A stretch of DNA of 49,376 bases from Pirellulales bacterium (GTDB lineage: Bacteria > Planctomycetota > Planctomycetia > Pirellulales > S012-138): positions 1-49,376 of the forward strand of contig JALCBR010000025.1 of assembly GCA_028066245.1 (NCBI GenBank), in the 5' to 3' direction. Positions 1 to 49,376 of this stretch are shown one piece after another. Both the position numbers and the translations under genes were made by a program. The notes below the pieces were generated by a model. That model was given only the letters and a program-made list of their open reading frames with translations. It ran no database searches and was not told the origin of the DNA. The first letter of the stretch is position 1; each line of letters starts with the position of its first letter.

Positions 1-740
1 TGCATAAACAACGCGGCCGTCAACACAGGCAAGGCAAACGCTTGCAAAATGGCGGTGATGAACATCGCCCAAATGGTCATGGGCATGCGGAACATAGTCA
101 TGCCAGGAGCGCGCATCTGGATGATGGTGGTCATGTAGTTGACGGAGCCCATCATCGAAGAGACACCCACAAAGATGAGTCCGTACAACCAGAGGGTCTG
201 CCCTGCCAGGCTGGCGGGCGCAGCCCCCAGCACAGCGGAGAGCGGTGGATAGGCAGTCCAGCCAGCGGCTGCGGCCCCTCCTTCCACAAAAAAGCTGCAC
301 GTCATCAAAATAAACGCCGGCCACATGAACCAGTAACTGAGCATATTCAGCACGGGGAAGGCCATGTCATCCGCGCCAATCATCAGCGGGATGAGGAAGT
401 TGCCAAACGCGCCCGCCAGGATAGGGATGATCACAAAGAAGATCATCACGCTGGCGTGCATCGTGAAGAGCATGGTGTAGAACTCGGGTGAGATCTGGCC
501 GCCTTCGGCTCCAAAGAGCATCGGCCCGATGACCGGCATTTCTTCCCATGGCCAGGCCAGTTGCCAGCGCACGCCCAAAGCCAGCAAGCCTCCCACAATG
601 AACCAGAGCAACGTGGAAAACAGAAACTGAATGCCGATGACCTTATGGTCCAGCGAAAAAACGTACGTCGACAGAAACTTGCCAATCGACATCGAATTGG
701 CAGCTTGTTGTCCGTGCGCTCCAGCGACGGTCGCGCTCAT
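1..740 (-). CDS. coxA: Cytochrome c oxidase subunit I, N-terminal part (cut by window edge)
   Basis: This is the catalytic heme-copper subunit of an aa3-type terminal oxidase in the cytoplasmic membrane; it reduces oxygen to water and pumps protons. Only about 246 codons are inside the window and the gene runs off at base 1. The translated minus-strand frame shows family signatures: SLDHKVIGIQF near residue 29, then FTMHASVMIFF with the His expected to bind the low-spin heme, then AGAFGNFLIPLMIGADDMAF and several hydrophobic helices. The ATG at 738-740 overlaps the TGA of coxB as ATGA, so the two are probably translationally coupled. It is the last visible gene of a long respiratory cluster. 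The copper-B and high-spin heme ligands lie beyond the window and cannot be checked. Confidence 0.95.
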   Translation of the reverse strand, partial: MSATVAGAHGQQAANSMSIGKFLSTYVFSLDHKVIGIQFLFSTLLWFIVGGLLALGVRWQLAWPWEEMPVIGPMLFGAEGGQISPEFYTMLFTMHASVMIFFVIIPILAGAFGNFLIPLMIGADDMAFPVLNMLSYWFMWPAFILMTCSFFVEGGAAAAGWTAYPPLSAVLGAAPASLAGQTLWLYGLIFVGVSSMMGSVNYMTTIIQMRAPGMTMFRMPMTIWAMFITAILQAFALPVLTAALFM

Positions 741-1489
741 TGGTCCCTCATTTGTTCTTCGGCTTGCCTTTGCAGCCAGGCGTCAAATTCCTCTCGCGAT
801 TGAACCGTCAAACGGCCCTTCATCTTGTAATGCCCCCAGCCGCATAATTCTGCACACACTAGGTCAAACTCGCCTTCCTCTGTTGCACGGAACCACACCG
901 GGATCATGCTACCGGGAACGGCGTCTTGCTTGACACGGAAGTTAGGCAGAAAAAAACTGTGCAGAACATCGTCACTTTCCAAGTGAATCAAGATCTGCTC
1001 ATTCACCGGCACGCGTAGATCATTCGGCGGCACATAGATGTCATCTGGCGTGTCAAGTTGATTGTCAGGACCCGTGTATTGGATCCGCCATTCAAATTGA
1101 CGGGCGACGACCTTGCACGTAGGTGCCATGTCCGGCTTGTCGATCTTGGCTTCCGCCCAAGCGTTCATCTGGTACAGGGCAATGAACAGCAGCGTGGCGG
1201 CGGGAACAATCGTCCAGACAATCTCCAGGTTGTGACTGCCATGGGTGAATTTGGTCGGTTCATCGTTAGCCGCTGCATCGTACTTCCACATAAACCAGAA
1301 CAGCACGGCTTCCGTCACGATAAACACAGCGCCGGTCAAATACAGGATGAAGTAGTAGAGACCATCGATCTTCTCACCGTTCTCGGAGTAATCTTCCGGC
1401 AGCGAATGATCGTACACCGGCGCGATGAGGAACGTCGCGACTCCCAGGATTGGGACCAGCAAGAACGTAATTGTCCAAAAACGGTTCAC
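737..1489 (-). CDS. coxB: Cytochrome c oxidase subunit II with CuA site
   Basis: This subunit accepts electrons from a cytochrome c or cupredoxin at the dinuclear CuA centre and passes them to subunit I. The 250-residue product has two membrane helices (about 5-25 and 45-68) followed by a periplasmic cupredoxin domain. The CuA ligands are all visible: His177, then Cys212, Glu214, Cys216, His220 and Met223 in the pattern CAELCGWGHYKM. No c-type heme is fused to the C-terminus, unlike caa3 oxidases, so the electrons must come from a separate carrier; the neighbouring heme and copper proteins are candidates. The start is GTG with AGGA about eight bases upstream. The end overlaps coxA by four bases. 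Confidence 0.97.
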   Translation of the reverse strand: MNRFWTITFLLVPILGVATFLIAPVYDHSLPEDYSENGEKIDGLYYFILYLTGAVFIVTEAVLFWFMWKYDAAANDEPTKFTHGSHNLEIVWTIVPAATLLFIALYQMNAWAEAKIDKPDMAPTCKVVARQFEWRIQYTGPDNQLDTPDDIYVPPNDLRVPVNEQILIHLESDDVLHSFFLPNFRVKQDAVPGSMIPVWFRATEEGEFDLVCAELCGWGHYKMKGRLTVQSREEFDAWLQRQAEEQMRDQ

Positions 1490-1565
1490 GGCGAATCCTG
1501 GTGGATGGTGATCTTTCGCGAGCGAAACAAGTCAGTGGATGTATCTCGAAAATGTTGGCAACGGG

Positions 1566-3077
1566 TCACCGCCCTGTAGGGGTGGCAATCTCCGGCGTAG
1601 GCGTGCGGAACCCTCGCTCATATTGCAGTGAGAGCACGTAATCGACGATGTGCCAGATTTCTTCTTCCCTGATCGGCTGCGGCGTGATGGCTTCGGGGTC
1701 TGTTTGTGCGGCTGCGTCTTGGCCTGCGGTAGCTGAGCCGGCGTTACCACTTTCCGCGTTGGAGTTGGCATCGCCAGTCTGCGCGTTGCTGCCGTCAGCG
1801 CCGGTTGCGTCTCCAGCGTCCGCGTCATTCCGGGCGGCGTCGCCGGTCTGCGCGGCAGCGCTTTCGACATTGCCGAAGCTATCGTCCTCTTTCAAGATGC
1901 TGGCCGCCGGCATCGGTGTTCCTGTGATTCCGTTACGAATTCTGCGGTAGATATCAATTGGGCGGCGGCCGCCGCGAAAAACACCCAATTGCAAGTTGCG
2001 AGCTTTGAGCTCCTGCAACGGCAGCAGCCACATTTCTGCGCGCTCGTGCTCGTCTTCGACCAATGCCTTGGCCGTATTCCAATCGTCATAGTTGAGTTGC
2101 CCGCCATCGCCCAACCCTGCGGGTCCGTGACACTTGACGCATTGGCCCTCATTCTCAAAGAGCTGGCGACCACGTTCTATGGATGCCTGCTTGTCTGCTT
2201 CGGTCATCTGTTCCCAAGGAATGGGACGCGGAACAGGTTGGGTAACGGTCGCATTGTCCCAGTTATTGACAATCCCCTTGATCCGATTGGTGACCACGAG
2301 CATATCGATCGAGTTGTCATCGACAAAAACCGTCATGACTTCGTCAAAGAGGTCAGCTCGAAGTGCCAATTCATATTCACCGCGCAAAGCCAGGTACTTG
2401 ACGTATTCGACTAGCGCCGTGATTTCATCGGGCTTAAGGGCAATTCCGAATGCTTGCATTCCTGTCCCGTGCAAACCTTGCTCGATCGTCCTTCGTAGGT
2501 CGTCTTCAGTTGGTTTCTGTTTGCTTCCTGTTGAAGTAAATTTGAAAATCCCTCGACGAAAATCGCGAGGATATGGGTCCAGGAAGCGGGCTGTGGGACC
2601 AGCACCATCGCCGGAAACACCATGACAGTGAACACAATGCTCTCGGAAGAGCCCACCGAGCCGGTAGCCGTTTTCAACCAGATTTCCGTTTGTATCAAAC
2701 TGAGCCTCAACGTCTTTGCCGCCAGTTGGGCCAGCTGCCTTTCGGAGAAGATTAAGTTTCAGGCCGGTCTCCTCAGGCGCAAATGGGTCGTCCGGTGTGC
2801 CAAATGTTGCCGCCAACGCGGCCCGTAACTCGAAATCGGCTTGGGTGAGTTCGGCGACCCTAATACTAACTTCCTCTTCAATTACCGATTCCGATGCATC
2901 GTTGGCTTGCAGGTCAGAGCGTGCCCTTTCAAGCCGCGCTTCCACGGACTCCTGGCCTTCAAGATTGAGCATGAACTCAATGGGACTTCCTTGCCCGCAC
3001 CCGATTATGCAAGAAACCGCGAGAGCAACGGCAAAAGTCGCAAAGACTCTGTGGGAATAACTTTTCGTAACTCTCAT
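1566..3077 (-). CDS. Diheme c-type cytochrome lipoprotein
   Basis: This is an electron-carrying cytochrome attached to the outer face of the cytoplasmic membrane. The first 27 residues form a lipoprotein signal ending in IIGC, with Cys27 as the likely lipidated residue. Two CxxCH heme motifs lie at 148-152 (CVHCH) and 313-317 (CVKCH). Probable sixth ligands are Met207 (GTGMQAFG) and Met389 (GTPMPA). Residues about 400-465 are a low-complexity stretch of Ala, Gly, Asp, Asn and Thr that splits the second cytochrome domain between its Met loop and its last helix (WHIVDYVLSLQ). The gene lies 76 bases upstream of coxB, so it is a plausible donor to CuA. The ATG is preceded by GAGGGA at a good distance. 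Confidence 0.9.
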   Translation of the reverse strand: MRVTKSYSHRVFATFAVALAVSCIIGCGQGSPIEFMLNLEGQESVEARLERARSDLQANDASESVIEEEVSIRVAELTQADFELRAALAATFGTPDDPFAPEETGLKLNLLRKAAGPTGGKDVEAQFDTNGNLVENGYRLGGLFREHCVHCHGVSGDGAGPTARFLDPYPRDFRRGIFKFTSTGSKQKPTEDDLRRTIEQGLHGTGMQAFGIALKPDEITALVEYVKYLALRGEYELALRADLFDEVMTVFVDDNSIDMLVVTNRIKGIVNNWDNATVTQPVPRPIPWEQMTEADKQASIERGRQLFENEGQCVKCHGPAGLGDGGQLNYDDWNTAKALVEDEHERAEMWLLPLQELKARNLQLGVFRGGRRPIDIYRRIRNGITGTPMPAASILKEDDSFGNVESAAAQTGDAARNDADAGDATGADGSNAQTGDANSNAESGNAGSATAGQDAAAQTDPEAITPQPIREEEIWHIVDYVLSLQYERGFRTPTPEIATPTGR

Positions 3078-3159
3078 AACCAGTATCCCTCGAGCTCCGA
3101 CAAAAAAATGACTCGAGAATTGACTCGAAATAGTAACGAAATCACAACAGCAAACGACG

Positions 3160-4056
3160 CTACTTGTTCAACAAGTTGGGGTTTACCTTGATTGGCTCAA
3201 GGATTCTTTCCTCTCCGGCGGCCAACTCCAAACTGAAACGGCCTCTCCTCCATGTGGCATCCGCGTTAAGAGGTCCACTCCGCTCGTGCCAAACTTGGAA
3301 TTCAAGCTTGATGCCAGCAGGCACATTCTCGATGCGGAAATTTCCCTCAGCATCCGTTGTGGCGAAGTAAGGATTATCTCTGGGAATGACCCAACCTCGC
3401 ATCCACGTATGAACCGTACAAGTGACGGCGACGCCGCTGGTCTTATCGAGACCGAAACTCGCTTTGAGTTCACCCCCACTTGCTTGGAGCATCTCATTAA
3501 AACCGCTATCGCCCGCCGGCGTGCAGTTCGCATTGTGTGCGACGGGATCGTCATTCGTAACTCGCAGAGTTTGCGGTAACCAGACCCCAAGGACGTGCGG
3601 TTCAAACCGGCAGCCTTTGTTGCTCATCGTTACATCGGTATCCGGCGAATAGGACGGATGGGGTTCGCTAAACCCACGCGGCGTTCTTAGGAAGATGAAC
3701 ACATTGGCGAGGCCCATCGAATCGGGATCGACGACAAGCGACTCGTCCCGAAGATTGAAGACTCCACATACCTCGGCGTCTTTGGTTGCAATGATAGGGG
3801 CCTGCGAAGGCGCGCTAGTTGCATCGTAAAGGAACTTGCCGGAAATCGTTGCCCATCCCGTAGGCTGCAGACTTGCCGTGGCGCCTCCACCTCCTTCGCC
3901 GGAGGCAAGTTGGTCACGGATTCGGTAGACATTGTCCCAATCCTTGTCTGGTACTGCCGCTGATTCACGAGACTGGTCAGAGCACGCGCCGAGTGCGAAT
4001 ACGATTAACGCAACAAGCCAAAGCCGGTAGTCGTGAATTGTCAATTTCTTCCTCAT
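3160..4056 (-). CDS. Cupredoxin-like lipoprotein, paralogue of the upstream gene
   Basis: This is a predicted exported lipoprotein of 298 residues with a signal ending LGAC (Cys25). The C-terminal half carries a type-1-copper-like ligand set: His174 (VAHNANC), then Cys213, His216 and Met219 in CTVHTWM, followed by a carboxypeptidase-regulatory-like beta module (TTDAEGNFRIENVPAG). The neighbouring gene at 4281-5060 has the same order of motifs, so the two are tandem paralogues. A role as a copper electron carrier, or in copper delivery to the oxidase, is inferred from the ligands and from the position between cytochrome genes. I chose the ATG at 4056 because AGGAG lies seven bases upstream and the signal peptide then begins at residue 1; a longer reading to 4119 adds an unlikely leader. 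Confidence 0.8.
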   Translation of the reverse strand: MRKKLTIHDYRLWLVALIVFALGACSDQSRESAAVPDKDWDNVYRIRDQLASGEGGGGATASLQPTGWATISGKFLYDATSAPSQAPIIATKDAEVCGVFNLRDESLVVDPDSMGLANVFIFLRTPRGFSEPHPSYSPDTDVTMSNKGCRFEPHVLGVWLPQTLRVTNDDPVAHNANCTPAGDSGFNEMLQASGGELKASFGLDKTSGVAVTCTVHTWMRGWVIPRDNPYFATTDAEGNFRIENVPAGIKLEFQVWHERSGPLNADATWRRGRFSLELAAGEERILEPIKVNPNLLNK

Positions 4057-4280
4057 GTCAAAGCTCCTGGACAACCTACAAACTGAAATCACTACTCGTT
4101 CTTCGAGAAGAGCACCCAAGACATCATCGGGCTGGAAACAGAATGCAACTTGCTCGCAGTCATTTTGTTGAAGTGGACAGGATTGACATTGATCGTTCCC
4201 AGGTCCATGGTGACTGCACTCTTGATGGCTTCTTTGTAGTCGATTCGCTCTGGCCAGGCGCCAAACACTGGGCGCAGGGC

Positions 4281-5060
4281 CTACTTCTCAAAAATGCTTG
4301 GTGGGACGTGAACGTCTTCTCCCAGTGAATTCTCGCCAGGCTTGATTGTGAACATGAATCGACCACGCTCCCAATCATTGATGGCCATGTATCCAGACTC
4401 CTCATGGATAACTTGGAACTGCCATTCACCTACCGGAATGTTTTCAATTGTGAAGTGCCCATCTTCATCCGTGACAGCGAAGTATGGGTTCTTTCGCGGC
4501 AAGACGTAGGCCTTCATCCAGGGATGAATGTTACAAGAGACGGGCTGCAAAGTTCTCTGCTCGCGCGTGAACTTGGCGATGTATTGCTGGCCCGGCGTAA
4601 GCTGTTGGTTGAATGTTCCCGTCCGATCACCAATGGAGGCACAGTTGCAGTTGTGGGCAACCGCGTCCGTATTTGTTGCAACGAATTCTTGCTTTCCCAT
4701 CCAAAACGGAAGCACGTGCGGGACAAACGCGCCACCTTGATTGTCCAGCGTCACCCGTTGTAGTGTGCCTGCCGGCAACGCATCTGGAACGGGAACGTCT
4801 TTGCTGGTGACATAGACCACGACATTTGCAATCCCGCCGCTTTTGCCAACGATTAACGATTCTTCCCAGATCTTTTTGGTAAACGCAGCCTGATCTTTGG
4901 TGGGAATGATCTCGACACGCTCGGGCGCGTTTCCGTCATAGACAAAGCGACCACTAAAATTGCCGGTCTGCTGCGCTTGCAAGGCAGGCGCAAGAACCAA
5001 TGCAATCGCAGCAATCACCACGATTGACGCCACGCAAGATAATCTACGTGTGAGAAACAT
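4281..5060 (-). CDS. Exported cupredoxin-like protein
   Basis: This 259-residue protein starts with a Sec signal peptide (hydrophobic residues about 10-27, probable cleavage after LQA near residue 29) and has no lipobox. The copper-type motif is His136 (AVAHNCNC), Cys176, His179 and Met182 in the pattern CNIHPWM, followed by a beta module (VTDEDGHFTIENIPVG). The pattern His, then Cys-x2-His-x2-Met, is that expected of plastocyanin-like or sulfocyanin-like sites, but carboxypeptidase-regulatory-like proteins with similar motifs are annotated simply as hypothetical, so metal binding is an inference. The gene follows the giant cytochrome by 13 bases and is probably co-transcribed. The ATG at 5060 is preferred because GAGAGGG lies upstream; in-frame ATGs at 5081, 5084 and 5120 would overlap the cytochrome gene. 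Confidence 0.8.
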   Translation of the reverse strand: MFLTRRLSCVASIVVIAAIALVLAPALQAQQTGNFSGRFVYDGNAPERVEIIPTKDQAAFTKKIWEESLIVGKSGGIANVVVYVTSKDVPVPDALPAGTLQRVTLDNQGGAFVPHVLPFWMGKQEFVATNTDAVAHNCNCASIGDRTGTFNQQLTPGQQYIAKFTREQRTLQPVSCNIHPWMKAYVLPRKNPYFAVTDEDGHFTIENIPVGEWQFQVIHEESGYMAINDWERGRFMFTIKPGENSLGEDVHVPPSIFEK

Positions 5061-5073
5061 GCGCTCGTCCCTC

Positions 5074-8000
5074 TCATTCATCATTGGGAGCAGGCGACGA
5101 ACCATCAGTGGTCGCACCAACTGGTGACTGGTTGATCAGCGGGACAATGGACGTTCCCCGCCGCATGTACCAATCGTAATTGAGCAGCAAGTCCACCACT
5201 GCTTGAAGTTGATCTTCCGAAAGACCGCCGTGGATCAAATCGCCTGTTGGCACCGAGAACAAATCCGGACGGATCGGCTTATCCCTGGGGAAATTAACCG
5301 GCATCCCGGTGTAGGGAAGCTTACGTTTTGGGTTGGCCAGCCAAGGGTAGAGGAATTCCGGCCGGATGCGCTCGTAGGTTCGCTCCAAGTTGGGCGCTAG
5401 AGCGGTGAGATCGCCACCAGGCGAATAGTCGCCAATCTTATGGCACTTGATGCAATAGTTGCTATTAGTGACGATCGTCATCGCATCCTTGAGTCGCACC
5501 AATGTTTCGGCATCGGCTTCCAATGCCTCTCCGGATGTGCTGAGTCGGGACTCATCGGTCTGGAACAAACTTCGAGACTCAAAGTCGTATGGATAGTGCG
5601 CGTTGTCCCGTGCAGCAAAGTAGTTGGCCAGAGCGCGAGCTTCATCCCGAGATAGATTGAATTTAGGCATCCTCAGAACGGCCGCCGGCCGCAACGGAAC
5701 AGGCTCCAACATGAAATTGTAAAGCCATTCCGTTTGAACCTTCTCACCCTCATTAAAGAGCGGCGGCGGACCCCACCCCCAGGCGTCAAGGTATTTAGCT
5801 GCATTGTTGACTTGGCGAACTCTGCCCAGTGCACGGTCATGGATATAGTTAGCAAAGAATCCACCGCGAGCCGGCAAGTGGCTGACAAACCGATCTGAAC
5901 GCACTTCAACGGAATCGCCTGCTAGGAATCCTTGCCCGTGAATGAGTGCTGGCTTCCACAGATCGATAAATTCACTTGTTGGATCGGTTTCCTCGTCACC
6001 CTCGACAAGAACAACCACGCCTTCCTCGTCAGTTGTTTTGCGTCCATAGACCGTTGCAGTGCCCAAGCCACGCGCGTCCAACTCGCGGCTTTGCGCGACT
6101 TCTTGCTGTGTATGGAACTGGCGGAAGACCTCATACTCATCTGAGGGGAACGGAGACTCTTCTGCGAACATTTCCGGATCATAGTTGAACGTCCACTTGT
6201 CCGGCTCAAGTTCATGGCAGCCGGTGCAATTGTATTTCTCCAAAACGATGTTCCCAGCGTTGATCGCTTGCTGGCGCTCGCTGGGGTTATAGACGTACTT
6301 GGGAGCCGGCGGGTCTGCCACTAGGCCCAAAACAAACGTCATCACGCTTTCCCGCTCTGCTTCGTCAAACGGGAACATTGGCATCTTGAGCCGCTCGTTG
6401 TAGCTCTTCTGTTCAGTCTTGGAGTAATCGTAACTCCGCGGCGCCCGCAGCTTCTGCCACAGGAAACCGGTTCGCTGATGGGCCAGCAACGAGTTCAAAA
6501 AATAGGCGAGGCCCGGCTCACCGCGGTCAGAGAGTTCTTGGACGCTCAAGGAACTGTGATCACCGTGATCGCCACTATCATGATCACCACCGTGCAAAGC
6601 GGGCATCTGAAACAGGTTGCCATGCATGGATTCCGCGTGACCAATGGACAGTTGGTCTTTGTTCATGTCTGTGACATGAATCAGTTGACTGACTTGCTCA
6701 AAGGCAAGCTTGGAGGCGTCTTTTCGACCCCAATCCGCTAGCGCGGTGCCGATGGGCTTAGACGCCTCAAAGCCCGCAATATCGTGGCAGCCGTAGCAAC
6801 CATATTTGCTAACAGTCTTCCGCCCTAAGTAATTCAGCAGGTGCTCTTCACGCGCCGCAGAGTCATCCGCGAACTCACCGACAAGCTCGACTTCGTCGCC
6901 TTTGAGTTCGACACCTAACTCAGGTGGAATGCCCTCCGCTAAGAAACGTCTCGCCTGACTGCGAGTGAAAGCCCCCTCCAAATGCTCCAGCGCCAGTTCC
7001 TCCATGGCACTTTTGAACTCGTCGCTTGCTTTGTCTGGAATCGCATGCTTGGGCGTCCATCCATTGTCTTGTGCCAGCAGGTAAGCTGCGATATCAGCCG
7101 CCGGGTCATAAAAAGGCGCAGTGCTGACATCCGTGTTAACTGGATCACCAGCAGCTGGCCCGCCCGCGGTTAGTGGCAATCCTGTTGGCCCCAACAGGCG
7201 TTCCGGTGTCAGGAATACGTTGGGCATCTTGGTCCGCGCGTGATATCGGTTGGGATCACGCAACCAAGAGGTGAGCCATTGTCGCCCCTTTTCGCCTTTG
7301 AGCTTGCTGCCCAGATTGGAGAGGTCTGGTCCCTGATTTTGAGTGGCTTCCGGGAAACTGCCATGGCTATGGCACGCCAGGCAGCCCTTGGATTCAAACA
7401 ACCATTTCCCGCGTTCCACATCCGCTGGCAACACTCCCTCAGGCATATCAGCGGGATTGTCGTAAGCGAATTCCTGGCTGATGGCCTGCAAATAGTGCGT
7501 CAACGCGTATGCTTCAACTTGTTCTAACCCTTGGGTGTGTCGCGGCTCATCAAATCCCTTGCCGCCTTCGGGAGAGTACGGGAGAAAGTGCCCATACTGA
7601 CCGAAAAACTGCGGCATTTTCGTATCGGGACGGAAATCGTTGGGCTGCATGATCCAGCCGTAAAGGAACTCCTCGTCAATCTTTGAAGCAAGATAGCGCA
7701 AACTAGGACCGGACTTACGCATGCCGCCGGGTACATCTTGATCGGCAAGTACAGAGCCTAGCTTGTGCAATTCAGACCGGAGATAAGAAGGCCCTTGGCT
7801 TGAAAGAGCCGCCCTTAAACTGTCTGCCGTGACGAGTTGCTCCAATTGGTGCCGGGCGGGCGTATCATCAACATTGCTGATGATACGCCCACTCAAAGAA
7901 ACGACATCCTTCTTGAATCCGAGCTCCTCCTCCAAGGGAACAAGCTCCTGCTCCAGGCGCTTAACCTCATCTTGCCGCTGTTCTATCTGGCTCTGGAGGT

Positions 8001-10323
8001 CGTCATTCTGACTCTGAAATGCATCTATTTGAGGCTGAACTTCATTGAGCCGCTGATCTTGCTCTGCTTCGATGCGCAGTTTGTTTTGCTCACCTCGAAT
8101 GTCACTCTGCTGCGTGCGCAGGCTCTCAATTTCTTGGTTGAAACGTTCGACTTCAGCTTTGCGCACATCGACTTCATTCTGCAGAACACGAATGCCCCGT
8201 CCCATAAACACCGATGAGCCCCTAGCTTGACGTGCGTTGTCGGTCAACCGTGGATCGATGTGCAATGATTGAGCCGCCGGAACATAGTTTGGCTCCAGGC
8301 GGAGGTCCGGACCAATAGTCTCGCCAGTGCCAGCATAGCCATTGACTTCGTGGCAGCCAAAGCAACCGTATGTTCGCACCAAATCGTAGCCGGCCATCAA
8401 CTTGGGCGCAGGCGGATCGGGAAAGCGTTCGCTGGGACTCAACTCGGCAACCGAATGGTGACAGCGAAGGCAACTGCTCTCCAGAAATCGCTCCGGATAC
8501 ATGGGGTAGATCCAATGATGGTTGTCAAACCATTCATGATCGCCAGACCATTTGCTGAGCTCGTTGAGATCATTGGGAGAATGCGAAGCCCATTTGAATT
8601 GCGTGGCGTTTCCTTGCCCTTCATGGCAGATCGTGCAGCCGATGTCCTTAAACGGATGCGGACTCGAATCCGCCCCATACAAGTCAAGCCGCGGATGAGC
8701 ACTGAAAGGCTGCTTAACTCCCCGGCGAATGTCGAGCGTGATCGCTTGCCCCCACTCCACATTATCCAACAAGTAACGATACGCCTGATCGATCGACGTG
8801 ATCCTAACGCTCACGCCATCTACGTAGACGCGATCAATGACATCGCCACGTTTCAAGAGTGCATTCGCGGCAACCGTTCGGGGTGCGACGACCTCAATCA
8901 GCGCATCATCGGGATCAAAGATCCCTTGCGCTGCCAAGCTGAAGCCATAAAATTCCATCAGCAGGTCATTAGGCGGAGTATTCGGCTCCACGTCCGGTTG
9001 GGCTTCTGGAGTGGCCAAAACCAAATTCGTGACCAAATGCTCAGCTTCGTAATTTGGATCTGCGACGGTGCCTGGCGCCGTCTTGTCGATCCCTAGGTGA
9101 CATGTGATGCACCGATCAAAACGGGCAACCTGCTTGTGATTGTAGTTTTGCGTCAGATCTGGCAACCAGATGTGCTTAACTTCGATCTCGGAGTTATTGA
9201 ACGCATCAAGGATCGGAAGCGTCACCAACCCTCGCCCAATGCGATCTCCAGTTCCGGCGGCTGCTTGATAAGCTTTCTCCAGATTGTCCAAGTCCAACTT
9301 GAAGGACGCAACCGCCTTCGTTGCGGCATTGACGTTGCTGTTGATGATTCCCACCACCTGATCCAGTTTCAAGCGATGCGAGTTGGCGGCCTCGTAATCG
9401 AAGTTCAGCTTGGCAACGGTTGACTGAAGCCCCTCAACGCTGGCCTTTAATTTGGCAACATCTGCGGGCGGATCCCCGTTGTTAATGGCAATGCCCAGCA
9501 AGCTGAACTCGCCGTCAAACTCAGCACGCATGAACTTGAGGCTCTGTTGCAAAGTTTGCTCGCGGAACAAAGCTTGGGCACGCGCGTCATCAAGCACTTC
9601 GTCCAAAACTGCACGGGCTTGCGTTGTTGCGGACTGATCCCCGGCAGCTTGAAGGTCCGCAAGGGCACTTTGGATGTCCGCGATGAGGCCATCCGCTTTC
9701 GTGGCTTCGAGTTGTCGCTCCGCTTCGGAAAAAAACGTGTCGGCTTCGTCGGCAAGATTGGCGATTGTATCGGCCAAATCATTCGTGGCTCGCTGCAATC
9801 GCTGCTCGGCTTCGGCATCTTGGCGACCTTCGAGTTCGGCAAGGCGAGAATCGACGGCGGCTTGAACGATCCGCTGAGACGTCAAACCGGCCTGACGAAG
9901 CGTCGCGGTCAATTCGGCCATCGCCACGGCACGGGCCGCGCTCAGCTCCCCCCACTCGTTCACACAGCCTCCCGGGAGTTGCGCCTCACTACCCATTGCG
10001 AGCCGGGCGTCATCGTAGCGAAGTTCTGCGTAGAGCAACTGCAACAGCGATTCTGCCGGCACTTCGATTTCGTACTTTGCCAAAATGTCCTGGCGAGAGC
10101 CCAGACCGTTGGTGTAAGCCAAGTCCGTGGTCTGCTCAAGAATGCGGGACTGCAAATCCCAAACTTCGAGCTTGCTGTAGTAATCTTCCTGGTACTGCTT
10201 CCATTCGCGATCGTGGTCTTGGATCAGCATCCAGACAGTGAACAGCAACATCAACAGGGAACTGATCCCGAAGATGAGGTGCATTCGCTTTTGATCGCGC
10301 CAGGTTTGCTCAGTTGCGGGCAT
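5074..10323 (-). CDS. Giant membrane-anchored octaheme cytochrome c with PDZ-like and coiled-coil regions
   Basis: The product is 1749 residues with eight CxxCH heme motifs at 405-409, 563-567, 618-622, 654-658, 981-985, 1176-1180, 1366-1370 and 1624-1628. A single N-terminal membrane helix (about 15-34) without a cleavage site should anchor it with the bulk outside. Residues about 140-350 are helical and charged, like a stalk. A PDZ-like stretch (about 455-540, with LLKRGDVIDRVYVDGVSV) sits between hemes 1 and 2. A coiled coil (about 715-800) lies between heme 4 and its likely Met ligand 903. Other KMP-type ligands are Met1033, Met1314, Met1552 and Met1674. A His/Asp-rich patch is at 1244-1256. 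It follows the Rieske, b6 and subunit-IV genes, so it probably replaces cytochrome c1 or f and carries electrons towards the oxidase. Its length is far beyond any standard bc-complex cytochrome. Confidence 0.9.
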   Translation of the reverse strand: MPATEQTWRDQKRMHLIFGISSLLMLLFTVWMLIQDHDREWKQYQEDYYSKLEVWDLQSRILEQTTDLAYTNGLGSRQDILAKYEIEVPAESLLQLLYAELRYDDARLAMGSEAQLPGGCVNEWGELSAARAVAMAELTATLRQAGLTSQRIVQAAVDSRLAELEGRQDAEAEQRLQRATNDLADTIANLADEADTFFSEAERQLEATKADGLIADIQSALADLQAAGDQSATTQARAVLDEVLDDARAQALFREQTLQQSLKFMRAEFDGEFSLLGIAINNGDPPADVAKLKASVEGLQSTVAKLNFDYEAANSHRLKLDQVVGIINSNVNAATKAVASFKLDLDNLEKAYQAAAGTGDRIGRGLVTLPILDAFNNSEIEVKHIWLPDLTQNYNHKQVARFDRCITCHLGIDKTAPGTVADPNYEAEHLVTNLVLATPEAQPDVEPNTPPNDLLMEFYGFSLAAQGIFDPDDALIEVVAPRTVAANALLKRGDVIDRVYVDGVSVRITSIDQAYRYLLDNVEWGQAITLDIRRGVKQPFSAHPRLDLYGADSSPHPFKDIGCTICHEGQGNATQFKWASHSPNDLNELSKWSGDHEWFDNHHWIYPMYPERFLESSCLRCHHSVAELSPSERFPDPPAPKLMAGYDLVRTYGCFGCHEVNGYAGTGETIGPDLRLEPNYVPAAQSLHIDPRLTDNARQARGSSVFMGRGIRVLQNEVDVRKAEVERFNQEIESLRTQQSDIRGEQNKLRIEAEQDQRLNEVQPQIDAFQSQNDDLQSQIEQRQDEVKRLEQELVPLEEELGFKKDVVSLSGRIISNVDDTPARHQLEQLVTADSLRAALSSQGPSYLRSELHKLGSVLADQDVPGGMRKSGPSLRYLASKIDEEFLYGWIMQPNDFRPDTKMPQFFGQYGHFLPYSPEGGKGFDEPRHTQGLEQVEAYALTHYLQAISQEFAYDNPADMPEGVLPADVERGKWLFESKGCLACHSHGSFPEATQNQGPDLSNLGSKLKGEKGRQWLTSWLRDPNRYHARTKMPNVFLTPERLLGPTGLPLTAGGPAAGDPVNTDVSTAPFYDPAADIAAYLLAQDNGWTPKHAIPDKASDEFKSAMEELALEHLEGAFTRSQARRFLAEGIPPELGVELKGDEVELVGEFADDSAAREEHLLNYLGRKTVSKYGCYGCHDIAGFEASKPIGTALADWGRKDASKLAFEQVSQLIHVTDMNKDQLSIGHAESMHGNLFQMPALHGGDHDSGDHGDHSSLSVQELSDRGEPGLAYFLNSLLAHQRTGFLWQKLRAPRSYDYSKTEQKSYNERLKMPMFPFDEAERESVMTFVLGLVADPPAPKYVYNPSERQQAINAGNIVLEKYNCTGCHELEPDKWTFNYDPEMFAEESPFPSDEYEVFRQFHTQQEVAQSRELDARGLGTATVYGRKTTDEEGVVVLVEGDEETDPTSEFIDLWKPALIHGQGFLAGDSVEVRSDRFVSHLPARGGFFANYIHDRALGRVRQVNNAAKYLDAWGWGPPPLFNEGEKVQTEWLYNFMLEPVPLRPAAVLRMPKFNLSRDEARALANYFAARDNAHYPYDFESRSLFQTDESRLSTSGEALEADAETLVRLKDAMTIVTNSNYCIKCHKIGDYSPGGDLTALAPNLERTYERIRPEFLYPWLANPKRKLPYTGMPVNFPRDKPIRPDLFSVPTGDLIHGGLSEDQLQAVVDLLLNYDWYMRRGTSIVPLINQSPVGATTDGSSPAPNDE

Positions 10324-10377
10324 GGTCGCTTATGCCAGGTTATCGAGTGCGATTTCCGCGAACGGGAATCGTGTAGG

Positions 10378-11745
10378 TCAAATATTAAAGAAGAATTCCG
10401 GAATGGCCACGATGTATTTCAAGTTGAATGCCCAACGCAGAGCCATCTTGATAGGCAGTGACGCCATGAATAGCAGCAGCGTGACCATCGTCATGTAACG
10501 GACGAAGCCCATCTTGATGAAGAATTTACGAAACACGGTCGTAGCCAACAGTGGCGGTAGCACTATGAAGTAGAGCGCCACCGACAATAACCCCAACCAC
10601 TCTCGCTTGAGCACGACCAACAAGGAATCAAACGTACCCATGTCACTTGTGACCGTCGGCACGCTGGTACCGAAAATGTCATTCCAGAGGATTTGCGAAA
10701 GGTCGATGTTGTTAAGAACGAGCACTTTGTGCGCATCCCACTCCTCAAATGGGCCAAAGAAGTTCCAGTTCGGCCCGCGTAAGAATGTGCCGAGCACGAT
10801 CAGCGTGACCCAAAGCTCCAGAAATCCCACCTGGAAGATGATATAGGCAAAGCGGCGCTGTGAGATGGTGTAATACCCGTTCCCCTTCTTGTTGAAATCC
10901 AGGTAGGGGATGGCCATCAAACCAACGATCACCAAGCTGGGCAGCACAACGCCGGCCATCCACGGATCGTAGTAGACGAGCATCTCCTGAAGACCGAGGA
11001 AGTACCACGGCGCCTTGGAAGGATTGGGTGTCTTGACCGCTGAGGCGGGCTCTTCCAAGGGAGCTTTGAGCAAGATCGCCCAGATCAACAGCAAGGCTGT
11101 AATGGCGATCATGCAGATGAGTTCCGTGTAGACGAGATCCGGCCATACAAGAACCTTCTCGTCGTCATCCTTTTCCAGCGGCGGCAAACCCTCCACAGCG
11201 CGGTCATCGTTAGTCACGGATTTGTAAGTTGCCAGCCAGGTAAAGAAGCCGAGCAAAAACACGAGCGCGACAATCGGCACGTTGTCCGGCTTGGCCACAA
11301 TCTCCCAGAAAGGACGATTGGTCATCGCCAGTCCCATCAACAGCAAAGACGCGTTGAAAAGCGTCCAAGCGACGACTGGCTTGACAAAAAATCGCCGCCA
11401 GTAGTAGGCGATGATCAAAAGCGCAGTGGTGGCGAGTGTATAGACGATGGCGCCAGGGTTGCCCGTCAACGCGGCATTGGCGTTGCGAATAAACCACCCT
11501 GGCAGCTTGGGGGGAATCCCACCCATCGCTGCCGCCGCCAAGATGACGCAAAGCATGGACAGCGATAGCCACCCTAACACGTTGGTGAAAGCCACACCGC
11601 CGAGGTTAAACCAGACCTTGATTTTATCTTTGCCGGCTTGCCACAGGTATAGGGAAGCCGTGGCGTTCATCAAGGCAAGCGCAAGATAGAAAAAGCCGAG
11701 AAACTCAGCCGAGCGTGCCTCAAAACTCGGATCGAAGCCGTGCAT
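10378..11745 (-). CDS. Cytochrome b subunit-IV-like protein with extra membrane helices
   Basis: This is the C-terminal half of a split cytochrome b, which helps form the quinol-oxidation site of a bc/b6f-type complex. The subunit-IV core starts near residue 205 (VWPDLVYTE) and contains APWYFLGLQEM, which occupies the place of the canonical PEWY motif, and the following helices up to about residue 350. Ahead of the core are about 200 residues with five predicted membrane helices, and after it two more, giving about ten in 455 residues compared with three in a normal subunit IV of about 160 residues. No heme-ligand His pairs of the b6 type are seen, which fits the split arrangement. The gene lies 55 bases upstream of the giant cytochrome and 146 bases downstream of the b6 gene. 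Confidence 0.88.
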   Translation of the reverse strand: MHGFDPSFEARSAEFLGFFYLALALMNATASLYLWQAGKDKIKVWFNLGGVAFTNVLGWLSLSMLCVILAAAAMGGIPPKLPGWFIRNANAALTGNPGAIVYTLATTALLIIAYYWRRFFVKPVVAWTLFNASLLLMGLAMTNRPFWEIVAKPDNVPIVALVFLLGFFTWLATYKSVTNDDRAVEGLPPLEKDDDEKVLVWPDLVYTELICMIAITALLLIWAILLKAPLEEPASAVKTPNPSKAPWYFLGLQEMLVYYDPWMAGVVLPSLVIVGLMAIPYLDFNKKGNGYYTISQRRFAYIIFQVGFLELWVTLIVLGTFLRGPNWNFFGPFEEWDAHKVLVLNNIDLSQILWNDIFGTSVPTVTSDMGTFDSLLVVLKREWLGLLSVALYFIVLPPLLATTVFRKFFIKMGFVRYMTMVTLLLFMASLPIKMALRWAFNLKYIVAIPEFFFNI

Positions 11746-11891
11746 GTCAAAAGACCTGGCGTGAAATTAACGCTTTCGCTCAGTGTGCCGTCGTCAAAGA
11801 ATCTTGATCTATGTCCATTCGTTGGCTGCTGTTCGATTGCCCAACGGTGCACGCTGCCGGAATTAAAATGCCCGAACACATGCCAATCTCG

Positions 11892-12668
11892 TCAGAGCGG
11901 CCCACTGATCCCGCCATCTTTGCGTACCCGCCAGAAGTGAATTGCCAACAGAAAGGCAACTACCAAGGGAATCGCGATGCAGTGCAAGATGTAGAACCGA
12001 TTGAGCGTCTCTTCGCCCACAAAGCGCGCACCGAGAAGCGCAAATCGCGCATCAGAGGCGTTCGTGATCATATCAATACTGCCAATGCTGAGCAGTTGCT
12101 GTCCCGGACCTTCATTCCCCAAGATAGGTGTTGCTCGCGCCATATTGGAACCAACCGTGATGGCCCAGATTGCCAACTGATCCCAGGGCAACAAGTAGCC
12201 AGTAAATGACAACAGCAATGTCAACAACAGCAAGATGACGCCAACCACCCAGTTGAATTCGCGCGGCGGCTTGTAGCTACCGGTGAGAAACACGCGATAC
12301 ATGTGCAACCAAACAGTGATCACCATCGCATGGGCTCCCCATCGATGGATTTCGCGCAGTATTCCCAGGCTGGTCACGTCGCGCAAGTCAAGAATATCGT
12401 GATACGCCCATTCCAGCGTGGGCCGATAGTAGAACATCAGCAGCACGCCGGTAATCGTCTCGACGAGAAACAGAAAAAACGTAACGCCTCCCATACACCA
12501 GGTGTAGGAGAGAGCGATTCCCTGCTTCTTGACCGAGACCGGATGCAAGTGCAGGAAGAAGTTGGTGAGCATCACAACCACACGATTCCGCCGATCAAGC
12601 GGCGCAGGGTGGCGGAAAACGCTCTTCCAAATCTGGCTGTTGCGAATGATCTCGCCCAGAGAAGCCAT
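11892..12668 (-). CDS. petB: Cytochrome b6-like subunit of the bc/b6f-type complex
   Basis: This is the N-terminal, heme-carrying half of cytochrome b, which moves electrons between the two quinone sites. It has four main membrane helices. Counting from the ATG at 12668, the two bis-His heme pairs are His108/His122 (14 apart) and His229/His244 (15 apart), the spacing of cytochrome b6 rather than of mitochondrial-type cytochrome b. Cys58 ([10 protein letters not shown]) falls about 50 residues before the first His, where b6 proteins hold the Cys that covalently binds heme ci. The end [10 protein letters not shown] matches the b6 C-terminus. A TTG nine bases upstream (12677) is an alternative start; neither has a strong ribosome site. 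It is 120 bases downstream of the Rieske gene. Confidence 0.93.
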
Positions 12669-12788
12669 GGATGTCAACCCGCTGATTCAGGCGCAGTTCC
12701 TGTCAAGAGTGCGCCATAACAATGATTCGTGAACTTGTAATCTTGCCCGTCACTGGTGAGCAGCCCTCACCTAAGAGCAACGGAAACG

Positions 12789-13838
12789 CTACGCCGGCAC
12801 AAAACTAGCCGGATTGTCCCAATCTCCTTTTTCCTGCTGGAACGTTACGCTCTTGTCGACTTCCAACTGCCCATCTCCAGCAACGCTAATGGCATATCGC
12901 TCAAGAGGCCTTGGTGCAGGCCCTTCAAAGTTAATGCCGTCCACATAAAACCCGCTGCCGTGGCAAGGGCATTTGAATTTTTGCTCTGCCTCTAACCAGT
13001 TAGGCGTGCAGCCCAAGTGCGTACAAACCGTGCTTAGTGCAAAGATTGCTTGCTCGCCGTTGTATGGGGCATTAACCACCCACACGCCGTACTGTGCTTT
13101 GTATTTGGTCTCAACAACGCCCGGAGCGATATCTGTGGGGAAACCAACTTTAAATTTGCTCGGCGGTTCAATGCGGATATTTGGGAACAGGTAACGCGCC
13201 AGACCCAAAGTCCAAACGACCATCGTCATCGTCAACGAGGTGAAGCCGACACCGATCCCGGTACCAACCATCAAGCCCATCACGGAAAGAAAGCCACGCC
13301 GGTCTTGCTTGGCGCCTTTCTTTGCGGCCGGCTTGGCATACCCTGGCTTTTCCGGCATGGGAGGAACTTCAAGCTTGAGCTTACCTGCTTTGGCTTTGGC
13401 AACAGGCGCTGCCGGCTTATCTTTGGAAGTACCTTCACCCTTTGAAACGGGCCCGCGCTTTGCGCCACCACGTGCGGCATCCAAGATACTAGACGTTGAC
13501 ATCGCGCCTGCCGCTGGCTTGGCCGCCATCGGCTTTTCAGCAGATTTTTTCGCCACTGGCTTCGCAATGGGTTTCTTTGCGGCTGGCTTGGCCTCTGGGT
13601 TGCCACCACCTTTGGAGCGAGCTGCGGCAAGGATGTCGGCAACGCTTGGGCGTTCACCCGAACCAGACTTGCCGACAGGCTTTGGCTTCTCAGAAGCTTC
13701 AGAGCTTTTTGCTTCAGACGCGGACTCGGTTTCTTTCTTCCCTGGCTTATCCTCGCCGCTGGCACCGCCGTCGCTAGAGCCACCTTTGCGCGCCGCCGCC
13801 AGGATCTCTTCGACCGACATTTTCTTTTTGGCAGCCAT
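12789..13838 (-). CDS. Rieske 2Fe-2S protein with long Lys/Ala-rich N-terminal extension
   Basis: This iron-sulfur subunit takes one electron from quinol and hands it to a c-type heme. The Rieske fold is at the C-terminus, with cluster ligands Cys272, His274, Cys290 and His293 (CTHLGC and CPCHGSG); Cys277 and Cys292 are the usual disulfide pair. A twin-arginine-like anchor (DRRGFLSVMG, residues 179-188) precedes a single membrane helix (about 187-212). Before that come roughly 175 cytoplasmic residues rich in Lys, Ala, Pro, Ser and Gly, which is not typical of the family (normal total length about 180-200). Within it a short motif recurs three times: SVEEILAAAR at 8-17, SVADILAAAR at 65-74 and STSSILDAAR at 114-123. 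The gene is first in the respiratory cluster; its ATG has AGGA eight bases upstream. Confidence 0.95.
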   Translation of the reverse strand: MAAKKKMSVEEILAAARKGGSSDGGASGEDKPGKKETESASEAKSSEASEKPKPVGKSGSGERPSVADILAAARSKGGGNPEAKPAAKKPIAKPVAKKSAEKPMAAKPAAGAMSTSSILDAARGGAKRGPVSKGEGTSKDKPAAPVAKAKAGKLKLEVPPMPEKPGYAKPAAKKGAKQDRRGFLSVMGLMVGTGIGVGFTSLTMTMVVWTLGLARYLFPNIRIEPPSKFKVGFPTDIAPGVVETKYKAQYGVWVVNAPYNGEQAIFALSTVCTHLGCTPNWLEAEQKFKCPCHGSGFYVDGINFEGPAPRPLERYAISVAGDGQLEVDKSVTFQQEKGDWDNPASFVPA

Positions 13839-13948
13839 GTCGAGATTCCTAACAAAGCTCTGCGGGGCCGCTGAGCGGGAAGTTCAGATCAGTTGCGGCC
13901 TGCCACCGGAAGGCGGAAGCTTTTCTGCGGCCAGATGTTACGCATCGG

Positions 13949-14017
13949 CCTCAGATGGCCAAGGCCTTGTGACATTTTTCACGAACTCCCTCAGATTGTG
14001 TGATCCTTCCTCAGATT
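13949..14017. repeat. Phased direct repeats CCTCAGAT upstream of the respiratory cluster
   Basis: CCTCAGAT occurs at 13949-13956, 13989-13996 and 14009-14016, with the last two extended by one base to CCTCAGATT. Start-to-start distances are 40 and 20 bases, close to whole helical turns, so a protein bound to them would face the same side of the DNA. The last two overlap the candidate promoter, one around its -10 box and one in the spacer. This is the layout of an operator, but no regulator is identified. Confidence 0.4.
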
Positions 14018-14023
14018 TGTCAA
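13995..14023 (-). promoter_or_regulatory. Candidate sigma-70-type promoter for the respiratory cluster
   Basis: On the minus strand a perfect -35 box TTGACA (14023-14018) is followed after exactly 17 bases by CACAAT (14000-13995), which matches four of six -10 positions. It would give a leader of about 150 bases before the Rieske ATG at 13838. The call rests on sequence match alone. The rest of the 13839-14328 gap, which also has to serve the divergent permease gene at 14329, shows no other clear promoter or RNA gene. Confidence 0.45.
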
Positions 14024-14328
14024 CCGTTCTCCGCGCAGGAATTGGTCTCAACTTTTATATCACCCGCTGGTGGAATGCATTGCATACTGGCCTTTGTTGC
14101 GACCGCACGGCGTGCCGTCATTGTCGGAACTGATGTGACACCACCGTCATGGACCAACTCTCCAGGCGGCGTCTACTGGCGACCTGCCTCAAAACTGCGG
14201 GCAAGCTTGCAAAAACGTTGTGGTTCCCGTGATTTGAATGAAACGCAAACCATCAGCCGGCCAGTTTAGAATCACCTTGGGGCATTGATCTTGACGCTAT
14301 TCGCTCGCCTGCGTCACATTGCCCCCGC

Positions 14329-15519
14329 ATGAAAACCATCACCCGTTACGTTCTCAGCGAACTGACCAAGGTCTTCCTGGTCACTCTCAGCGTTATGACT
14401 GCGCTGATGCTGATTTTTGGCGTTGCCAAAGAAGCCGTGAGCGAAGGGTTAGGACTCGTGCAGATCCTGCAGTTGGTACCTTATATCCTGCCGGACGCCC
14501 TGCGGTTCACCATCCCGGGAACGGTGTTGTTCGCGGTTGCTAGCGTCTACGGACGCATGGCCGGCTCAAATGAGATCGTCGCCCTCAAGTCGATGGGGAT
14601 TTCTCCCTGGGCCGTTCTTTGGCCAGCGTATGTGTTGACGATTCTGGTCAGCGCCGCAACTGTCGTACTCAATGATGTCGCCGTGTCTTGGGGTCGGGCG
14701 GGCGTGCGGACAGTCATCATCGAGGCAGTCGAGCAGGTTGCCTACAGTCGTCTGAAACTGCACGGCGAGTTTTCGTCGCCGCAGTTCACCGTCAACGTGC
14801 GCGATGTCCAGGGTAAGGAGTTGATTCAGCCGACGTTTACCATGCAGAACCCTCGGAAGCCTGACGAAACCCTCACTATTCGTTGTGCTTCCGCTGAGTT
14901 GTCAACAAATCCTGACGATGGCGTTCTAACGGTCACCTTCTTTGACGGATACATCAAAGCCAACGGCGTGCTGGATGTGCGTTTTCCGGGGCAGGAGTTC
15001 AAACGCGACATCGACTTGGAAAGCTTGCGGATTGATGGGCATGACTGGTCGCCAAGTTGGATGCCGTTCTCCCAGTTGCGGGAGCAGCTCATTGTCCGCC
15101 GTGATGAGTACGGAGAGCATCGCCGGGAGATGGTCGCCAAGGCTGCGCTACAAACGTTGACAGGTGACTTCTATGCGCTGACCGATGAAGAGTGGGACAC
15201 GGAAGCCCGCGTACATCGGGAGATCGATTTTTTGATCCATCGTCTTGAAACGGAGCCGCCGCGGCGGTGGTCCAACGGATTCAGTTGCCTGTGTTTTGCG
15301 TTGGTAGGCGGTGCGGTCGCCATTCGCCGTCGCAACGCAAGCTTTTTGAGCAGCTTTTTTGTCTGCTTTTTGCCGATCCTTGCCGTCTACTACCCCTTGC
15401 TTGCGTTTGGAGTTCAGCAAGCCAAGAACGGGTCCCTGCCTCCCGAGATCGTATGGCTTGGGAACGGAGTATTGCTGGTGTGGGGCGCCTGGGAATTACG
15501 GCGCGTGATTCGCTATTGA
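14329..15519 (+). CDS. LptF/LptG-type permease (YjgP/YjgQ family)
   Basis: The 396-residue protein has the family layout: one membrane helix near 13-35, two more at about 60-80 and 95-117, a periplasmic beta-rich domain (about 120-280, including the pattern FTVNVRDVQGKEL), then three C-terminal helices. Relatives form the membrane part of the ABC machine that lifts lipopolysaccharide out of the inner membrane towards the outer membrane. The start MKTITRYVLSELTKVF is typical of the family. Only one permease gene is seen here, while the complex normally needs LptF and LptG, so its partner would be elsewhere or it acts as a homodimer. The ATG has no obvious ribosome site (upstream bases are CCCCCGC). 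The gene is transcribed divergently from the respiratory cluster. Confidence 0.85.
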   Translation: MKTITRYVLSELTKVFLVTLSVMTALMLIFGVAKEAVSEGLGLVQILQLVPYILPDALRFTIPGTVLFAVASVYGRMAGSNEIVALKSMGISPWAVLWPAYVLTILVSAATVVLNDVAVSWGRAGVRTVIIEAVEQVAYSRLKLHGEFSSPQFTVNVRDVQGKELIQPTFTMQNPRKPDETLTIRCASAELSTNPDDGVLTVTFFDGYIKANGVLDVRFPGQEFKRDIDLESLRIDGHDWSPSWMPFSQLREQLIVRRDEYGEHRREMVAKAALQTLTGDFYALTDEEWDTEARVHREIDFLIHRLETEPPRRWSNGFSCLCFALVGGAVAIRRRNASFLSSFFVCFLPILAVYYPLLAFGVQQAKNGSLPPEIVWLGNGVLLVWGAWELRRVIRY

Positions 15520-15555
15520 TTTGCTTTTAACGCTGAATGTGGACAGGAGGTCCAG

Positions 15556-16200
15556 ATGCGTTTCTTACATTGGCCCTACATAGCTTGCGTGACAATCGGC
15601 GCGGTGGCAGCCGGGAGCCTTACTCATCATTTGATGAAGCCTGGAGACGTTCGCCATGAGATCACCGTTGTGAACCAGGAAGTCCTCTATCGGTCCGGAC
15701 AACTGACGGCTGACGAGTTGGCGAATGAAATCCACGCGCGGGGGATTAAGACAGTCATCAATCTGGGGTCTCGCACGGATTGGGACACTGACGTTTGCCA
15801 GCGGGAAGGAGTCGAACTCATCGACATGCCAGTTGGCGACGTGTGGTGCATCTGTGGAGTCTCAGCACCAGGGTATGACGTTGTTCCAGAGGCGCCCTAT
15901 GATCTGGCTCCCTTCTGGGAGGCTATCGATGATCCCGAGCGCAGGCCAGTGTTGATTCATTGTTGGGGTGGAGTTCATCGCACGGGCGTGCTGTCGGGAA
16001 TCTACCGCATTCAACGTCAAGGGTGGTCTGCGGAAGATGCCCTGGCAGAAATGCGATTGTTTGGATTCAACAATCGCAAAGACAAGTTTGCCGAAGTCGC
16101 CGAGTACATGCACGAACTGGAGGAAGAGCAGGAAGTCATCCAACGGATGGCTCGGCAGCCGACCTCCAAATCACAAATTGGCGAAGCAACCAACCGCTAA
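15556..16200 (+). CDS. Dual-specificity / tyrosine-phosphatase-like protein with N-terminal membrane segment
   Basis: The 214-residue product has the phosphatase signature His135-Cys136-x5-Arg142 followed by TG (HCWGGVHRTG), giving Cys136 as the nucleophile that forms a phosphocysteine. YRSGQL near residue 45 and VINLGSR near 67 are shared with dual-specificity-type phosphatases. Residues about 7-24 are hydrophobic, so the protein is probably exported or anchored facing outwards. The substrate cannot be told from sequence; phosphoprotein, phosphoinositide-like and phospholipid headgroups are all possible. A perfect AGGAGG (15545-15550) precedes the ATG. It lies 36 bases after the LptF/LptG-type permease and 23 before a glycosyltransferase, which hints at an envelope-lipid role, although that is only inference. 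Confidence 0.85.
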   Translation: MRFLHWPYIACVTIGAVAAGSLTHHLMKPGDVRHEITVVNQEVLYRSGQLTADELANEIHARGIKTVINLGSRTDWDTDVCQREGVELIDMPVGDVWCICGVSAPGYDVVPEAPYDLAPFWEAIDDPERRPVLIHCWGGVHRTGVLSGIYRIQRQGWSAEDALAEMRLFGFNNRKDKFAEVAEYMHELEEEQEVIQRMARQPTSKSQIGEATNR

Positions 16201-16223
16201 GATTCTTCCATGGAACGGATTCC

Positions 16224-17993
16224 ATGTTGGCAGGTTCTCTTCCAAAACTGAGCCGCCTTGGTCGCGCTCTCGGTATCGTTAGCCGAGAGGAGCGGATTGC
16301 ATCTTTACGTCAGCCGGTGCCGCTTGTCGGAAGTGAATCGTCTGTCCGCAAACTCGTGTGGGCTTTCGTGTGGCTGGGCGTCGCGGCTCGCGCCGTGCGT
16401 TATTTCCTTTGCTTCCCGCTTTGGGAAGACGAGTGCTTTGTTTGCTTCAATCTGATTGATCGCGGCTATGCGGAACTCTTGCAACCATTGGATTATCACC
16501 AGGTGGCGCCGGTGCTGTTTCTCTGGCTTCAGCTTACCGTCGTCAAACTTTTGGGCTTCTCAGAGTGGACTCTGCGCTTAATCCCCTTCGTGTGCGGAAT
16601 CACCAGCGTGTTCCTGTTTCGGCGTTTGGTGGCGCAGCTGCTCACTGGCCTGCCGTTGGTTTGCGCGGTGGCGGTTTTCGCAGTCAGTTACCCCGGCATT
16701 CGTTACGCAGCGGAAGCTAAACCGTATGGGACAGATTTGTTCGTCGGGTTAGTGATGCTGGCGATGTTTGTCAATTGGTGGCAAACTCCTGAACGCACTC
16801 GCTGGTTATGGGGCATGGTGGTGTTCGCGCCGCTAGCGATTGGCATCTCATATCCAGCGGCGTTCGTCTGCGGTGGAATCAGTCTGGCGATTGCCTATGC
16901 ACTCTGGAAAAAAGAGAGTCTTGCATTCGCTAACTCTTCTCCGTCCGGGGAGGTCGTCATCGATCCTTTGGCATCTCGCTGGCTGATCTGGATGGCTTTC
17001 AATTTGCTGACGCTAGCCGCTTTTGGATTGACGTACCATGCCGCGTCCAATCAAAGCGGCGCTGAGTTGAACTTCATGCAAGGTTTCTGGGGAAACGCGT
17101 TTCCCCCGTTGAGTTCGCTGACTGAGTTCTTGGCCTGGTTAGGAATCACGCACACCAGCGACTTGTTGGCCTATCCCGTGGGCGGCGCTCGCGGGGCGAG
17201 TTCGTTGACGTTTCTCTGTTGCCTAGTGGCGGTCTCTGCACTCGTACGCTTGCGCAAGAAGTTGCTGCTTGTGCTGGCGATGGGGCCACTCCTGCTCAAT
17301 CTGATTGCCGCCGCCATGCAACGTTACCCTTACGGTGGCCACGTCAAGTTCGCTCAATACCATGCCGCGATAATTTGCCTGGTCGCGGGAATTGGGTTAG
17401 CGGCCCTCCTACAGATGCACGCGCGTTGGATTCCTTCGCGTGGCAAGCTCACAGTAAAGCTGGCTTTTGGTGCATTGATATTGATTGCCGCAGCTTCCAT
17501 GGGGCGTGACATCGCCAATCCGTACAAGTCAACGACCGATCAGCGCCATCGCGCGTTTGCGCAGTGGTTCTGGTTTAACACGGAATTCCAAGGCGAAACC
17601 GTTTGTCTGGCATCCGATTTGGACATGCGCTTTTCAACGGAGACGTATGCGGACCTGAGTTGGAGCGCGATGTATCACTGCAACCAACGGATTTATTCTC
17701 CTCGGCAGATTGATGGTCGCTCGCCCGATTGGTCGCGGATTTCCGCCGACTGGCCGTTGCGTTGCGTGTTGTTTCGCGCTCCCCGCTTCGATTTTGATCA
17801 GCAATCGCAAACTGATTGGTTGGCGGAAATGCAAACCAAGTACAAGCTGGACGGAGTTGCCAGCTACCCGTTTCCATGTTTCGGCAAGCGCGAGCGCGAA
17901 GCCATCAATGTTGACTATGTGGATGTGTTCACGTTCGTCCCGTTACCAAACTCCGCACGAACACAACCAACAGTTCTCGTCGGCAAGGAGTAG
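16224..17993 (+). CDS. Glycosyltransferase family 39-like integral membrane protein (ArnT/PMT type)
   Basis: The 589-residue protein has many membrane helices with the PMT/ArnT-like pattern: an early loop acidic pair (LWEDECF, about residue 70), then DYHQVAPVLFLWLQ, and AEAKPYGTDLF in a later loop. Such enzymes transfer a sugar from a polyprenyl-phosphate donor to lipid or protein on the outer membrane face. The C-terminal 130 residues are soluble and not recognised. I placed the start at ATG 16224, since the open frame further upstream to 15960 overlaps the phosphatase gene and reads as a shadow. The stop at 17991-17993 is two bases before the histidine kinase start, so the two are probably one transcript. 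The true substrate is unknown. Confidence 0.8.
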   Translation: MLAGSLPKLSRLGRALGIVSREERIASLRQPVPLVGSESSVRKLVWAFVWLGVAARAVRYFLCFPLWEDECFVCFNLIDRGYAELLQPLDYHQVAPVLFLWLQLTVVKLLGFSEWTLRLIPFVCGITSVFLFRRLVAQLLTGLPLVCAVAVFAVSYPGIRYAAEAKPYGTDLFVGLVMLAMFVNWWQTPERTRWLWGMVVFAPLAIGISYPAAFVCGGISLAIAYALWKKESLAFANSSPSGEVVIDPLASRWLIWMAFNLLTLAAFGLTYHAASNQSGAELNFMQGFWGNAFPPLSSLTEFLAWLGITHTSDLLAYPVGGARGASSLTFLCCLVAVSALVRLRKKLLLVLAMGPLLLNLIAAAMQRYPYGGHVKFAQYHAAIICLVAGIGLAALLQMHARWIPSRGKLTVKLAFGALILIAAASMGRDIANPYKSTTDQRHRAFAQWFWFNTEFQGETVCLASDLDMRFSTETYADLSWSAMYHCNQRIYSPRQIDGRSPDWSRISADWPLRCVLFRAPRFDFDQQSQTDWLAEMQTKYKLDGVASYPFPCFGKREREAINVDYVDVFTFVPLPNSARTQPTVLVGKE

Positions 17994-17995
17994 CC

Positions 17996-19612
17996 GTGTT
18001 TTCTCGTTGGCCTATCCGTGACAAAACACTCGTCGGCATGGCACTGTTGATCGCCATGATTGGCACATTGTGTTTTTCCGGCTTGTACGGGCTCTACGCC
18101 TACGGTGATTTTGTTGACAGCCTTCGTTACGTGGAAGAGTTCCGTCTAGCGACGGCAGTCGAGCAATCCGCTGAGCGGCTGCGCGTGGACATGGCCAGTT
18201 GGCGAGCCACACGTCCCGGCCAGGAGTTACTCCATCGTTTCACGCCACAGTTGAGCTTTGAGAAGTTGCCGATCTTGCGACAGCGGGTCGTGGATGTACG
18301 CACGGCTATTCGGGATTACCGTGCCCATCAAGAGCTAGCCCGTCGGAAGTTCAACGCGCAACTGTTCGGCGGAAGCCTGCGCGAGAACGAAGCTCTTTGG
18401 AACGTTGAGCAATCACTTGATTGGCTGGATGAACGATTGGACAAGATTCCCTACGAGATCGATCAGCCCGCCTACCTAGAAGAGATGAAAGAACGGTGCC
18501 GGCTACTGCACGCTAAGGCGGACGAAGTCCCAGGTATGCTGCAAGCTGACATGATGGCAGTCGTGGACAAAGTCCGCGAGCGCTATCGCACCTTGATTCG
18601 GCTGGCGTGGACGGCTTTGATCTCAACGGCTCTGGGCGTCGCACTGATCACACGTTTGGTTAGCAAGAGCATCTTGCGGCCCATTCGCGAGCTCGCCAAC
18701 GGATCGCGACGGATTGCCTCCGGTGACTACAGGCATCATGTCGAAGTCGGGGGGAGCGATGAATTTTCAGAACTCGCCAAGGCACTCAACGAAATGACCG
18801 ACCGATTCCTGCTCATACGTGACGATTTGGATAGGCAGGTTCGGCAGCGCACGGCGCAGATTGTCCGCGGCGAGCGACTAGCTGGCGTTGGCTTTCTTGC
18901 CGCTGGGGTCTCTCACGAAATCAACAATCCGCTTGCTTCGATTGCCATGTGCGCGGAGTCGCTCGAATCTCGGCTCGCCGAATCGGAAGGTTCACGAATG
19001 ATTGACGAAGAGGGCCGCGCGGTTGTCACAAGGTACTTGGCGATGATCCGTTCTGAAGCTGAGCGCTGCGAGCAAATTTCCCAAAAACTGTTTGAAATGT
19101 CGCAAATTGGAAACCCGCGAAGAGAAGTCACGGACTTGCGTCAGCTCGTTCAAGAAGTAGCTGATGTGCTGCGCCCATTGAAGCAAGCTCGCGACCGCGA
19201 CATCAACATCAAAGAATGTGACCAACCAGCCATGGCACCTGTCGATGCCGGTGAGATCAAGCAAGTCATTATGAATTTGCTGACCAACGCCTTGGAGCAT
19301 GTGGAGCCGGGGGGCAAGGTTAGTCTGACGATTAAGCCTACGCCCCGCAACATCGAGATTGTAATCCGCGACGATGGCGCTGGCATGACTCAAGAGGTGA
19401 AGGAGCATTTGTTTGAGCCGTTCTTCACACGTCGAGCGAACGGCGGTGGGACGGGGCTAGGGCTTTCCGTCGCACACCGCATCGTTTCTGCTCATGAGGG
19501 AAAGATCATCCCCGACAGTGATGGTCCAGGGCTCGGCTCTGTCTTTCGAGTCAGTTTGCCGCGGAGTCGCTCGCCCTATCCGGGCGTGTTCCGAGATCGC
19601 AAGGTCGCTTGA
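17996..19612 (+). CDS. Membrane sensor histidine kinase with HAMP domain
   Basis: The 538-residue protein has membrane helices at about 11-33 and 199-222 with a helical extracytoplasmic sensor between, a HAMP linker (about 220-275), a short coiled coil, and a HisKA/HATPase core. The phosphoacceptor is His307 in VSHEINNPLAS. The ATP-binding domain shows NLLTNALEHV, RDDGAGM and GGGTGLGLSVAHRIV. It autophosphorylates and should pass phosphate to a response regulator, but none is encoded next to it, so the partner is unknown. The start is GTG at 17996; AAGGAG sits inside the end of the glycosyltransferase gene, seven bases upstream, which makes coupling likely. The sensor region does not resemble a known ligand-binding domain by eye. 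Confidence 0.93.
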   Translation: MFSRWPIRDKTLVGMALLIAMIGTLCFSGLYGLYAYGDFVDSLRYVEEFRLATAVEQSAERLRVDMASWRATRPGQELLHRFTPQLSFEKLPILRQRVVDVRTAIRDYRAHQELARRKFNAQLFGGSLRENEALWNVEQSLDWLDERLDKIPYEIDQPAYLEEMKERCRLLHAKADEVPGMLQADMMAVVDKVRERYRTLIRLAWTALISTALGVALITRLVSKSILRPIRELANGSRRIASGDYRHHVEVGGSDEFSELAKALNEMTDRFLLIRDDLDRQVRQRTAQIVRGERLAGVGFLAAGVSHEINNPLASIAMCAESLESRLAESEGSRMIDEEGRAVVTRYLAMIRSEAERCEQISQKLFEMSQIGNPRREVTDLRQLVQEVADVLRPLKQARDRDINIKECDQPAMAPVDAGEIKQVIMNLLTNALEHVEPGGKVSLTIKPTPRNIEIVIRDDGAGMTQEVKEHLFEPFFTRRANGGGTGLGLSVAHRIVSAHEGKIIPDSDGPGLGSVFRVSLPRSRSPYPGVFRDRKVA

Positions 19613-19834
19613 TGGCGTCGATTGTGTCTGAAAAAATGCGAGAAAAGGTCTCTTGCTCCGCACGACGCGTTCGCCTTAGGATGGAACGAGTTGCCAGCGA
19701 GCTATCTCATGTAAAGTCACTGCACGTGGTGGCTGGCAAAATCCCGAGCGTGGCAGATGGGGCACGCGATGAGAATGAAACGTAACGGAATTCGCGTTAG
19801 CGGAATTGTCGCGAAGTAAATTCGGAGAGTAAGA

Positions 19835-20143
19835 ATGGCTCAGTTCCACTGTGACGTTTGTCACTGCGTTCTCGAAGCTGGGCGCGACATTCGCTACGTT
19901 GTTCGCTTGGAAGTCTTTCCAGCGCTGGATCCAGTCGAGGAGTCTGATGCCGTTGACGATCGTGACTATTTAATGGAAGTCGATGACTCGCTTTCCGCAC
20001 TGGCTCCGTTTGACTTGAACGAACCGGACGACGATCTCTATCAGGAATTGCAATTCACGCTTTGTCCGGAATGCCGCCAGCGATTGGCCAAGAATCCGCT
20101 GGGCGCCGCGATACCAAGAACGTTTGAGTTCAGCGAGAATTAA
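19835..20143 (+). CDS. Small acidic zinc-ribbon-like protein, function unknown
   Basis: This 102-residue protein has CDVCHC near the N-terminus and CPECRQRL near residue 79, two CxxC knuckles that would together bind one zinc ion. The stretch between them is strongly acidic (EESDAVDDRDY, NEPDDDLY). I do not recognise a named family. It could be a protein-interaction or nucleic-acid-associated adaptor, but nothing in the sequence decides this. GGAGAG lies close upstream of the ATG. The gene stands alone: 222 bases follow the histidine kinase stop and more than 500 bases separate it from the next gene. Confidence 0.75.
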   Translation: MAQFHCDVCHCVLEAGRDIRYVVRLEVFPALDPVEESDAVDDRDYLMEVDDSLSALAPFDLNEPDDDLYQELQFTLCPECRQRLAKNPLGAAIPRTFEFSEN

Positions 20144-20360
20144 CGACTGAAATCGCATGCCAGCGCAGCCTGCGTAAGTGCGCTCTCTGCTATACGCTGG
20201 CCGTAGTGTTTGATCCCTTGCCTGCCCAGCCTCTGTTTGTTTCGCGATGCGCGCCGCTGTATCTTGTCGTTCTGATTGCTAGAGCACCTGTCCGATTGCA
20301 GTTCCGCTCGCCCGGACGAACGCTGTCAAATCGTCCCGCGATAGGAGTTCACACGCCCTG

Positions 20361-20601
20361 CTTTCACGCGTACGGGCGAAATTGACATTGGTCAAATTTC
20401 GGGGGTGTTTTGTGCCGCCAGGGGCGCTGCCGAGCACCATAGGGGGTTGACGGTAGGCATGCTACTGGACTTAACGTCAGGATTGCCGGTGATGTTCACG
20501 GTGCCGTTACTGGTCAATTGCATAGGCGTGAAGCGTTTGCGCCACCCCCCTGGAGGCTGGAAAAATTTGACCAATGACAATTTCGCCCGTACGCGTGAAA
20601 G
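20361..20601. mobile_element. MITE-like element with 39-bp terminal inverted repeats
   Basis: The left arm (20361-20399) and right arm (20563-20601) are reverse complements over 39 bases with one mismatch. The shared start is CTTTCACGCGTACGGGCG. A further inner pair, GGGGGTG (20401-20407) and CACCCCC (from 20543), extends the possible cruciform. The 160-base middle encodes nothing convincing; short frames across it are chance. Size and ends fit a miniature inverted-repeat element, but no target-site duplication is evident, so a large structured regulatory RNA is an alternative. The rest of 20144-20689 holds no gene; GCCAGCG (20159-20165) and CGCTGGC (20195-20201) could pair just after the zinc-ribbon gene. 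Confidence 0.55.
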
Positions 20602-20689
20602 TCGGGTGGGCAAGGAACGTCACGGCAATCAATCACCAACAAGAAAAACGCTCTAGCCCTTGAATCAATTTGACGCTGAGGAAGCACTG

Positions 20690-21856
20690 ATGACCAAACC
20701 GCTGCGCGTGGGGATGATTGGCTATGGATTCATGGGTCGCGCGCATTCGAACGCGTATCGCCAAGTCAACAAGTTCTTTGAGCTAGAGCATCAACCTGTG
20801 CTGACCGCCTGCTGCGCGCGGAACGAAGATAAGATCAAGGCGTTTGCCGAGAACTGGGGCTATGAATCGTACGAGACCGATTGGCGAAGGCTTGTCGCTC
20901 GGGACGACATCGACCTGATCGACATCGGCTCCCCCAACAATACGCACCATGAGATCGTGTTGGCCGCCTGCGAGGCTCGTAAGATGATTCTGTGCGAGAA
21001 GCCGCTGGCGATGAACGCTGCCAAAGGTGAAGAGATGGCAAAGGCGGTCAAAGCCGCTGGTGTTCCCAACATGATTTGGTTTAACTATCGCCGTGTGCCG
21101 GCGATTTCACTGGCTAGGCAGATTGTCGAGGAAGGCCGCATCGGCAAACCGTTCCATTATCGCGCGACGTACTTGCAGGACTGGACGATTTCTCCTGATG
21201 TGCCTCAAGGCGGCGCCGCGCTGTGGCGACTGGATGTGGATGTCGCAGGAAGCGGCGTCACCGGTGACCTGCTCGCCCATTCCATTGACACCGCCGAATG
21301 GCTCAACGGCCCGATTCGAGAAGTCGTTGCCCGAACGGAAACCTTCATCAAAGAGCGCACGCACCAAGAATCCGGCCAGAAGCAACGCGTGGGCATTGAT
21401 GACGCTTGCATGTTTCTGGCCGTGTTCGAGAACGGCTCGATGGGCACGTTCGAAAGCACACGCTATGCCCGCGGTCGCAAGAACTACAACACGTTTGAAC
21501 TCAACGGAGAATCTGGCAGCGTGTTCTTTGATCTGGAAGACCCGCAGATCCTGCAATACTTCAAATACGCTGATCCCAACTCAGGTGACAAAATCGAAGA
21601 TCATCTCACCGGCTGGCAGCGAATTCATGTTACCAACTTTGAGCACCCGTATATGGACCGCTGGTGGGTACCCGGTTGCACCATCGGTTATGAGCACACG
21701 TTCACCAACGCTCTAGCTGACTTTCTTAAAGGCCTGGAGACGGGGCAGCCTGCCCAGCCGGACTTTGACAGCGGACTGCGCACGCAACGCGTCTGCGATG
21801 CGGTGTTGAAAAGCGCTCAAACCGGCAAATGGGAAACCGTGGCGGCAACGCAATAG
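20690..21856 (+). CDS. Gfo/Idh/MocA-family NAD(P)-dependent oxidoreductase
   Basis: The 388-residue product belongs to the large dehydrogenase family that acts on sugars, inositols and related cyclic polyols. The N-terminal Rossmann fold shows [17 protein letters not shown]; the family motif CEKPLA appears near residue 103, with the Lys expected to act in catalysis. The C-terminal half carries the alpha/beta domain with [18 protein letters not shown]. Planctomycetes hold many paralogues, so the substrate cannot be named. I chose ATG 20690 because GAGGAA lies six bases upstream; a TTG at 20660 is in frame but lacks a ribosome site. It is a single gene between the MITE-like element and a membrane hypothetical. 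Confidence 0.92.
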
Positions 21857-21939
21857 TTGGCTCTTCAAGGTGTGCGCGGCTACGATAAGCAGATGTGGAC
21901 TGCTGAACAAAGTCTGCACTCGCCCGGGCAGAATAACGC

Positions 21940-23382
21940 ATGAAAGTAGAAGCCAAGTCCGAATCCCAGCCGCAAGAAACTTCGCGCGAACTTCCCAGAC
22001 AAAAATGGAAGCCAGGCTGCCTGAGCTACTTGGTGACGACCGTTGCGTTGCTGCTGATTGCCGGCTGGGCAACCAATTTGCTGTGGACGCAGTCCGCGCG
22101 ACGGGAGTTTGAGGCCAAGATCGCCGAGATCAAAGATCGCGGCGAGCCCGTTTGGTTTGCTGACCTGAAGCCTGACTTGTTGCCTGCTGCGGTGGACGGA
22201 ACGCAAGAATTCATCAAAGCCAGCCGGCTCTATGACGCTGGCGTCGCACAACATGCGAGTGTGTTCTTTAGTTTCGAGGGGACGCACATCGACGGTACGG
22301 GCCGAGGTAGCGCCGGCTTGACCTCTCAATTCAGTGCCGTTGATTTGCAGAACTTTCGCGAAGTCGTGGCTGCAAGCGAGCCTGCTTTAGACGCCTTGCG
22401 GCAAGCGTTGGACAAAGGAGCCATTCGCGCAGAGGTCGATTACAACTCGTCCATGCCGATTGCAATCATACTTGAATTTCAAGAACCGCAGCGGGATCTG
22501 TCGCGCGTGGTGTTCGCTCGTGGCGTGTTAGCCGTGGCGGAGGGAGATGCCGATTTAGCAATCAGCTCAGCCCGCGATCTCTTTCGCTTGGCGGACTTGA
22601 CCAAGGAAGATGGCTTTCTCATCAGCCAACTCGTCCGTTTGGCTGTGGCAGAGCAAGGAGTTCAACTGGCTGATGGAATCCTGGAGCACTTCCATCTGAC
22701 GGATGACCAGCGTAGTCATTTGGACGGCATCTTGGCGGAAGCGGAAAAGAACTTCCGACTCCGCGATTCGTTTATCGCCGAGCGCGCAGTCATCATGACC
22801 ATGCTCACCCAGGATGCTGAGGCGTTGAGTGATCCATCAGTAGGTGGCACGATGGAGGTCAGCCCTGTTGTCGGTTGGCTTCACCAGACTATGCCGGCAC
22901 TACAGTATCAAAACATGATCCAGTCGCTGGTCACGTTCGATCGCGCGATCGGCGTCGTCGATGAAACGGGTCCCGCCGCGGTCCGCGAGATGCAACTGAT
23001 CGACGATGAAGTCGGTGCTTTGCCGGACATGTACTTTCTCACCAAAGCGATGTTCCCCGCGCTCCCAGCTTGTCATCGAGCAGTCTTGCGACACCGCCAG
23101 CGACTGCGTGGCCTACGACTGGCCCTCCGCGTAGATAGATATTATCGAAACAACGGGCAGTTCCCAGCTGCATTGAGGGACGTCGTTGATGAAGCCATGC
23201 CAGAGGTTCCGCTAGGCACTTTTTCCAACAAGCCAGTTGAGTTCCAAACGACACAGAATGGATTCATCATCTATTGCGTCGGCGCTGACGGGAATGATGG
23301 CGGCGGTACCGGCGACCAGGATGAGACCGACGGAATGATCGAAATCACGTATCCGCCGAACGGGCCGGCAGGCCAGCGGTGA
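21940..23382 (+). CDS. Membrane-anchored hypothetical protein with pseudopilin-like C-terminus
   Basis: The 480-residue protein has a charged N-terminus, one membrane helix at about 28-48, and a large helical external region. Its final 100 residues (RVDRYYRNNGQFP, then YCVGADGNDGGG) resemble the C-terminal fold of type II secretion pseudopilin-like proteins seen in planctomycete hypotheticals. No catalytic motif is visible and I do not assign a function. The middle is rich in Ala, Asp, Glu and Leu helices and could be repeat-like. It starts 83 bases after the oxidoreductase stop, with a weak ribosome site, and ends before a two-way terminator. Confidence 0.75.
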   Translation: MKVEAKSESQPQETSRELPRQKWKPGCLSYLVTTVALLLIAGWATNLLWTQSARREFEAKIAEIKDRGEPVWFADLKPDLLPAAVDGTQEFIKASRLYDAGVAQHASVFFSFEGTHIDGTGRGSAGLTSQFSAVDLQNFREVVAASEPALDALRQALDKGAIRAEVDYNSSMPIAIILEFQEPQRDLSRVVFARGVLAVAEGDADLAISSARDLFRLADLTKEDGFLISQLVRLAVAEQGVQLADGILEHFHLTDDQRSHLDGILAEAEKNFRLRDSFIAERAVIMTMLTQDAEALSDPSVGGTMEVSPVVGWLHQTMPALQYQNMIQSLVTFDRAIGVVDETGPAAVREMQLIDDEVGALPDMYFLTKAMFPALPACHRAVLRHRQRLRGLRLALRVDRYYRNNGQFPAALRDVVDEAMPEVPLGTFSNKPVEFQTTQNGFIIYCVGADGNDGGGTGDQDETDGMIEITYPPNGPAGQR

Positions 23383-23520
23383 TACCTAACGAAAAGCCTC
23401 TGACGATGCTGGTTCGACACCGTCAACGCGATGTCATGTTTGCTGTGTCAAAGCTCAAGCCACTAGCTTTGATTACTGCGAAGATCAAGCGAGAACTAGT
23501 CAAACGGACAGATAAACAAA

Positions 23521-23552
23521 ACGGACCGCGCTCAAATGCGCGGCCCGTTTTT
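23521..23552. terminator. Bidirectional intrinsic terminator between convergent genes
   Basis: An 11-base stem, ACGGACCGCGC (23521-23531) with GCGCGGCCCGT (23538-23548), has one mismatch and a six-base loop. It is followed by a T run on the plus strand and preceded by AAACAAA, which gives a T-rich tail for minus-strand transcripts. It lies between the hypothetical ending at 23382 and the convergent gene ending at 23613, so it can serve both. Confidence 0.75.
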
Positions 23553-23612
23553 CATGTCGTACAGGGTTGGCTCGCGATGATCATTGCCATCACGTTCCGG
23601 CGTTCAACGCCG

Positions 23613-24965
23613 TTAGTCCCACCACCAATGATCGCCCATGGGGGCCACATCACCAGTCACTAGCTTCAATTTGCCATCGGTTTGTTTCTCATCGAGTATC
23701 TTCCAGGAATTGATCTCGACGCCGCCGGAGGCGGTAACAAACGTTCGGCCACGTTTGGCTAAGACACTGGCTTTGGTTTCGACGAACTGGGGAACAGCGT
23801 CATAGTCGATTGTTGGAAGCGCCTGAGCATCCAACAGGATCGAAAGGTCACATCCAGCGGTTGTGAGCATATTCGATTTCGTGATCACGGCGGCGATGAT
23901 TGCCATGTCGATCACATTGCGCAGTTCGCCAAAGACGGGATGTTTCTTGGAGAGCTCTTCGTAGTTGGTAGTCATCTGATCGGCAAATCGCTGAGCCAAG
24001 GGATTGGCACGACCTTGTCGCTTCGTTTCTCCACTGGCCGTGATGACAGAGTCTTCCGTCAGCACTTGAACGCCAGGACCACGCAATTCCCAAGACAGAC
24101 CGTCCGCATCACGAACAATGGCATCATACTTGGGGGCCAACCACCAGCGCGGCGTTGCCGCATTCGCCGAGGTCATCATGTCCACATAACTCTTGATGCC
24201 ACGAACGTTGGATGGCTCATGCCCCATGGCAATCCGCTTCATCCGGTAGTCAGCCGCAAACATCGTTCGGGCCAGTTCGCTATCGAGCGGTACTCCCTGA
24301 ATCGTCAGTTTCTGCGGCCCGAGCGCCGCCTCCACATCAGTAATGAGATTGGGATGATTGCCGCGAACCTGGCGCATGTACTGGGCGAATCGTTGCAAGC
24401 CTTCCTTGGTGGGATCAATCGAGCAGGTGATCGGCTGGCGGGCCGTAGCTTCGGCCGTGCGCAACGCGACAAGGAAATGATCTAGTCGCAAAATGGGAGT
24501 CCCGGTTTTGGCTCCCACAACATTCCCCTGTGCATCAATAGTCGGACGTTCCGCGGGGCCTACGAGGACGATATCGTTTTCTTCCGGCACTGCGAAAACA
24601 TACTGAATCCGCGTCATGCCGCCCAGGAGTTCCATTTCTTCAGTCACTACAGGCGAGGCCCCAGCTTCCACACGCTCGCGAATCGCCGCCTGCAATCGAT
24701 TGAGGGAAATCCGCCGGATTCCCCCGTGCGCCAGATCATCAGGCAAACTCTTCAACAAGGCTTCGCGATTTTCGCGGAGAACCTTGGTTTCTTGAACTGT
24801 GGCATTCCGGAGGACGCCATCGGAATCGATCTGAACGCCACCAACAGCGCTGCCGCCGCCAAGGAGCTGGCCGGCACACACCTGCGGCATCGAAAACATC
24901 GCTATGGCTACGACACAAACAAAACCTGCGCGTTGCAGCCAAAGTGAACGCGAACGCAATGACAT
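23613..24965 (-). CDS. Exported protein resembling the planctomycete DUF1598 family
   Basis: The 450-residue product begins with a signal peptide (hydrophobic residues about 12-30, probable cleavage near VCAG). The mature part shows a pattern I associate with DUF1598: IDPTKEGLQRFAQYMR around the middle, then DYRMKRIAMGHEP and WWLAPKYDAI. No enzyme motif or metal site is seen, and the function is unknown. ATG 24965 has GGGAGA seven bases upstream; in-frame ATGs at 24998 and 25013 would add a repeat-encoded leader. It converges on the membrane hypothetical and shares the terminator at 23521-23552. Confidence 0.75.
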   Translation of the reverse strand: MSLRSRSLWLQRAGFVCVVAIAMFSMPQVCAGQLLGGGSAVGGVQIDSDGVLRNATVQETKVLRENREALLKSLPDDLAHGGIRRISLNRLQAAIRERVEAGASPVVTEEMELLGGMTRIQYVFAVPEENDIVLVGPAERPTIDAQGNVVGAKTGTPILRLDHFLVALRTAEATARQPITCSIDPTKEGLQRFAQYMRQVRGNHPNLITDVEAALGPQKLTIQGVPLDSELARTMFAADYRMKRIAMGHEPSNVRGIKSYVDMMTSANAATPRWWLAPKYDAIVRDADGLSWELRGPGVQVLTEDSVITASGETKRQGRANPLAQRFADQMTTNYEELSKKHPVFGELRNVIDMAIIAAVITKSNMLTTAGCDLSILLDAQALPTIDYDAVPQFVETKASVLAKRGRTFVTASGGVEINSWKILDEKQTDGKLKLVTGDVAPMGDHWWWD

Positions 24966-24974
24966 GGACGGGTC

Positions 24975-25019
24975 TCCCTGCGCGAATTCTCCCTGCATGG
25001 ACTTTCCCTGCATGGGTTT
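24975..25019 (-). repeat. Three 15-base tandem repeats carrying start codons and ribosome sites
   Basis: TCCCTGC recurs at 24975, 24990 and 25005, a period of exactly 15 bases. On the minus strand each unit carries CAGGGA, and the units encode MQGKS, MQGEF and AQGDP in frame with the exported DUF1598-like protein. Both ATG 24998 and ATG 24965 have a ribosome-site-like GGGA six to seven bases upstream. Confidence 0.55.
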
Positions 25020-25464
25020 ACGGCTGAACCGCCACCGGGCTTCCTCTCCGATCCGAAAGCGGCGACAGAAATCTACGACATGAAAGACAGACAGTCCCGC
25101 GCTCCATCACAGAACGGATCCGGCTTAATAAACCGGGGGCGCAGGACGACTGAACAAATGTCAAAGTAATCCGAGACTCGGAAATTTGCAAGAAATCCTT
25201 GCTTCTTCGCCCTAGATGCCCAAAAAGCCCAAACCCACAGGGTCGATATTTGGGTTGTTCGTTTAGTGGCCCAGGGATTCAGGCCCGAAACAGCATGAAT
25301 GCCGGGTGAAGAGCTTCTCTGTCAGGGGAGACGCATTTTGCCTAAAATCAGAGATTGTCCCCTTCCATGCGTGGTGACTTCTTCGGCCAAGTCATGGTCT
25401 AGAGGCGATTTGCGCGGACGGACGCATCGGCTATGCCTTGTTTCTCATGTCTTTCGTTGATTGA
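25020..25464. other. Divergent intergenic region with no identified feature
   Basis: This 445-base gap separates the minus-strand exported protein from smc. It must hold promoters for both, but I see no convincing -35/-10 pair, hairpin terminator, riboswitch or tRNA in it. Confidence 0.5.
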
Positions 25465-28400
25465 ATGCTAAAAGCCCTGCAACTTGCCGGCTTCAAGAGC
25501 TTTGTCGACAAGACACTCTTCGAGTTCGACGCCGGCATCACGGTCGTCGTCGGACCGAATGGGTCGGGCAAATCAAATATTGTCGATGCGATCAAATGGG
25601 TTCTGGGTGAGCAAAGCGTTAAAAGCCTGCGGGGCAAAGAGATGGCAGATGTCATCTTTAATGGTTCCGCCGCGAGGCACCCTCTCAACGCCGCCGAAGC
25701 CACACTGATCTTTGACAACTCCAAGCGAGCTCTGCCGCTGGATGAAGATGAGGTTCGCCTGACACGAAGGGTCTATCGTGGCGGTGAAGGGGAATACCTG
25801 ATCAATGATCAGGCCGTTCGTCGCCGCGATATCCGCGACCTCGTCGCAGGTGCGGCCTCGGGCGCCTACAGCATTATCGAGCAGGGAAAGGTCGATGCTC
25901 TGCTGCAGGCGTCGCCTAGAGACCGGAGATTGATCTTTGAAGAGGCTGCCGGAGTCAGTCGGTTCCGCATGAAGAAGGTGGAGACGCAACGACGGTTGGA
26001 ACGCGTTGAGATTAACTTGCAACGGCTCAAAGATATCGTCGATGAGGTCGAGAGCCGACTGAGGACGATTCGCAATCAGGCGAAGCGGGCACGGCAATAT
26101 CAGGAACTGAAGTCCCGGTTGCAGACACTGCGAACCCAGACTGCACTGGTTGATTGGCGGCGATGGACGTCAAAGCTCAATTCGCTCGAGGCGAGAGCCC
26201 AAGAGTTGGCCGCCTCGATTGATTCCTCCTCGGCGGAGTTGGGGACTGGAGAGTCTGAACAGACTCGCTGGCAAGACGAGCTTTCCGTTGCTGACGACCT
26301 TTCACGCCAAGCGTCCGCAGAGGCAGGTCGCGTGCGCGAACAACTCGTGCGTCAACAATCTCAAGTTGATAGCCAGATGCACCGCAGTGAGGATCTGGCA
26401 CGACAAATCCGAGAGCAACGTCAAAGCCTCGCGGACATCAGAGCGCGGTCCTCGGATTTGAATCAATCTCGCCTGGCGGTGGTCAAACAGATCCAGAGGG
26501 CGAGAAAAGAACTCCAGACCAACCGTGCCGCTACGGAGCAATTGGAATCACGGCTTCGCGACCTCAAGACAGAACTGGAATCACACCGGGATCAGAACGA
26601 GCAACGCCGCGAGGACTACTTAACACTGATTCGTGACCAGGCTGTCTTGCAACAAGGCATCTCAGCGGCGGAAACGGCCTTGGGTGCTGACCAACAAGTG
26701 ATTGAACGCCTCCAAGGGCAAGTCGAGTCCTTGTCGACCCGGCAGCAGCAACTCCAAGACGACCTGCGCTCCGCTGGCGGTGCCAAGCGAGATGCGGCAC
26801 AAGTCGCGGACGAGGCGACACAGGCAGTGTTTCAGTGGAAAACTGATCTGGCCAAGGCACGCCAAACTTTGAATCAAACCGCGGACCGCCGGCACGAGTC
26901 CTCTAGCCGCCTTGACCGCCAGCGTGAGCGAGCCAACGTTCTTCGCGAACTTGAAGAACGAAAGGACGGCATTGACTCTGGGACGCAGTTCGCTTTGGCC
27001 CAATGCGAAGAGCGAGCCGGAGCATTCGCAGATATCCTCGGCTTGGTTGCCGATAAGTTGCACGTCAACGTGGACGTAGCTCCTTTGATTGAAATCGCTC
27101 TTGGCGACCGAATGGGAGATGTCATCGTCTCGATCGGCCGTGAGTTTCTCGTCAAACTTGCGGTTGAAAGTCGCGAGTTGCCCGGCCGATTGCAGGTGAC
27201 CGCACTCGATAGTTGCCGGCGCGTTGAATTGCTCGAGCTGGATGACAAACGCGGGATCATCGGTCGAGCCGATCGATTCGTCGAGTGCTCAGATGAACTA
27301 CGACCGCTTGCGGAACACCTCTTGGGACACACCTGGATCGTTGAGTCGCTCAGCGTTGCCGCGGAGCTTTTAATCTTTGTTCAAGAGCAAGTCAGACGAC
27401 ACGGACACGGGAGCCCGCTCCAGTTCATCACATTGGATGGGGAAGTTCTTCGTACAGATGGTCGCATCACTCTCGGCGGGCGTCCACAAGTTGCCGGGCC
27501 CATTGCCAGGCGGAGTGAGCTCAGGGCGCTTGAGGAGAAGATTCACGCGTTGGAAGCTGAGCAGGTTGAGCTTGACCGGGAACACGCTGTGGCGGCGAAT
27601 GCGGTCAGCGGCGCGGAATCGTCAGTTGATGCCTCGTTGTTGGTCCAGCGCGAAGCAGAAGCCGCCCTGGCGGACTGTTCCCGGCGTGAAGAGCTTCTTG
27701 CGGTGAGTCTTTCGGAAACAGAACAGGAACTTGCGCAAGAACAGCAAGAAGTCGAAGGCGTTGCTGCGCGTCGTGAGCGAACTCAAACCAGGCTGGCCGA
27801 ACAGCAAGAGGCCTTTCAGAAGCTGGAACAGGAACTCGGCGTTCGCGAGCGCGAGATTGCCGCCACGGCAAGGAAGATTATTCACCTGGATGCCAGCCGC
27901 AAGCCTCTCGAACGGGAAACAACTTCCGCGCAAGTGACACTGGCCAAGTGCGAGGAACGAGCCGCAAATCTCGACGCGCAGGCACGCCAGTTAGAGACAG
28001 ATCAACAGGAACGCCGTCAAGGATTGCAGTTGGGTGAGCAACGGCTGGTGCAATTGGAAAGCGCAAGGGGTGATTCAGATTTGGCTGTGCTGGCGGCCGA
28101 ATCTCGCCTGGCGCTCTTGCATTTACGGCGGGAGCAGATCACGAGTGAAGAACGCGAGCGCTCGGCAAGCTCGGCCCGCTTGCGGAGCGCGCTGTCAGTG
28201 GTTGCGGCCAAGGTCAGTTCGCTGCGCGAGATCTTGCGTCGAGATGAAAACGAAGTGCACGGGATTGAACTCGCCTGCGGCGAACTTCGAGGTAAATGTG
28301 AAGCTTTGCGGCAGCGCATGCAGGATGAGTACCAAATCAACCTCCTGGAAGTCTCGTTGAACAACACGGACGAGATCCTGAACTCCGCAATGCAAGAGGA

Positions 28401-29112
28401 AGAGAACGAGGATCAAAACCCCGTGAATGTTGAGCAAGAGATTGAGTTCTTGCGCGACAAGCTCGCTAAATTGGGCAACGTCAACCTGGAAGCACTTGAT
28501 GAACTTGATGGTTTGGAAGAGCGATTCGCGGATCTCTCTTCTCAGTACAATGACCTATCCCAGGCGAAGTCTCAGTTGCTCAAGATCATTGACAAGATCA
28601 ACGGTGAAAGCCGGCGGCTCTTCGCTGAAACATTGATCAAAGTGCGTGAACACTTCGGCACGCTTTTCCGCAAACTCTTTGGCGGAGGGCAGGCCGATAT
28701 TATGCTAGAAGAGGGCGACCCGTTGGAAGCAGGCGTTGACATCGTCGCGCAGCCTCCTGGCAAGGAATTACGTAACATTTCTTTGTTGAGCGGTGGCGAG
28801 AAAACGTTGACCTGCGTTGCCCTGCTCATGTCGCTTTTCCGCAACCGGCCTAGTCCGTTTTGCGTATTGGATGAAGTTGACGCGGCGCTGGATGAGGCCA
28901 ATATCGATCGTTTTTCCGCAGTTTTGCACGAATTTCTGACGATCACACAGTTTATTGTTGTGACCCATTCCAAGAAAACGATGACGTGCGCGAATACGCT
29001 GTACGGCATCACGATGCAGGAATCGGGAATCTCCAAGCGGGTGTCTGTGCGATTTGAGGACGTTACCGACGATGGGCAAATCATGAAGTCAGCTGACGAT
29101 CAGGCGGCTTGA
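25465..29112 (+). CDS. smc: Chromosome segregation ATPase SMC
   Basis: SMC compacts and helps segregate the chromosome, acting as a dimer with the kleisin ScpA and with ScpB. The 1215-residue product has the full architecture: the N-terminal motif KSFVDKT, Walker A GPNGSGKS (30-37), a long coiled coil, a globular hinge (about 510-670, with EIALGDRMGDVIVS), a second coiled coil, then the C-terminal signature LSGGEK (1108-1113) and Walker B FCVLDEVDAALDE (from 1132). The arms are rich in Gln, Glu, Arg and Leu, as expected. Length is normal for bacterial SMC. ScpA and ScpB are not in the window. The ATG lacks a clear ribosome site. Confidence 0.98.
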   Translation: MLKALQLAGFKSFVDKTLFEFDAGITVVVGPNGSGKSNIVDAIKWVLGEQSVKSLRGKEMADVIFNGSAARHPLNAAEATLIFDNSKRALPLDEDEVRLTRRVYRGGEGEYLINDQAVRRRDIRDLVAGAASGAYSIIEQGKVDALLQASPRDRRLIFEEAAGVSRFRMKKVETQRRLERVEINLQRLKDIVDEVESRLRTIRNQAKRARQYQELKSRLQTLRTQTALVDWRRWTSKLNSLEARAQELAASIDSSSAELGTGESEQTRWQDELSVADDLSRQASAEAGRVREQLVRQQSQVDSQMHRSEDLARQIREQRQSLADIRARSSDLNQSRLAVVKQIQRARKELQTNRAATEQLESRLRDLKTELESHRDQNEQRREDYLTLIRDQAVLQQGISAAETALGADQQVIERLQGQVESLSTRQQQLQDDLRSAGGAKRDAAQVADEATQAVFQWKTDLAKARQTLNQTADRRHESSSRLDRQRERANVLRELEERKDGIDSGTQFALAQCEERAGAFADILGLVADKLHVNVDVAPLIEIALGDRMGDVIVSIGREFLVKLAVESRELPGRLQVTALDSCRRVELLELDDKRGIIGRADRFVECSDELRPLAEHLLGHTWIVESLSVAAELLIFVQEQVRRHGHGSPLQFITLDGEVLRTDGRITLGGRPQVAGPIARRSELRALEEKIHALEAEQVELDREHAVAANAVSGAESSVDASLLVQREAEAALADCSRREELLAVSLSETEQELAQEQQEVEGVAARRERTQTRLAEQQEAFQKLEQELGVREREIAATARKIIHLDASRKPLERETTSAQVTLAKCEERAANLDAQARQLETDQQERRQGLQLGEQRLVQLESARGDSDLAVLAAESRLALLHLRREQITSEERERSASSARLRSALSVVAAKVSSLREILRRDENEVHGIELACGELRGKCEALRQRMQDEYQINLLEVSLNNTDEILNSAMQEEENEDQNPVNVEQEIEFLRDKLAKLGNVNLEALDELDGLEERFADLSSQYNDLSQAKSQLLKIIDKINGESRRLFAETLIKVREHFGTLFRKLFGGGQADIMLEEGDPLEAGVDIVAQPPGKELRNISLLSGGEKTLTCVALLMSLFRNRPSPFCVLDEVDAALDEANIDRFSAVLHEFLTITQFIVVTHSKKTMTCANTLYGITMQESGISKRVSVRFEDVTDDGQIMKSADDQAA

Positions 29113-29344
29113 GTTGGCCATAGGCCACCCCGGACGTTTGGCACTTTCAGAGGGATTGCCTCGTCATCCCGGGTTTCGTATCGTCGGTCCGCACGCTGCC
29201 AGGCAGCTTCCTTGGTCTCGATTGAATTTGCACAAAATGGGTAATTCGCAGAGTTGAACCCCGCGGATCAATCACGAACTCGCAAGTCAGCCTTCTCGTT
29301 CCCTCTGATCGCCACCAAGTTAGCGCGAGTCAGGAGCACCTGCC

Positions 29345-30118
29345 ATGAAAGCCATCGATTCGGCCAGCAACTTCATCCGTGCGGTGGTTTCTCTCGTCAT
29401 TCTCGGCATTATTGCTTTCGCAAGTTGGATTGGCTATTCCATGCTCAATGACGCCAAGCAAGCAGAGCTGGCGATCCAGGAGCTAAAGGAAACCAAAGCT
29501 CAGCTTCGAGAGGTGAGCGACAAGCTGCTCAAGACCGAAACAGCGTTACGGCTGATGAAAGTTGACCGCCGTGTGGCGACGATCGAGATTGATGATCAAT
29601 ACAAGAGCGAAGACGGTCGGTGGATCACAGAGCTCCGTTTCATTGAACTCGGGCCAGATGAAAAACCAGTCGTCAAAAGTCATCCGGGAGAACTGCCTGG
29701 CAAACCGTTTACGATCGATACGAGAATCGTCCACGTCTCGGCTTTAGTTGTTAAGTTCAAAGATATCTTCGTTGAAACCGGCGACTCGCAGCGTGGCGCT
29801 TCCATCTGTCTGCTGCAATCCATCTACGGACACGATCAGGCGCCCTCGCAAGGCCATCGTCTCGACGAGCCCGGCGAGCGTCCAGTAGCTTATGGCCAGG
29901 ATCCTATCTCTGAGTTCGAGCGGAAAATCTGGACCAACATTTGGGAATATGCGAATGATCCGCAGAAAGCGGAAGCCGCCGGAATTCGTGCAGCCGGCGG
30001 AGAAGCCCCCTACATGCTCGTGGAAAAAGGCAAGACCTACCGTCTGGAATTGCGTGCTTCCGGTGGGTTAACTTTGAAGCCTGCCAACGCGCATGACGCG
30101 CAACCGCATGACAATTGA
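29345..30118 (+). CDS. Anchored coiled-coil hypothetical protein
   Basis: The 257-residue protein has an N-terminal membrane helix (about 12-33), a short coiled coil (about 36-70, rich in Lys, Glu, Leu) and a soluble external domain with alternating beta-like segments (TIEIDDQYKSEDGRW, GKTYRLELRASGG). I do not recognise the family. The ATG has AGGAG a proper distance upstream, so expression is likely. It follows smc by 232 bases and precedes the nitrilase-like gene by 95, on the same strand, but nothing ties their functions. A small hairpin (GCTGCC-A-GGCAGC near 29200) lies in the gap after smc. Confidence 0.7.
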   Translation: MKAIDSASNFIRAVVSLVILGIIAFASWIGYSMLNDAKQAELAIQELKETKAQLREVSDKLLKTETALRLMKVDRRVATIEIDDQYKSEDGRWITELRFIELGPDEKPVVKSHPGELPGKPFTIDTRIVHVSALVVKFKDIFVETGDSQRGASICLLQSIYGHDQAPSQGHRLDEPGERPVAYGQDPISEFERKIWTNIWEYANDPQKAEAAGIRAAGGEAPYMLVEKGKTYRLELRASGGLTLKPANAHDAQPHDN

Positions 30119-30213
30119 GTTCATTGCGGTCGCGAATTCATATTTGCGAGACCGCGGCGAACTCGGCTATGTTGGCATGACCAACACAGGCTAGCTTTGC
30201 CACTTTTTGAACG

Positions 30214-31056
30214 ATGCCCATGACCGCGCCTTTCAAGATTGCTGCCGCGCAAATTGACATTCAGATCGGAGACGCTCCGGTCAACATCAACCGAATGGAG
30301 GAGGTTCTCCGCGAGACCAGTTGGCAACAGGCGGACATCACTATTTTTCCCGAAGCCGCCCTCTGCGGCTATTGCTTTGAATCTCTCGAAGAAGCTCTGC
30401 AATACGCTGAGCCCATCAATGGGCCAAGCCTTCAGCGTTTGTCAGACATATGTGCGGAACTCAAATCTCATTGCATTTTTGGCATGCTGGAGACTGAAGG
30501 ATCCGCCTTGTTCAACACCTGTGTGTTGTTGGGGCCGGAAGGACTGATTGGCCGCTACCGTAAAGTGCATCTGCCAACTTTGGGTGTCGATCGATTTGTG
30601 ACTGCCGGAGATGAACTGAGCGTCTTCCAAGTTGGTGATTTGCGTGTGGGCCTCAACGTTTGCTATGACAGCGCTTTTCCGGAAGCTGCCCGCATCCTGG
30701 CATTGTCAGGCGCGGACCTGATTGTGCTCCCCACCAACTGGCCTCCTGGCGCATTCTGTAACGCGGAATATGTCATTAATGCCAGAGCGTTGGAAAACAG
30801 CGTCTACTATGCTGCCGTCAACCGCGTGGGCGAAGAGCGTGGCTTCAACTTCATTGGCAAGAGTCGAATCTGTGATCCGGAGGGGAACACTCTCGCGACC
30901 GCAGATCACGATCAGGAAGCTATTCTTTACGCCACCATTGACCCCGAGCTGGCACGCAACAAGCGCAAGGTTCGTGTGCCGGCCAAACATGAGATTGACC
31001 GTTTCAACGACAGGCGCCCCGATGTGTACGCGGCCTATTCTGATGGATCCGCGTAA
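30214..31056 (+). CDS. Carbon-nitrogen hydrolase (nitrilase superfamily)
   Basis: The 280-residue enzyme hydrolyses a C-N bond in an amide, nitrile or carbamoyl compound. The catalytic triad of the superfamily is complete: Glu47 (FPEAAL), Lys117 (YRKVHLP) and Cys150 (NVCYDSAFPE). The following stretch DLIVLPTNWPPG is also typical. Length fits the amidase branches, but the exact substrate (omega-amide, N-carbamoyl, or other) cannot be read by eye. No signal peptide, so it should be cytoplasmic. A second ATG two codons in is an equal start choice. Confidence 0.93.
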   Translation: MPMTAPFKIAAAQIDIQIGDAPVNINRMEEVLRETSWQQADITIFPEAALCGYCFESLEEALQYAEPINGPSLQRLSDICAELKSHCIFGMLETEGSALFNTCVLLGPEGLIGRYRKVHLPTLGVDRFVTAGDELSVFQVGDLRVGLNVCYDSAFPEAARILALSGADLIVLPTNWPPGAFCNAEYVINARALENSVYYAAVNRVGEERGFNFIGKSRICDPEGNTLATADHDQEAILYATIDPELARNKRKVRVPAKHEIDRFNDRRPDVYAAYSDGSA

Positions 31057-31330
31057 TGAATGGCCAGGTTTGGCGTGAGTTTCTGAACAGATTCGCGTTG
31101 TGCTAGGGAGTCCTTGAGACACTGGTCACCTGGTTGGTCACGCTTTGGCGTATTCTGGTGTTTTCAAACCTTGGCAACACTGTATTTTATGCGTGCTTTC
31201 CCAGTAGGGGTTTCGCGCGCTGACGCTTTCCCGTTCGCTGGCATGAACGCGGGGGTCACCTCCTTCGCTCAAGGCCATAACTATGCCGCGCGGTCACGGT
31301 GCGGAATACTTATCTCGGATGTAAACAACC

Positions 31331-31873
31331 ATGAATTTCGAGAAAAGAAAAAAGTGGATTAAAAAGTGGATTGTTGTCATCTTCCTGCTGCTCGTCGCCG
31401 TGGGAGTTGGAATTGCGTGGTTTGTCCACGACGCGACCGCGCATCCGTCAAGAGAAACCACCTGGTACATCACCATTGATGTTGCTGGAAAGAACGAGCC
31501 CATCATCATGCCAGTCGACATGGCTGCTGGGCCTGCTGGCATGGAAAGTCAGAAGGAGGAACTCAAAGAGTACCTTGCAACGCTGGTTGACAACGCAGTG
31601 GCACCCTCAGTGGAAGCGGCCCGTCTTTGCAAAATCAGCATCTCGCACACGAAAGACGGCGTGCGTAAGAAGAAGTTTCCCTTTGTGCTCCTTGTCAACA
31701 CGCCTGCCGAGGATCATCCCTACACGCTTGCGCAGGAAAAATCTGAAGGCGGCGAGCTGCGGAAAGCGGCTGACTTTGACAGGGCGGACGACCTGAAACA
31801 ACATTCAGTTGGAGTTGTGTTCCTCGCTTTGAGCAACGCCGAGAGTGTGCGAAAGGAAGAGGAGCGCAGGTAG
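31331..31873 (+). CDS. Small membrane-anchored hypothetical protein
   Basis: The 180-residue protein starts with a basic segment (KRKKWIKKW) and one membrane helix (about 13-32), followed by a soluble external part with a beta-like start (TTWYITIDVAGKN). I do not recognise a family or see a catalytic motif. The C-terminus is charged (AESVRKEEERR). It stands alone: the 274 bases upstream hold no gene I can support, and its end lies 31 bases from the convergent flavoprotein stop. Coding character looks real because of its membrane segment and normal composition, but it could be lineage-restricted. Confidence 0.65.
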   Translation: MNFEKRKKWIKKWIVVIFLLLVAVGVGIAWFVHDATAHPSRETTWYITIDVAGKNEPIIMPVDMAAGPAGMESQKEELKEYLATLVDNAVAPSVEAARLCKISISHTKDGVRKKKFPFVLLVNTPAEDHPYTLAQEKSEGGELRKAADFDRADDLKQHSVGVVFLALSNAESVRKEEERR

Positions 31874-31904
31874 ATCGGTCCGCTGTCCTGATCTATTGGC
31901 GAGC

Positions 31905-33518
31905 TTATCCAATCCCGTCTCGCAGCATTTCCCAGGCCGCGTTGCGCCCACAGGCGCCCATCACTCCCCCGCCAGGATGCGCAGCCGCTCCGCAGAGATA
32001 CAGCCCATTGACCGGTGTACGGTAATCGGCCCAGCCGAGGACAGGGCGGAGCATGTAAAGCTGCCCGAGAGTCATCGCACCCTGGAAGATATTGCCTCCC
32101 GTCAATCCATAGGTGCGTTCCAAATCAAGCGGGCTTAGCACCTGACGATGAATGACCGACTGTGGAACGTTTGGCGCGTACTGTTCCACGATCTCCAAAC
32201 AACGATCAGCGAATTTCTCTTTAATGTCATCCCAGTTGCCCTCTTGCAACTTGTACGGCGCATACTGAACGAACATCGAAAGGACGTGCTTGCCCTCTGG
32301 AGCTAATGTCGTGTCAACGCTCGTGGGCATTGTCATCTCCAGCACAGGCGATTCGCTCGGGCGGCCGTACTTGGCATCATCGTAGGCGCGCTCCAGGTAT
32401 TCGATCTCCGGGGAGACATGCATTGTGCCGTGATGCTGAGGACCAATGCCGGGCTCGTCAATGCAGGAAAACCGCGGGGGTTCACTCAGTGCCAGGTTGA
32501 TCTTGAGTGAAGCTGAGGAGTAGTCGATGCGTTTGACCGCGGCCAGGAAGTCATCGGGAAGGTCACCTTTCCGCAAGAACCGCTCGAACGTCCAATGCGG
32601 ATCGATGCTCGAAGCGACTCGCTTGGCGGAAAGTTCTTCACCATTTGCCAAGGTCACTCCACACGCCTGGCCTCCGGAGACATTGATGGCCGCCACCGGC
32701 GTTTCGCGTCGAATTTCGACGTTGAGATCCTTGCAAGCGCCCTCTAAAGATGTGGCCAACCCGCCCATGCCGCCTTGAACATAGCCCCATACGCCGCGCG
32801 CACCGCCAGCCTCTCCCATCACGTGATGCAACAACACATAGGCGCTGCCAGCAGATTCAATCGAGGTGAAGCTGCCGATGATCGCATCCGTCGCCAGCGT
32901 CGCACGGATCGGCTCACTTTCAAACCAACGTTCAAGGATTGGTCGAGCCGGACCGGACAGCAACTCAATCGCCTCGGGCATGTCTGTGCCGAGCGTTTTC
33001 AACGCGCCCATTAACTTCCAGAGCGCCTTGCCATCGCGGAGTCGCTTGCTAAGTCCAACTTTCCGCCATGTCGAAGGAAGCGGCAATGGGTCGGTGGCCG
33101 TTTGCATCAACAGTGGCTCAATCACGGCGGCGGTCTTTTCCAAAAGCGCCTCATACCGAGGATAGGCCTCGGCGTCACGTTCACTGAACTTGGCGATTTC
33201 CTTTCGTGTGAGATCTTTGTCGGGGCCCATCAGCAGCGAACGCCCATCTAAGGTTGGCGTAAATGAAGACGGATTTCGCGGCAGAATATTCAGGCCGTAT
33301 TCCCGCAGCCGCAGATCGTCAATGATGGCGGGCAAAAACAGGCTGATCACATACGCCGCAGTTGAGATTTTATACCCTGGCCACAACTCTTCCGTGGCCG
33401 CGCAGCCTCCCAGCACGTGCCGCCGCTCCAGAACGCAAACCTTCTTGCCGGCTTTGGCCAGATACGCAGCGGCGACCAATCCGTTGTGCCCGCCGCCAAT
33501 GATGATGCAATCGTACAT
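31905..33518 (-). CDS. FAD-dependent oxidoreductase of the phytoene desaturase / PYROXD2 type
   Basis: The 537-residue flavoprotein begins with the dinucleotide-binding pattern IIIGGGHNGLVAAAYLA followed by VCVLERR and GGCAATEE, and ends with the FAD-binding pattern GLYLCGAAAHPGGGVMGACG. This combination is typical of PYROXD2-like proteins related to carotenoid desaturases. No signal peptide or membrane anchor is evident. The substrate is unknown; a carotenoid step is possible, but no other carotenoid gene is near. It is transcribed away from the amidohydrolase at 33644 and may share its promoter region. Confidence 0.88.
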   Translation of the reverse strand: MYDCIIIGGGHNGLVAAAYLAKAGKKVCVLERRHVLGGCAATEELWPGYKISTAAYVISLFLPAIIDDLRLREYGLNILPRNPSSFTPTLDGRSLLMGPDKDLTRKEIAKFSERDAEAYPRYEALLEKTAAVIEPLLMQTATDPLPLPSTWRKVGLSKRLRDGKALWKLMGALKTLGTDMPEAIELLSGPARPILERWFESEPIRATLATDAIIGSFTSIESAGSAYVLLHHVMGEAGGARGVWGYVQGGMGGLATSLEGACKDLNVEIRRETPVAAINVSGGQACGVTLANGEELSAKRVASSIDPHWTFERFLRKGDLPDDFLAAVKRIDYSSASLKINLALSEPPRFSCIDEPGIGPQHHGTMHVSPEIEYLERAYDDAKYGRPSESPVLEMTMPTSVDTTLAPEGKHVLSMFVQYAPYKLQEGNWDDIKEKFADRCLEIVEQYAPNVPQSVIHRQVLSPLDLERTYGLTGGNIFQGAMTLGQLYMLRPVLGWADYRTPVNGLYLCGAAAHPGGGVMGACGRNAAWEMLRDGIG

Positions 33519-33643
33519 AGCTACTGCGAGTGGGAGGGTTTCGCTTGGTGTCGAGCTTGTGTGAGGGCTGGTGTAGGATGAACGCCCGCTTCATGCTAGC
33601 AGTCTGCACGGACTTACATCGGCTCGATTCTGACTCTATCGCC

Positions 33644-34933
33644 ATGTCCCAAGAACTTCGCCAGCGGATCTTCGCAGAATTGGACGCGATTTCCCTGATC
33701 GATCCACATACACACATCAATCCACATGCTCCCGTCGCGAGGGACTTGGGCGATATCCTCGGCTATCACTACTACACGGAGTTGGCTCATTCCGCCGGGC
33801 TGGCGCGCGTGCAGATTGAAGAGCACGCTTTGCCACCCAAGGCGAAGGTTGCCCGGTTGGCCGAAGTTCTGCCGCGACTTGACAACACGGTGCAATATTC
33901 CTGGCTGATCGAGATAGCTCAGCGGCTGTTCGGCTTTACGGACGATTGCGTAAACGCAGACAACTGGGAAGTGCTGTGGAATCTGGCTGCCGCGAAGATG
34001 GGTAGTGACGATTGGGAACAAACGGTGCTCCAAGAGTCCAAGTTGGATGCCGTTTTCTTGACCAATGATTTTGATGACTCGCTCTCTGGCTTTGACACGG
34101 GGCGGTACATTCCTTGCCTGAGAACGGACGATCTGGTGTTCCACCTGGCAACGCTACGCGTGCGAGAACGGCTGGAAAGCGCTACCGGCATCACGTCCGG
34201 CTCTGCTGGGAGTTTGCGATCGGCCCTTGGCAAGCTGTTTGAGCACTTCGTAAACCACAATGCCAAGGCCTGTGCCATCTCGCTGCCGCCGGGTTTTTCG
34301 CCAAGGAAAGTCAGTGACGCGGAGGTGAGCCAGGCTTTTTCAGCGTTGGCAAAAGCCGGTCAAACGCTCGAGATTGACCACCGAAGTACGTTGGCGTGCT
34401 TCGCCTTTTGGACGTTGGCAGAATTTTGTCAGGACTATCGACTACCGTTCGATTTGATGATCGGTGTCAACCGTTCCGTCTATTCAGGCGGCGTCTATCA
34501 AGGACAAGACCTGTTCGACAGTCGTGTTTCGCTGATTCAATATCGCGAGCTGTTCAATTCGTTTCCGCAGGTCACGTTCCCTGTCAGTGTGCTGGCCAGT
34601 GTAACGAACCAAGAATTGGTCGCGTACAGTTGGATTTTCCCGAACGTGATTGCCAACGGGCATTGGTGGTATAGCAACACGCCGGCATACATCGAAGCTG
34701 ACGCCGCAGCCCGGCTGGAAGCCATACCAAAGACAAAGCAGATTGGCTATTACAGCGACATGTACAAGCTAGAATTTGCGCTGCCGAAATTCGCGATGTA
34801 CAAACGCGTGTTGAGCAAGATCTTGTCTGATCGATTCGTCCAAGAGCGGAACTGGCCTGAAGAACGCGCGGTCTCACTCGGCAAGCAAGTCCTCCGTGGC
34901 AACGTTGAGCGCTACTTCGGCTTTGCCACTTGA
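33644..34933 (+). CDS. Uronate-isomerase-like amidohydrolase-superfamily protein
   Basis: The product (429 residues from this start) has the metal-binding DPHTHINPH pattern near residue 21, where His22 and His24 should bind a metal at the mouth of a TIM barrel. Later patterns GHWWYSNTPAYIEAD and PKTKQIGYYSDMYKLEFALPK match a glucuronate-isomerase-like family common in planctomycetes. A sugar-acid isomerisation role follows from the family and is not certain, since these are divergent from classic UxaC. The start is uncertain: ATG 33644 gives the family-like N-terminus but has no clear ribosome site; ATG 33578 adds 22 residues. It is divergent from the flavoprotein gene. Confidence 0.85.
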   Translation: MSQELRQRIFAELDAISLIDPHTHINPHAPVARDLGDILGYHYYTELAHSAGLARVQIEEHALPPKAKVARLAEVLPRLDNTVQYSWLIEIAQRLFGFTDDCVNADNWEVLWNLAAAKMGSDDWEQTVLQESKLDAVFLTNDFDDSLSGFDTGRYIPCLRTDDLVFHLATLRVRERLESATGITSGSAGSLRSALGKLFEHFVNHNAKACAISLPPGFSPRKVSDAEVSQAFSALAKAGQTLEIDHRSTLACFAFWTLAEFCQDYRLPFDLMIGVNRSVYSGGVYQGQDLFDSRVSLIQYRELFNSFPQVTFPVSVLASVTNQELVAYSWIFPNVIANGHWWYSNTPAYIEADAAARLEAIPKTKQIGYYSDMYKLEFALPKFAMYKRVLSKILSDRFVQERNWPEERAVSLGKQVLRGNVERYFGFAT

Positions 34934-35062
34934 GCGACCGCTTTGGTTCCTTCGCCTGTCGTCACACGCGGCCAACACCTGCTGACGAAACTCGGCGGAA
35001 TACATCAGCAACCTCTTTGGTCAAAAGACGTTGCCCCAACCAACACGCTTGTCCAAATGACG

Positions 35063-35968
35063 CTAGGGATACGGTAAACGCGCTCTAGATCCCAAGGGAA
35101 GACAATAATGACAATCTGGGTTCGCTTGAGCCGTTCGAGGCAACACCTCGATGAATGCGTCCAAAGCCGTGTGAAACTCCAGCCCGAGTGGCGTGTTGTG
35201 CCTCCCGCCGGGCAGAGTGATGAATTGCTTGGTGCCGGTCGCTGCGTCGAACAGCCTTCGCCCTTGCGAGATTGGGATCAACTCATCGGCGTCTCCATGG
35301 GCATATAGTAAGGGGCCTGGATATCTGCCAATCTTTGATAACGAGTCAAACCGTTCCTTCATTAATAGGTTAGTTGGCAGCCACCACATGTGATGAGATC
35401 CCACCGCCGGCACGGAAGTAAACGTGCTGACGAGGATCAGGCCGCTTGCTCCATCGCGCGCCGCCAAGTCAACCGCGACCGCGCCGCCCAGGGATCGGCC
35501 AAAGAGGACGATCTCACGCTCCGTGACATTTGTTCGCCTTGCCAGCCAAACGCGCGCAGCGCGTGCATCGTTCAGCACTCCTTGTTCGTCTGGACTTCCT
35601 TCGCTCCGGCCATAACCGCGGTAGTCAAACGCCATTACTGCCAAGCCGTGTTGCTGGTTCAACGTTCGTAGCAAGTCGATCCGAGATGTGATGTTTCCAG
35701 CGTTGCCGTGTGTGAAGAGGACAACGGCGCGCGGTGCCGGGTGATGCAGGTACCAGCCGTGCAGTTTGGCACCATCTTCTGCAGTAAAGAACACATCTTC
35801 AACCGAAGCGTTTGTTGGCTGCCAATCACCTTCCGGATACGGCGAGGGGTGATAGATCAGCGAGCGCTCGATCGATGAAATCGGACTGAACGAGCCGCAG
35901 CCAGCACAAAAAACGATCGCAAAGGCCAGTAAACCACAGGTCGCGACTCTGCGCGTTTGCGCGAGCAT
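35063..35968 (-). CDS. Alpha/beta hydrolase lipoprotein
   Basis: The 301-residue protein has a lipoprotein signal ending CAGC (Cys24), so it should be tethered outside the cytoplasmic membrane. The hydrolase fold shows THGNAGN for the oxyanion region, the nucleophile Ser159 in GRSLGG, Asp226 in HGDADELIP and His257 in GGRHN, a complete triad. Relatives include YqkD- and BEM46-like serine hydrolases with uncertain substrates, so esterase or thioesterase activity is likely but not specific. It follows uvrB on the same strand with a 134-base gap. A weak-scoring upstream region makes the ATG provisional. Confidence 0.87.
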   Translation of the reverse strand: MLAQTRRVATCGLLAFAIVFCAGCGSFSPISSIERSLIYHPSPYPEGDWQPTNASVEDVFFTAEDGAKLHGWYLHHPAPRAVVLFTHGNAGNITSRIDLLRTLNQQHGLAVMAFDYRGYGRSEGSPDEQGVLNDARAARVWLARRTNVTEREIVLFGRSLGGAVAVDLAARDGASGLILVSTFTSVPAVGSHHMWWLPTNLLMKERFDSLSKIGRYPGPLLYAHGDADELIPISQGRRLFDAATGTKQFITLPGGRHNTPLGLEFHTALDAFIEVLPRTAQANPDCHYCLPLGSRARLPYP

Positions 35969-36102
35969 GACAGCACCGTGCTCGGAAATCTCCCCTTTTC
36001 TAGTGTCTGTTATCAGGACATCCCCGCACCGTCAAGGTCGCCATTGCTATGCAGCGACCGCACGTATTATGTTGTGCAGCAAAGCTGGCCGTTGGGGCGT
36101 TC

Positions 36103-38187
36103 TTACAACTTTTTCGGACGAGGGATCTCCCGTCCGCCTTTTTTTCCGCTTCGTCCGCGACGGCGGCGGCTATCGGACTTCTTACTTGCTCTCGTAGCGA
36201 CCTCAGATGTCTTCTTTCCGATTGATTCTTTCAGTTGGTCGATCCGATCGCGTAATGCCGCGGCGCGTTCGAAGTCGAGATCGTCTGCTGCTCTCATCAT
36301 TTCTTCGAACAGCTCATTGACGAATTCCTCAGTGACGTATTCTTCTTCCTCGGCGATTCCCGCTGCCGCGTTCGCTTGGGCGTGGGCTTCCGCCAGGCTC
36401 TCAATGCCGGCGCGGATGTTTTTGCGAACGGTCGCCGGTGTGATCCCATGTTCTTTGTTATACGCCTCCTGTACTGCACGTCGCCGTGTTGTCTCTTCAA
36501 TGGCTTTCTGCATTGAGTCCGTAACCTTGTCTCCGTAAAGGATCACCTTGGCGTTGACGTTTCTGGCAGCACGGCCAATTGTTTGCATCAAGCTCGTTTC
36601 GCTCCGCAGGAAGCCTTCCTTGTCCGCATCCAGGATGGCAACCAGCGAGACTTCTGGCAGGTCAAGCCCTTCGCGAAGGAGATTAACGCCTACGAGTGCC
36701 TCAAAACGTCCTTCGCGGAGGTCGCGCAGGTGTTCCACACGCTCGAAGGCGTCCAATTCACTGTGGAGCCATTTGCAGGCGACGTTTTGCTCCGTCAGAT
36801 AGTACGAAAGATCCTCGGCCAGGCGCTTGGTGAGTGTGGTCACGAGCACGCGTTCGCCAATTGCGGCTCGCTCGCGGATTTCGCCCAAGAGGTGAGGCAC
36901 CTGGCTGCGCGCCGGGACGACTTCAATGACTGGGTCCAGCAAGCCAGTGGGACGAATGACCTGTTCCACAAACTCCCCTTCGGTCTGTTCTAGCTCATAA
37001 GGACCGGGAGTCGCGGAGACAAAGATGGTGGGCGGCAACCGCTTCTCCCATTCATCGAACTTGAGTGGGCGGTTGTCCGTCGCGCTGGGGAGCCGAAATC
37101 CGTGCTCGACGAGCGTGGATTTGCGGCTGTAATCGCCTGCGTACATGCCCCGCACCTGAGGGACTGTCACGTGTGATTCATCAACAATGAACAGGTAATC
37201 GTTCGGGAAGAAATCAAGCAACGTGTGCGGGGGCGAACCTGGCGCGCGGCCGTCCAAGTGTCGGCTGTAGTTCTCAATACCGGGGCAATAGCCCACCTCC
37301 AGCATCATTTCCAGGTCGAATCGGGTCCGAGCATTGAGCCGCTGCGCTTCAAGCAGCTTCCCCAGATTGCGAAGCTGCTCCAGACGCTCTTCAAGTTCCA
37401 ATTTGATGGCGTCTACGGCCGCAGCCAAGCGATCCTCCTGCATCACAAAGTGCTTGGCCGGATAAACGAACAGCTCTTCCTCGCGGCGAATGACCTCGCC
37501 TGTCAGAGGGTTAATGATTGAGAGTTGCTCAATCTCGTCCCCCCACAGCTCAACACGAAAGGCAAATTCCTCATAGCCAGGCCAAATCTCGACACAATCT
37601 CCTCGGACGCGAAACTTGCCGCGAGCGAACTCGACATCGTTCCGGTCGTACTGAATGTCAATCAACCGCATCAACGTTTCATCACGATCCATCACAGATC
37701 CGCGTCGCAATGTGACCATCATCTCGCGGTACGCGTCTGGCGACCCAAGGCCGTAAATCGAGGAAACGCTGGCAACGATTACTACGTCCTTGCGGCTCAC
37801 CAGAGCGCTTGTCGCCGCTAACCGCAATCGATCAATGTCTTCATTGATGCTGGCGTCTTTTTCGATGTAGATATCGCGCTGCGGAATATACGCTTCCGGC
37901 TGGTAATAATCGTAATAGCTGACGAAGTATTGGACCGAGTTGTGCGGAAAGAACTCGCGAAATTCTGAATACAACTGCGCCGCCAACGTCTTATTGTGCG
38001 AAAGCACGATCGTTGGCTTTTGGACGGTGGCAATGACATTGGCCATTGTGAACGTCTTGCCGGATCCGGTCACGCCCATGAGAACCTGTCGGTCCCGGCC
38101 ATCTTTGATGCCACGGACGAGAGATTCGATCGCGGCAGGTTGATCGCCTGCGGGTACAAACGGTGCTACAAGTTGAAATTCTGCCAA
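36103..38187 (-). CDS. uvrB: UvrABC excinuclease subunit B
   Basis: UvrB verifies DNA damage and, with UvrA and UvrC, makes the dual incision of nucleotide excision repair. Visible parts include Walker A GVTGSGKT, the beta-hairpin [10 protein letters not shown] that clamps the DNA, Walker B-like VDESH, helicase motif QTIGRAARN, and a C-terminal UVR motif ([17 protein letters not shown]) that meets UvrC. After this comes a basic tail of about 35 residues ([17 protein letters not shown]) that normal UvrB lacks. The start is probably TTG 38187, with GAGG upstream, which gives 694 residues beginning near AEFQLVAPF; a GTG at 38256 would add 23 basic residues without a ribosome site. Confidence 0.97.
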
Positions 38188-38756
38188 CGGGCGCCTCGAT
38201 CTTCGTTTCTTGTGTCGCAAATAGACAGGCAACCGCGCGAAGTGTGACTGTGGCACACCGTTTCAGCGCGCGGATCTCCGCGCCGAATTTGTCAATTCTA
38301 CGGGCAATCCACCGCTGAGTCTCTAGCCCAAGTTTGCCGCTGACGTCCGTGCCGCGCTCGCTCGAATCCGTTCTTGCGGAGCAGCGAAACTTGACAAATT
38401 CGTGGGCAATCCACCTCGCGACGAAAAATCATCTGTCGTAAGTGTCGAATGTAGCGAGTTCACAAGCCAGCCAACGCATGCCCGAAGCGAAAACGCCCTG
38501 GGCGCCCGGGCGTATGAGGGTCTCTCCAGTAGCGTTTGATTGAATGGTCCAGCAATCTTTTTTGCCGGGCGCAACATCGCGTGCTACTTATCCATACCGA
38601 TTGTCTCAGGCAAGAGCGAAGCGCGACGACGTTTCCTCTCAAGGTGAGACTTCTGAAAGTTCTTCGTTTGTACGCAACGGCAGACGATCTGCGTTGTGTG
38701 TGTCCGCCATGACAGAGTGAGTCACAATTCTTACACCCAACCTCAGGGAGTTTTCC
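38188..38756. other. Divergent intergenic region between uvrB and cheW
   Basis: This gap holds the paired repeats described separately and a small inverted repeat near 38674-38696 (AACGGCAG, CTGCGTT). No RNA gene or consensus promoter is clear. If uvrB starts at GTG 38256, the gap shortens to about 500 bases. Confidence 0.45.
38284..38415. repeat. Paired repeats upstream of uvrB and the chemotaxis cluster
   Basis: TTGACAAATTCG at 38391-38402 on the plus strand recurs exactly on the minus strand (38284-38295), a perfect 12-base inverted repeat about 95 bases apart. The same places also carry a degenerate 28-base direct repeat (38286-38313 and 38388-38415) ending GGGCAATCCACC. TTGACA could be a -35 box facing each gene, but no good -10 follows. 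Confidence 0.4.
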
Positions 38757-39272
38757 GTGCCCGCGACCATGACACAAACCCCAGCTCAGGAGCAGTGGCA
38801 AGGGGAAGCGAAAGGGACCATGCAATTGGTCAGCTTTCAATTGGCTCAGGAGGAGTACGGAATTGAAATCACGAAAGTCCAGGAAATCATCTTGATGGGT
38901 GAGATCACGCGCGTCCCGCAGACGCCGCCCTATATCAAAGGGCTGATCAATCTCCGCAGTACAGTCATCCCCATCTTTGATCTGCGGCTACGGTTTGGTT
39001 TGGCGGAACAGCCCCGCACGGATGAGACACGGATCATGGTGATCAACGTCGCCGGGAAAACTATTGGCATCATCGTCGACGCGGTCAGCGAGGTCTTGCG
39101 GATCTCACAAGAGCAAATTGCTCCGCCGCCGCCGACTGTTGCCGGTTTGGGAGAAGAGTTCCTTGTTGGACTCGCCAAGCTGGAAAATCGTTTACTCATC
39201 CTGTTGGACATCGATGGGATTCTTGTCGAGAAGGAGCTTGAAGAGGTGGAGGAACTCGCCGCCAACGCGTAA
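38757..39272 (+). CDS. cheW: Chemotaxis coupling protein CheW
   Basis: CheW links receptors to CheA in the signalling array. The 171-residue product has the full double beta-barrel with EEYGIEITKVQEI, the motif YIKGLINLRSTVIPIFDLR, and ENRLLILLDIDGIL near the end. An N-terminal stretch of about 20 residues rich in Gln and Thr is extra. The start is GTG 38757 with CAGGGAG upstream; ATG 38769 is a close alternative. First gene of the chemotaxis cluster, so the promoter should be in the gap before it. CheA nearby has its own CheW-like domain, as expected. Confidence 0.97.
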   Translation: MPATMTQTPAQEQWQGEAKGTMQLVSFQLAQEEYGIEITKVQEIILMGEITRVPQTPPYIKGLINLRSTVIPIFDLRLRFGLAEQPRTDETRIMVINVAGKTIGIIVDAVSEVLRISQEQIAPPPPTVAGLGEEFLVGLAKLENRLLILLDIDGILVEKELEEVEELAANA

Positions 39273-39360
39273 CTGATGTCACCTTTGGCAAGCGATGACC
39301 AAAGCTTCGATCCACGTATTCAAACTCAACCGAAACATCAGATATCGACAGGAGACAAAG

Positions 39361-42120
39361 ATGACCGTTGTTGCCTCACAGAATTCGAAGAATGGACAAG
39401 CCGGACGTGGTGCAGCTCAACAAGCCGAATCGGATGCCAACGCTAACTATCGCGCGCTGGTGGATGTCGTAAGCCAGGTTGGCAAAGCCGATACAGTCGA
39501 AGATGCGATCCGCACAGCTTTGGATGCGGTCCGCTCCGCGTTTGACTGGGCTTATGGCTCGTACTGGTCGCTGGATGAAGCTAACAGTGTGCTCCGGTTT
39601 GCCATGGAGTCTGGCACCATCAACGAAGAGTTCCGTCATGCAACAGAAAACGCCTCTTTTACTGAAGGCACAGGCCTGAGCGGCCGCGCCTGGAAGACAC
39701 GAGATCTCTTTTTCGTTGATGACATCGGCGAGATGACTGATTGCGTTCGCGCCCCCAGTGCTCAGCGAGCCGGCGTCAAGTCTGGCGTGTGCTTTCCCGT
39801 GATCGTTAACGGCAATGTTGTCGGCACGATGGACTTCTTTGCCACTGAGACGCTCCAACTCTCCGAGCAACGGCTGGACGCTCTGCGGAATGTTGGACAA
39901 CTCGTCTCGAACGCGATCGCGAAAATCCGCGAAACGCGCCGTCAACAAGAACTTGTTGATGACTCCGCCGCGGTGAGCCGCGTACTGGAATCGATCGGTG
40001 GTGCCAAGACCGTCGAACAAGTCATCAAGCTTTCTCTGGATACCGTTCGTGACGCCTTTGGTTGGGCCTACGGTTCCTTCTGGCGAAAGGACAACAAGTC
40101 CGAAAGCCTGAAGTTTGCTTTTGAGTCTGGAACGGTCAACGCTGATTTCCACCAGGCGACCATCAATGCGGAATTCAAGCAGGGAGCGAGCCTGTCCGGC
40201 AAGACATGGCAGCGGCGTGAGTTGGTGTTCGTGAAGGACATCGGTGAAATGACCGACTGCGCCCGCGCTCCCATCGCCCAACGAGCCGGCGTCAAGTCCG
40301 GCTTCTGCTTCCCCATCATTATTGATGGTGAGGTCGAGGGCACGATGGACTTCTTCACGACGGAAGCTCTCAACCCGAGCGACGAGCGCCTCAATGTACT
40401 GCGAACGGTGGGACGGCTGATCTCACAAAAGGTCGCAGAAATGAGCGACAACGCCCGTAAACAGGCGATGTTGGACAACGCGCCCGTCAACATCATGTTG
40501 GCGGACACGGATTTGGTCATTCAGTACTTGAACCCGGCCAGTGTGAAGACGCTGAAGGGACTGGAGAACCACTTGCCGATTCGCGTCGACGATATGGTTG
40601 GCCAGAACATTGACATCTTCCATGCCGATCCGTCGTTCCAACGCAACATTCTGGCTGACTACAAATCCCTTCCTCGGCGGGCCGTGATCGAACTCGCGGG
40701 TGAGAAGCTGGACCTGCTTGTCAGCCCCACATATGACGCGGACGGCCAGTATGCTGGCCCGATGGTGACATGGGATGTTGTTACTCAGCAGATCAAATCC
40801 GAGCGGGAAGCTGCTGAGAAGACGGCGATTGTTGAGAATGCTCCCATCAACATCATGCTGGCCAACACGGACGGCACGATCGTTTACATGAACCCGGCTT
40901 CAACAAACACGTTGAAGACGATTGAGAACATCTTGCCGATTCCGGTCGATAAGATCGTCGGCTCCAGCTACGACGTCTTCCACAAAAACCCTGCCCATCA
41001 GCGAAAGCTCCTGGGCGATCCGAAGAACCTGCCGCATCAAGCGGAGATCCAGGTTGGAGATGAGACTCTGCTGCTCAATGCTTCGGCGATCTACGACTCC
41101 AAGGGCAATTACTCAGGACCGATGATAGCTTGGGAAGTCATCACACAACAAAAAGAAGCTGCCAAGCGTGAAGAGGAAAACCAGCGTCGTGATCGTGAGC
41201 AACAAGAGGATCTCCGCAATAAGGTGGACGAAATCCTGACAGTTGTGAACGCCGCCGCGGAAGGCGACCTGACGCGTGATGTGAACTTCGAGAGCGAAGA
41301 CGCCGTTGGCGAATTGGCGAACGGGCTGCGAAAGATGCTCAGCGATCTGCGTGACATTATCTCGCAAGTTGTTGAAGGCGCCGCCCAGTTCACCGAGGGT
41401 GCCCGCGTGGTCTCTGAAAGTGCCCAATCGTTGGCACAAGGAGCTCAAACCCAAAGCGCGTCTGTCGAGGAGATGAGCGCGTCCATCGAAGAACTAACCC
41501 GCAGCATTGATGCGGTGAAAGACAACGCTGGCGAAGCCAACACCGTGGCTCGCTCGACGAGCGATCTGGCGGAAGATGGCGGCAACGCCGTCCAGAAGTC
41601 GGTCGAGGCCATGGAGAGGATCAAATCTTCCTCCAGCCAGATCAGTGAGATCATCCAGGTGATCTCCGAGATCGCCAGCCAAACGAACTTGTTGGCGTTG
41701 AACGCGGCGATCGAAGCCGCCCGTGCCGGTGAGCACGGATTGGGCTTCGCCGTCGTTGCTGACGAAGTCCGCAAGCTGGCTGAGCGGTCCAGTGAAGCGG
41801 CCAAGGAAATCTCCACCTTGATTAAGGAATCGACACAGCGCGTTGAGGAAGGCGCCGTGTTGAGTGAGCAGACGGGTGAAGCGCTGACCAAGATCATTCA
41901 AGGCGTCGAGGAGACGGCCAAGAAAATCTCGGAAATCGCGGACGCCACGGTGGAGCAGGCCCAAAACGCCAACGAAGTTTCCAATGCCATCCAGCAGATC
42001 TCGCAGGTGACCGAGCAATCGGCCGCCGGCAGTGAAGAAATGGCATCCAGCAGTGAAGAACTGGGCGCTCAAGCCGCGTCGCTGCGTGATCTTGTTGCTC
42101 GCTTCAAGATCGAAAGCTAG
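39361..42120 (+). CDS. Soluble methyl-accepting chemotaxis protein with two GAF and two PAS domains
   Basis: The 919-residue receptor has no membrane helix or signal, so it senses inside the cell. Domains run GAF (about 29-190), GAF (about 202-360), PAS (about 365-477), PAS (about 489-599), a HAMP-like linker and a signalling domain with the tip [13 protein letters not shown] (from about 779) that contacts CheW and CheA. The two GAF copies share GEMTDC and QRAGVKSG, with conserved Cys128/Cys144 and Cys300/Cys316. The PAS copies share NIMLA and YLNPAS or YMNPAS patterns. These are tandem duplications. The ligand is unknown. ATG 39361 is chosen because AGGAGA lies upstream; an earlier in-frame start at 39295 lacks support. 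No C-terminal CheR/CheB pentapeptide is seen. Confidence 0.93.
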
Positions 42121-42241
42121 GCACGAGCGTCTATCAGCTTTGCGAATGATCCCTGGCGGCGTGGGCTCCATCGCTCACGTCGCCAGTTGGTCCGCAAACA
42201 TCCGAGAAACTCTTCCACGACCTATGTAGACCAAATCAAGC

Positions 42242-43114
42242 ATGGCCGTCTCATTACCCACAGAACAAGTCAGCGACACCCAACTTGCGCGATACGCGGA
42301 CTTGATTTACGTTCGTACGGGGATCCGCATCTCTTCGCAAAAGAAGACGCTGCTTTCCAATCGCCTGCGGCGGCGGCTGCGCGCGACGGGGATCACTGGG
42401 TATGACGCTTATCTCAAGAAGATCAAATCACTGTCCAAAGACGATCCTGAATGGACCGCCTTCTTGCAGGAGATCACCACGCACGAAAGCTACCTGTTCC
42501 GAGACATCACCCAATGGGACTGGTTTCGGGACACGTACCTCTCGGAGATCTCCAGTCAGGCCCGCGCAGGTGAGCGCAAGAAATCTCTTCGTATCTGGTC
42601 CGCGGCGTGCAGTACTGGGGATGAACCCTACACCATCGCCTGCTGCGTTCTGGATAGACTCGTGGATGTATCACAGTGGCAGGTCGATATCTTCGGAACA
42701 GATATCGGAATGGGCGCTCTCGAGCATGCCAATGAAGGCGTTTACAGCAAGCGTGCCATGCAAGGGGTTCCTGAAACGTATAAGCGAAGGTTTTTCTCCG
42801 CGGTTAACGGGACTGATACTTGGAAGGTCAAGCCGGTGTTGCAGAAGCACGTCCGCTTCAAGCATCACAACCTCCTTCAGCCGTTGAAGGAGCTGCCCTT
42901 CGATTTGATCTTCGTGAAAAACGTCCTGATCTACTTCGATACCGATTCAAAAACCAAAGTTCTTCACCACGTTGTCAATCAATTGAGTCCTGGGGGAATG
43001 CTCGTCACCGGCCCTGCTGAAGGTACATCCGATTTGCTCAAACACCTGGATCGTATGCAAGGTTGGTTGCATCAAAAACAAGAATCCTCTTCAGCGCGGG
43101 GCAAGTCCAGATGA
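42242..43114 (+). CDS. cheR: Chemotaxis protein methyltransferase CheR
   Basis: CheR methylates receptor glutamates using S-adenosylmethionine and so sets adaptation. The 290-residue product has the N-terminal helical domain (QLARYADLIYVRTGI), the pattern TTHESYLFRD, and the SAM-binding motif WSAACSTGDEPYTIA, with the second FGTDIG and FVKNVLIYF. The length fits the family. The stop overlaps the cheA ATG as ATGA (43111-43114), so the two are translationally coupled. Ribosome site before ATG 42242 is weak. It sits directly after its likely substrate receptor. Confidence 0.97.
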   Translation: MAVSLPTEQVSDTQLARYADLIYVRTGIRISSQKKTLLSNRLRRRLRATGITGYDAYLKKIKSLSKDDPEWTAFLQEITTHESYLFRDITQWDWFRDTYLSEISSQARAGERKKSLRIWSAACSTGDEPYTIACCVLDRLVDVSQWQVDIFGTDIGMGALEHANEGVYSKRAMQGVPETYKRRFFSAVNGTDTWKVKPVLQKHVRFKHHNLLQPLKELPFDLIFVKNVLIYFDTDSKTKVLHHVVNQLSPGGMLVTGPAEGTSDLLKHLDRMQGWLHQKQESSSARGKSR

Positions 43115-46100
43115 CAGACGAAGTCGGGATCCAGGACGATTTTCTCGAGAGCATGCTCGGCGATTTTATCGACGAGTCAGAAGGGTTGCTTCAGCAACTC
43201 AACGAGAACCTGCTTGTCCTGGACGATTGGGCGGGAGCCCTGTCGCCCGGGGATGAAGTTGCTTGCGACACGGACTTGATCAATGAGCTCTTCCGCGCCG
43301 CGCACAGTTTGAAAGGACTGTCTGCGATGCTGCGTTTGGACAATATCAACGTCCTCACGCACATGATGGAAAACGTGTTTGATGCGGCGCGCAATGGTCT
43401 GTTGTTTATTCAGTCGGAAACCGTCGATCTGATCTTTCGGGCAGTGGATCGATTGAGTGCGATGATCGATCGGCTCAAAGACCCCAGTTTGGCAGAGGTC
43501 AAAACGGAGTGCATCCTGCAAGAAATTCGGCAACTGCTCGAAGCGAACGGTGCACAAAAAGAAGCCAGCAGTCAAGCCGATGCTGAGCTGGCCATGAAGC
43601 AAGAGCTCAAGGATGTTGTCGGCAGCGCGGAAGAGACCGTTGAAACAGTGGCTAACTGCGTTGAAGAATTGCAGGCAGACGCAGAACACCCCACTCGGCA
43701 AATGCCGGACGTGGAATCGACTGATGCAGCTGCGCCAAGCCCGACAACTCACTTCCAAGGCATCCAAGATGAGTCGGATGTGCCGGCCAATTATCTCGCA
43801 ATCTTTATTGACGAGTGCGATCAATCACTCGACGACCTCTCAGACCTTTTGCTGACACATCAGAGCGACAAATCTGTCGAGAATCTGATGATTACGTGTC
43901 ACCGCATCAAAGGTTCCGCGGCATCCATAGGGCTTGCTCGACCGGCAAAGCTCTCGCACTTGATGGAAGATGTGCTGCAAGAGCTCCTTCAGTCTGATGG
44001 CCGATTGACAGATGAGATCAACGACGCCTTGCTCACGTGTACGGATGCGTTACGGAAATACGTTGAGACACTGAAGCAGGGCGATCCGCAATCCGCAGGT
44101 TTCGAGAACGCCTATCAGGCTCTTGCGAAAGCTCGGATTCAGCATGACGAGGACCCCTCGGCAGGTCCCAACGAGTTGGTCAAGGAGACACCCGAAAACG
44201 AATTGCCCGCATCGGCTTCACCCGCATCCCAAGCACTGACTGACGAAGAAATTGCTCGCGTCGCCGAAGATGCTCCCGAGGGTGCGCATGGATTCGTAGC
44301 GCGCATGACGTTTGAGGCCAACCTGCCGCTGGTAGAACTCAAGGCCGGCCTGCTCATTGAGCGAGTCAACAGCATCGGGCAGATTTTCTATTGCTCGCCA
44401 GCCGAGACCGAGTTTGAGGCGCAAGACAATTTCACCTCGTTAACCTTGGGCATTGCGACGTCAATCTCGCGCAAGAATTTGGCCTCAAAGCTTGACTTGG
44501 CAGGTGTCGCAAGTGTGACAATGACCAGTTTGCCATCGCAAACCTCACCTGCCGACAAGCAAGCCTCAACGCCAGCTCCTACTGTCTCGGCTGACGTCAG
44601 CAAGAAGCTCACCTCAGAGGAAAATCCCCAGCAAGCAGCGCCAAACCCGCCACAGCCCAGCGAGAAACAGCCGACTGAGACGTCGCGCGGTGACGCCAAT
44701 ACTAAATCGCAGCGACGAGGCGTGAGCAAACCGGCGGAAACACTTCGCGTTGACATCGAGCGCCTTGACCAGTTGATGAATCTGGCAGGCCAACTGGTGA
44801 TCAACAAAGCACGGTTTGTGCAGATCTCGGATGGATTGCGCCACCTAACCCAGGTCAAAAACCTTGCGCAATCAGTCGAGGGAGCTCTCGGCCTGGTCGA
44901 TCGCATGGGCAGTGACTTGAATTCCATGACTCGGGAAGCGCAAGCAAGCCCTCTGGTCGACAATATTTCGAACCTGTCTCGCCAACTTCGCGACGACTTG
45001 GAATCCGTACAGAAAGAAGTCGGTAAGCTTTCAGAAGTTCGTGGGCTGGTGGGAGACCTGTCAGAAGCCGTGCATCAGCTCGACAGGGCCGCGGACGGCA
45101 TCCAAAAGAGCGTTATGGACACAAGGATGGTACCCATTGGCCCTTTGTTCGGTCGCTTCAAACGCGTTGTCCGTGACTTGACGCGAGAGACTGAGAAGGA
45201 AGTCACTCTGCAGATCACGGGTGAAAAGACCGAACTTGACAAGCGGATGATCGATGAACTGGGTGATCCGCTGATTCATATGGTCCGGAATTCAGTCGAT
45301 CATGGCGTCGAATTGCCGGAAGACCGGGTTGCGGCAGGCAAGCCGAGAAGCGGCGTTGTCAAGCTTGACGCTTTCCATCGGGGTAATCAAATCGTCATTC
45401 AGATTACCGATGACGGCAAAGGACTTGATCCAGCCAAACTGCGAAACAAAGCAATCGCCCGTGGCCTCGTGACCGAGGCAGACGCTGAGCGTATGACGCC
45501 GCAACAGGTCTTTCAACTCATCTGGGAGCCTGGCTTCAGCACCGCGGAAAAAGTCACCGAGGTTTCCGGTCGCGGTATGGGCATGGACATTGTCCGGTCA
45601 AAAATTGAAGAACTCAACGGAACCGTTGAACTCGACAGCACTCCGGGGGAGGGAACGGTGTTCACCATCCGGCTGCCGCTAACGATGGCGATTTTGCCGA
45701 CACTACTTTGTCGCATCAATGGCGATGTGTTTGCCATCCCGGTCGAGTCCGTGCTCGAAATCGTTCGCGTTCGCAACTCGGAACTCTCGACAGTTCGCAA
45801 TCAACGGACCGCTACCGTCCGCGGGCGGGTCGTTTCCGTCGTGGCGCTTGCGGACATGTTCACCTGGAACCGGCCGCCTCAGGAAACAAATGCTGAGTCT
45901 GAAGCGAACGAGATCACGCTTGTGATCATCGGGGTTGATGACAAAGAAATCGGCCTGCTCGTCCACGGCTTGATTGGTGAAGAAGACATCGTCATCAAGT
46001 CAATGTCCGAGAACTACCGTAACGTGGACGGTATTGCGGGGGCCAGCATCCTGGGCGATGGGCGAGTCTCCTTGATCTTGGATGTTAGCTCAATCTTGGA

Positions 46101-46224
46101 CATGTCCTGCCGGATGCGGGGCGGGCCTTCCCAGGGTGATGAAGTGGCCAAAGTCGCCTCCAATGAGGAATGCGCGGGGGCAGACGATTCGGCATTGAAG
46201 TTGAATGCAACTCTTTCCATTTGA
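43111..46224 (+). CDS. cheA: Chemotaxis histidine kinase CheA with two Hpt domains
   Basis: CheA phosphorylates itself and passes phosphate to CheY and CheB. The 1037-residue protein has two phosphotransfer domains: His65 in AAHSLKG and His264 in CHRIKGSAAS. A P2-like regulator-binding domain follows (about 397-473), then a disordered Pro/Thr/Gln linker, a long helical P3 dimerisation part (from about 547; longer than usual), the ATP domain P4 with HMVRNSVDHG (about 724) and GRGMGMDIV (about 821), and a CheW-like P5 (about 861-1000). Standard CheA has one Hpt and about 650-750 residues. ATG 43111 is set by the ATGA overlap with cheR; the open frame further upstream is not used. Confidence 0.96.
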   Translation: MTDEVGIQDDFLESMLGDFIDESEGLLQQLNENLLVLDDWAGALSPGDEVACDTDLINELFRAAHSLKGLSAMLRLDNINVLTHMMENVFDAARNGLLFIQSETVDLIFRAVDRLSAMIDRLKDPSLAEVKTECILQEIRQLLEANGAQKEASSQADAELAMKQELKDVVGSAEETVETVANCVEELQADAEHPTRQMPDVESTDAAAPSPTTHFQGIQDESDVPANYLAIFIDECDQSLDDLSDLLLTHQSDKSVENLMITCHRIKGSAASIGLARPAKLSHLMEDVLQELLQSDGRLTDEINDALLTCTDALRKYVETLKQGDPQSAGFENAYQALAKARIQHDEDPSAGPNELVKETPENELPASASPASQALTDEEIARVAEDAPEGAHGFVARMTFEANLPLVELKAGLLIERVNSIGQIFYCSPAETEFEAQDNFTSLTLGIATSISRKNLASKLDLAGVASVTMTSLPSQTSPADKQASTPAPTVSADVSKKLTSEENPQQAAPNPPQPSEKQPTETSRGDANTKSQRRGVSKPAETLRVDIERLDQLMNLAGQLVINKARFVQISDGLRHLTQVKNLAQSVEGALGLVDRMGSDLNSMTREAQASPLVDNISNLSRQLRDDLESVQKEVGKLSEVRGLVGDLSEAVHQLDRAADGIQKSVMDTRMVPIGPLFGRFKRVVRDLTRETEKEVTLQITGEKTELDKRMIDELGDPLIHMVRNSVDHGVELPEDRVAAGKPRSGVVKLDAFHRGNQIVIQITDDGKGLDPAKLRNKAIARGLVTEADAERMTPQQVFQLIWEPGFSTAEKVTEVSGRGMGMDIVRSKIEELNGTVELDSTPGEGTVFTIRLPLTMAILPTLLCRINGDVFAIPVESVLEIVRVRNSELSTVRNQRTATVRGRVVSVVALADMFTWNRPPQETNAESEANEITLVIIGVDDKEIGLLVHGLIGEEDIVIKSMSENYRNVDGIAGASILGDGRVSLILDVSSILDMSCRMRGGPSQGDEVAKVASNEECAGADDSALKLNATLSI

Positions 46225-46233
46225 GGTCGGCAC

Positions 46234-46848
46234 GTGAATGCATCGGTGAAATCAGCGAGGGTCCAATCCCTGTTCCAAGAGATTTTCGCAAGCGCCACGC
46301 AAAGCGCTTCAGAATCTCTTCGCGGCTGGACTTCTGGACAAATCAGCTTGGAGCTGGATGACGTTCATGAATTGCCAATGGAAGAAGTCACTTCTCAGCT
46401 TGAAGTTGGCGAAGAGATGCTCACGATCATAGCCCTTACGTTAGAAGGTGAACTCGGCGGGCAGATCATTTTGACATTTGATGAAGAGAATGGCCGCCAA
46501 CTTGCTGCGACGTTGCTCAACCGCGAGTTGAACTTGGAAGGTGACTGGTCCGCGCTTGAGATCTCTGCACTGAAAGAAACGGGCAACATTCTCGCCTGTG
46601 CTTACGTGCACACAATCTCCGAACTGATCGGCAAGAACCTGATCCCATCACCGCCACACTTCATACAGGACTTTGGAGCGTCTGTCTTGCAGCAAGCCGT
46701 GATGGCTCAAGCGATGACCAGCGACCGAGTCTTGGTTTGCCGCACGACTTTTCTCAGGGGCAAAGAAGCTCTGGATTGGCGAGTCTTCTTCGTGCCTGAT
46801 CATGCGTTGCTTTCCGAAATCCACGCGACTGTGCAAAGCGCCAGTTGA
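46234..46848 (+). CDS. cheC: CheC/CheX-type CheY phosphatase
   Basis: CheC-family proteins remove phosphate from CheY-P. The 204-residue product has one clear active motif, ALKETGNILACAY, with Glu115 and Asn118 in the E-x2-N pair. The matching first motif, present in two-site CheC, is degenerate near the N-terminus (LFQEIFASATQSA), so only one active site is likely. The start is GTG 46234 and its ribosome site GAGG overlaps the cheA stop. It lies between cheA and cheD, and CheD is known to pair with CheC, so a feedback role is plausible. Confidence 0.85.
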   Translation: MNASVKSARVQSLFQEIFASATQSASESLRGWTSGQISLELDDVHELPMEEVTSQLEVGEEMLTIIALTLEGELGGQIILTFDEENGRQLAATLLNRELNLEGDWSALEISALKETGNILACAYVHTISELIGKNLIPSPPHFIQDFGASVLQQAVMAQAMTSDRVLVCRTTFLRGKEALDWRVFFVPDHALLSEIHATVQSAS

Positions 46849-46902
46849 GGCTCCCAGATTCTTCTCAAGACTCGCATTGATGCAAAGCGGAGACACCCTC
46901 AA

Positions 46903-47388
46903 ATGACACAGGCGTTGGCATCCAAGAAAGAGCCCCTTGTTGGAATGGGACAAGTGGTCATGGTCGGTCGGGCAGACTTATCCCGTGCCGTGCTCGGCTC
47001 TTGCGTCGGGCTGGTGCTTTACCATGCCCGCCTTGGCATTGGCTCGTTGGCGCACATCGTGTTGCCATCTTCAGAAGGCAGGCAAGGCCCACCGGGAAAA
47101 TTTGCCGACACCGCCTTGCCGTTCATGCTGAAATCACTTGCGGATCAATACGCCAATCGTTCCGGGCTGGTCGCCAAACTCGCCGGCGGAGCAAACATGT
47201 TTGGCGGACAGGGGCCCATCCAGATCGGACATTCGAATGCAGAAGCCATCCGCGCAGGCCTGGAAGATGTGAGAATCCCCATCGTTGGTGAACACTTGGG
47301 GGGCAACAAAGGCCGCCGTGTGACATTTGAGACCGAGAGTGGTGATCTACACGTTGAAATTGTCGGTGAGCCGACGGCAACAATTTAA
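46903..47388 (+). CDS. cheD: Receptor deamidase CheD
   Basis: CheD deamidates receptor glutamines and binds CheC. The 161-residue product has the catalytic Cys34 in LGSCVGL and His51 in AHIVLP, 17 residues apart as in the known enzyme, plus AGGANMFG and GGNKGRR. The Thr expected six residues before the Cys is Arg here, with Ser27 one residue further off, so activity could differ. Such a change may be natural for this branch. ATG 46903 has GGAGA ten bases upstream. Confidence 0.93.
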   Translation: MTQALASKKEPLVGMGQVVMVGRADLSRAVLGSCVGLVLYHARLGIGSLAHIVLPSSEGRQGPPGKFADTALPFMLKSLADQYANRSGLVAKLAGGANMFGGQGPIQIGHSNAEAIRAGLEDVRIPIVGEHLGGNKGRRVTFETESGDLHVEIVGEPTATI

Positions 47389-47497
47389 CAAGTCAACCAT
47401 TCATGGATTCCGGCTCCGTCACGCCATTGGCCGAGGACCGGAGCGAGAAGATCAATCAGTACGTCTTCCCGAGAAGGGTAGTTGAAAGGGACTGGCA

Positions 47498-47863
47498 ATG
47501 GCCAAGAAACTTATCGTCACTGACGATGCCATGATCATTCGCGAAATGATCAAAGATGCGGTTAGCGAGGACGGCTGGCAAGTCGCTGCTGAAGCGACCA
47601 ACGGCCAAGAAGCGATTGACCGCTACGCGGAAACGCGCCCCGATGCCGTGACGTTGGATCTGGTCATGCCGGAATTTGACGGGCTGCACGCGCTACGTGG
47701 CATCATGGAGCTTGATCCCGATGCCCGTGTCTTGGTGGTCAGTGCACTGGATCAAAAGGAGATCCTCAAAGACGCGCTGCGGCTGGGAGCAAAGGACTTC
47801 ATCGTCAAACCATTTCAGAAAGATCGGTTGGTCGGCGCGCTCAACAAGGTGGCCGCCACCTGA
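47498..47863 (+). CDS. cheY: CheY-type single-domain response regulator
   Basis: The 121-residue protein is a receiver domain only. Phosphoacceptor Asp54 (TLDLVMP), the acidic pair Asp9 and Asp10, and Lys104 (VKPF) are present. It should take phosphate from CheA and act on the motor or other output, and be reset by CheC. AAAGGGA precedes the ATG. It lies between cheD and cheB. Another regulator at 49292 could compete for the same phosphate. Confidence 0.95.
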   Translation: MAKKLIVTDDAMIIREMIKDAVSEDGWQVAAEATNGQEAIDRYAETRPDAVTLDLVMPEFDGLHALRGIMELDPDARVLVVSALDQKEILKDALRLGAKDFIVKPFQKDRLVGALNKVAAT

Positions 47864-47948
47864 TTCATACGGTTCTTGACTTATCGTCTCACGAATGTGA
47901 CGTGATTTGCGTGCAATGCGAGACTCACTCTCATGCTCGGAACGAGTC

Positions 47949-47968
47949 AAAACGCCTGATCGCGTTTT
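47949..47968 (+). terminator. Possible terminator between cheY and cheB
   Basis: AAAACGC (47949-47955) pairs with GCGTTTT (47962-47968) around a six-base loop, ending in four T bases. The seven-base stem is short, so it may only attenuate read-through into cheB. Confidence 0.35.
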
Positions 47969-48036
47969 CAGTAGCTTGTGATCGCTAGCGAATCATTTGA
48001 CCGACAAAACGACGGCCTGGTGGACAAGGGTACACA

Positions 48037-49161
48037 ATGGGATGTGGTATGAGCGACAAGCAGACGCGCGTCATGGTCGTTGATGACTCTGCGCTGATTC
48101 GTGAGATGATCAGCGATCTTGTCGACAGCCATCCGAAGCTGGAGGTAGCTGGCTGTGCGCGCGACGGATTGGAAGCAGTCAAAAAAGTTGACGAATTCAA
48201 TCCGGATGTCATCACTTTGGACATCCAAATGCCGCGAATGGATGGACTGGAATCATTGGACGCCATTTTGTCGAAGCGTTCAATCCCGGTCATCATGGTC
48301 AGTTCACTAACGCAACGCGCCGCGGACGTGACGTTGGACGCGCTGCAACGCGGCGCTATGGACTACGTCGCCAAGCCGGAGAGCATTCGTGATGCGACCG
48401 GAGTTTGGGGGAAAGATCTACTTAACAAGATTCAGAATATGGCGGGCGCGGATGTAAACCGCATTCTGAGGATCCGAAAATCTAAGCAGAAAAAGAAGAC
48501 CGAACAGACAGCTTCTTGCCGAACCGCTGCGCCTGTCGTATCGGCACACCCCTCCTATGTGAATTGCTGCATCGCACTTGGAATATCAACAGGTGGACCG
48601 CCCGCACTTTCGCGTGTGTTTGAGTCCATTGAACCTCCTCTTCCGCCTCTTGTTGTTGTTCAGCATATGCCAGCTCAGTTTACCGGCCCGTTTGCAAAGC
48701 GTTTGGACTTGATTTCGCGGTTGAACGTAAAAGAGGCCGAAACCGGCGATGTCCTGAAGCCAAACCATGCCTATGTTGCGCCCGGCGGCAAGCACCTTGT
48801 GCTACGACGAAGAGGGAGCAACGTATCAGTGGCGATACGAAACGGCGACCCGGTCAGCGGTCACAAGCCAAGCGTAGACGTCATGATGCAATCCGCCGTG
48901 GATTGTTATGGTCAACGCGTTCTTGGAGTGATCATGACCGGCATGGGACATGACGGGGCTGATGGCTGTGGTGCAATCAAGCAAGCAGGTGGCTACGTTT
49001 TCGGGCAGGACGAGGCAACGTCAGACGTCTACGGCATGAATAAAGTTGCGTTTGTTGCCGGAAACGTTCACAAGCAGTTTGACCTGGATTCGTTGCCTCG
49101 CTTGATAACGAAACAATGCAGTCGGCAGTTCACCAATTCCAAGCGGATTTCCACAAACTAA
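48037..49161 (+). CDS. cheB: Receptor methylesterase CheB
   Basis: CheB removes methyl groups from receptors when phosphorylated. The 374-residue product has a receiver domain with Asp62 (TLDIQMP), a Lys/Gln-rich linker (about 145-170), and a methylesterase domain with the triad Ser184 (GISTGGP), His210 (QHMPAQF) and Asp306 (GMGHDGA). The linker is unusually basic (RKSKQKKK). ATG 48037 has AAGGG upstream; ATG 48049 is an alternative. It is 173 bases after cheY. Confidence 0.97.
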   Translation: MGCGMSDKQTRVMVVDDSALIREMISDLVDSHPKLEVAGCARDGLEAVKKVDEFNPDVITLDIQMPRMDGLESLDAILSKRSIPVIMVSSLTQRAADVTLDALQRGAMDYVAKPESIRDATGVWGKDLLNKIQNMAGADVNRILRIRKSKQKKKTEQTASCRTAAPVVSAHPSYVNCCIALGISTGGPPALSRVFESIEPPLPPLVVVQHMPAQFTGPFAKRLDLISRLNVKEAETGDVLKPNHAYVAPGGKHLVLRRRGSNVSVAIRNGDPVSGHKPSVDVMMQSAVDCYGQRVLGVIMTGMGHDGADGCGAIKQAGGYVFGQDEATSDVYGMNKVAFVAGNVHKQFDLDSLPRLITKQCSRQFTNSKRISTN

Positions 49162-49190
49162 CGTTTTTGCCGTGGGACCCCAGGAGTACA

Positions 49191-49219
49191 GCTGTGCTTT
49201 TTTCCCCGCACAGCACTTT
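49191..49219 (+). terminator. Possible hairpin terminator after cheB
   Basis: GCTGTGC (49191-49197) pairs with GCACAGC (49208-49214), then ACTTTTC. The T run is short and the loop T-rich, so this is a weak call. It would separate cheB from the following cheY-like gene. Confidence 0.35.
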
Positions 49220-49291
49220 TCGGGATCAGTTGTAAGCTAGTCTTTTCCAGTCTGAGAATTCGCCGCTCCTACGCAAGAATGAGAGCAGACC

Positions 49292-49376
49292 ATGAGTCAC
49301 AAAGTGCTGGTTGCCGATGATTCTGGCACAATGCGAAAAATCATCATCCGCTCGCTGAATGCTGTCAATGTGACAG
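49292..49376 (+). CDS. CheY-like response regulator, N-terminal part
   Basis: Only 28 codons are visible. They read as the start of a receiver domain: VLVADDSGTMRKIIIRSL, with the acidic pair at positions 9-10 and the usual following Ser/Thr. A second CheY, or a receiver fused to another domain, is possible. The window ends before the phosphoacceptor. Confidence 0.75.
   Translation, partial: MSHKVLVADDSGTMRKIIIRSLNAVNVT

Follow-up and report, generated by a model that had tools for sequence, protein, structure and literature searches.

An octaheme cytochrome with PDZ and coiled-coil insertions as the probable c-type subunit of a planctomycete Rieske/cytochrome b complex

Background

The closest published systems to the locus described here are the anammox complexes with hexa- or octaheme c subunits. 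In Kuenenia stuttgartiensis, the Rieske/cytochrome b complexes (Kuste4569-4574 and Kustd1480-1485) contain such proteins instead of cytochrome f (PMC12954380). In one anammox complex, as modelled, the multiheme subunit has long helices that wind around the complex, and a catalytic role has been proposed for the HAO-like octaheme protein of one of them (PMC12954380). In the actinobacterial bcc-aa3 supercomplex, the diheme QcrC of complex III electronically links to the aa3 oxidase (PMC8361435). MamP, which acts in magnetosome iron chemistry, combines PDZ and magnetochrome domains and forms a dimer made mainly by PDZ contacts (PMC3971196). The electron path from complex III to oxygen in aerobic planctomycetes is poorly described in searchable papers. 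For the planctomycete operon analysed here we propose, with a probability of roughly 0.8, that a b6f-like Rieske/cytochrome b complex has a giant octaheme protein in place of cytochrome f/c1, and that this protein passes electrons to the co-encoded aa3 oxidase.

The operon and its relatives

The window, i.e. the whole stretch of DNA analysed (49,376 nucleotides, contig JALCBR010000025.1 of assembly GCA_028066245.1, a Pirellulales bacterium), comes from a 4.94-Mb draft genome that is 97.5% complete. The 1749-residue reading frame with eight hemes described in the initial annotation was confirmed and lies on the minus strand, where the gene order is Rieske protein, b6-like and petD-like cytochrome b halves, giant cytochrome, two cupredoxins, diheme lipoprotein, CoxII and CoxI:

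12789..13838, minus: Rieske iron-sulphur protein with a long N-terminal extension (PF00355, E 1.2e-8)
11892..12677, minus: cytochrome b6-like N-terminal half, 261 aa (NCBIfam ExtP 6.7e-78, cytochrome b6 6.6e-55)
10378..11745, minus: petD / subunit IV-like C-terminal half of cytochrome b (PF00032, E 1.2e-5), 455 aa, larger than usual
5074..10323, minus: giant octaheme c-type cytochrome P0001, 1749 aa, ATG start, no internal stop
4281..5120, minus: amicyanin-like cupredoxin 1, with invariant His and Cys-x2-His-x2-Met
3160..4119, minus: amicyanin-like cupredoxin 2, a candidate lipoprotein with LGAC in its signal region
1566..3077, minus: diheme cytochrome c (Pfam Cytochrom_C 2e-19), a candidate lipoprotein with IIGC in its signal region
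737..1489, minus: CoxII with CuA motif
3..638, minus: CoxI, cut by the contig end

A Rieske gene beside cytochrome b, the split of the latter into b6-like and subunit IV-like halves and an adjacent multiheme c gene are the features from which a Rieske/cytochrome b complex with a multiheme c subunit is predicted. The CoxI and CoxII genes are the sole COX1 and COX2 found in the assembly; this count was made in a draft of 97.5% completeness, where a contig end interrupts the operon. No NAD(P) oxidoreductase subunit was found among the operon ORFs scanned. The Rieske extension carries in the window three repeats of the type S-[VT]-x-[DE]-ILAAAR, which occur in 1-4 copies in most Planctomycetia relatives and are absent from compact distant lineages.

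The two secreted neighbour proteins are predicted to be blue-copper proteins. Their profile matches amicyanin (8e-5), and the ligands H156, C196, H199 and M202 are invariant in 28 sequences, of which only the upstream His is independent evidence since these sequences were pre-selected for C-x2-H-x2-M. Furthermore, one relative (L004:10001-15592) has, in the octaheme ORF itself, a Pro/Ala linker after the cytochrome and then a C-terminal amicyanin-like domain carrying the motif CNIHPWM, so that the two are physically linked there.

Using a profile of the C-terminal region, the family was found in 66 of 149 genomes of the class (E <= 1e-35) and, at E <= 1e-15, where the weaker matches include paralogues, in 123 of 294 genomes of the phylum. 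Exactly eight CxxCH were present in 70/70 collected relatives with a full gene, taken from loci picked by their largest multiheme ORF, a few of them from closely related genomes. Nearly all loci that had sufficient DNA on their flanks kept the order Rieske > cytb > petD > octaheme, in the Pirellulales as well as in other Planctomycetia and in distant families of the phylum (group names of the relatives, such as Planctomycetales or Phycisphaerales, are inferred). Adhaeretor mobilis (L002) is among the bacteria with this operon. Most octaheme loci run on into cupredoxin, diheme, coxII and coxI genes. In some distant relatives (e.g. L086, L089, L090 and L095) there are no oxidase genes near the octaheme locus, indicating that the acceptor may vary. 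Several genomes of the order have no octaheme gene, yet they have another cytochrome b. Genomes of the same order, some of them without the octaheme complex, also encode related proteins with five hemes and about 1400-1475 aa (L060, L061, L087 and L088); considered as family members, these proteins were set aside as paralogues. No homologues of the octaheme protein were found in the viral contigs searched, and a PDB sequence search with it gave weak NorC-like matches to heme 5 and nothing else.

Membrane anchor, hemes and axial ligands

The protein begins with a conserved N-terminus, MPATEQTW, as seen from N-terminal conservation in the relatives, followed by:

10216..10290, minus: N-terminal transmembrane segment, residues about 12-36, from hydropathy; the sole hydrophobic segment
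9214..10212, minus: putative helix-rich stalk, residues about 38-370

The helical character of the stalk is predicted from composition, periodicity and coiled-coil matches in the relatives. According to the initial annotation the stalk separates the hemes from the membrane; it may do so, but in the anammox counterpart, as modelled, the long helices wind around the complex (PMC12954380). An apparent N-terminal extension of 550 residues in L115 was discarded as read-through upstream of the likely start MPASDETY.

Hemes and candidate ligands are the following:

9097..9111, minus: heme 1, CITCH (405-409), predicted bis-His
8623..8637, minus: heme 2, CTICH (563-567)
8458..8472, minus: heme 3, CLRCH (618-622)
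8350..8364, minus: heme 4, CFGCH (654-658)
7369..7383, minus: heme 5, CLACH (981-985), Pfam Cytochrom_C 3.3e-13
6784..6798, minus: heme 6, CYGCH (1176-1180)
6214..6228, minus: heme 7, CTGCH (1366-1370)
5440..5454, minus: heme 8, CIKCH (1624-1628)
8695..8697, minus: H543, candidate distal ligand
8656..8658, minus: H556, candidate distal ligand
8581..8583, minus: H581, candidate distal ligand
7615..7617, minus: Met903, distal ligand of heme 4
7225..7227, minus: Met1033
6382..6384, minus: Met1314
5668..5670, minus: Met1552
5302..5304, minus: Met1674

All eight CxxCH motifs counted in the initial annotation are there, against 0.004 expected in composition-matched shuffles. Its five Met ligands also held: all of them, and the three His, are invariant in an alignment of 32 sequences, while the remaining MP sites, 961 and 1241, vary. 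Three invariant His outside the motifs plus five invariant Met amount to one distal ligand for each of the eight hemes. Hemes 1-3 are thus predicted to be bis-His, and we infer the pairing of H543, H556 and H581 with individual hemes; hemes 4-8 would form class-I-like His/Met domains.

A coiled coil inserted into the heme-4 domain

Between heme 4 and Met903 the window protein has a long insertion:

7711..8313, minus: insertion in the heme-4 domain, residues 671-871, 201 aa, between two GPxLR motifs, GPDLR (671) and GPSLR (872)
7876..8199, minus: coiled-coil helices inside this insertion, residues 709-756 and 759-816

The coiled coil proposed at about 715-800 was recovered as these two helices, with a heptad period of about 3.5 and pLDDT mostly 80-96 in AlphaFold2. 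In these predictions (residues 372-960 and 630-1720, four sequences each) the coiled coil was the only confident part, the mean pLDDT being 46.4 and 41.9, respectively. A segment between heme 7 and Met1552 (residues about 1376-1481; 5881-6198, minus strand) was predicted as beta strands with pLDDT of about 40-64 and is perhaps another inserted domain.

The distance from the heme-4 Cys to the Met is shortest in compact relatives, at 47-50 residues. It is about 78 in most of the Planctomycetales-like relatives, rises to 131-172 in most Pirellulales, and reaches 249 in the window protein. The insert itself is absent in compact relatives, has 83-124 residues in most Pirellulales and 119-124, without a long coiled coil, in the window protein's own family; helical inserts of similar length were found in L006 and L063. 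The compact forms, with only 47-50 residues from heme 4 to its Met, show Met903 to be the ligand of heme 4. They also show that the coiled coil was inserted in certain lineages and, as had been suggested, interrupts a cytochrome fold. The chain must come back to the same heme-4 domain, what would favour a hairpin rather than a continuous rod.

A PDZ domain at several positions

8704..8961, minus: PDZ domain, residues 455-540, between hemes 1 and 2

A PDZ-like segment at this place was also part of the initial annotation, and it is the family rather than the single protein that bears it out. A search with the window protein alone stayed under the Pfam cut-off (PDZ_6, E 0.049 for the whole protein and 6e-4 for the segment), but 28/28 aligned family segments matched PDZ_6 (best 2.8e-11), 27 matched PDZ_2, and the family profile of the segment matched the DegP/DegQ PDZ domains in PDB at 1.6e-12. 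The pLDDT of the region was about 25-60 in the AlphaFold2 prediction made with four sequences.

The segment between hemes 1 and 2 is absent from the compact relatives and from L059. Actually, three PDZ positions were found, depending on the lineage: this one, a second between hemes 5 and 6, and a third within the domain of heme 6. Relatives from another family of the class have the domain between hemes 5 and 6 instead of the first site (L079, PDZ_2 3.2e-9; L096, 5.4e-6; L098, 6.3e-7; L103, PDZ 1.6e-5; L105, 3.2e-5; L081, 1.7e-4; L082, 0.0015), and L080 has it between heme 6 and its Met (5.4e-8). The PDZs of these last two sites are related to each other (1e-12) and those of the first are more distant. 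In a quick tree (49 sequences, 805 core columns) the groups with different PDZ sites were separated with five state changes, some placements being unsure because of long branches. The domain may have been relocated or captured independently. A fourth site in the stalk of L114, matched by a home-made HMM at E 2e-3, had no Pfam support and was rejected.

Candidate PDZ ligands were sought at the C-termini of the neighbouring subunits. That of petD, IPE-[YWF]-F-[LF]-N-[FI] (IPE-aromatic-F-[LF]-N-[FI]), is strikingly conserved across the phylum, and that of the Rieske protein has a hydrophobic pattern. Both patterns are also kept in lineages without PDZ, so that they do not co-vary with the domain, and they were rejected as ligands.

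Proposed role and alternatives

Several observations support the replacement of cytochrome f/c1 by the octaheme protein: the recurrence of the Rieske > cytb > petD > octaheme order across the phylum, the eight CxxCH in all the relatives collected together with eight invariant distal ligands, and the precedent of the hexa- and octaheme c proteins of Kuenenia (PMC12954380). The link to the aa3 oxidase is drawn from the sole COX1 and COX2 found in the genome being in the operon, and that to the copper proteins from the L004 fusion and the amicyanin profile match with invariant His, Cys, His and Met. The single N-terminal helix would anchor the protein, whose helices and hemes would lie in the periplasm. 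Electrons from quinol would pass through the Rieske centre to the heme chain, and from there to the CuA of the aa3 oxidase, either directly or via the amicyanin-like proteins and the diheme lipoprotein. PDZ, coiled coil and the other inserts have been added to a conserved core of eight hemes and most likely serve docking or the assembly of dimers or supercomplexes. Two further Rieske/cytochrome b loci of the same genome (L064 and L066, on contigs C72 and C45 of G000) could share the job; one extra locus codes for a 613-aa cytochrome b with two CxxCH at its C-terminal end.

The initial annotation had gone further and described a "spaced, self-assembling electron wire". The multiheme electron carrier in this description stands, and an electron wire inside a respiratory complex is well supported; in favour of self-assembly nothing was found. 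Many hemes, a PDZ and a strong coiled coil might suggest that octaheme molecules polymerize through the last two into a long-distance wire or filament, but this is extremely improbable. The coiled coil is missing in most relatives and hence cannot be essential to conduction, and a gene in a Rieske/cytochrome b and aa3 operon, with Rieske, cytb and petD as constant neighbours, points to a job in a respiratory complex. The single N-terminal membrane anchor also speaks against polymers, as do the five hemes with invariant Met ligands, spaced about 190-330 residues apart. In known nanowire cytochromes (OmcS type) all hemes are bis-His, and here five invariant Met ligands were found.

A redox enzyme or sensor in which at least one heme is catalytic, for example in nitrite or peroxide reduction, is very unlikely too. 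What speaks for it is the HAO-like octaheme protein that Kuste4569-4574, an anammox locus, has in addition (PMC12954380), but the three invariant His and five invariant Met give a sixth ligand to all eight hemes, none of which appears as an obvious catalytic one, and no heme-enzyme family was matched above cut-off, the match to the SoxX model being a cytochrome c match. The octaheme protein might also belong to the Rieske/cytochrome b complex and have a main acceptor other than aa3, the oxidase genes being merely co-transcribed. Several relatives with the complex and without nearby cox genes (L086, L089, L090 and L095 among them) fit this possibility, and the copper proteins and diheme lipoprotein could feed elsewhere. 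We consider it unlikely, if worth keeping in mind, since coxII and coxI are kept in the same order at most loci and the operon holds the only COX1 and COX2 found here.

If true, the transfer of electrons from the octaheme subunit to aa3 would be a third wiring between complexes III and IV, in addition to soluble cytochrome c and the actinobacterial QcrC. It would involve an octaheme c subunit spread across the phylum, which combines bis-His with His/Met hemes and is tied to blue-copper proteins and aa3 oxidase by the operon and in one case by a fusion. With the repeated PDZ insertion, the addition of docking modules to a central subunit of respiration can be put to the test. We propose tentatively, and with the odds against it, that this one subunit gained or relocated a PDZ at least three times because the domain is required for holding the Rieske/cytochrome b dimer together or for attaching it to its oxidase, and that the octaheme protein and its copper partners are a permanent bridge within a III-IV supercomplex of planctomycetes.

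Comparison with known systems

We found no description of the PDZ-bearing octaheme version in the open literature; subscription papers may hold one. The octaheme protein would work like QcrC, which has two hemes versus eight and lacks PDZ and stalk. A compact relative, L076, matched the NCBIfam QcrC model over hemes 4-5 (3.8e-9, 36 bits versus a cut-off of 200), and the window protein was not among the matches of this model. MamP resembles the octaheme protein in having a PDZ joined to c-type hemes; no magnetochrome match was found in the latter. The amicyanin pattern His...Cys-x2-His-x2-Met is present in both neighbouring copper proteins, but unlike in amicyanin the copper domain is followed by a carboxypeptidase-regulatory-like domain and is fused to the octaheme protein in L004.

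The Kuenenia complexes and the planctomycete operon have in common a b6-like cytochrome b, an enlarged subunit IV, a Rieske protein and a multiheme c. The planctomycete operon differs in having neither NAD(P) oxidoreductase nor HAO-like genes and in adding cupredoxins and an aa3 oxidase. The octaheme protein itself, which may be likened to the Kuenenia c subunits by the make-up of the complex, differs from them by its PDZ and heme-4 insertions.
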